NCBI RefSeq assembly: GCF_000336675.1
Contig: NZ_AOMB01000031.1
Location: 1-32,717 of the forward strand
Reading direction: 5' to 3'
DNA length: 32,717 nt
Source: Halococcus hamelinensis 100A6
Lineage (GTDB): Archaea > Halobacteriota > Halobacteria > Halobacteriales > Halococcaceae
The first letter of the stretch is position 1. The number at the start of each line of letters is the position of its first letter. Shown here in pieces: positions 1-32,717 of the stretch. The position numbers were made by a program, and so were the translations under genes. Below the pieces are notes generated by a model. It saw nothing but the letters and a program-made list of their open reading frames with translations, ran no database searches and was not told the DNA's origin.

Positions 1-1
1 G

Positions 2-328
2 CACGAGGGCGTCGGGCTCTGGGTACTTCCCGGCGGCGGGGTCGACCCTGGCGAGAGCTTCCGCGAGACCGCCGAGCGCGAACTCGCCGAGGAGGCTGGC
101 GTCGAGGCGCGGTACGAGGGGCTCGCGCTCACCACCCGGGTCGAGGTCCGGTGTGACGACCACGCGACCTGGGGCGTGCTCCCCATCTTCGCGGCCGCCG
201 CCGAGACCACCGACCCCACCGTCTCGGACCCCGACGAGGAGATCTCGGCCGCCGAGTGGTTCGCCGACCTCCCCGCCGACACCCGCGACCGCCAGGACCT
301 GCTCGCCTGGCGCGAGCACGCGCTGTGA
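2..328 (+). CDS. NUDIX hydrolase, 3' part (5' end outside window)
   Basis: The frame is open from the left edge and ends at TGA 326-328, giving 108 C-terminal residues. A complete Nudix box is visible in the first 40 residues: the pattern GX5EX7REUXEEXGU is met exactly, with the RE-L-A-EE core. Nudix enzymes cleave nucleoside diphosphates linked to another moiety using Mg2+ held by the box glutamates. The specific substrate cannot be told from this fragment. The tail (EWFADLPAD..RDLL-like ending) is the usual C-terminal helix of small MutT/ADP-ribose-pyrophosphatase-like archaeal Nudix proteins. The start codon and promoter lie outside the window. Confidence 0.9.
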   Translation, partial: HEGVGLWVLPGGGVDPGESFRETAERELAEEAGVEARYEGLALTTRVEVRCDDHATWGVLPIFAAAAETTDPTVSDPDEEISAAEWFADLPADTRDRQDLLAWREHAL

Positions 329-558
329 GTTCTGAAAGCCCTCTATTCCACCCCGAAACCGACGTCAGCCGACCGGTTCGATCGAATGGGTACCGCTCGA
401 CAGTGTGAGACCCCACTCCCTCGAACCACGAATCCCCGGTCGACCTCGGTGGACCGCTCTCGGACGAAGTCACGGACTCCATCAGAACGGCGTGTAGACC
501 TCCCGTACCGCCGACGCATCGTCCTCGGTCGCGAGCCTGGTCGTCCGGGCTTCACCGG

Positions 559-1386
559 TCATTCCGGACCGTAGACGTCGCCCTCGTTTCGTTCGGCGTT
601 CATCCGTCGGACCGCCGCGCGGGCGTTGCTCGAATCGTAGCCGAAGAGGACGTCCTTCGCGTAGGCGTCGGCCACGTCGGCGGCGTGGATCAGGTCGTCG
701 ATCTCGATGTCGGGCGCGTAGAGTTCGACCGAGAAGGGGGTCGCGAGCGCGTCGAGGAAGCCGCTGGCGATGACCTCGACCCAGTAGGTCGTCGAGTAGG
801 CCATGTCGTAGAGCGGCACGACGAACTCGTCGACGTACTCGGCGAGCGCGTCGAGGTCGATCCCCGAGCGCTCGACGAGGTGGCCGGGGTAGGGGTCGGG
901 ATGGACCGTGAGGTAGGTCCGCCCGGGGATCCGCTCGGTGGCCTCCGCGACGAACTCGGTGATCACGCTCTCACGCCACGCGAACCGGTCGTCGAACCCG
1001 CTCTCCTCGAACAGTCGGTTGCAGCGCTCGCAGAAACAGTACTCGGGTCGGGGAAAGCCCACGTCGTCGAGGCGGACGTCGCCGCTCACCGCGCCGGCAT
1101 CCGCGATGGTTTCGAGCAGCCCCTCGCGGTAGCCGGGATGGGTGGGGCAGACGTACGACCAATCGAAGTAGCGCCGGTCGCGGGTGGCGGGTTCGCCCGC
1201 GTCGCTGACCGGCACCACGTCGGGGTTCGCGTTCGCGATGGCGTTGTCGGCGTGACACGAGACCATGCTCACCGCCTCGGCGACGGGTTCGTTGGTCCGG
1301 CCGCTCACCGACTTGACTTCGAGGAACTGGCGGTCGAACTCCGGCCACTCGACCTCCTCCGGGTTGCGTGTGACGACCCCGAACAT
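559..1386 (-). CDS. TIM-barrel glycosidase-like protein of unknown substrate
   Basis: This 275-residue protein starts at ATG 1386 (MFGVVTRNPEE); the open frame extends further upstream but that part has arginine/proline-rich shadow composition. It contains a CPTHPGYREGLLETI segment, then LDDVGFPRPEYCFCERC. The aromatic-flanked FC-x2-C element after a strand ending in Asp/Gly is a hallmark of several uncharacterised glycoside-hydrolase-like TIM-barrel families. No signal peptide or membrane segment is seen, so it should be cytoplasmic. It follows the small membrane gene by 41 bases on the same strand, downstream of pyrBI, and may be the last gene of that operon. The fold assignment is inference from motifs; the substrate is unknown. 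Confidence 0.75.
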   Translation of the reverse strand: MFGVVTRNPEEVEWPEFDRQFLEVKSVSGRTNEPVAEAVSMVSCHADNAIANANPDVVPVSDAGEPATRDRRYFDWSYVCPTHPGYREGLLETIADAGAVSGDVRLDDVGFPRPEYCFCERCNRLFEESGFDDRFAWRESVITEFVAEATERIPGRTYLTVHPDPYPGHLVERSGIDLDALAEYVDEFVVPLYDMAYSTTYWVEVIASGFLDALATPFSVELYAPDIEIDDLIHAADVADAYAKDVLFGYDSSNARAAVRRMNAERNEGDVYGPE

Positions 1387-1427
1387 AGGTGTCGTGGGTG
1401 GTCGAGGCTGGTAAGCGGTTCGTTCGA

Positions 1428-1634
1428 CTACTTCAGGCCGGCGGCGACGACGACCAACCCGAGGAGGAGCCCGCCGACGAGCAGGACGCCGCCCCCGATC
1501 GCGTAGAGCTGGGTGGCGGTCCACTGGAGTTGCTCTCCGTAGCGCATGATCCCCGCCGAGACCAGAAGCGTGAGGCCGGACCCAACGAGCGTCGTCACGA
1601 AGTCGAAGCCGAACCGGTTGCCTGAGTTGGCCAT
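1428..1634 (-). CDS. small two-helix membrane protein
   Basis: A 68-residue protein starting at ATG 1634 (MANSGNRFGFDF). It has two hydrophobic helices, about residues 11-28 and 43-65, joined by a short loop (RYGEQLQWTATQ), so it should be an integral membrane hairpin. The longer upstream reading of this frame overlaps the pyrI 3' end and is not protein-like. It lies 58 bases after the pyrI stop and 41 bases before the glycosidase-like gene, all on the minus strand, so co-transcription is plausible. I do not recognise a functional family; similar short helical hairpin proteins are common in haloarchaea. Confidence 0.7.
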   Translation of the reverse strand: MANSGNRFGFDFVTTLVGSGLTLLVSAGIMRYGEQLQWTATQLYAIGGGVLLVGGLLLGLVVVAAGLK

Positions 1635-1692
1635 GGACGACCCAACCTCGGGGCGGCCTTCGGGGTTGAGCAGGCTGACGCAGGCAGCCGTC

Positions 1693-2223
1693 TCAGACGG
1701 AGATGTGATCGGCGAGCTGTTCGCGGACGATGGTCTCACAGTAGGCACACCGCACGCCGTCGTCGAGCACCGCAAAGCGCGAGGCGACGGGTTCGCCCTC
1801 GGTGGAGATGCAGTTGCGGTTCGGACACGACAGCACGCCCTCGACGAACTCGGGCCGTTCGACCCGGTTCTTCTCGGCGACCGCGAACCCGCGGATGATG
1901 TTGATGCTCGCCGCGGGCGCGATCAGCGAGATCACGTCGACCTCGTCCTGGCTGAGTTCGCGCCCCTCGATCTTCACGACGTCCTTGCGACCCAGCCGGT
2001 CGGAGGGGACGTTCATCCCGACGCTCACGACCTCGTCGGTCGAGCTACCGATGCCGAGGATCGCGAGCACGTCGGGCGCGTGGCCGCCCGCGATGTGGTC
2101 GATCACGGTGCCGCTCTCGATCTTGCTGATCCGGAGTTCGTGGGGCGGGTGGCTACTGCCACCGTTTTCCGGCCGGTCGGCCTCGTGGTCGTCGCCCCGA
2201 CCGCCGTCCGTGGGGTCGCTCAC
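1693..2223 (-). CDS. pyrI: aspartate carbamoyltransferase regulatory subunit PyrI
   Basis: A 176-residue regulatory chain of ATCase. It binds nucleotide effectors and holds the catalytic trimers together through a zinc domain. The regulatory core begins near residue 29 ([16 protein letters not shown]), and the zinc ligands are C133, C138, C159 and C162 (CPNRNC...CAYC). The first 28 residues are an acidic extension compared with the about 153-residue E. coli protein. The start is GTG at 2223, which overlaps the pyrB stop as GTGA, so translation is probably coupled to pyrB. The overlap and adjacent catalytic gene leave little doubt about the role in the first committed step of pyrimidine synthesis. 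Confidence 0.97.
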
Positions 2224-3152
2224 GACCGCCCTCCATCGAGGAGGAGGTCGAGCAGCGCCATCCGAACGGGCACCCCGTTGTGGGCCTGCTCGAAGTAGTG
2301 GGCGTGCTGGCTCCCGTCGACGTCCGGGGCGATCTCGTCGACCCGCGGCAGCGGGTGCATCAGGGTGAGGTCGTCGCGCGCGGCGTCGAGACCCGCGGCG
2401 TCGATCCGGTACTCGCCCGCGACCTGGCGGTACTCGTTCTCGTCGGGGAAGCGCTCGCGCTGGATCCGGGTGACGTAGAGCACGTCGAGTTCCGGGAGAA
2501 CGGCATCGAGGTCGGTGTGTTCCTTGACGTTCGCACCCGCCTCGTGGAGGTCGTAGCGCACCGAGCGGGGAAGGCGAAGACTCTCCGGGCTGATGAAGTG
2601 CTGGCGGGCGTCGAACTTCGTGAGCGCGTAGGCCAGCGAGTGGACGGTCCGCCCGTACTTCAGGTCGCCCATGATCCCCACCGTGAGGTCCGAGAGGCCG
2701 TCGGTGTTCTCGCGCATCGTATAGAGGTCGAGGAGGGTCTGGGTGGGATGCTGGCCCGCGCCGTCGCCCGCGTTGATGAGCGGGACGTCGACGAACTCCG
2801 CGGCCATCGTCGCCGCACCCTCGCTCGGGTGCCGGAGCACCAGCGCGTCGGCATAGCCCTCGGTCACGCGCACCGTGTCGGCGAGGCTCTCGCCCTTGGC
2901 CGCGCTGGAGGACTCGACCGACCCCATCCCGAGCGCGTCGCCGCCGAGGCGCTTGATCGCGGACTCGAAGCTCATCCGCGTGCGCGTGCTCGGCTCGAAG
3001 AAGAGGAGGCCGAGCAGGGTCCCGGCGTGGCGCGCGGGGTCCGGCGGCGAGCGCTCGATCTCGGCCGCACGGTCACAGACCGTCTCGATGTCCGCGCGCG
3101 AGAGGTCCTTCGCGCTGACGACCTGGTCGGTGTCGCCGTCCGCGAGGCTCAC
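2220..3152 (-). CDS. pyrB: aspartate carbamoyltransferase catalytic subunit PyrB
   Basis: A 310-residue catalytic chain that joins carbamoyl phosphate and L-aspartate to carbamoyl-aspartate. The carbamoyl-phosphate site STRTR is at residues 55-59 ([13 protein letters not shown]), the loop lysine is in AAKGES near 86, [11 protein letters not shown] is at 135-145, and the aspartate-site HPLPR is near the C-terminus. Length matches the family. The start is GTG 3152; no in-frame ATG exists nearby. A TATA-like element at 3217-3224 would put transcription initiation near 3194, leaving a leader of about 40 bases. That leader holds a 12-codon ORF whose TGA overlaps this GTG. The gene overlaps pyrI by four bases. 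Confidence 0.97.
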
Positions 3153-3187
3153 GACCGACCACCGTCGCGCCGCTCGGGCTCTTCCAT
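3149..3187 (-). CDS. candidate 12-codon upstream ORF (leader peptide) of pyrBI
   Basis: ATG 3187 opens a 12-residue reading frame, [12 protein letters not shown], that stops at TGA 3151-3149. The stop overlaps the pyrB GTG start in the arrangement GTGA, identical to the pyrB/pyrI junction. The TATA-like box at 3217-3224 predicts transcription starting only a few bases before this ATG, so it would be the first codon met by a ribosome on a nearly leaderless mRNA. Reinitiation or coupling at GTGA would then serve pyrB. It is too short to judge by codon usage, and could be chance or mark a different N-terminus of PyrB. Confidence 0.35.
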
Positions 3188-3216
3188 CGTTACCAGCAGT
3201 CGGTGGGCCGGACGAC

Positions 3217-3224
3217 TTGTATCT
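3217..3224 (-). promoter_or_regulatory. TATA-like box of pyrBI operon
   Basis: On the minus strand the sequence reads AGATACAA within a GC-rich region. Its centre lies about 33 bases before ATG 3187 and about 68 bases before the pyrB GTG, which predicts a transcript starting around 3194. Confidence 0.5.
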
Positions 3225-3260
3225 ATTGGGCTGACCCGCTCGGTGCCACTACGACCACTG

Positions 3261-3752
3261 CTAGGACGGTTCGACCGGAAGGTCGTGCCCTCGAAAGAGG
3301 GATTTGGCCTCCCCGAACTCCTCGCCTGTATAAGAGAGATATCGCGACGGTAACATCACGTACCGTCTTTTCACTGTACCTGCCTCGGAGTAGGAGACGA
3401 CGAATCGCGGCCGTGTCACCGGCGAACCCTCGATCGGCTCGATGGCGACGACCGAATCGAGCGGAATTCGGTGGGCACTCGTGAACCCGCGGACGTAGTT
3501 GGAAAGTCGGCCGCCAACGAGCAGGACCAACAGCAAACCCAGCCCCACGAGCAGTGTCCGGCGCTCCAACGAAATGAGTACTACCGGGAGGTATCCCAAG
3601 ACCAGTACCATCCCTACGAAGACGAGCGTGTTTCCTTCGTAGTACCGCCTGAACTGTCCGCGCCAACTCGACGTCAATCGTAGCTCGCCGGCCTCGTTAT
3701 CGAGCACGCATCGGCCGCGCTTCGTTCGGAAGCTCGTCACCTCCTCGTCCAT
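3261..3752 (-). CDS. haloarchaeal membrane protein with two helices and a soluble C-terminal domain
   Basis: A 163-residue protein with a hydrophilic N-terminal 37 residues, two closely spaced hydrophobic helices (about 43-62 and 66-82, LVFVGMVLVLGYLPVVLISL and the LVGLGLLLVLLV stretch), and a beta-rich C-terminal domain of about 80 residues (RIPLDSVVAIEPIEG...RPRFVVSYSEAG..KRRYVMLPS). That layout resembles PH-like domains attached to a helical hairpin in small archaeal and bacterial membrane proteins, but this is inference. The start at ATG 3752 is supported by a TATA-like box centred about 28 bases upstream, so the mRNA is probably leaderless. Function unknown. Confidence 0.75.
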   Translation of the reverse strand: MDEEVTSFRTKRGRCVLDNEAGELRLTSSWRGQFRRYYEGNTLVFVGMVLVLGYLPVVLISLERRTLLVGLGLLLVLLVGGRLSNYVRGFTSAHRIPLDSVVAIEPIEGSPVTRPRFVVSYSEAGTVKRRYVMLPSRYLSYTGEEFGEAKSLFRGHDLPVEPS

Positions 3753-3759
3753 TCACAGT

Positions 3760-3773
3760 ACCCGCACGCGGGT
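3760..3773. promoter_or_regulatory. palindromic operator candidate at start of 3261-3752 gene
   Basis: ACCCGC-AC-GCGGGT is a perfect 6-base inverted repeat with a 2-base spacer. It lies 8-21 bases before the start codon, directly between the TATA-like element at 3777-3784 and the ATG. In that position a bound protein would block transcription initiation. Confidence 0.4.
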
Positions 3774-3776
3774 CCG

Positions 3777-3784
3777 ATTTGTAT
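3777..3784 (-). promoter_or_regulatory. TATA-like box for 3261-3752 gene
   Basis: The minus strand reads ATACAAAT, centred about 28 bases before ATG 3752, which fits a leaderless haloarchaeal promoter. Confidence 0.55.
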
Positions 3785-3789
3785 CCTTC

Positions 3790-3819
3790 GGCGTCCAAAG
3801 ACGCCTTGTGCTTTAAAAA
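3790..3819 (-). terminator. candidate terminator after the YlbF-family gene
   Basis: Just after the stop codon of the gene ending at 3820, the minus strand carries a run of five T, then a hairpin GGCGTC-TTTG-GACGCC (3790-3805). Archaeal termination depends mainly on T-tracts, so the T-run rather than the hairpin may be the active part. Confidence 0.35.
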
Positions 3820-4221
3820 TCAGTCCTGACAGCAGCTCCCGATGCGGTCGCCGAAGTCCACGTCGAGGTCGGTCCCGATGGCGGTGTCGAGGCGTTCGAG
3901 CCTCGCGTCGAGTTCCTGCTGGGCCGCGAGATAATCGGCCATCTCGGGGAGGGCGTGGAGTTCCCGCTGGGCGTTCTTGAGGGTGTCGCGATCTTCTTCG
4001 GTGGCCTCGCCGACCTCTCGGGCCTGGACGAACGCGTCGCGGAGGCGCTCGAACTCCCGGACTTTCTCCTGGGCCTCCCGGCTCTCCTCGACGGCGGTCT
4101 TCGTCTCGACGTATCGTTCGTACTCGTCGGTCGCCGCGATCGCCGCGCCGAGCTCCTCGGCGACGGCTTCCGGGGTCCGCGCGGGGTCGACGCCGGTCTC
4201 GACGTCGGGTTCGGTGCTCAT
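3820..4221 (-). CDS. YlbF/YmcA family protein
   Basis: A 133-residue, almost entirely helical, charged protein starting at ATG 4221 (MSTEPDVETGVDPART). The central region of about 90 residues (ELGAAIAATDEYERYVETKTAVEES...FERLRDAF.QAR...LPEMADYLAAQQEL) matches the YlbF fold of short antiparallel helices. The C-terminus carries a Cys-Cys pair (GSCCQD). In Bacillus, YlbF, YmcA and YaaT form a complex with iron-sulfur clusters that affects RNA processing and development; paired C-terminal cysteines are a feature of those proteins. The archaeal role is unknown. The gene follows the alpha/beta hydrolase by 50 bases and is probably co-transcribed. Confidence 0.85.
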   Translation of the reverse strand: MSTEPDVETGVDPARTPEAVAEELGAAIAATDEYERYVETKTAVEESREAQEKVREFERLRDAFVQAREVGEATEEDRDTLKNAQRELHALPEMADYLAAQQELDARLERLDTAIGTDLDVDFGDRIGSCCQD

Positions 4222-4271
4222 CGTTCGATCACGGGCCGTCCGTCGCTTCAATCTGGCGGTGGCGGGGGTGA

Positions 4272-4928
4272 CTAGCTCATCCTGGTCTCGACCCACGCCA
4301 CGATATCGGCCAGTTCGTCCCGCCCGATCCCGTGGGCGGACTCGTACTGGTTGGATTCGACGTCGGCCCCCAGCTCCCGGAGGCGCTCGGCGGCGGCCTC
4401 GGCGCGCTCGGTGGGGATCACCTGGTCCATCGTCCCCGACCCGACGAACACGGGTTTACCCTCGATGGCCTCCGGCTCCATGTCGGCGTGTGAATCCGCG
4501 AGGTAGCCGTGGAGCGCCACCACCCACGCGAACCGCTCGGGCTGTTCACAGAGGAGCGCCAGGCTCGTGATCGAGCCCTGACTGAAACCGAGTAATCCGA
4601 TTCGGTCGGGGTCGAGGCCGTAGGTCTCGACCGCGGCATCGATGCTTTCGGAGACCAAATCGAGGCTCCGCCGGAACTCCTCCCGGTTCGGCTGGCTTCG
4701 ATGGAGGTCGCCGTCGGGCATCTCGAGTTCGTACCAGGTGTACCCACCCATCAGTCGGTCGGGCGCGCGGAGGCTGACGACGGCGAGTTCGTCGGGGAGG
4801 TGCTGGGCGACGGGCAGCAGGTCCTGTTCGTCGGCCCCGCGGCCGTGGAGGACGAACACCGCGGGTGCGGGACCGTTGGTGGGGTGGTCGGGTTCGGCGT
4901 GGACGTGTTCGAGCGGGAGGTCTGCCAT
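4272..4928 (-). CDS. phospholipase/carboxylesterase-family alpha/beta hydrolase
   Basis: A 218-residue serine hydrolase. FVLHGRGADEQDLLPVA near residues 26-42 is the oxyanion-hole strand and loop typical of the carboxylesterase/lysophospholipase family, GFSQG near 114-118 holds the nucleophilic serine, GTMDQVIP contains the acid, and SAHGIG near the C-terminus contains the histidine. The length is normal for the family. No signal peptide is present, so it acts in the cytoplasm on an unknown ester or acyl substrate. The start is ATG 4928. It is the upstream member of a two-gene unit with the YlbF-family gene. Confidence 0.92.
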   Translation of the reverse strand: MADLPLEHVHAEPDHPTNGPAPAVFVLHGRGADEQDLLPVAQHLPDELAVVSLRAPDRLMGGYTWYELEMPDGDLHRSQPNREEFRRSLDLVSESIDAAVETYGLDPDRIGLLGFSQGSITSLALLCEQPERFAWVVALHGYLADSHADMEPEAIEGKPVFVGSGTMDQVIPTERAEAAAERLRELGADVESNQYESAHGIGRDELADIVAWVETRMS

Positions 4929-5011
4929 AGCGGGTGTAGACGGGCAGGCGGTTTCAATCCCCGAGTGACGTCGACGTCACGGCCCGACGGATCTGCCCGT
5001 CGAAACACCGA

Positions 5012-5018
5012 GATTAAA
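5012..5018 (+). promoter_or_regulatory. TATA-like box of dph2
   Basis: GATTAAA, centred 28 bases before ATG 5043, predicts transcription starting at or next to the start codon. This fixes the start choice over the longer open frame upstream. Confidence 0.6.
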
Positions 5019-5042
5019 CGTCACGACGACCAATCCAGTCCA

Positions 5043-6077
5043 ATGAGTCACACCGAGCCATCGGAGGGCGACCTCACCCGAACCGGGATGTCGCTCAAAC
5101 ACGACCGTGAGTGGGACTACGAACTCGATCGGATCGTCGAGGCCGTCGCGGAGCGTGACGCGAAGAAGGTCGGCCTCCAGTTCCCCGAGGGACTGAAGCG
5201 CCGCGGCCCCGCCGTCACCGACGACCTCCGGGACCTCCTCCCGGACGACGTGCGCGTGATGCTCTCGGGCCAGCCGTGCTATGGAGCCTGCGACCTCGAC
5301 ACCTTCCTGATGCGCCGGACCGACGTCTTCGTCCACTTCGGCCACTCCCCGATGAAGGAGTCGGACAAGATCATCTACGTCCCGCTCTTCTCGAACGTCG
5401 ACGTCGAGCCGATCATGACGGACGCGCTCGACGAACTTCCCGACGAGGACGTCGGCCTCGTCACCACCGCCCAGCACATGAACAAGTTCGAGGAGATGCG
5501 CGAGTGGCTCGAAGCCCGCGACTTCACCGTGCACACCCGCCGCGGCGACGACCGCCTGACCCACGAGGGCCAGGTGCTCGGCTGTAACTACGCCTCGGCG
5601 GACATCGACGCCGACCAGATCCTCTACGTCGGCGGCGGGAAGTTCCACCCGCTGGGGCTGGCGATGGAACATCCCGAGAAGAAGGTCGTCATCGCCGACC
5701 CGGTGAACAACGCCGTCTCGGTCGCGGATACAGAGAAGTTCCTGAAACAGCGCTACGGCGCGGTCCACCGTGCGATGGACGCCGAGAAGTGGGGCGTGAT
5801 CTTCTGTACCAAGATCGGGCAGGGCCGCTGGGACCAGGCCGAACAGATCGTCGAGGAGAACGAGAACGCCTACCTCATCACGATGGACGAGGTCACGCCC
5901 GATAGGCTGCGCAACTTCGACATGGACGCGTTCGTCAACACCGGCTGTCCGCGGATCACCACCGACGACGGCCCGCGCTTCCACAAGCCGATGCTCACGC
6001 CCGGCGAGTACGAGATCGCCGTCGGCAACGAACCGCTCGAAAACCTCGAATTCGATACGTTCCACGGCACCTGGTAG
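5043..6077 (+). CDS. dph2: diphthamide biosynthesis enzyme Dph2
   Basis: A 344-residue iron-sulfur enzyme that transfers the 3-amino-3-carboxypropyl group of S-adenosylmethionine to a histidine of elongation factor 2, the first step of diphthamide synthesis. It uses a noncanonical radical-SAM cluster held by three cysteines from three domains. The corresponding residues are visible: CYGAC (C79/C83), LGCNYASAD (C181) and NTGCPRI (C302). The archaeal enzyme works as a homodimer. The first ATG of the real protein is 5043 (MSHTEPSEGD), supported by the TATA-like box; the open frame upstream runs antisense into the hydrolase gene and is not coding. Confidence 0.97.
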   Translation: MSHTEPSEGDLTRTGMSLKHDREWDYELDRIVEAVAERDAKKVGLQFPEGLKRRGPAVTDDLRDLLPDDVRVMLSGQPCYGACDLDTFLMRRTDVFVHFGHSPMKESDKIIYVPLFSNVDVEPIMTDALDELPDEDVGLVTTAQHMNKFEEMREWLEARDFTVHTRRGDDRLTHEGQVLGCNYASADIDADQILYVGGGKFHPLGLAMEHPEKKVVIADPVNNAVSVADTEKFLKQRYGAVHRAMDAEKWGVIFCTKIGQGRWDQAEQIVEENENAYLITMDEVTPDRLRNFDMDAFVNTGCPRITTDDGPRFHKPMLTPGEYEIAVGNEPLENLEFDTFHGTW

Positions 6078-6107
6078 CGCTCGAATCGACCGACGGACGA
6101 CCGCCGG

Positions 6108-6860
6108 TCAGTGCTCGATCGCCGGCTCCCGTGATGCCCGTCGGTCGGGTTCGGTCGTCCGTTCGACTTTCAGCGGTCGTTCACACGACGGACAGGTCCG
6201 GTCGTTCGGTGAGACCTGCGACTCGCATCGTTCACAGAACACCACCCCGTTCCGTATCTCGTAGTGATACTCGGTCTCGGTCTCGGTCTCGTTTTCGTCC
6301 TCGGGGCTGTCGACAGTTACGTGAATTCCACGTGTTCGGAGGGCCGTCCGCGCCGCCCGAACGTCGTCGTCAGTGAGGAGCGTGAGGGTGGTTTCGGTTG
6401 CCGTACCGTCCGTCGCCGAGAATCCCCTGGCGGAGAGCCACCGTCGGACCCGGACATCCAGTCGAGCGAGACGACCGGCCCTGTCGTGTGTGACCCGTAG
6501 CTCTCGGCCGGTTTCGTCGAGCGCGACACGCTCGATGGTCGAGAGTTCGATCCGCGTACTCCGGGTCCGCTTCCACAATCGGTGGAGCGGATCGAGCGCG
6601 ACGAGGGCGAGCGAGAGCGCCGCCACCGTCCCGATCGTCGTATCGAGCATCGCCGAAGCCTGATAGATCGCGAACAGGAGTGGTAACAGGAACCCGAGCA
6701 GTTTCCCGACCGCGACGAGCTGCCGCTTGCGCCCACCGTCGTGCCATCGCGTCCGCTGGCCGCGGAGGAACTTCCGTGGCGAGCGCTCGATCCGGAGCGC
6801 GTCGTCGCCGACCGATGCGCTCCCATCGATGGTTCGAAACGATCCCCAGCCGCCGTCCAT
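6108..6860 (-). CDS. membrane protein with C-terminal zinc ribbon
   Basis: A 250-residue protein starting at ATG 6860 (MDGGWGSFRTIDG). A beta-like N-terminal segment of about 45 residues is followed by two hydrophobic helices near 47-64 and 70-88 (LLGFLLPLLFAIYQASAML and the TVAALSLALVALD stretch), a soluble domain containing DDDVRAARTALRTRGI, an acidic ETETETEY linker, and a zinc ribbon CERC...CPSC near residues 216-235. Start choice: an AT-rich box at 6883-6893 lies 28 bases upstream, so the alternative TTG eight codons earlier would be before the transcription start. The function is unknown; ribbon and linker suggest a partner-binding tail. Confidence 0.75.
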   Translation of the reverse strand: MDGGWGSFRTIDGSASVGDDALRIERSPRKFLRGQRTRWHDGGRKRQLVAVGKLLGFLLPLLFAIYQASAMLDTTIGTVAALSLALVALDPLHRLWKRTRSTRIELSTIERVALDETGRELRVTHDRAGRLARLDVRVRRWLSARGFSATDGTATETTLTLLTDDDVRAARTALRTRGIHVTVDSPEDENETETETEYHYEIRNGVVFCERCESQVSPNDRTCPSCERPLKVERTTEPDRRASREPAIEH

Positions 6861-6882
6861 AGATCCATTAGTATCCAGTAAC

Positions 6883-6893
6883 AATTAAATTTA
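6883..6893 (-). promoter_or_regulatory. TATA-like box for 6108-6860 gene
   Basis: The minus strand reads TAAATTTAATT, centred 28 bases before ATG 6860. It is one of the strongest AT-rich promoter elements in the window. Confidence 0.6.
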
Positions 6894-7023
6894 GCGCTCG
6901 GTTGTATGATTCGTTCGTTCGTTCGCTGGTCGACGTGATCGCCAGGTTCCCGCCCACTCAGCACACCGGACCCCGGCTCCCTTCGGGCGAAAACGTATTG
7001 CGGCGGTCGTGCTCGGTATCTCA

Positions 7024-7572
7024 ATGCCCGGCGCACGCGTCGCGAGCGGCGACCGAGTCACGCTGCGAACCCAGGAATCCGAGGACGTCCCGTTCCTCCA
7101 GCGTGCGGCCGCGAACCCCGAACTCCGATACCCGCTCGGTAACTCGCCCAGGAATCGCGAGCAGTTCGAGATCCCCGACGAAGACGACGGCACGAACCGG
7201 TTCCTCGTCTGCCTCAACGGCGACGACGCGGGGCCGGGGTCACCGGACGAGGACGACGTCCAGCGGATCGGCGGGATGACGGTCAGGGACGCCGACTGGC
7301 GACGTCCCGAACTCGGTTACTGGTTGATTCCCGAGGTACACGGCGAGGGCTACGCGACGGAGATGCTCTCCCTGGCGATCGACTACGTGTTTCGGACCTA
7401 CGACCATCCCGCGGTGGGTGCGGGCGTCTACGCGTTCAACGAGTCCTCCCGGGGGCTGTTGGAGTCGCTCGGTTTCGAGCAGGAAGGACGGATCCGCCGC
7501 GACCGATTCATCGACGGCGAGTACGTCGACAACGTTCGCTACGGGCTGCTTCGAGAGGACTGGCGCGAGTGA
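7024..7572 (+). CDS. GNAT-family N-acetyltransferase (RimJ/RimL-like)
   Basis: A 182-residue protein of the RimJ/RimL-like GNAT group, which acetylates amino groups of proteins or small molecules from acetyl-CoA. Seen: RVTLRTQESEDVPFLQR at the N-terminus; a core strand with LGYWLIPEVHGEGYATEML near 104-122, where the EGYATE segment corresponds to the acetyl-CoA pyrophosphate loop; and N-ESSRGLLESLGFEQEGRIRRD, the typical end of this group. The substrate cannot be told. The start at ATG 7024 is chosen over GTG 7009 because an AT-rich element around 6990-6999 would start transcription next to it. Confidence 0.9.
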   Translation: MPGARVASGDRVTLRTQESEDVPFLQRAAANPELRYPLGNSPRNREQFEIPDEDDGTNRFLVCLNGDDAGPGSPDEDDVQRIGGMTVRDADWRRPELGYWLIPEVHGEGYATEMLSLAIDYVFRTYDHPAVGAGVYAFNESSRGLLESLGFEQEGRIRRDRFIDGEYVDNVRYGLLREDWRE

Positions 7573-7660
7573 ACCGAATGATCTGTTTTCTTACTGAGCT
7601 ACGAAATTCACGGGGTGATGACCACCGATCTGCCTACGGCGAATCGCGACGCAACTGAGA

Positions 7661-7817
7661 GACCGCACAGCACCGCCCCGCAACCGCCACATGCCTCCCC
7701 AGCCGACTGCGCTCCTCGCTCGCGTCGCTCCGCTCGCTCTCTGCGGTGCTCATCCCTCGCACGCCGATTCGCGGTCGCGGGTTCACCTTCGTTCACCCAC
7801 GACCGCGAGCGCGCGCC
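7661..7817 (+). repeat. dispersed intergenic repeat, copy A
   Basis: About 157 bases that match, in inverted orientation, the copy at 16262-16407. Identical blocks include the 20 bases beginning at 7692 and continuing through GCGCTCCTCGCTC, then GGTGCTCATCCCTCGCAC, and a final ACGACCGCGAGCGCGCGCC. The segments between vary, with an 11-base or so extra stretch in this copy. It fills most of the 308-base gap between the acetyltransferase and aldo/keto reductase genes, which converge on it; I see nothing else in that gap. The open frames across it encode low-complexity Ser/Arg/Ala-rich peptides and are not credible genes. Confidence 0.75.
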
Positions 7818-7880
7818 ACCGCACTCGGGTCATGGGTGAGTTCGGGAAAAAGTCGATGAGGTCGGGGTCCGTCGGTCGTC

Positions 7881-8717
7881 TCAGTTCTCGATCGTCTCGA
7901 TCTCCTCGTCGGTGAGGTCGATATCCGCGGCGGCGACGTTCTCTTCGAGGTGGTCGATGCTGCTCGTTCCCGGGATCGGGAGCATCACGGGCGAGTGCTG
8001 GAGCAGCCACGCCAGTCCCACCTGATACTCCGTCGCGTCGTGGTCGTCGGCCACCTCGTCGAGGCCGTCGAGGTCACCCGAACCGAGCGGGGCCCACGGG
8101 ATGAAGCCGATGTCGTTCTCCTCGCAGTATTCGAGCACCTCCTCGTCCTCACGGTCGCCGATGTTGTACTGGTTCTGGACGGTGGCGATCTCGACCACGT
8201 CGCGGGCCTCCTCGATCTGCTCGACGGAGGCGTTCGAGACGCCGACGTGTTTGACCTTGCCCTCGTCCTTGAAGTCCGCGAACGTCCCGATGGCGTCGGC
8301 GTAGTCCACGTCGGGGTCCGGACGGTGGTACTGATAGAGGTCGATCTGGTCGACCTTGAGTCGGTCGAGGCTCCCGAGGATGGCGTTCCGGAGGTAGCCC
8401 GGCTGCCCGCACTTCGGCCACGAGCCGTCGCGGTCGTCACGCCAGAGGCCACCCTTGGTCGCCACGAAGACGTCCTCGTAGGGCGCGAGCGCCTCGCCGA
8501 TCAGGCGTTCGGAGACCGCGGGTCCGTACGAATCGGCGGTGTCGATGAAGTCCACCCCGAGGTCGGTCGCGCGGTGGAGGACGTCCCTCGCCTCCTCCTC
8601 GTCCTCCGGCGGCCCGATGATGTCCTCGCCGGTGAGTCGCATCGCGCCGAAGCCGAGCCGGTGGACGGTGTCCTCGCCGCCGATGTCGAACGTATCGCTC
8701 TGGTTGTTCGTTGCCAC
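7881..8717 (-). CDS. aldo/keto reductase
   Basis: A 278-residue TIM-barrel NAD(P)H-dependent oxidoreductase. The catalytic tetrad is visible: D59 and Y64 (FIDTADSYGP), K88 (ATKGG) and H131 (YQYHRPD). LPIPGTSSIDHLEENV near the C-terminus is the NADP-binding segment. The substrate (a carbonyl or sugar) is unknown. The start is GTG 8717 with no better ATG in frame. It lies 60 bases after the stop of the old-yellow-enzyme gene on the same strand; an AT-rich stretch around 8738-8747 could be its own promoter, so it may be transcribed both alone and with that neighbour. Confidence 0.93.
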   Translation of the reverse strand: MATNNQSDTFDIGGEDTVHRLGFGAMRLTGEDIIGPPEDEEEARDVLHRATDLGVDFIDTADSYGPAVSERLIGEALAPYEDVFVATKGGLWRDDRDGSWPKCGQPGYLRNAILGSLDRLKVDQIDLYQYHRPDPDVDYADAIGTFADFKDEGKVKHVGVSNASVEQIEEARDVVEIATVQNQYNIGDREDEEVLEYCEENDIGFIPWAPLGSGDLDGLDEVADDHDATEYQVGLAWLLQHSPVMLPIPGTSSIDHLEENVAAADIDLTDEEIETIEN

Positions 8718-8777
8718 GTCCCTTTCGATGGCCGTAACACAATAGCGTCTTTCGGCACCGGCAGTCGAGACGCGAGG

Positions 8778-9878
8778 TCAGAACCCGCGGAGGTACTGGT
8801 CCGGCACCGGGGCCTCCTCGGACTGGTCGAGCGCGTCGGCGGCGTGGAGCGAGAAGTAGGGGTCCCGGAGGTGTTCACGCGCGAGGATCGCGAGGTCCGC
8901 GCGGTCGTTTCGGACCACCGCGTCGGCCTGCTCGGCGGTCTCGATCCCGCCGACCGCCCCGATCGCGATGGCGCTCTCCTTCCGCTCGGTGATGTGCTCG
9001 GCGTAGGGAACCTGATAGTTCGGGCCCGAGTGCGGGACTTCCTGGGCCGGGTCGGCCCCGCCGGCGCTCACGTCGAGCAGGTCCGCGCCGGCCTCGAAGA
9101 GCACGTCCGCGAGCCGCGCCGACTGGTCGGGGTCCCACGACTCCTGCCCCTCGATCCAGTCGGTCGCCGAGATCCGAACGAAGACGGGTTTGTCCTCGGG
9201 CCAGACCTCCCGCACTGCCTCGGTGACCTCCCGAACCAGGCGCGCGCGGTTCTCGAAGCTCCCCCCGTAGTCGTCCTCGCGGTGGTTCGTCACGGGCGAG
9301 AGGAACTCGTGGAGGAGGTAGCCGTGGGCCGCGTGGACCTCCGCGACCTCGAAGCCGGCGTCGAGCGCGCGCTCGGCGCTCTCGCGGAAGGACTCGATCA
9401 CGCCCTCGATGTCGTCCTGGTCGGCCTTTTTGAGCGGCGGGGAGTCCTGGTCGCCGTAGTCCCACGCGTAGTCGCTCGGCGCGAGCACCTCCCAGCCGCC
9501 CTCGTCGGGCTGGAGCGGGTCGTGACCCTCCCACGGTCGGCTCGTCGCGGCCTTCCGACCGGCGTGGGCGAGCTGGATCGCCGGGACCGACCCCTGGTCG
9601 GCGATGAACTCGGCGGTCGGGGCGAGCGCCTCCCCGTGTTCGTCGCTCCAGATGCCGAGGTCCTCGGGCGAGATCCGTCCGCGAGGCTCGACGGCGGTGG
9701 CTTCGGTCATCACGATGCCGGCCCCGCCGACCGCGCGACTCCCGAGGTGGACGAGATGCCAGTTCGAGGCCATCCCGTCACGGTCCTCACACGAGTACTG
9801 ACACATCGGCGAGACCATCACCCGATTCCGGGCTTCGGTTTCGCGCAACGAGAGCGGCGTAAACAGGTCCTCTGTCAT
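8778..9878 (-). CDS. NADH:flavin oxidoreductase, old yellow enzyme of the YqjM class
   Basis: A 366-residue FMN-dependent ene-reductase. C26 and Y28 in SPMCQYS are the flavin-tuning pair of the thermophilic-like/YqjM class, HAAHGYLLHEF holds the two substrate-binding histidines, and DLAILAREHLRDPYF is the phosphate-binding C-terminal element. These enzymes reduce activated C=C bonds of enals, enones or nitro compounds. The start at ATG 9878 (MTEDLFTPLS) matches the family; longer readings add an unrelated N-terminus. The adjacent aldo/keto reductase suggests a joint role in handling reactive carbonyls, which is inference. Confidence 0.94.
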   Translation of the reverse strand: MTEDLFTPLSLRETEARNRVMVSPMCQYSCEDRDGMASNWHLVHLGSRAVGGAGIVMTEATAVEPRGRISPEDLGIWSDEHGEALAPTAEFIADQGSVPAIQLAHAGRKAATSRPWEGHDPLQPDEGGWEVLAPSDYAWDYGDQDSPPLKKADQDDIEGVIESFRESAERALDAGFEVAEVHAAHGYLLHEFLSPVTNHREDDYGGSFENRARLVREVTEAVREVWPEDKPVFVRISATDWIEGQESWDPDQSARLADVLFEAGADLLDVSAGGADPAQEVPHSGPNYQVPYAEHITERKESAIAIGAVGGIETAEQADAVVRNDRADLAILAREHLRDPYFSLHAADALDQSEEAPVPDQYLRGF

Positions 9879-10020
9879 CGCCGTGAGTACTCGCCGACCG
9901 CGAAAAACGGTGACGAAACCGGTGGAAATCCAGGCTGTTCTGGGGTACCGGTAATCCAGCCGCGAGAACCGTTGGCCCGCCGTCGTCACGACGGTTCGAG
10001 GAGACCGATCGCACGGTGGG

Positions 10021-10027
10021 ATTTAAG
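10021..10027 (+). promoter_or_regulatory. TATA-like box of gamma-glutamyltransferase gene
   Basis: ATTTAAG, centred 30 bases before ATG 10054, predicts a leader of only a few bases. Confidence 0.55.
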
Positions 10028-10053
10028 ACGACAGCCCGAGACGTTCGTACGGT

Positions 10054-11934
10054 ATGTCACAACACAGCGATGACGAAACATGGACGGCGGCGGATTCACC
10101 CGTGAACGAACCGGAGGAGGGCGGGGAAGATCGGGAACTGGAGACCAGAGCGGGAAGCGACCGCCGAACGTTTCTGAAGGGATCCGCCGTCGCGCTCGGG
10201 GCGGGGGCGCTGTCGGTGAGCGCCGGTCGCGCGTCCGCGTGGGACGACGAACGCGAGCGGATCGACCGGGTCGATACGGCCACCAGCAGCGACGGGATGG
10301 TCGCCGCGAGCGACCCGCGAGCGGTCACGGCCGGCACCGACGTGCTCGACGCGGGCGGCAACGCGGTCGACGCGGCGGTCGCGGTCCAGTTCGCGCTCAA
10401 CGCCGTCCAGCCACACACCTCGGGCCTCGGCGGTGGCGGTTTCATGGTGGTCTACGACGCCGAGGAGGACGAGCTCTACGCGATCGACAACCGCGAACGC
10501 GCGCCCTTCGGCGCGACACCCGACATGTTCCTCGACGATGGCGAACCCATCCCGTTCGAGACGCGCATCACGCTCGGCCAGGCGGTCGGGGTTCCCGGGA
10601 CGTTCAAGGCGTGCGACGTCGCGCTGAAGCGCTTCGGCACCCACGAGGTCGAGGAGCTGATCCAGCCCGCCATCGACCTCGCCAACGGAGCCCGGGTCGA
10701 CGACTACCTCGCTCGCACGATCGAGGAGGAACACGGGAAGTTCAACGACGCCGCCCGCGCGGTGTTCGCACCCGGCGGCGAACCGCTCGGCGTCGGCGAC
10801 GAACTCGTCCAGCCCGACCTCGCGTCGACGTTCGAGACGGTCGCCGAGGAGGGCGTCGGGGCCGTCTACAAGGGGGAGGTCGGCGAGGCGCTCGCCGAGA
10901 CCGTCCAGGAGAACGGCGGGAGCATGACCCCCGCCGACCTCGGGGCGTACAACGTCACGATCGACATCCCGGAGTACGTCGAGTACGGCGACGTCACGGT
11001 GCGAACCCAGCCGCTGCCGAGCTCCGGCGGGCTGACGATCGCGGGGATCCTCGCGCTGCTCGAACCGCTGGACCTCGGCCAGTACGACCGCCAGTCGATC
11101 GAGGTCTACCAGCGGCTCGCCGAAGTCTTCAAACTCGCCTACGCCGACCGCGGCGAGTACATGGGCGACAAGCAGTTCGTGGACGCCCCGTGGCAGGGGC
11201 TGCTGGACCCGGACTACCTCGACGAACGCCGCGGGATGATCAGCTACGAGCGGGCGACGACCGGGACACAGGAGCCCGGCGACCCGTGGAGCTATCAGCC
11301 CGGGTCGCCCTACGCGATCGACCCGCTCACTCCCGACGACGTGGGCGCGATTCAGGACGCACCGCGCCCGTCGATAGCGAACCCGCTCGGCAGCACGACC
11401 CACTTCACCACCGCCGACGCGGAGGGAAACTTGGTCTCGTGGACGAGCACCATCGAACAGCTGTTCGGGAGCGGGCTGATGGTACCCGACTACGGGTTCA
11501 TGCTCAACAACGAGCTCACCGACTTCGACGCCCAGCCCGGCGGGCCGAACGAGGTCCAGCCGTTGAAACGCCCGCTCAGTTCGACGAGCCCCACCATCGT
11601 CTTCCGCGACGGCGAGCCGTTCCTCACCGTCGGGTCGCCCGGCGGCACGACCATCATCACGACCGTCGCGGAAGTGATCTTGAACCTCGTGGAGTTCGAC
11701 ATGGACCTCGCAGAGGCGGTCGCCGAACCGCGCTTCTACGGCAACTCCGGTCCGACGGTCTACCCCGAAGCCTCCGTTCCCGAAGGGATACAGAGCGGGC
11801 TTCGCGAGCGGGGATACGACGTCTCACCCTTCACGACGCTCGGCAACGTCATGGCGATCCAGATCGATCAGCAGACGGGCGAGTACACCGGGGCGGCGGA
11901 CTTCCGGAACGGCGGGGTTGCGTACGGTCCCTGA
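10054..11934 (+). CDS. ggt: gamma-glutamyltransferase with Tat signal
   Basis: A 626-residue proenzyme of the N-terminal-nucleophile hydrolase superfamily that cleaves or transfers gamma-glutamyl groups. A twin-arginine signal (SDRRTFLK, arginines 37-38, followed by the hydrophobic GSAVALGAGALSVSAG) directs it out of the cell folded; cleavage is likely near residues 60-62. The self-cleavage and nucleophile site is GSTTHFT, with T448 the expected new N-terminus of the small subunit; GSPGGTTIITT is the conserved glycine loop. Haloarchaea use gamma-glutamylcysteine rather than glutathione, so an external enzyme could recover such compounds or digest gamma-glutamyl polymers. It is convergent with the esterase gene, with 14 bases between the stops. 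Confidence 0.95.
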   Translation: MSQHSDDETWTAADSPVNEPEEGGEDRELETRAGSDRRTFLKGSAVALGAGALSVSAGRASAWDDERERIDRVDTATSSDGMVAASDPRAVTAGTDVLDAGGNAVDAAVAVQFALNAVQPHTSGLGGGGFMVVYDAEEDELYAIDNRERAPFGATPDMFLDDGEPIPFETRITLGQAVGVPGTFKACDVALKRFGTHEVEELIQPAIDLANGARVDDYLARTIEEEHGKFNDAARAVFAPGGEPLGVGDELVQPDLASTFETVAEEGVGAVYKGEVGEALAETVQENGGSMTPADLGAYNVTIDIPEYVEYGDVTVRTQPLPSSGGLTIAGILALLEPLDLGQYDRQSIEVYQRLAEVFKLAYADRGEYMGDKQFVDAPWQGLLDPDYLDERRGMISYERATTGTQEPGDPWSYQPGSPYAIDPLTPDDVGAIQDAPRPSIANPLGSTTHFTTADAEGNLVSWTSTIEQLFGSGLMVPDYGFMLNNELTDFDAQPGGPNEVQPLKRPLSSTSPTIVFRDGEPFLTVGSPGGTTIITTVAEVILNLVEFDMDLAEAVAEPRFYGNSGPTVYPEASVPEGIQSGLRERGYDVSPFTTLGNVMAIQIDQQTGEYTGAADFRNGGVAYGP

Positions 11935-11948
11935 AGCCACACGTCGAG

Positions 11949-12893
11949 TTACGCCTCGAATGAGTCCCGGAGCCCGTCGGCGACCACCTCGATCGCGTCG
12001 CGGCTCCGGTCGACGACGTCGGTCATGCTGATGAAGCCGTGGATCATCCCCTCGAAGTGCTCGTGGTCGACCGCCACACCCGCTTCGCGGAGGCGGTCGG
12101 CGTAGGCATAGCCCTCGTCGCGGAGCGGGTCGAACCCGCCGGTGATGAGCGTCGCCGGCGGGAGACCCGAGAGGTCGCGGGCGAGCAGCGGTGCGGCGTA
12201 CTCGTTGCGGGCGTCGGTCGCGCGCGGGATGTAGCGCTCGTAGAACCACGCCATGTCGTCGCGTTCGAGGAAGTAGCCCTCGCCGTTCTCCGCGTAGGAG
12301 TCGAACTCGTGGAGCGGGGGCGAAGCGACCGCCGGGTAGACCAGTGATTGATGACACAGGTCGGGGCCGTCTCGGTCGCGCGCCATGAGGGTGACGGCGG
12401 CGGTGAGGTTGCCGCCGGCGCTGTCGCCGCCGACCGCGATCCGGTCGGGGTCGCCGCCGATCTCGGGCGCGAACTCGGCGGCCCACTCGGTGGTGGCATA
12501 GCAGTCCTCGACCGCCGCCGGGAACGGGTGTTCGGGCGCGAGCCGGTAGTCCACCGAGAGCACGAGGCAGTCGGCCTCGTTGGCGATCCCGCGACACACC
12601 GCGTCGTGAGTGTCGAGACTTCCGATGACCCAGCCGCCGCCGTGGAAAGTCACGAACACCGGGAGCGGGCCGTCGGCAGCCTCGGGGGCGTAGAGCCGCA
12701 CCGGGAGCGAGCCCGCCGGACCCTGGATATTGAAGTTTCGAACCTCGCCGACGGGTTCGGGGTCCGCCGCGGAGAACAGCTCTTCGAGCTGGGCGCGTGC
12801 GGTGCCGACCGAGACGCCGTAGGTCGGCGGCGCGCGCTGTTCGTCCAGGGTATCGAGCAGGGCACGGACTTGTGGGTCGAGTTCCGAGGACAT
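11949..12893 (-). CDS. HSL-family alpha/beta hydrolase (esterase/lipase)
   Basis: A 314-residue esterase of the hormone-sensitive-lipase family. The oxyanion hole HGGGW is at residues 84-88, YRLAPEHPFPAAVED follows near 116-130, the nucleophile S158 is in GDSAGG, the acid is in GGFDPLRDEG and the histidine in MIHGF. Length and motif order are standard. No signal peptide is seen, so it should hydrolyse short acyl esters in the cytoplasm. The start at ATG 12893 is clear. It is a single gene, divergent from the methyltransferase and convergent with the gamma-glutamyltransferase. Confidence 0.95.
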   Translation of the reverse strand: MSSELDPQVRALLDTLDEQRAPPTYGVSVGTARAQLEELFSAADPEPVGEVRNFNIQGPAGSLPVRLYAPEAADGPLPVFVTFHGGGWVIGSLDTHDAVCRGIANEADCLVLSVDYRLAPEHPFPAAVEDCYATTEWAAEFAPEIGGDPDRIAVGGDSAGGNLTAAVTLMARDRDGPDLCHQSLVYPAVASPPLHEFDSYAENGEGYFLERDDMAWFYERYIPRATDARNEYAAPLLARDLSGLPPATLITGGFDPLRDEGYAYADRLREAGVAVDHEHFEGMIHGFISMTDVVDRSRDAIEVVADGLRDSFEA

Positions 12894-12990
12894 CGTTCGT
12901 TTCGAACGGCGACCAGCGACTTAATCCCCGGCGACGGCCCACGGCGGATCTCCAAACGCTTTCCTCGTCGCGGTCGGTAGGTCGTACTCG

Positions 12991-13614
12991 ATGAGCTCCG
13001 TGAGCGCGCTGGCCCAGCAACTCGCCGTGGTCGCCGGCTTCGAGAACCCGCGGGTCTCGCTCGAACAGTACCGGACCCCGCCGGAGCTGGCCGCCCGCCT
13101 CGTCCACGACGCCGACCTCCAAGGCGACATCGAGGACCGGCTGGTGGTCGACCTCGGTACGGGAACGGGAATGCTCGCGCTCGCGGCCGCGCTCCGGGGC
13201 CCGACGGGCGTCGTCGGGCTCGACATCGACCGCGACCCGCTCCGGACCGCGGTCGAGAACCGCCGTCGGGTCGGCACCGCGGCGGACGTCTCGTGGGTCC
13301 GGGCCGACGCCACCGACGCGCCGCTCGCCCCGTCCGACCGTACGACCGTCGTGATGAACCCGCCGTTCGGCGCACAGGACGACAACGCCCACGCCGACCG
13401 CGCGTTCCTCGCGGCCGCCGCCCGCCTCGGCGAGGTGTCCTACTCGGTCCACAACGCCGGCAGTCAGGAGTTCGTCGAGTCGTTCGCCGCCGACAACGGC
13501 GGGAGGGTCACCCGGAAGTTCCGCGCCGAGCTCGACCTCCCGAACCGGTTCGCGTTCCACGACGAGGAGACGCGCACCATCGACGCCGAGCTGTTCCGTA
13601 TCGAGTGGGACTGA
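12991..13614 (+). CDS. METTL5-type RNA adenine methyltransferase
   Basis: A 207-residue SAM-dependent methylase. LEQYRTPPELAARL near residues 24-37 is the signature of the METTL5/archaeal COG2263 group, DLGTGTG at 54-60 is the SAM loop, and NPPFGA at 123-128 is the N6-adenine methylation motif. Human METTL5 makes one m6A in 18S rRNA; the archaeal protein probably modifies the equivalent small-subunit rRNA site. The late histidine/asparagine segment SYSVHNAGS is also typical. The start at ATG 12991 is supported by an AT-containing element about 30 bases upstream. Confidence 0.92.
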   Translation: MSSVSALAQQLAVVAGFENPRVSLEQYRTPPELAARLVHDADLQGDIEDRLVVDLGTGTGMLALAAALRGPTGVVGLDIDRDPLRTAVENRRRVGTAADVSWVRADATDAPLAPSDRTTVVMNPPFGAQDDNAHADRAFLAAAARLGEVSYSVHNAGSQEFVESFAADNGGRVTRKFRAELDLPNRFAFHDEETRTIDAELFRIEWD

Positions 13615-13650
13615 ACGGACGTTTCGGTTCGCCGCTCTCGCGTCGAGGGG

Positions 13651-13935
13651 TCAGCGGTCGTACAGCAGGTCGAGCGCACACCGGAGCTGATCGCCCCGGT
13701 CGGCGTCGGTTTCGAGGACCTCGCTCGACCAGTCGCCACCGTCGTACTCGAGCGCGGAGACCGTCCGCCCGGTCAGGAGGACCAGCCGTTTCGTCGCGTC
13801 CGGTTCTCGGGACGAGCGCCCGTCGAGCGGAGCCGTCCCGAGCGAGATAACCGACTCGACGTCGGGCCGGGCGCGTATCCGGTCGACGTCCGGCCGTTCG
13901 AGCGGTCTGGCGGGGATCGAGGTGCGGTCGTACAC
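13651..13935 (-). CDS. small soluble protein of unknown function
   Basis: 94 residues if read from GTG 13935, or 99 from TTG 13950. I prefer the GTG because GAGAGG, a partial Shine-Dalgarno match, ends about 7 bases before it. The sequence alternates strands and helices (VESVISLGTAPLDGR, RLVLLTGRTVSALEYDGG, GDQLRCALDLLYDR) and looks like a compact soluble domain with no membrane segment. Its stop lies 36 bases from the convergent methyltransferase stop. Codon use fits a real haloarchaeal gene. I do not recognise the family. Confidence 0.6.
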   Translation of the reverse strand: MYDRTSIPARPLERPDVDRIRARPDVESVISLGTAPLDGRSSREPDATKRLVLLTGRTVSALEYDGGDWSSEVLETDADRGDQLRCALDLLYDR

Positions 13936-14025
13936 GGTCGTTCCTCTCAATAGAGTCAGACCGTTCTATCCCTTTGGGTTGCCTGCGCAACGAGTACAGG
14001 TCGGTAACGGGTTCGAGACGATATC

Positions 14026-15726
14026 TCACCGATACGTTTCGCGGCTGGCCACCCGCACCCTCGTTCCGTCGGCGGCGACGAACAGGTCGCCGCCGGTCCG
14101 GTTGAAGCGCAGGCCGCCCGCGCTGGCCGTCGTCCCGTTCGCGGGAAGTTTCACGCGGTCGACGGTCTCGTTCGCACGGGAGACCACGACTCCGAAACCC
14201 GCGCGGCGCGGGACGACGGAGACGTTCCGATTCTCGACCGTGGCGTCGGCGGTGGCTGGACCCGAGAGATAGGCGAATCGGCTCCCGTTACCCTGCCCGA
14301 ATCGGACTTTGTAGGCGTGGCCACCGCCGATGGCCTTCCAGCCGGTTCGGGAGACGTGGACCGACTCCCGCCAGCCGAGGCCGCCGACGCCGACCGTTGC
14401 ACAGCCGGCGAAGGCGAGCCGCGATTCCTCGACCCCGGTGGTCCAGAGGCTCCGCTGCCCGCTCTCGACTATCACCCCGCTCGCGTTCACCGTCGTCGAC
14501 TCGCCGAACGCCGACACGTCGACCACCGAGACCACCCGGTTCGTGACGTTCTCGGCGTAGTATATCGTGTAATCCCGGACGTGGATCCGGTCCATCGTGC
14601 CGACGGCGGACCCGTCGTCCTGGGCGAGCGCCGTCCCGGTCGCGGCGGTCGTCGTGAGGTTCACGGGGACCGCGGGTGCGGCGAGCACCGCGAGCGCGAG
14701 CAGGAGCACCATCGTCGCCCCCGCACGGCGTTCGATGCCGACGACTCGACGAACGCGCCGGACACCCCGGACCCGACCGGGGGTCGCGACGCTCGCCGCG
14801 ACGAGGAAGGCGAGCGCGAACACCAGCGCCACCCCGAGCGCTCGAAAGAGGACGAACTGGCCGTTCCCCCGGAACCAGTAGACCGCCCAGAGCGACTGCC
14901 CGATGGCGAACACCAGCGTGCCGAGCCAGAGCCGCCCCGCCGACGGCAGCCGTTCGCGCCGGTAGAACACCGCGATCCCGACGACGACCCCCGTCAGCAA
15001 CCCGAGGGCGTGGGCCTGTATCGCGACCGTCGCCCACCACGGGAGGCCGTAGCCGCCACCGCTCGCGCCCGCCTCGACCACCGGGTTCCGGAGCGCGACG
15101 TAGACCTGCTGGATCACCCCGCTCGCCGCGAACGCCACCACGGTGGCGAGCGGGTACCGAACCAGCGTGAACCCCGCGAACGCGAACACCACCCCCGAGA
15201 AGCCGATGATCGGGCCGACCGAGAAGACCGCCGTGAACAGCCCCACCGCGACCACGGCGGCGGGCACCGCGAGGATTCGAGCGAGGGGACGTTCTAGCCG
15301 CGAGTCGTGGGAATGGGCGCTCGCCACGGCCGAGCCTCGACCACGGTCGCGCGTCGGCGGGTAGTGGCCCCACGCGTACTCCGCGAGCGGCGCGAGCGCG
15401 AGCGTGCCGACGAGGTTGCCCACGAGGTGGCTCGGCCCGACGTGGGCGAACGGCGCGACGACCATCCCCAGCGGGTAGCGATACGACCACGCACGGAACG
15501 GGAGCGAGACGGGGTTCCCCCACGACGTGAGGCCACCCTGAACGACCAGATAGACCGCGAGGACGAATCCAACAGTCAAAAACGACCCCCACGGCAGACC
15601 GTAGACGAACCGGGCGCGGAGGTGCTCGCCCCAGCGCTCGTCGTCGAGACGCGCGATAGCGACCACCGACCCCACGACCGCGAGCACCAGGACGACCCGT
15701 GCGAGCACCGCCCACGGCGAGGTCAT
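14026..15726 (-). CDS. rhomboid-family intramembrane protease with large ectodomain
   Basis: A 566-residue protein. The rhomboid core occupies roughly residues 40-260: the HxxxN oxyanion element is H100/N104 (HVGPSHLVGN), the nucleophile is S177 in GFSG, and the catalytic histidine is H239 in QAHALG. Two or three further helices lie at about 265-315 and 336-357, after which a C-terminal domain of about 210 residues should be outside the cell. That part carries eight N-x-S/T sequons. Rhomboids cleave membrane-anchored substrates; the target here is unknown. An Arg-rich loop precedes the last helix (positive-inside rule). The start is ATG 15726. Confidence 0.9.
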   Translation of the reverse strand: MTSPWAVLARVVLVLAVVGSVVAIARLDDERWGEHLRARFVYGLPWGSFLTVGFVLAVYLVVQGGLTSWGNPVSLPFRAWSYRYPLGMVVAPFAHVGPSHLVGNLVGTLALAPLAEYAWGHYPPTRDRGRGSAVASAHSHDSRLERPLARILAVPAAVVAVGLFTAVFSVGPIIGFSGVVFAFAGFTLVRYPLATVVAFAASGVIQQVYVALRNPVVEAGASGGGYGLPWWATVAIQAHALGLLTGVVVGIAVFYRRERLPSAGRLWLGTLVFAIGQSLWAVYWFRGNGQFVLFRALGVALVFALAFLVAASVATPGRVRGVRRVRRVVGIERRAGATMVLLLALAVLAAPAVPVNLTTTAATGTALAQDDGSAVGTMDRIHVRDYTIYYAENVTNRVVSVVDVSAFGESTTVNASGVIVESGQRSLWTTGVEESRLAFAGCATVGVGGLGWRESVHVSRTGWKAIGGGHAYKVRFGQGNGSRFAYLSGPATADATVENRNVSVVPRRAGFGVVVSRANETVDRVKLPANGTTASAGGLRFNRTGGDLFVAADGTRVRVASRETYR

Positions 15727-15807
15727 ACCGACGAGTCGACAGCGAGGGGTTTCACTCTGTCGCGCCGGGAGTCGTCAGGTTGAAGCGCGCGACGACGAAG
15801 AGTCCCT

Positions 15808-16101
15808 ATGGATCTCCGTGTCATCGAAAACGACGACACCGAACTCTCGATCGAGATCGCGGGCGAGGACCACACGTTCATGAACGTCCTCAAGGGCGCG
15901 CTCCTCGAAGTCGAGGGCGTCTCCGCCGCGACCTACGACATGAACCCCGAGCAGTCGGGTGGCCAGACCGACCCGATCCTCGTGATCCGAACCGAGGGCG
16001 GGACCCGCCCGCTCGACGCGCTCGAAGCCGGCACCGAGCGGGTCAACGATATGACGACGGCCTTCCACGAGGCCTTCGAGTCCGCAGCCCCCGCGGCCTG
16101 A
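15808..16101 (+). CDS. rpoL: DNA-directed RNA polymerase subunit L (Rpo11)
   Basis: A 97-residue subunit of archaeal RNA polymerase, equivalent to eukaryotic RPB11/AC19. With subunit D it forms the assembly platform. [30 protein letters not shown] is the conserved core, and the protein keeps the family's short length. The start at ATG 15808 is clear. The gene is monocistronic and diverges from the rhomboid gene across 81 bases. Confidence 0.97.
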
Positions 16102-16196
16102 ACACGGCACTGGTCTCTCGTCCCACCGTTCCGAGAGCGATCGCCATGTCCCAGCCCGATTTTCGGACCCGTCAGCCGCCGAGCGGTGCGGTCGGC

Positions 16197-16227
16197 GGGA
16201 GGTAGGGTGCGGTTAGGGTGGATGGGG
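16197..16227 (+). other. G-rich tract, possible quadruplex, downstream of rpoL
   Basis: Four runs of three or four G (16197-16199, 16205-16207, 16216-16218, 16224-16227) separated by 5, 8 and 5 bases. The middle loop is slightly longer than the usual quadruplex limit. A GGT/GGC-rich stretch continues to about 16258. It lies about 100 bases after the rpoL stop. Confidence 0.35.
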
Positions 16228-16261
16228 TTGCGGTCGGTGGCGGTTGCGGTGGCGGACGGTT

Positions 16262-16407
16262 GGCGCGCGCTCGCGGTCGTGCGTGAGTGAAGCGAACGCC
16301 GACCGCGAACATTGTGCGAGGGATGAGCACCACAGCGACCAACGGGAGCGAGGAGCGCAGTCGGCTGGGGAGGCTCGTGGCTGATACGGGGCGGTAGCGG
16401 TGCGGTC
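16262..16407 (-). repeat. dispersed intergenic repeat, copy B
   Basis: About 146 bases, the inverted partner of 7661-7817. Reading the minus strand from 16407 gives the same order of conserved blocks: GACCGCAC, the shared GCCTCCCCAGCCGACTGCGC block, GGTGCTCATCCCTCGCAC and ACGACCGCGAGCGCGCGCC. Like copy A it sits between convergent genes, here rpoL and the MetE-like gene. The rest of this 384-base gap holds only the G-rich tract at 16197-16227; I see no gene in it. Confidence 0.75.
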
Positions 16408-16485
16408 CCTCATTTGCAACGGGTTACTCGTGATGTTCTCGATCACACTCACCGCCGCTCAGAGGACGAAAGTTCCCCAAAGCCG

Positions 16486-17631
16486 TCAGTAGAGTCGTTC
16501 GGTCGCGATCCCCGCACCCTCGACCAACGCACCGAGTTTCGCCCACGCGATCTCGGGGTTGACCATCCCCAATCCCGCTTGCGTCCCGAAGCCACAGTCG
16601 GGGGCGGCGACGAGCGGGGTGTCGTCGTCGACCGCGTTCGCGACGCGCTCTAAGCGGTCGGCGATCGTCTCCGGGTGGTCGATGATGTTCGTCTTCACGT
16701 CCACCACGCCGGGCAGCAGCGTCCAGCCGTCCGGGACCGGGTGTTCGGCGAACGCGCGGTACTCGTGCTGGTGGCGGGGGTTGGCCTGCTCGATACTCAG
16801 CCCCGTGATGTCGGCCTCGTAGATGACCGGCAGCATCTCGGCGAGGTCGGCGTCGAGGTGGCCGGGACCCTCGTAGCTTCCCCAGCAGGTGTGGAGTCGG
16901 ACCTGCTCGGCGGGAACGTTTTCGAGCGCGCCGTTGAGCGCCTCGACGTTCCGGCGCGTGACCTGTTTGACGTCCTCGATCGGCGCGTCCGCGAGGGCCT
17001 CGGTCTGTCCGGCGGTGAGGAGTTCGGGCGCGTCGATCTGGAGGGTGAGCCCGGCGTCGGCGACGGTCTCGTACTCCTCGGCCATCGCGTCGGCGGCGGC
17101 AGTGAGATACGCCTCGTGGGAGTCGTAGTAGTCGTTGACGTGGGTCGCGGTGACGACGCTCGGCGAGGCCGAGGTCATGAACGTGTCCTCGAAGTCGGTG
17201 TCGTCGAGGGCGGCCCGGAAGCCCTCGATCTCGGCTTCGGCCTCCTCGTGACCGGTGTACTCGATCGCGTCGGCGACGACCGGCTGCATCGCGAGGTCGA
17301 TCACGTCGGTCCGGAAGGTCTGGTCGGCGTAGTCGGGGTAGTCCTGGAGGTCCGCCCAGAGCTCCTGCTCGCGCGTCCCCTCGATACCGCTGAGGCGGTC
17401 CTTGACGTACCAGTTGAACGAGACCCGGGACTGCTCGCCGTTGTTGGCGATGTCGAGACCCGTTTCGGCCTGGCGCTCGACGACGTCGCGCGTGGCGTCC
17501 GCGACGGTCGTCTCCCACTCCGTCTCGTCCACCGCGTCGCCGTCCTGGCGCTTGGTGAGGAGGTCGAGCAGCTCCGGGGGCCGCGGCAGGCTCCCGACGT
17601 GCGTCGTCCGGATCCGGCGTTCGTCTCCCAT
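16486..17631 (-). CDS. MetE-core-type methyltransferase (cobalamin-independent methionine synthase II family)
   Basis: A 381-residue TIM-barrel protein matching the catalytic half of B12-independent methionine synthase. It begins IRTTHVGSLPRP, the standard start of the stand-alone COG0620 group. Zinc ligands are visible: His and Cys in LHTCWG, a Glu in GLSIEQAN and Cys in APDCGFG. The N-terminal half found in 750-residue MetE is absent. Such proteins transfer a methyl or alkyl group to a thiol; members include methionine synthases and epoxyalkane:CoM transferases, so the substrate stays open. The start is ATG 17631. Haloarchaea often have paired metE genes, but this copy stands alone. Confidence 0.88.
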   Translation of the reverse strand: MGDERRIRTTHVGSLPRPPELLDLLTKRQDGDAVDETEWETTVADATRDVVERQAETGLDIANNGEQSRVSFNWYVKDRLSGIEGTREQELWADLQDYPDYADQTFRTDVIDLAMQPVVADAIEYTGHEEAEAEIEGFRAALDDTDFEDTFMTSASPSVVTATHVNDYYDSHEAYLTAAADAMAEEYETVADAGLTLQIDAPELLTAGQTEALADAPIEDVKQVTRRNVEALNGALENVPAEQVRLHTCWGSYEGPGHLDADLAEMLPVIYEADITGLSIEQANPRHQHEYRAFAEHPVPDGWTLLPGVVDVKTNIIDHPETIADRLERVANAVDDDTPLVAAPDCGFGTQAGLGMVNPEIAWAKLGALVEGAGIATERLY

Positions 17632-17717
17632 GTATTCACTCGGGTTATCGGAACCCGCGTTGATATAACCAGCGGTACTTGTCGAGGGCGGGTCACCGTT
17701 CCGTTTCCGCGTCGATG

Positions 17718-18302
17718 CTACGTTTCGTCGGCGCTCTCGAGGACGTCCTTCAGCGGCGGGGCCTCGTACGCGGCGAACCGGTCGAGGAGCGCCTCGGGGT
17801 CGTCCTCGACGATGACCATCGCCCGGTGGTCCTGGCTCACGAACTCCTCGGTCACCTGATGGTCGAAGAACGCCGCGAGATCGGCGTAGTAGTCCTCGAC
17901 GTTCAACAGTCCACACGGGTGGTCGTGGAGCCCGAGCTGGGTCCAAGTGAGGACCTCGGTGAGCTCTTCGAGGGTCCCGAAACCGCCGGGAAGCGCGACG
18001 AATCCGTCGGCGAGGTCGACCATCCGTTGTTTGCGCGCGTGCATCGAATCGACGACGTCGAGCGCCGTGAGCCCGTCGTGGGCGACCTCGGCGTCGACGA
18101 GCGACTCCGGGATCACGCCGTGGACCTCGCCGCCCGTGTCGAGCGTCGCGTCCGCGACCGCGCCCATCAGCCCGACGTCGCCGCCGCCGTAGACGAGCCC
18201 GATCCCCCGGTCGGCGAGCGTTCGGCCGAGCCGCTCGGCGGCCCGTCGATACGCCGGTCGCGCTCCCGGACTCGACCCGCAGTAGACACAGAGACGGTCC
18301 AT
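17718..18302 (-). CDS. LOG-family nucleoside 5'-monophosphate phosphoribohydrolase
   Basis: A 194-residue Rossmann-fold protein of the LOG (lysine-decarboxylase-like) family. [11 protein letters not shown] at the N-terminus, [12 protein letters not shown] near 36-47, SMHARK at 86-91 and [10 protein letters not shown] at 105-114 are the defining phosphate-binding and catalytic motifs. Members split N6-modified or plain nucleoside monophosphates into base and ribose 5-phosphate; many were once misnamed lysine decarboxylases. The start at ATG 18302 ([10 protein letters not shown]) fits the family. It is divergent from the small membrane protein at 18399. Confidence 0.94.
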
Positions 18303-18398
18303 GGCCGGTGTTTTCGCTGGCAGACGAAGTGCTGTCCGGTCCGTCGCTCCCCGTTCCGAGCGGGAAGGTTTACCCCGCCGGAGCGAATTGGGTTCCCC

Positions 18399-18569
18399 AT
18401 GGCAGGACTCATTCAGCGAACCGCGGAAGCGATCGACGACATGTGGCAATCGATCTGGGGCGGTTCGAGCCGTCTCGAGAAGGTGGTCATCGCGGTCTTC
18501 CTCGTCGTGACCGGGCTCGCGATCCCGGTGGTCCCGATCGTCTGGCTGGCACGCATCGTCGCGAACTGA
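18399..18569 (+). CDS. small single-helix membrane protein
   Basis: A 56-residue protein ([20 protein letters not shown]...). An amphipathic N-terminal half is followed by one hydrophobic segment, about residues 29-52, with a conserved-looking IPVVPIVW element. A TATA-like GGTTTAC at 18367-18374 lies 28 bases before ATG 18399, supporting a leaderless gene of its own. The open frame upstream is a shadow of the LOG gene. Small proteins of this shape are widespread in haloarchaea; I cannot give a function. Confidence 0.75.
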
Positions 18570-18601
18570 GCCCCGAGGAGCCGCGGCCGGCACGGGCAAC
18601 C

Positions 18602-18611
18602 CGGTATCTTT
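18602..18611 (+). promoter_or_regulatory. TATA-like box of the SDR gene
   Basis: GGTATCTTTT, centred 30 bases before ATG 18637, lies in the short gap after the small membrane gene, so the SDR gene can be transcribed independently. Confidence 0.5.
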
Positions 18612-18636
18612 TCGAGGGAACGGACTGCAGTGTAGT

Positions 18637-19407
18637 ATGACCGAACTCCTAGCGGACCGAACGGCCGTCGTGACCGGCGCTGCGAGCGGGATCGGTCGCG
18701 GGATCGCGCTCTCGCTCGCCCGTCACGGCGCGGCCGTCGTCGTCGCCGACATTCGGGACACACCCCGTGGAGGCGGCGCGCCGACCCACGAGCGGATCGA
18801 GGACGAAACCGAGGCTCGTGCGACGTCCGTCCACTGTGACGTGACCGAACGAGAGGGGATAGTCGACGCCATCGAGGCCGCCGGGACCTTCGGCGGGATC
18901 GACGTCATGGTCAACAACGCCGGCTACAGCCGGAACGAGGCGTTCACCGAGGTCGATACGGCGGCGTACGACGACATGATGGACGTGAACGCGAAGGGGA
19001 CGTTCATGGGGGCCCAGGTCGCCGCGGAGCGAATGGGCGAGACCGACGGTGGAAGCATCATCAACGTCTCCAGCGCCGAGGGGCTCCAGGGGATCGGCGA
19101 GCATCCGACCTACGGGACGTCGAAGGGTGCCGTCCGGACGCTCACGTACTCGCTCGCCGACGCGCTCGCGCCCGAGATCCGCGTCAACGCGATCCATCCG
19201 GGACTGATCGAGACGAAGATGACGACCGAGGACACCCCGATGATCGGCACCGACGACGAGGACGAGTTCCGGGAGAAGATCGCGCTCGACCGCGTCGGCC
19301 AACCCGACGACATCGGCCGGGCAGCGGTGTTCCTCGCGAGCGACCTCGCGGGCTACGTCACCGGCGAATCGCTCGTCGTCGACGGCGGAATGACGAGCAC
19401 CATCTGA
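18637..19407 (+). CDS. short-chain dehydrogenase/reductase (SDR)
   Basis: A 256-residue classical [13 protein letters not shown] at 13-22 binds the dinucleotide, an NNAG motif follows near residue 93, and the catalytic triad is Ser in NVSSAEG with Y159 and K163 (YGTSK). GGMTSTI closes the protein as in FabG-like members. An acidic residue after the second strand (VVADIR) suggests NAD(H) preference, which is inference. The substrate is unknown. It is convergent with the BCCT carrier gene across 56 bases. Confidence 0.94.
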
Positions 19408-19463
19408 CCGGTCACGGACTCGGTTCGTAGAACGAGGGCGATCGGCGACCGCGGGCGACGCGC

Positions 19464-21113
19464 TCAGTCGTCGTCCTCCGTGGTCCCCTGGTCGCCCGTC
19501 GTTCCGTCCGCGGACCGGTCGCGACCGAAGATGACCGTCTCCTCCTGGAAGAGGAGGTTGCCGTACTGCTCGCGGAACGACTTCGCGAGCCCGAGGACCG
19601 CGAGGAGGCAGACGATGGCGAACGGGCCGCCCGTGATGATCGCGGCGGACTGGAGCGCGTCGACGCCGCCGATGACCATCAGCACCGACGCGACGGCACC
19701 CAACATCAGTCCCCAGAACACCCGGATCACCGTCGAGGGGTGCTCCTCGCCGCCGGTGGTCATCATCGAGACGGCGAGCGTCGAGGAGTCGGCCGACGTG
19801 ATGAAGAAGGTCGTCACGAGCACGAGAAAGCCCGCCAGCAGGAACATCCCGCCGGGCAGCGCGCCGTAGAGCACGTAGCCCGAGACCGACTCGCCGAGCC
19901 GGTTGATCGGTCCGAGGAGGTTCGCGCCACCCGAGTGCTGGAGCCAGACGCCGGTGCCGCCGAGCACGATGAACCACGGGGTGGTCGCGATCCCGGTCGC
20001 GCCGATGCCGGTGAAGGCGACCTCGCGGACGGAGCGCCCCCGCGATATCCGCGCGATGAACAGCCCCGCGAACGGCGACCACGCGAGCGGCCAGGCCCAG
20101 TAGAAGACCGTCCAGGCGTTCGCCCACTGGCCGTTGTTGGCGGTGTCGATGAAGAGGCTCATCGCGACGAAATCGGTGACGAACCCGCCGAGGGCGTCGG
20201 TTCCGAGCTGGAGGACGAACCAGGTCGGCCCGACGACGAGCGTGGCGACAAGCAACACGGCGAACAGCCCCATATTGAAGTTCGAGAGCCGGCGGATGCC
20301 CTTGTCGACGCCGAGCACCACCGATATCGTGAAGACGAGGGTCATCCCGGTGATCACGAGGAACGTGCCGACGTCGCCGAACTGGATCCCCCACTGGAAC
20401 CGGAGACCGGTGAGGAACTGGCTCCCGATGAACCCGAGCGAGGTCGAGACGCCGCCGAGCGTCGCGAACACCGCGACGATGTCGATGAGCTTCGCCCAGT
20501 AGCTGTCGGCGACGTTCTCCGCTCCGATGAACGGCGTCAGAACCGAGGAGACGCGCAACGGCGCGCCGTGGTTGTAGACGTAGTAGCCGATGCCGAGCCC
20601 CATCACCGTGAAACACGACCACTGGGTGAGCGCCCAGTGAAACATCGAGTACTGGACCGCGATCGGCATCGCGGCGGCCGAGCTATCCGCCACACCGCCG
20701 TAGAGCGGCGGGACGGTCGCGTAGTGGAGCAACGCCTCGGCGGGGCCCCAGAAGACGATGCCCGCGGCGAGCCCCGCCGAGTACATCATCGTGAAGTAGG
20801 AGACGAAACTGTACTCCGGCGGGTCGTCGCCGAACCGGAGGTTCCCCCACGGGCCGAGGATGAGGAAGAAGAGGAACGCGACGAAGAACAGCATTACGAT
20901 GAGGAAGGCCCAGTTGAAGTGCGCGAGCACGAACCCGTTCGCGCCCGAAACGAGGTCGGCGGCGGTCTGAGGAGCGAGCGCGAACACCACGACGAACAGC
21001 AGGGTGAGCCCCGCCCCGAAGGCGAAGACGATCGGGTCGATCTCGTCGACGAACGCCGCAAGCGGCCCGGAGCCGTCGGCCCGACTCATCGCGACCGTCC
21101 CTCCGTCCTCCAT
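19464..21113 (-). CDS. BCCT-family osmolyte transporter
   Basis: A 549-residue carrier with about 12 hydrophobic helices from residue 28 to about 515 and an acidic C-terminal tail. BCCT hallmarks: FFLILGPWGNLRFGDD near the third helix, GLAAGIVFWGPAEALLHY in the unwound Gly-rich helix, and FYWAWPLAWSPFAGLFIARISRGRSVRE in the helix carrying substrate-box tryptophans. Compared with BetP, the Trp-Trp pair in that helix is Trp-Pro here. Family substrates include betaine, choline, carnitine and ectoine. The start is ATG 21113; ATG 21089 is an alternative. The gene diverges from the ectoine-hydrolase-like gene, which hints at a substrate. Confidence 0.95.
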   Translation of the reverse strand: MEDGGTVAMSRADGSGPLAAFVDEIDPIVFAFGAGLTLLFVVVFALAPQTAADLVSGANGFVLAHFNWAFLIVMLFFVAFLFFLILGPWGNLRFGDDPPEYSFVSYFTMMYSAGLAAGIVFWGPAEALLHYATVPPLYGGVADSSAAAMPIAVQYSMFHWALTQWSCFTVMGLGIGYYVYNHGAPLRVSSVLTPFIGAENVADSYWAKLIDIVAVFATLGGVSTSLGFIGSQFLTGLRFQWGIQFGDVGTFLVITGMTLVFTISVVLGVDKGIRRLSNFNMGLFAVLLVATLVVGPTWFVLQLGTDALGGFVTDFVAMSLFIDTANNGQWANAWTVFYWAWPLAWSPFAGLFIARISRGRSVREVAFTGIGATGIATTPWFIVLGGTGVWLQHSGGANLLGPINRLGESVSGYVLYGALPGGMFLLAGFLVLVTTFFITSADSSTLAVSMMTTGGEEHPSTVIRVFWGLMLGAVASVLMVIGGVDALQSAAIITGGPFAIVCLLAVLGLAKSFREQYGNLLFQEETVIFGRDRSADGTTGDQGTTEDDD

Positions 21114-21133
21114 CCCGTTCGTCCACGGTGCGG

Positions 21134-21146
21134 CGATGGGCCATCG
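21134..21146. promoter_or_regulatory. palindrome in the BCCT/ectoine-hydrolase divergent region
   Basis: CGATGG-G-CCATCG is a perfect 13-base palindrome, 21 bases before the BCCT start codon. A looser pair, CCCGTTC (21114-21120) and GAACGGG (21150-21156), encloses it. The 277-base divergent region also has a TATA-like ATACTATG at 21352-21359 serving the rightward gene. Confidence 0.35.
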
Positions 21147-21390
21147 AGAGAACGGGTACGGTGAGGAGAGAGGTGAGAGATACGTGTCATCTGTTGACTA
21201 CCACCGTACGAACCGGAGCGATCAGGTTAACTGTTGTGGAGATCGGGGTTTCGGTCGGTGGATCGTGTGAATTCGAACCAAAGCGTCGCACGGGCCGTAG
21301 ACCGGACGGAAGGAAGCGGGTGGACGGAGCGGTCGGGTGAGGGGACACGAGATACTATGTACCCGCTGACCGAAACGGGAGGGAGACAGC

Positions 21391-22566
21391 ATGCCAGGGG
21401 ACGTCTTCGAGGCTGCCGAGTACGACCGACGGATCGCACGGACGAGGGAACGTCTGGCCGAGGCGGGGCTGGACGCGGTGTTCGTCACCGACCCGTCGAA
21501 CATGAACTACCTCACCGGCTACGACGGCTGGTCGTTCTACGTCCACCAGGGCGTGGTCGTCACGCGGGACCACGACCCGGTCTGGGTGGGGCGGCAGATG
21601 GACGCCATCGGCGCGCGAGCGACGACGTCCCTCCCCGAGGCGGACATCCGCGCGTACAGTGACGACCACGTCCACTCGCCCCACGACCGCCACCCGATGG
21701 ACGTCGTCGCCGACGTTCTCGCAGATCTCGGGGTCGACGACGGTCGGATCGGGCTCGAGATGGACGCCTACTACTTCACCGCGAAGTCCTACACCCGTCT
21801 CCAGGAACGACTCCCCGAAACCGAGTTCGCCGACGCCACGCTGCTGGTCAACTGGGTTCGGGTGAAGAAATCCGAACAGGAGTTGGAGTACATGCGCCAG
21901 GCCGCCCGGATCTCCGAGAACGCGATGGCAGCGGGCCTCGACGCCATCGAGGAGGGCGTGCCGGAGTACGAGGCGGTCGAAGCCATCTACTCGGCGCTCA
22001 TCGAGGGCACCGAGGACTACGGCGGCGACTATCCCTCGATCGTGCCGCTGTTGCCCTCCGGTGACTACACCGGCGCACCCCACCTGACCTGGACCGACGA
22101 GCCGTTTTCCGCAGGTGATCCCGTGGTCATCGAACTCGCGGGCTGTCGCCACCGCTATCACTCGCCGCTCGCCCGAACGACGTTCGTCGGCGATCCACCC
22201 GACGAGATCGCCGAAACCGCGTCGGTCGTCGTCGACGGTCTGGAGGCCGCGCTCGATACGGTCAAGCCGGGCGTCACCTGCGAGACCGTCGAGGAGGCCT
22301 GGCGCGAGGAGGTCGCGAAACACGGTATCGAGAAGGCCGACCGCATCGGCTACTCGGTGGGCCTCGGCTACCCGCCGGACTGGGGCGAACACACCGCCAG
22401 CCTCCGACCGGGCGACGAGACGGTGCTGGAGGAGGACATGACCTTCCACACGATCCCCGCCCTCTGGTTCGACGAGTTCGGCGTCGAACTCAGCGAGACG
22501 TTCCGGGTGACCGCGACGGGCGTCGAGACCTTAGCGGAGTTCCCCCGTCGGCTGTTCACCACGTAA
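21391..22566 (+). CDS. doeA: ectoine hydrolase DoeA/EutD-like (M24 fold)
   Basis: A 391-residue creatinase/prolidase-fold protein. I recognise the ectoine hydrolase signature: TDPSNMNYLTGYDGWSFYVHQ near 33-53, VNWVRVKKS near 153, GGDYPSIVPLLPSG near 211-224, APHLTWTD and GLGYPPDWGEH. Bacterial DoeA/EutD opens the ectoine ring to N-acetyl-diaminobutyrate. As expected for that group, the metal ligands of M24 peptidases are replaced: the first Asp by E248 (VIELAG), the second by Pro (YHSPLART), and the His by Tyr (GYSVG). GGGAGGG lies about 7 bases before ATG 21391. DoeB-type deacetylase and later enzymes are not adjacent. It could act on another cyclic amidine. Confidence 0.75.
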   Translation: MPGDVFEAAEYDRRIARTRERLAEAGLDAVFVTDPSNMNYLTGYDGWSFYVHQGVVVTRDHDPVWVGRQMDAIGARATTSLPEADIRAYSDDHVHSPHDRHPMDVVADVLADLGVDDGRIGLEMDAYYFTAKSYTRLQERLPETEFADATLLVNWVRVKKSEQELEYMRQAARISENAMAAGLDAIEEGVPEYEAVEAIYSALIEGTEDYGGDYPSIVPLLPSGDYTGAPHLTWTDEPFSAGDPVVIELAGCRHRYHSPLARTTFVGDPPDEIAETASVVVDGLEAALDTVKPGVTCETVEEAWREEVAKHGIEKADRIGYSVGLGYPPDWGEHTASLRPGDETVLEEDMTFHTIPALWFDEFGVELSETFRVTATGVETLAEFPRRLFTT

Positions 22567-22786
22567 ACGGCCCGAAGAGGGCCGACCGGACGACGACACG
22601 ACCGGTCCGCCGGGTTCGAGTGTCGAGCCCGCGCCGAACACAACGATTTTAGCGGATGCCGAATACGTCGCCGTGTATGGGCAGGAAAACGATGCAACGA
22701 CCGACGACCGTCCGATCCGCGACCGCCCGGCGAGCGAGGGTGGGGACGGGGAAGGAACGAACCGGGCCGGAGGCCGAGTCGGACGA

Positions 22787-23947
22787 ATGACGTCGAACGA
22801 CGACGACCGACTCGATACGGTCTCGATCCACGCGGGCGAGCGCGAGACGAACGACGCGCTGGTGACGCCGATCTACGCCAACGCGACCTACCGGTACGAC
22901 TCGCCAAGCGAGCGCGGCGAGTACCGCTACTCCCGGATGGCCGCTCCGACGCGGGCCGACCTCGAAGCGGTAGTGGCGGACCTCGAAGGCGCGGCCCACG
23001 CGAAGGTGTTCGCGAGCGGTATGGCGGCGATCGACGCGGTCTTTTCCCTGCTCTCGGCGGGCGACCACGTCGTCGCGGGCGACAGCCTCTACGCCGAGAC
23101 CTACGACCTGCTCGCCGAGTTCTACCCGCGATACGGGATCGAGGTGAGCTACGTCGACGTCACGGACCCCGAGGCGGTTCGCGAGGCGGTCGGGGAGGAC
23201 ACCGCGCTCGTCTACGCCGAGAGTCCGACGAACCCGCTCCTCCGGATCACCGACCTGGAGACGACGGCGGCTATCGCCCACGAGGCCGACGCCCTCCTCG
23301 CCGTGGACAACACGTTCGCGTCGCCCGCGCTCCAGCGCCCGGTCGAACGCGGCGCGGACCTCGTCGTCGAGTCGCTCACGAAGTATCTCGGTGGCCACTC
23401 CGACGCCATCGCCGGATCCGTGGCGACCGACGACGACGCCCTCGCCGAGCGGATCTGGCGTATCCAGTACACTCGCGGGGCGGTCGTCGGCCCGTTCGAG
23501 GCGTTCCTCGTTCGGCGGGGGATCAAGACGCTGGGCGCGCGGATGGACCGCCACTGTCACAACGCGGCGCTCCTCGCCGACCTGCTCGACGGCCACGACG
23601 CCGTCGAGCGGGTTCACTATCCGGGGCTCGCCTCCCACCCCGGCCACGAGGTCGCCGCCGAACAGATGGCCGACTTCGGCGGGATGCTGTCGTTCGAGCT
23701 CGCGGGCGGGGTCGAGGACGCGGTCGCGTTCGTCGCGGCGCTGGAGACGATCACGATCGCCGAGAGCCTCGGCGGGGTCGAGAGCCTCATCGAGGTCCCC
23801 GCCGCGATGACCCACCAGAACCTCGCACCGACCGAACTCGACGCCGCCGGGATCGACCCCGGACTCGTCCGCCTCAGCGTCGGCATCGAACGGAGCGAGG
23901 ACCTGGTGGCGGACGTCGAACGGGGGCTGGACGCCGTTACGCGATGA
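22787..23947 (+). CDS. cystathionine gamma-synthase/lyase family PLP enzyme
   Basis: A 386-residue member of the Cys/Met-metabolism PLP family. The PLP lysine is K199 (ESLTKYLGGHSDA), the ring-binding aspartate is D174 (VDNTFASP), and TIAESLGGVESLIEVPAAMTH near the C-terminus is the conserved substrate-side loop. The usual YSRxGNPT is YSRMAAPT here, so the Asn is lost. Members make or split cystathionine, O-acylhomoserine or methionine. ATG 22787 gives the normal family length; a GTG at 22673 would add 38 low-complexity acidic residues, but an AT-rich box at 22644-22653 would start the mRNA at about 22675, leaving it as leader. It lies 220 bases after doeA, same strand. Confidence 0.9.
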   Translation: MTSNDDDRLDTVSIHAGERETNDALVTPIYANATYRYDSPSERGEYRYSRMAAPTRADLEAVVADLEGAAHAKVFASGMAAIDAVFSLLSAGDHVVAGDSLYAETYDLLAEFYPRYGIEVSYVDVTDPEAVREAVGEDTALVYAESPTNPLLRITDLETTAAIAHEADALLAVDNTFASPALQRPVERGADLVVESLTKYLGGHSDAIAGSVATDDDALAERIWRIQYTRGAVVGPFEAFLVRRGIKTLGARMDRHCHNAALLADLLDGHDAVERVHYPGLASHPGHEVAAEQMADFGGMLSFELAGGVEDAVAFVAALETITIAESLGGVESLIEVPAAMTHQNLAPTELDAAGIDPGLVRLSVGIERSEDLVADVERGLDAVTR

Positions 23948-24107
23948 TGCGGCACTCACGTCACCGGTAGAGCGCCCGGTCACGACCGTCGCGCCGTCGG
24001 ATCGCTCGGTCGGCCACGGGCGACGAACACGGATGGCCACTGCCGCCACGTCGTTCGATGATGACGGGTAGCGAAAGTCCGAAGTCGCTCGTGGCTGTGA
24101 TGGTCGC

Positions 24108-25184
24108 ATGAACGACGTCGACACCGATTCGGACGACGGAGGATCGGAGCGGATGCGTGCCTCGGTACTCACGGCGGTCGGCGAGGTCGAGGTCCAGGAC
24201 CGCCCGCGCCCGACCGTCGCCGACGACGACGTGCTGATCCGGGTCGGCGCGTGCGGCGTCTGTATGACCGACTACCACATGTACCACGGGTCGTTCGAGG
24301 CCCCGACGCCGCTCGTGCTCGGCCACGAGACCGCGGGCGAGGTCGTCGAGGTGGGCGAGAACGTCACGAACGTGACCGTCGGGGACCGCGTCACGCTCAA
24401 CCCGACGGTCCCCTGCAACGCCTGTCCGGCCTGCAAGCGCGGCGAGACGAACCTCTGTGCGGACAACACCTCGATCGGCGGGGCCGGGAACACCATCCGG
24501 GACGGCTCGTTCGCCGAGTACGTCGCCGCCCCGGCGTCGGTCGTCGTCGACTGCGGCGACCTCCCGGTCCGGACGGCCGCGCTCGCCGAACCGCTCGCCT
24601 GCTGTGTCCACGCCGTCGACCGGGCCGACGTGACGACCGGCGACACGGTGGCCGTCATCGGTGCGGGCCCGATCGGACTCCTCATGGTCCAGAGCTTCCG
24701 GGTCGCCGGTGCCGGGGAGGTCATCGTCTCGGAACTCGACGCCGACCGCCGCGAACTCGCGCTCGAACTCGGGGCCGACCACGCGGTCGACCCCGCCGAC
24801 GGCGACGCGGTCGAACAGGTCACGGCGGTCGACGGGCCGGTCGACGTCGCGGCGGAGGTGGTGGGGCAGACGGCCACGATCGAACAGGCCCGCGCGATGA
24901 CCGGCAAGGGCGGGCGCACGCTGGTCGCTGGCGTCCCGCCCCAGGACGCCACGATGGAGTTCTCGCCGTTCGACCTCTACTTCGACGAGGTCAGCATGGT
25001 CGGCACGTTCGCGCTGACCCAGGAGTCCTTCGAGCGGGCGGTGACGCTCCTCCGGAACGACCGGATCGACGTCGACCCGCTCGTCACCGAGGAGATCGGG
25101 CTCGACGGGCTGGAGGGCGCGTTCGAGCGGATGGGCAACACCGAGGGGCTCAAGAAACTCGTCGTTCCCGGCGGGACGGCCTGA
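24108..25184 (+). CDS. zinc-dependent alcohol/polyol dehydrogenase (MDR family)
   Basis: A 358-residue medium-chain dehydrogenase. Catalytic zinc residues are C49 (GACGVCMTD) and H73 with E74 (GHE). The structural zinc lobe is C103, C106, C109 and C117 (CNACPACKRGETNLC), and GAGPIGLL is the dinucleotide fold. ALAEPLACCVHAV is typical of the sorbitol/threonine dehydrogenase-like branch, so a polyol or amino alcohol is likelier than ethanol. The first 15 residues (NDVDTDSDDGGSE) may be an extension; ATG 24153 is the alternative start. It is 160 bases downstream of the PLP enzyme gene, perhaps in the same functional cluster. Confidence 0.93.
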   Translation: MNDVDTDSDDGGSERMRASVLTAVGEVEVQDRPRPTVADDDVLIRVGACGVCMTDYHMYHGSFEAPTPLVLGHETAGEVVEVGENVTNVTVGDRVTLNPTVPCNACPACKRGETNLCADNTSIGGAGNTIRDGSFAEYVAAPASVVVDCGDLPVRTAALAEPLACCVHAVDRADVTTGDTVAVIGAGPIGLLMVQSFRVAGAGEVIVSELDADRRELALELGADHAVDPADGDAVEQVTAVDGPVDVAAEVVGQTATIEQARAMTGKGGRTLVAGVPPQDATMEFSPFDLYFDEVSMVGTFALTQESFERAVTLLRNDRIDVDPLVTEEIGLDGLEGAFERMGNTEGLKKLVVPGGTA

Positions 25185-25278
25185 TGGGTGTCGAGCGCCG
25201 ACCGACCGGCGGTCACGGCGGGCCTGCGTCACCGGATCCGGCCCTTCATCCGCGTCGAGACCGGTCCTCGAACCGACC

Positions 25279-26061
25279 GTGATTAGTTCGGTGGTGTCGC
25301 TCGGGCTCGGGCTGACCGTCGCGCTCGTCGTCGTCTCGTTCGCCTCGGGCGTCGGTATCACGGCGATCGGGCCCGGCGGGATCTTCCTGACGATCGCGCT
25401 CTATACGCTCACCGACATCGGTTCGGACGTCATCGCCGGCACCGTTCAGGTCGCGTTCATCGCCACCGGGGTGGTCGGGACCGCCGCCTACGTTCGCTCC
25501 GGCGAGCTCTCTAGGGAGCGCCTCTCGCTGACCGGACTGCTCTGTGGCGGGAGCATCGGCGGGGCCGTGGTCGGCGCATGGCTGAACGGGTCGGTCTCCC
25601 GCGACCTGTTCGGCGTGCTGCTCGGGTTGCTCACCGGGATCGCGGGGCTCGTCATCGTCTACCGGGAGCTCCGGGGGCTGAGCGCGGTCTACTCGTTGGA
25701 CCTCGAAACGACCGCCGGCCGGACGGGCTACTTCGTGGTCGGCGCGGTTCTCGGTGGGTTCAGCGGCCTCCTCGGCGTCGGTGGCCCGGTGATCGCCGTC
25801 CCGGCGCTCGTGTTGCTCGGCGTGCCGATGCTGAGCGCCGTCGCGGTCGCCCAGGCCCAGGGCGTGTTCATCGCGATGTTCGCCGCGCTCGGCTACCTCG
25901 CCCAGGGGGCCGTCTCGAGCTCGCTCGCCCTTCTGGTCGGTGTTCCGCTACTCGCGGGCGTGCTCGTCGGGTGGAAGGTCGCCCACTTCGTCGACCCCGC
26001 CCGGTTGAAGGTGGTCCTCGGCGGCGTTCTGATCCTCGTCGCACCCACGCTCGTGCTGTAG
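25279..26061 (+). CDS. TauE/SafE-family permease
   Basis: A 260-residue membrane protein with about eight helices arranged as two related halves. The second half contains VVGAVLGGFSGLLGVGGPVIAVPALVLLG split over residues 155-180; the G-x-x-G-x-GGP loop is the family's hallmark, and SFASGVGITAIGPGGIFLT near 19-37 is its N-terminal counterpart. Members export sulfoacetate, sulfite or other organic anions. The start is GTG 25279, 94 bases after the alcohol dehydrogenase stop. The substrate cannot be inferred from sequence; proximity suggests it serves the neighbouring catabolic genes. Confidence 0.92.
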   Translation: MISSVVSLGLGLTVALVVVSFASGVGITAIGPGGIFLTIALYTLTDIGSDVIAGTVQVAFIATGVVGTAAYVRSGELSRERLSLTGLLCGGSIGGAVVGAWLNGSVSRDLFGVLLGLLTGIAGLVIVYRELRGLSAVYSLDLETTAGRTGYFVVGAVLGGFSGLLGVGGPVIAVPALVLLGVPMLSAVAVAQAQGVFIAMFAALGYLAQGAVSSSLALLVGVPLLAGVLVGWKVAHFVDPARLKVVLGGVLILVAPTLVL

Positions 26062-26149
26062 ACCCGGCGGCGATCCGAACCGTCGTCCGGGAGTCGCCAA
26101 AACATCCAAGTACCAGGACGAACTCGCATCGTGCGCGGAAACTGAACCC

Positions 26150-26293
26150 ATGACCCGGCTCCGAAACCACCTGGCCGAACTGAACAGCGACACGAAACAT
26201 CGGATCGTCGACCGCCTCCGCGAACGCTACCGAGAGCCCATGGTAGCCACACCGTATCGGCTCGCGAAGACCGGGGTTCGTCCGCGAAAGTAG
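26150..26293 (+). CDS. candidate 47-residue basic protein
   Basis: An ATG frame in the 415-base gap between the TauE-like and NRAMP-like genes. The peptide begins MTRLRNHLAELNSDTKHRIV and is helical and rich in Arg and Lys, unlike most haloarchaeal proteins. Its first 30 codons show the strong third-position G/C bias of neighbouring genes, which is the main support. No clear promoter is seen. A short hairpin GCCGA-AAA-TCGGC follows at 26304-26316. It could be a small DNA- or RNA-binding protein, the remnant of a lost gene, or chance. The rest of the gap is AT-richer and shows nothing else. Confidence 0.3.
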   Translation: MTRLRNHLAELNSDTKHRIVDRLRERYREPMVATPYRLAKTGVRPRK

Positions 26294-26476
26294 CCGTTCG
26301 TTCGCCGAAAATCGGCATACGCCGTCTCCGTACCGCTGAGCGCCCTCGTCCGCAAACCGTGCGCTTATCAGTACTCTCCTACTTCATCGGATATCCGTTG
26401 TCCATATCTCGTCGAGGACCGATCACCAGCAGTATCGCTCGCCAGGAAATGACAGGGAAAAATCAATATACGTAGA

Positions 26477-27745
26477 ATGAGTGAAAGCACAGGGGCCGGG
26501 CTCGATGGGGTTCCCGGCGAGGATTTCTTCGACAAATACGGTCTCGCGTTCGTCATGGTCGCGAGCTACTTCGGCTCGGGCTCGGTCTTCATCGCGAGTT
26601 CGGCCGGGGTCCAGTACGGCTACGCACTGCTCTGGGCGGTCGTGGGAGCGGTGGTCCTCGGCTTCATCGCCCAGTACATCAGCGCGCGCCTCGGGATCTT
26701 CGGCAAGCCGCTGATGACGTTCATCCACGACCGGGTCGGCGCGCCGATAGCGACGACGCTCGCGCTCGTGCTCTCGGTCGGCTGTATCGCGTGGGGGCTC
26801 GCGCTCACGGCCGCCGTCGGCGAGGGGATCTCCGTACTGCTCGGCGGGGCCATCCAGTGGCAGCCGATCGCGGTCGCCTGCGGGCTCCTCGCGGTCGTCG
26901 TCGGGATTCTCGGCTACGACTTCGTCGAGAAGGTCATGATCACGCTGATGTTCGGTCTCCTGATCGCCTACGTCGTCGTCGCGGTCGGGAGCGGTCCCTC
27001 CATCAGCGGCGTCGCCGGCGGGTTCGTCCCGGGGATCCCCGATATCGGCGCGCTCACGCTCGTCGCGAGCATCCTCGGGACGACCGCGCTCTGGCCCAAC
27101 TTCTTCCTCGAATCCATCCTCGTTCGGGAGAAGGGCTGGACCGACGAGTCCGCGATCCCGACGATGCGTCTCGACCTCGGCGTCGGCTACGCCATCGGCG
27201 GGATCGTCACCATCGCGATCGTCGTCGCGACGGCGGCGGTGCTCCGGCCGGCGGGGATCACGGAGATAGCGACGTTCATCACACCCGGGCGGGCGCTGGC
27301 CGACGTCCTCGGCGACTGGGCGCTGGTCCTCTTCCTCGTCGGAGCGATCGTCGCGGCCTTCAACAGCATCGTTCCCATCATGTGGACGCCCGCGTACATC
27401 ATCCCGCAGGCCACCGGGCGGGACGTGGACAGCGACGACCGACTCTTCCGGATCGTCTACGTCGTCGGTATCGGGATCAGCGCGCTCTCGCCACTGGTGG
27501 CGGCCTTCTTCGGGCTGGGCGTCGTGGACATGATCGTGTTGTTCCCGGCGCTCAACGGGGTGATCGGGCTCCCGATCACCGCGGTCTGCCTCGTCTGGGC
27601 GGCGAACAACACGGGCTTGCTAGGCGAGCACACGAACGGGCCGGCGCTGAACGCCGTCGGTGCCGTGCTCGTGGTTCTCTCGGTCGTGCTCGGTGTCTCC
27701 TCGGCCCAGAGCGTGATCGGGGCGATCACCGGCGGCGGTCTGTAA
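26477..27745 (+). CDS. NRAMP-fold transporter lacking canonical metal-site residues
   Basis: A 422-residue, about 11-helix membrane protein. QYGYALLWAVV...FIAQYISARLGIFGKPLMTFI is the second to third helix pattern of NRAMP carriers. The first helix has YFGSGS where NRAMPs have the metal-binding DPGN, and the sixth reads TTALWPNFFLES where they have MPHNxxLHS, so the Asp, Asn and Met ligands are all gone. It is therefore unlikely to move Mn2+ or Fe2+ in the normal way. AATATAC lies only 7-13 bases before ATG 26477, too close to be its TATA box, so the mRNA probably has a leader from further upstream. The substrate is unknown. Confidence 0.85.
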   Translation: MSESTGAGLDGVPGEDFFDKYGLAFVMVASYFGSGSVFIASSAGVQYGYALLWAVVGAVVLGFIAQYISARLGIFGKPLMTFIHDRVGAPIATTLALVLSVGCIAWGLALTAAVGEGISVLLGGAIQWQPIAVACGLLAVVVGILGYDFVEKVMITLMFGLLIAYVVVAVGSGPSISGVAGGFVPGIPDIGALTLVASILGTTALWPNFFLESILVREKGWTDESAIPTMRLDLGVGYAIGGIVTIAIVVATAAVLRPAGITEIATFITPGRALADVLGDWALVLFLVGAIVAAFNSIVPIMWTPAYIIPQATGRDVDSDDRLFRIVYVVGIGISALSPLVAAFFGLGVVDMIVLFPALNGVIGLPITAVCLVWAANNTGLLGEHTNGPALNAVGAVLVVLSVVLGVSSAQSVIGAITGGGL

Positions 27746-27798
27746 CCGGACACCGGCTATCGCCGTCGAACCGGTGGTGAAAGTCCAGGAGAAGGGTT

Positions 27799-28191
27799 TC
27801 AGGCGTCGTCGCCGAATCGATCGATGTCGCGCTGGAGGCGCACGAGCTCGGCACGCTGTGCGGCGAGGTTCGCGATGTGGTCGTCGAGCTTCTCGATGGT
27901 TCCGTCGACCGTCGCGGCGAGCGAATCGAGGTCGTGCTCGCCGGCCTCGATGCGGGCGCGGCGGATGTGTTTGCAGTCCGCATCCCGATACATGAAGTCC
28001 GGGCAGGTGCACGACGGGGTTCGGATGTCCACGAGGTACTCGGTGCCGTCCTCGCTGTAGACCCGGTAGACGTCCGGCCCGTGTTCGAGGACGACCAGCC
28101 GCTCGGAGAGCGCTCGCCGGTCGCGCCTGTCGATCGCGTGCTTGAACGGCCGCGTCGCGAGCGCGTCGTCGTACGATGTGGTCGTGCTCAT
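27799..28191 (-). CDS. SWIM zinc-finger protein
   Basis: A 130-residue protein. The SWIM motif CxCx(n)CxH is CTCPDFMYRDADCKH near residues 60-74, preceded by the strand pair YRVYSEDGTEYLVDIRT usual for this finger. The C-terminal 50 residues form a predicted coiled coil (LDSLAATVDGTIEKLDDHIANLAAQRAELVRLQ read in parts). SWIM fingers bind DNA or proteins; in archaea, short stand-alone SWIM proteins are common and uncharacterised. The start is ATG 28191. It is convergent with the NRAMP-like gene across 53 bases. Confidence 0.9.
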   Translation of the reverse strand: MSTTTSYDDALATRPFKHAIDRRDRRALSERLVVLEHGPDVYRVYSEDGTEYLVDIRTPSCTCPDFMYRDADCKHIRRARIEAGEHDLDSLAATVDGTIEKLDDHIANLAAQRAELVRLQRDIDRFGDDA

Positions 28192-28222
28192 TGTATCACG
28201 AAACGGGATTCGGCGGGATAAG

Positions 28223-28238
28223 CCGGCGGCAACGCCGG
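28223..28238. other. hairpin with GNRA-type loop upstream of SWIM gene
   Basis: CCGGCG-GCAA-CGCCGG is a perfect 6-base-pair stem closed by a GCAA tetraloop when read on the plus strand. A second 6-base-pair stem (28319-28324 with 28331-28336, 6-base loop) lies 80 bases further. Both are in the 296-base divergent region between the SWIM gene and the small zinc-ribbon gene, which holds no credible longer ORF. Confidence 0.35.
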
Positions 28239-28410
28239 AGTGAAAGTGAACATCGTCTCGCTGAGAGTAGCGATATCGGAACGGAGAGCGGCTGTCAGGG
28301 TGATCGGGATCACATTCGCGCCGCCTCTACGCGGCGAACGGCACCGCTCGCGGGACGACCGCTGCCGTCGTTTCGGGCGTGACGGTCATCCGGCAGGCTC
28401 GTTCGTGTCG

Positions 28411-28449
28411 TCCCCGTCCCCTCCGACACTTCCACTTTCGGGACGGGGA
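28411..28449. repeat. 10-base inverted repeat upstream of small zinc-ribbon gene
   Basis: TCCCCGTCCC at 28411-28420 and GGGACGGGGA at 28440-28449 are exact inverted copies separated by 19 bases. The right arm ends about 12 bases before a TATA-like CTTAGTAC at 28461-28468, where a regulator or structured RNA could affect the promoter. Confidence 0.45.
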
Positions 28450-28487
28450 TGGCTCGTCCCCTTAGTACCGAACCGCGTGTATCGGGT

Positions 28488-28652
28488 ATGAGACGAGACC
28501 TGATGCAGTGTTTCGACTGTGGTGAGTTCTGTATCACCGCGCTCGACGACAGTGGGAACCGGTATCGAGTCGGCGCGAGCGGCTGTCCGAGCTGCGGCGA
28601 ATCGAGGCTTCGCTCCGTCATGGACACCCGAACGGGGCCGCCACCCGCATGA
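28488..28652 (+). CDS. small zinc-ribbon protein
   Basis: A 54-residue protein starting at ATG 28488 (MRRDLMQCFDCGEFC). Two Cys pairs, CFDCG near residue 8 and CPSCG near residue 33, form a zinc ribbon over the 20-residue loop. Such rubredoxin-like or ribbon microproteins are very frequent in haloarchaea and often contribute to regulation or protein interaction. CTTAGTAC at 28461-28468 is a plausible TATA box for a leaderless mRNA. Its stop overlaps the start of the next tiny gene as ATGA. Confidence 0.7.
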   Translation: MRRDLMQCFDCGEFCITALDDSGNRYRVGASGCPSCGESRLRSVMDTRTGPPPA

Positions 28653-28747
28653 ACGAACTCGTCTTCTTCGCCGGTGTCGTCGCCGGTCTCGGGTTGGGTG
28701 CGGTCGTCTACGCACGGCTCCGGCGATTCCCGGACGTATCGCTGTGA
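28649..28747 (+). CDS. 32-residue single-helix membrane microprotein, coupled to zinc-ribbon gene
   Basis: ATG 28649 overlaps the previous stop in the form ATGA, the classic translational coupling arrangement. The product is MNELVFFAGVVAGLGLGAVV followed by YARLRRFPDVSL: one hydrophobic helix and then a basic segment, which predicts a cytoplasmic C-terminus by the positive-inside rule. The codons keep the strong third-position G/C bias. It is short enough to be overlooked by gene finders. Together with the ribbon protein it could form a membrane-bound zinc protein pair; this is inference. Confidence 0.5.
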   Translation: MNELVFFAGVVAGLGLGAVVYARLRRFPDVSL

Positions 28748-28775
28748 GCCGACCACCGACCCCGGGACGGCTGTT

Positions 28776-29012
28776 TTAGCTCGCCGAGCCGCCGACGCCA
28801 CGAACCAGGTCGCGCGCGAGAACGGCACAGACCACGAGCAACAGACAGCCGACGGCCGCCATCCAGACCCCGGCGACCTGGTCGCCGGTGCCGAGGGTCC
28901 GGAGGCCGTTCAGCTCGACGACCACGCCCGCGAGCGCCGCGACGACGGCGACGACCGCCCGCACCGCGACGGTCCCCGCGTCGGCGGCGGTGCCGATGAG
29001 GGCTTCGAACAT
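28776..29012 (-). CDS. small two-helix membrane protein
   Basis: A 78-residue protein starting at ATG 29012 (MFEALIGTAADAG); GTG 29018 is an alternative two codons earlier. It has two hydrophobic helices, about 15-35 and 47-67, separated by LNGLRTLGTGDQ. It is convergent with the 32-residue microprotein, with 28 bases between the stops, and divergent from the gene at 29099. I recognise no family. Confidence 0.65.
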   Translation of the reverse strand: MFEALIGTAADAGTVAVRAVVAVVAALAGVVVELNGLRTLGTGDQVAGVWMAAVGCLLLVVCAVLARDLVRGVGGSAS

Positions 29013-29065
29013 GACCACTCCCTATCCAACCCCGTGGCAAAGCCGTTGTGTTTCGGGACGAAACG

Positions 29066-29072
29066 ACTATAG
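29066..29072 (+). promoter_or_regulatory. TATA-like box of 29099 gene
   Basis: ACTATAG preceded by a purine-rich CGAAACG, as in archaeal BRE/TATA pairs, is centred 30 bases before ATG 29099. Confidence 0.55.
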
Positions 29073-29098
29073 TCGACTGCGGTCGTGATTCCCCCACG

Positions 29099-29326
29099 AT
29101 GGCGCGCTACGGCGACCTCGACTACGCACGGCTCACGAAACGCGGGTTCGGCCTCGGCGTCGGGCTGTTCGCGCTCGGCGTTCTCGGGCTGGTCCTCTTC
29201 CAACCGCTCGTCGGTCCGTTCCCCGGCTGGGAGGAACAGCTACTGGTCGACAGCGAGGCGCTCGGGATCGTCGTCGCCTTCCTCTCGGTGCTGCTGTTCG
29301 GGGTCGTCCTCCCGTTGACCGAGTGA
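29099..29326 (+). CDS. small conserved-type haloarchaeal membrane protein
   Basis: A 75-residue protein. A charged start (MARYGDLDYARLTKRGF) is followed by one helix near 18-36 (LGVGLFALGVLGLVLFQPL), an external loop with PFPGWEEQLL, and a second helix near 54-72 ending in PLTE. The start MARYGDLDY..LTKRGF is one I associate with a widespread uncharacterised haloarchaeal family, though I cannot name it securely. The TATA-like box at 29066-29072 supports the start. Confidence 0.75.
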   Translation: MARYGDLDYARLTKRGFGLGVGLFALGVLGLVLFQPLVGPFPGWEEQLLVDSEALGIVVAFLSVLLFGVVLPLTE

Positions 29327-29371
29327 CTCCGGCTCGATCCGACTCAATCCTCGACGGAACGGGACGGGATC

Positions 29372-30184
29372 TCAGCGCCGGACCGGAACGTCGTGGTCGG
29401 CGAGGTACTCCTTGACCTCCCCGATGGAGTACTCGCCGAAGTGGAAGATCGAGGCCGCGAGCGCGGCGTCCGCGCCCGCCTCGGTGAACACCTCGTCCAT
29501 GTCGGCGGGGCCGCCACAGCCCGAGGAGGCGATCACCGGTGTCGAGACGGTCTCACAGACCGCGCCCGTGAGCGGGATGTCGTAGCCGTCCTTCGTGCCG
29601 TCGGCGTCGATCGAGTTGACGAACAGCTCGCCGGCCCCTCGGTCCTCGGCCTCGCGCGCCCACGCCACGACGTCGACGCCCGTTCCCTCGCGTCCGCCTT
29701 TGACCGTGCACTCGAACCAACACGATTCGCCGTCGACGGTGGTGTAATACTCGCCTTCGCCGTCGAACCGCCGGCGGGCGTCGACCGAGATCACGATACA
29801 CTGGTTCCCGAAGGCCGCCGCGCTCTCCGTGATGAGTTCGGGTCTGTCGAGCGCCGCCGTGTTGATCGAGACCTTGTCCGCCCCCGCCCGGAGGGTTTCC
29901 TTTACGTCCTCGCGGGTGCGGATGCCGCCGCCCACGGTCAGGGGGATGAACACCTCGTCGGCCACCCGTGACACGACGTCGAGCATCGTCGTGCGGCCGT
30001 CGGCCGAGGCGGTGATGTCGAGGAAGACGAACTCGTCCGCGCCGGCGGCGTTGTACTCCCGAGCCATCTCGACCGGGTCGCCGGAGTAGGTCAGGTCCTC
30101 GAAGTTCACGCCGGTGTAGACCGCGGGCTCGCCGTCGTCGTCGAGGTCGACGTCGATACAGGGAATGATGCGCTTTGTCAGCAT
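29372..30184 (-). CDS. hisF: imidazole glycerol phosphate synthase cyclase subunit HisF
   Basis: A 270-residue TIM barrel that joins HisH-derived ammonia with PRFAR to give imidazole glycerol phosphate and AICAR in histidine synthesis. Catalytic aspartates are D11 (IPCIDVDL) and the one in [18 protein letters not shown] and the late [11 protein letters not shown] hold phosphate loops. It is longer than the bacterial protein (about 253 residues) because of an insertion around [15 protein letters not shown]. It stands alone; hisH is not nearby. The start is ATG 30184. Confidence 0.97.
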
Positions 30185-30267
30185 TCGATATCGGATGGTC
30201 GGCGACCGGCGGTAAAAGCCCTGCCGTCACCGCGAAACACTTACTCCCCCCGTTCGTTCGCCCCCGC

Positions 30268-30438
30268 ATGGACGACAACTTGACGACGACGACCGGCGGC
30301 GGACTGGCCTCGAACGCGGCGGACGACCGGGAGACCGCCCCGATGAGCCCGTTCTCGGCGCGGGCGGCGGGGATCGGGTTCGCCGTGCTGGTGGTCGGGC
30401 TGGTGGTCGTCTTCGGGATCCCGGTCGTCCTCGGGTAA
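30268..30438 (+). CDS. small single-helix membrane protein
   Basis: A 56-residue protein starting at ATG 30268. An acidic, Thr/Gly-rich N-terminal half (MDDNLTTTTGGG) is followed by ETAPMSPFSARAAGIGF and one hydrophobic segment of about 20 residues ending in IPVVLG. ACTTACT at 30239-30245 is a TATA-like element about 26 bases upstream, supporting a leaderless gene. The layout is shared by a common haloarchaeal small-protein family of unknown function. Its stop faces the TbsP stop across 17 bases. Confidence 0.75.
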   Translation: MDDNLTTTTGGGLASNAADDRETAPMSPFSARAAGIGFAVLVVGLVVVFGIPVVLG

Positions 30439-30455
30439 CGGGTCGAAGACGGTGT

Positions 30456-31292
30456 TCAGGCGGCCGTGCCGTTCGCCGAGAGGAGTCCCCCGGCGACCGA
30501 CGCGAGCTCGTCGGCATCGGCGTCGGCGAGGCGCTCGTCGCCGAGCAGAAGCCGGAGGCGTGGTCGACCGACGTCGATCGGGACCTTCGTGGTGTGGATC
30601 AGGTCCATCTCTTCGAGTCGGGTCTTGGTACGCGAGAACGTCGCCTTGCTCGCCACGCCGGTGTCCTCGCCCCACTTCGAGATGTCGTAGAGGAGTTCCT
30701 CGTTCTTCGCCGCGACGAGCAGGCTGATCGTGACCTCGTCGAGCCCGTCGTCGCCGCCGCGTGCGGTGTCGAGCGAGGCCAGCACCCCGTCGAAGTCGGT
30801 CACCATCTCGGGGCCGAACGACTCCTCCATCGTCGCTCGCACGCGCGAGAGCGGCGGGGTCCGGAGCGTGTAGGGTGCGGCGTCCGCCCACGCGTCCGCG
30901 TACTCCTCGCGGGCGGTCTCGCCGAACGTCTCGTCGTCGGTGGCGAGCCCGGCGACCCGCCCACCCGCGGTGACGACCGAGAACACCGTCCCCTCGGTGA
31001 TGACCAGCGGGCTCATGCCGTCGCCGTCGGCGATACGGAGCGAGAGGGTCTCGTCCTCGATGAGGTCGGCGGCGGTGCTGGCCACGATGAAGTCGTCCAT
31101 CACCGTCTTCAGCGTGTCCTCGCGTGCGAACAGCCGGACCGCCGGCGGGTCGTCGAGGTCGTCGAGCACCGCCACCAGGCGTTCGACCGACGTCGCCGAC
31201 GCCGCGACCACGAACGACTCGCCGGCCGCGTCGGCGAGCGCGGCCCGATAGACGTTCGCGACGTCCGTCTCGATCAGATTCTGGGAACTCAT
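30456..31292 (-). CDS. tbsP: transcriptional regulator TbsP
   Basis: A 278-residue haloarchaeal DNA-binding regulator, formerly a DUF5821 protein. The N-terminal domain (ESFVVAASATSVERLV...LKTVMDDFIVASTAADLI) is followed by a winged-helix region near 185-260 containing LLYDISKWGEDTGVASKATF and VPIDVGRPRLRL, by which I recognise it. In Haloferax volcanii, TbsP acts with TrmB on the gapII gene in gluconeogenesis. The start at ATG 31292 fits the promoter at 31318-31327, whereas the longer frame upstream would begin before it. It is divergent from a 39-residue candidate and downstream of the CHAT gene on the same strand, about 300 bases away. Confidence 0.92.
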   Translation of the reverse strand: MSSQNLIETDVANVYRAALADAAGESFVVAASATSVERLVAVLDDLDDPPAVRLFAREDTLKTVMDDFIVASTAADLIEDETLSLRIADGDGMSPLVITEGTVFSVVTAGGRVAGLATDDETFGETAREEYADAWADAAPYTLRTPPLSRVRATMEESFGPEMVTDFDGVLASLDTARGGDDGLDEVTISLLVAAKNEELLYDISKWGEDTGVASKATFSRTKTRLEEMDLIHTTKVPIDVGRPRLRLLLGDERLADADADELASVAGGLLSANGTAA

Positions 31293-31317
31293 GCGACTGG
31301 CTACTAGGTGTTCGCGG

Positions 31318-31327
31318 TATTTAATTT
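31318..31327 (-). promoter_or_regulatory. TATA-like box of tbsP
   Basis: The minus strand reads AAATTAAATA, centred 30 bases before ATG 31292. It is a strong haloarchaeal promoter element. The neighbouring 31360-31460 region is also AT-richer and has two small hairpins (GTTCC...GGAAC and GATCC...GGATC) that could be regulator sites. Confidence 0.6.
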
Positions 31328-31458
31328 CACTGGCCACCACGGCCTGAAATGCCCGAATTTCCCGGAACCGTAACCCGAAACGTGCATAAATTTCAGGTAA
31401 ATACCGCCCGTTCCTCCTTCGGGAACCACGGGGGATCCTGTCCGAAAGGATCGACAAC

Positions 31459-31466
31459 GCTTATGC
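31459..31466 (+). promoter_or_regulatory. TATA-like box of 31493 small gene
   Basis: GCTTATGC, centred 30 bases before ATG 31493, fits a leaderless start. Confidence 0.45.
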
Positions 31467-31492
31467 ATCCGTTGGTCGTCGCTCCGCCCATC

Positions 31493-31612
31493 ATGTCGGA
31501 CGAACGAGGATCGAGTTCGGGGACACACCGCTGGCACGTCGCTGAACTCGACCCGGTGCTCGCACGACGATACCCCTCGGCGACCAACAGCTGTACCTAC
31601 TCGGGGCCGTAG
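31493..31612 (+). CDS. candidate 39-residue protein, tail-to-tail overlap with CHAT gene
   Basis: An ATG frame with TATA-like element, giving a short Ser/Thr-rich peptide (MSDERGSSSGTHRWHVAELD then PVLARRYPSATNSCTYSGP). Its last 16 bases overlap the 3' end of the CHAT gene on the other strand, so the stops cross. WHVAELDPVLARRYP looks like a folded helix rather than random shadow, and no larger gene covers it. The family is unknown. It might be a small regulator or partner, or a chance frame. Confidence 0.45.
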   Translation: MSDERGSSSGTHRWHVAELDPVLARRYPSATNSCTYSGP

Positions 31613-32717
31613 TCGGCCGCCACGAACCGGCCGTCCCAGTGGAGGTCGCCGTCGACCTTCGCCGGGACCCCCTCGGCCGCCAGCAGCCGTTCGAGGTCGG
31701 CGACCGAGCACTCGAACGTCCTGACCGTCCCCGACGAGAGGTGGTACTCGCTCTCGCCGTCGACGCAGGGGACGAAGAGGCTCCCCATCCCGCGTTCGGC
31801 CGTCGGGTAGGTCCGGTGTTCGACCCGAAGTCCGTCGTCCGTCCGCTCGGCCACGTAGAGGTTCGGCGTCCCGCTCTCGGCGTGAGCGATGGTGAACCCG
31901 CCGTCGCCGACGACGAGATACTGGCCGCCGACGATGATCTCGTCGCGGGCGATCTCGAGGGCGGCCCGCAGCGGGAAGCCGGCGTTGAGCAAGCCCGCGA
32001 ACGCCCGGCCCATCGCCACCGCGTTCCGGTTCAGTACGTCCGAGAGGGTGACGATGCCGCCGATGGAACCCTTCCGGATCAGGCTCATGCCCTGCTCGTA
32101 GGATTGACAGGCGTTGAGTAGGAAGGCGTTGACCCCGACCGAGTCCAGCGTCGCGGCGTCGAGCGTCCCGTCGAGACACTCGAAGCCGGCACCGTCGATG
32201 TGGCCGATGTAGTGGAGGAGGTCGGTCCGCTTTTCGAGGGTCGCACGGAGTTCGTCGACGGTGAGGTCGCGCTCGACGGCGACGTCGAACGGGAGGTCCT
32301 GGTCGCCGTAGATCGTATCGACCAGCCCCTCTTCCTCGCCCATCTCGGCATCGTTGCAGACCACCCGAACGGTGATGTCGCCCTCCGTCGGCGTGCGGTC
32401 GAGGCGGTTCCGATGTGCTTCGGTCGTGGCCTTGCTCGCCCCCAGCGGCGTCCCGTCCCCGACCCACGCCTGTTCGAGCGAGTCCGCCGCCGCGAGCCGG
32501 ACGAACTGCGGGGGCTCGCTGGAACGGGCGGCGACGCCCCGGCTGGTCTCGGGACCGCTTCCCCGGAGGAACTCGTCGAGCGTGGCGGCCCAGACGTTCG
32601 AGACCGCGACCTCGTGAGTGTGCGGCGACCGGACGACGGCGAGGTCGTCGACGAGGAAGGGGAGCATCTCGACGCTGTCGGGGGTGGGCTCGACGTGGGC
32701 GGTGAGCTTCCACTGGG
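31597..32717 (-). CDS. CHAT-domain (caspase-like) protease, C-terminal part
   Basis: The frame is open to the right edge, so the N-terminus is missing; ATG 32667 is internal because the reading continues upstream with protein-like sequence. About 372 residues are visible. The CHAT (caspase, HetF-associated) catalytic pair is clear: the histidine in LLHYIGHIDGAG and the cysteine in FLLNACQSYEQG, followed by GIVTLSDVLNRNAVAMGRAFAG, which resembles the post-cysteine helix of the family. A C-terminal segment of about 150 residues follows the protease core. CHAT proteins cleave partners in stress or immune pathways such as the Craspase effector, but many are uncharacterised. The stop is TAG 31599-31597. 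Confidence 0.85.
   Translation of the reverse strand, partial: QWKLTAHVEPTPDSVEMLPFLVDDLAVVRSPHTHEVAVSNVWAATLDEFLRGSGPETSRGVAARSSEPPQFVRLAAADSLEQAWVGDGTPLGASKATTEAHRNRLDRTPTEGDITVRVVCNDAEMGEEEGLVDTIYGDQDLPFDVAVERDLTVDELRATLEKRTDLLHYIGHIDGAGFECLDGTLDAATLDSVGVNAFLLNACQSYEQGMSLIRKGSIGGIVTLSDVLNRNAVAMGRAFAGLLNAGFPLRAALEIARDEIIVGGQYLVVGDGGFTIAHAESGTPNLYVAERTDDGLRVEHRTYPTAERGMGSLFVPCVDGESEYHLSSGTVRTFECSVADLERLLAAEGVPAKVDGDLHWDGRFVAADYGPE

Follow-up and report, generated by a model that had tools for sequence, protein, structure and literature searches.

A BCCT carrier and a DoeA-like M24 protein as a proposed ectoine uptake and hydrolysis pair in Halococcus hamelinensis

Haloarchaea share brines with salt-out bacteria that hold large ectoine pools, and a divergent gene pair in Halococcus hamelinensis raises the question of whether these salt-in organisms import and break down ectoine. 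A 2018 review confined ectoine consumers to the Proteobacteria (PMC5924519), and in 2023 a metagenome study attributed genes for ectoine degradation to Halobacteria on the basis of similarity (PMC10434110). The available part of an AEM paper of April 2026 proposes that haloarchaea have EutD clusters in which aminotransferase and BCCT genes also occur, terms these clusters provisional, and gives more than 100 archaeal matches at >55% identity to Bacillus EutD (PMC13188858). Because these clusters stand in that part of the paper, the haloarchaeal ectoine idea is no longer new; our literature search found no published report of experimental ectoine use by haloarchaea.

Results

Two divergent genes under purifying selection

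The window, meaning the whole 32,717-nucleotide stretch analyzed here, is part of a 118-kb contig (C31) in a 3.4-Mb haloarchaeal genome. A sequence-only reading of this DNA had called divergent BCCT and M24 open reading frames, and both were recovered with exactly the same boundaries. The features of the locus are as follows:

19464..21113, minus strand: BCCT-family carrier, 549 aa, ATG start (Pfam BCCT; best PDB relatives TmaT, DddT and BetP)
21391..22566, plus strand: M24-fold DoeA/EutD-like protein, 391 aa, ATG start (TIGR02993, fold, active-site alignment and tree)
21114..21390, no strand: shared divergent intergenic (promoter/operator) region, 277 bp separating both start codons
21184..21246, no strand: conserved intergenic block, candidate common regulatory site, 59/63 positions identical to the sister species
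21353..21361, plus strand: possible TATA-like sequence TACTATGTA, about 30 bp upstream of the M24 start codon and kept in the sister species

Gene order in this region is identical in the sister species (G250), with a DNA identity of approximately 91%. Between the two species, dN/dS was 0.13 (M24) and 0.10 (BCCT), and this purifying selection indicates that both are real genes encoding working proteins. At 21184-21246, 94% of positions agree in these two species, versus 63-67% in the flanking intergenic DNA; this block is a candidate control site shared by both genes. A bacterial promoter scan, which is of a type unsuited to archaea, returned no match.

The M24 protein resembles DoeA in sequence, fold and active site

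In Pfam, the M24 protein matched Peptidase_M24 (126.7 bits) and Creatinase_N (82.3 bits). Searched by sequence against solved structures, it matched Halomonas elongata DoeA (6twk and 6twj; E 2e-116, 46% identity) far ahead of the next family, prolidase (E 5e-25), and of creatinase (1chm, E 6e-21). Its NCBIfam scores were 474.4 bits with TIGR02993 (DoeA), 237 bits with a further DoeA model and 85 bits with the archaeal prolidase model. The curated DoeA equivalog cut-off of TIGR02993 is 613 bits, which the window protein does not reach and which no M24 protein in the 391 genomes of the class exceeds. We use the label DoeA-like because of this score and because the haloarchaeal proteins form their own clade, which may lie outside the tested enzymes. 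Six DoeA proteins share 183 invariant positions, of which the window protein has retained 73%, and it has also retained 52% of the 60 positions that separate DoeA from M24 paralogues; at these same 60 positions, the average for haloarchaea is 46% and the value for rhizobial paralogues annotated as Xaa-Pro peptidases is 21%.

An AlphaFold model of the protein (pLDDT 87.7) aligned with the DoeA structures 6yo9, 6twk and 6twj at Z 46-47 (45-46% identity), compared with Z ≤38.5 for prolidases and creatinases (37.7 for creatinase 1chm), and Foldseek placed DoeA (E 1e-49) ahead of the next match (8e-29). Alignment with Pyrococcus furiosus prolidase revealed that the two-metal D-D-H-E-E site of prolidase and aminopeptidase P is absent, its metal ligands altered just as they are in DoeA; the protein also has the DoeA motifs LTGYDGWSFYVHQ and YPPDWGE. 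E248 corresponds to DoeA Glu255 and is unchanged in all 43 aligned relatives. Glu255 is said to be the covalent nucleophile of DoeA in a 2020 JBC structure paper, and we propose that E248 would have this role in the window protein. Overall, sequence, structure and active-site residues uphold the earlier claim that the protein carries DoeA/EutD segments: it is DoeA/EutD-like, and neither a prolidase nor a creatinase.

A 96-row tree placed the haloarchaeal M24 proteins in one clade (100/100), which falls in a superclade of 90 rows (100/100) together with DoeB-neighboured DoeA and with Bacillota and desulfobacterial proteins; the inner order of the superclade is a fork, in which the haloarchaeal clade may be sister to the tested DoeA group or lie within it. 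Some rhizobial M24 paralogues, which lie beside other transporters, are inside the same superclade, and membership therefore excludes a prolidase or creatinase origin and does not prove a substrate. Grouping with prolidases or creatinases, the outcome that the sequence-only reading had named as speaking against it, was seen neither in the tree nor in the fold comparison. The window and G250 proteins group with Halobium salinum (81%) and not with the congeners G209 and G323 (74%), while the window carrier is nearest to that of G323 (80-81%), which indicates that the histories of the two genes differ in part.

The carrier lacks part of the quaternary-ammonium box

The neighboring gene had been taken for a carrier from an osmolyte family, which its Pfam BCCT score bears out (487.9 bits, gathering 27, residues 29-515); against TIGR00842 it scored 393.5 bits, slightly under the cut-off of 407.6. 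Residue mapping gave the following:

W160, W165, F168, W341, P342 and W345 of the carrier: aromatic-box positions

According to the TmaT study (PMC11708041), TmaT residues Trp146, Tyr154, Trp326 and Trp329 are conserved solely in carriers of quaternary-ammonium compounds; F in place of Tyr154 is listed as a marker of choline carriers as well. By alignment, the window carrier has W160, F168, P342 and W345 at these four positions, and the TmaT/BetP-type box that includes Tyr154 and Trp326 is absent from it. All M24-linked haloarchaeal carriers seen have P or A at Trp326 and F at Tyr154, and Bacillota carriers beside M24 genes, which are about 35% identical to the haloarchaeal ones, have V and F; W and Y remain in BCCT paralogues of the genus that are not linked to M24. 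In both lineages, these changes fit a substrate without a trimethylammonium head, a description that does not by itself name ectoine. We propose that the carrier imports ectoine or 5-hydroxyectoine.

Carrier and enzyme co-occur across haloarchaea

The M24 protein is present in 144 of the 391 genomes of the class. The BCCT subfamily of the window carrier, with membership set at E 2.5e-179 or better, occurs in 137/144 M24-positive and 0/247 M24-negative haloarchaeal genomes (Fisher p 5e-98, a nominal value given the relatedness of the genomes and a threshold taken from the same table). At a looser threshold of E 1e-160, 13 M24-negative genomes join, all with weaker matches. Within the genus, the window-type carrier is found in exactly the four M24-positive genomes, and of 130 M24 copies with such a carrier on their contig, 116 are ≤15 kb from it. 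The BCCT carrier is thus the specific partner of the M24 protein.

An ectoine uptake and breakdown pair had been thought notable for haloarchaea, which the prevalence of the M24 protein and the clusters in the available part of PMC13188858 contradict. The claim of an ectoine hydrolase stands in so far as the protein is DoeA/EutD-like and has a specific carrier partner, but its score is 474 versus 613 bits, and ectoine is a substrate that we infer.

Relatives have a wider gene cluster

We counted neighbors at 45 named haloarchaeal loci with an M24 gene. A D-2-hydroxyacid dehydrogenase and an M20 amidohydrolase lie ≤10 kb from the M24 gene in 40/45 loci, accompanied by a threonine-ammonia-lyase (36/45), a class-III aminotransferase (34/45) and a glutamate dehydrogenase (26/45); 23/45 have a BCCT carrier inside the fetched stretch. 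The clusters of G209 and G323 contain a second class-III aminotransferase that is diaminobutyrate-aminotransferase-like (PRK06938, 418 bits), as well as Rid and a succinate-semialdehyde-dehydrogenase-like gene (PRK09406, 607 bits). The aldehyde dehydrogenase of the cluster was rejected as a specific member, with 86-88% copies found in M24-negative congeners. Halocatena marina has the same divergent BCCT-M24 layout with the full cluster still attached, and two Haladaptatus replicons have a EutA-like gene directly upstream of the M24 gene (132 bits, under the cut-off).

Bacteria have comparable sets. Virgibacillus and Lentibacillus contain M24, hydroxyacid dehydrogenase, aminotransferase, SSADH, M20 and EutB genes in one row, and Desulfoferrobacter combines glutamate dehydrogenase, M24, a TRAP transporter, M20, EutB and Rid. 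Beside close M24 homologues, EutB of Priestia and Desulfoferrobacter scored 435 and 433 bits, respectively, versus a curated cut-off of 413. The haloarchaeal lyase scored higher for IlvA (398 bits) than for EutB (246-266), and the haloarchaeal M20 enzyme reached 96 bits for DoeB2 (cut-off 550); with an IlvA-type lyase and an M20 enzyme far from DoeB2, the roles would therefore be parallel and the genes not orthologous. DoeB2 of Tsukamurella is an annotated precedent for an M20-type deacetylase in ectoine breakdown.

Only the pair is kept in H. hamelinensis and its sister species

As had been claimed, none of DoeB, DoeC and DoeD is in the window, and no DoeB/EutE partner gene is adjacent to the M24 gene. 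A search of the whole genome for DoeB gave nothing over the cut-off of 402.7 and three weak matches of ≤112 bits; these DoeB-like AspA/AstE matches were left unassigned, Haloferax volcanii having matched in the same search. G209 and G323 have orthologues of the M20, lyase, aminotransferase and diaminobutyrate-aminotransferase genes of the cluster; none was found in H. hamelinensis or G250, where only genus-wide paralogues of later-step enzymes remain. An assembly gap is unlikely, given the 96% completeness of the H. hamelinensis genome and the concordant result in the sister species. Both species keep only the carrier and the M24 gene, and the later steps, if they occur, must therefore use general enzymes. 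The suggestion that these steps lie elsewhere or differ was right for the relatives, which use an M20 amidohydrolase and class-III aminotransferases in place of DoeB and DoeD, but no dedicated set was found in the H. hamelinensis genome.

Several further genes were considered. Another M20 gene of the contig (C31:73841) is also present in an M24-negative congener and is unlinked. A cystathionine-gamma-synthase (CGS)-family gene at 22673-23947, the only one found in this genome, likely starts about 220 bp past the M24 stop codon. The CGS-family genes in the Klebsiella and Priestia ectoine clusters are PRK08249 (651 and 764 bits); the gene at 22673-23947 is not (334 bits; best PRK07811, 449), other congeners without an M24 gene have 48-55% copies of it, and it was rejected as a pathway member. 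A search for ectoine synthase in the 391 genomes gave no match, but neither did its control.

Discussion

From the homology, active site and pairing described above, the two genes probably form the uptake and first-step module of haloarchaeal utilization of ectoine and probably also of 5-hydroxyectoine, which would serve as food rather than as protection. The BCCT carrier would import ectoine released by salt-out bacteria; uptake may be ion-coupled, as is usual in the BCCT family, the coupling ion being presumed. In the metal-free M24 enzyme, as in H. elongata DoeA, E248 would attack ring carbon C-2, and hydrolysis of the covalent intermediate would yield N-alpha-acetyl-diaminobutyrate. In relatives with the full cluster, the M20 amidohydrolase would then remove the acetyl group, class-III aminotransferases would convert diaminobutyrate to aspartate semialdehyde, and a semialdehyde dehydrogenase would produce aspartate, with the hydroxylated product handled by threonine-ammonia-lyase and Rid. 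H. hamelinensis and its sister species would need genus-wide M20, aminotransferase and dehydrogenase paralogues for the later steps.

A broader proposal, for which we see an even chance, is that more than one-third of haloarchaeal species, although salt-in, have a dedicated ectoine-eating system with its own type of BCCT carrier. This carrier would have lost part of the quaternary-ammonium box, as in the unrelated M24-adjacent carriers of Bacillota, and would act alongside a non-orthologous deacetylase and a non-orthologous dehydratase; some species, such as H. hamelinensis, would have only the carrier and hydrolase and would finish with general amino-acid enzymes.

For H. hamelinensis and its sister, the unit could instead be reduced or re-used, such that the carrier takes up ectoine as an osmoprotectant, the enzyme only trims the pool and ectoine does not support growth. 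This is compatible with the explanation that we favor for the relatives. The full cluster is absent from both species, and the M24 protein groups with Halobium and not with the two full-cluster congeners, which points to a locus shuffled by gain or loss. However, both species have kept the pair together with the conserved intergenic block, and dN/dS values of 0.13 and 0.10 speak against decay, making such a reduced role possible but rather unlikely.

We also consider it unlikely that a different small zwitterion is imported and opened (for example, another cyclic amidine or an N-acyl diamino acid), with the clade of haloarchaeal, Bacillota and Desulfobacterota proteins having a sister function to ectoine hydrolase. 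The M24 protein matches DoeA in its catalytic Glu, its loss of metal and both motifs (LTGYDGWSFYVHQ and YPPDWGE), and the neighbors include EutB, EutA-like, Ehu-like and diaminobutyrate-aminotransferase-like genes. Such a substrate would nonetheless suit a protein under the DoeA cut-off, its position in the tree beside rhizobial paralogues that accompany other transporters, the average of 46% of DoeA-specific positions kept in haloarchaea, and M20 and lyase enzymes unlike the Doe/Eut families. A conventional prolidase/aminopeptidase P or creatinase that happens to adjoin an unrelated betaine carrier, in keeping with the generic annotation as M24 family metallopeptidase in public records, is highly improbable given the absent metal ligands, the sequence matches (about E 1e-116 versus 1e-25), the fold (Z 47 versus 38) and the strict co-occurrence with the carrier.

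The proposed ectoine module can be set against known systems. It shares with DoeA/EutD (6twk, 6twj and 6yo9; TIGR02993) a metal-less M24 fold, the Glu255 equivalent, the motifs and 46% identity over the full length, but differs in its score (474 versus 613 bits), its separate haloarchaeal clade and the lack of a DoeB/EutE neighbor. The archaeal clusters in the available part of PMC13188858 likewise combine EutD homologues of haloarchaea with genes for aminotransferase and BCCT, whereas the window locus is reduced to BCCT and M24; for archaea, that part of the paper contains neither co-occurrence figures nor a residue analysis or experiment. Among carriers, EctT, EctM, EctP and LcoP belong to the same family and have the substrate proposed here (PMC5924519); the nearest solved relatives are TmaT, DddT and BetP. 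The Bacillota set PucR-EutB-M24-EutC-(CGS)-M20-dehydrogenases (Priestia plasmid and Virgibacillus) has M24 proteins of 55-58% identity and, like the haloarchaeal cluster, apparently parallel M20 amidohydrolase, lyase, aminotransferase and semialdehyde dehydrogenase roles, but unlike it has a true EutB, a PucR regulator and an ABC, ProP or distant BCCT transporter.

What is new here is the near-exclusive pairing of carrier and enzyme, the box signature of the carrier, the archaeal active-site and fold evidence and the stripped two-gene form. Widespread ectoine scavenging by archaea, if true, would bring both salt strategies into a single food web and correct the Proteobacteria-only view of 2018 (PMC5924519). 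The strict pairing of enzyme and carrier also offers a route to predicting what an otherwise uncharacterized BCCT subfamily transports, a prediction that is testable in the genetically tractable Haloferax.

Neighbours of the M24 gene and other features of the window

Further features of the window were as follows:

22673-23947 (listed ORF), Cys/Met PLP enzyme gene, neighbour of the DoeA/EutD-like M24 gene
27802-28191, - strand, small SWIM-zinc-finger protein
10054-11931, + strand, gamma-glutamyltranspeptidase-family protein (491 bits)

The Cys/Met PLP enzyme gene was the only one of its kind found across the H. hamelinensis genome. As listed, its ORF encodes about 40 surplus residues at the N-terminus, and the start therefore probably lies near 22790 rather than at 22673. 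A gene of the cystathionine-gamma-synthase family, from the same subfamily as the Priestia gene, was observed on Klebsiella plasmids carrying a complete ectoine set (Ehu transporter, EutB/C-like, DoeA and DoeB), including K. pneumoniae plasmid NZ_CP031815 and its relatives, which came from human and milk isolates.

The SWIM-zinc-finger protein has a counterpart in the sister species and another in congener G209, the latter 75% identical to the window copy and separated from the G209 M24 gene by about 2 kb; none was found in the remaining fetched loci. Many long overlapping ORFs surround the gamma-glutamyltranspeptidase-family gene. The final 76 bp of the window (32642-32717) recur as an exact copy 1 bp downstream in the contig (L161, 719-794); either the stretch is duplicated in tandem or the assembly was joined here.

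M24 genes on other replicons

Two Haladaptatus megaplasmids (L075 and L076) carry second M24 copies outside the usual cluster, each with a EutA-like gene immediately 5'; the L076 copy, in which the longest ORF spans 289 aa, may have a disrupted frame. On three rhizobial plasmids (L119, L185 and L187), DoeA-like M24 genes occur in pairs, accompanied by ABC transporters, one annotated as polyamine-type, and by M20 aminoacylases or class-III aminotransferases. These gene sets represent a putative related pathway.
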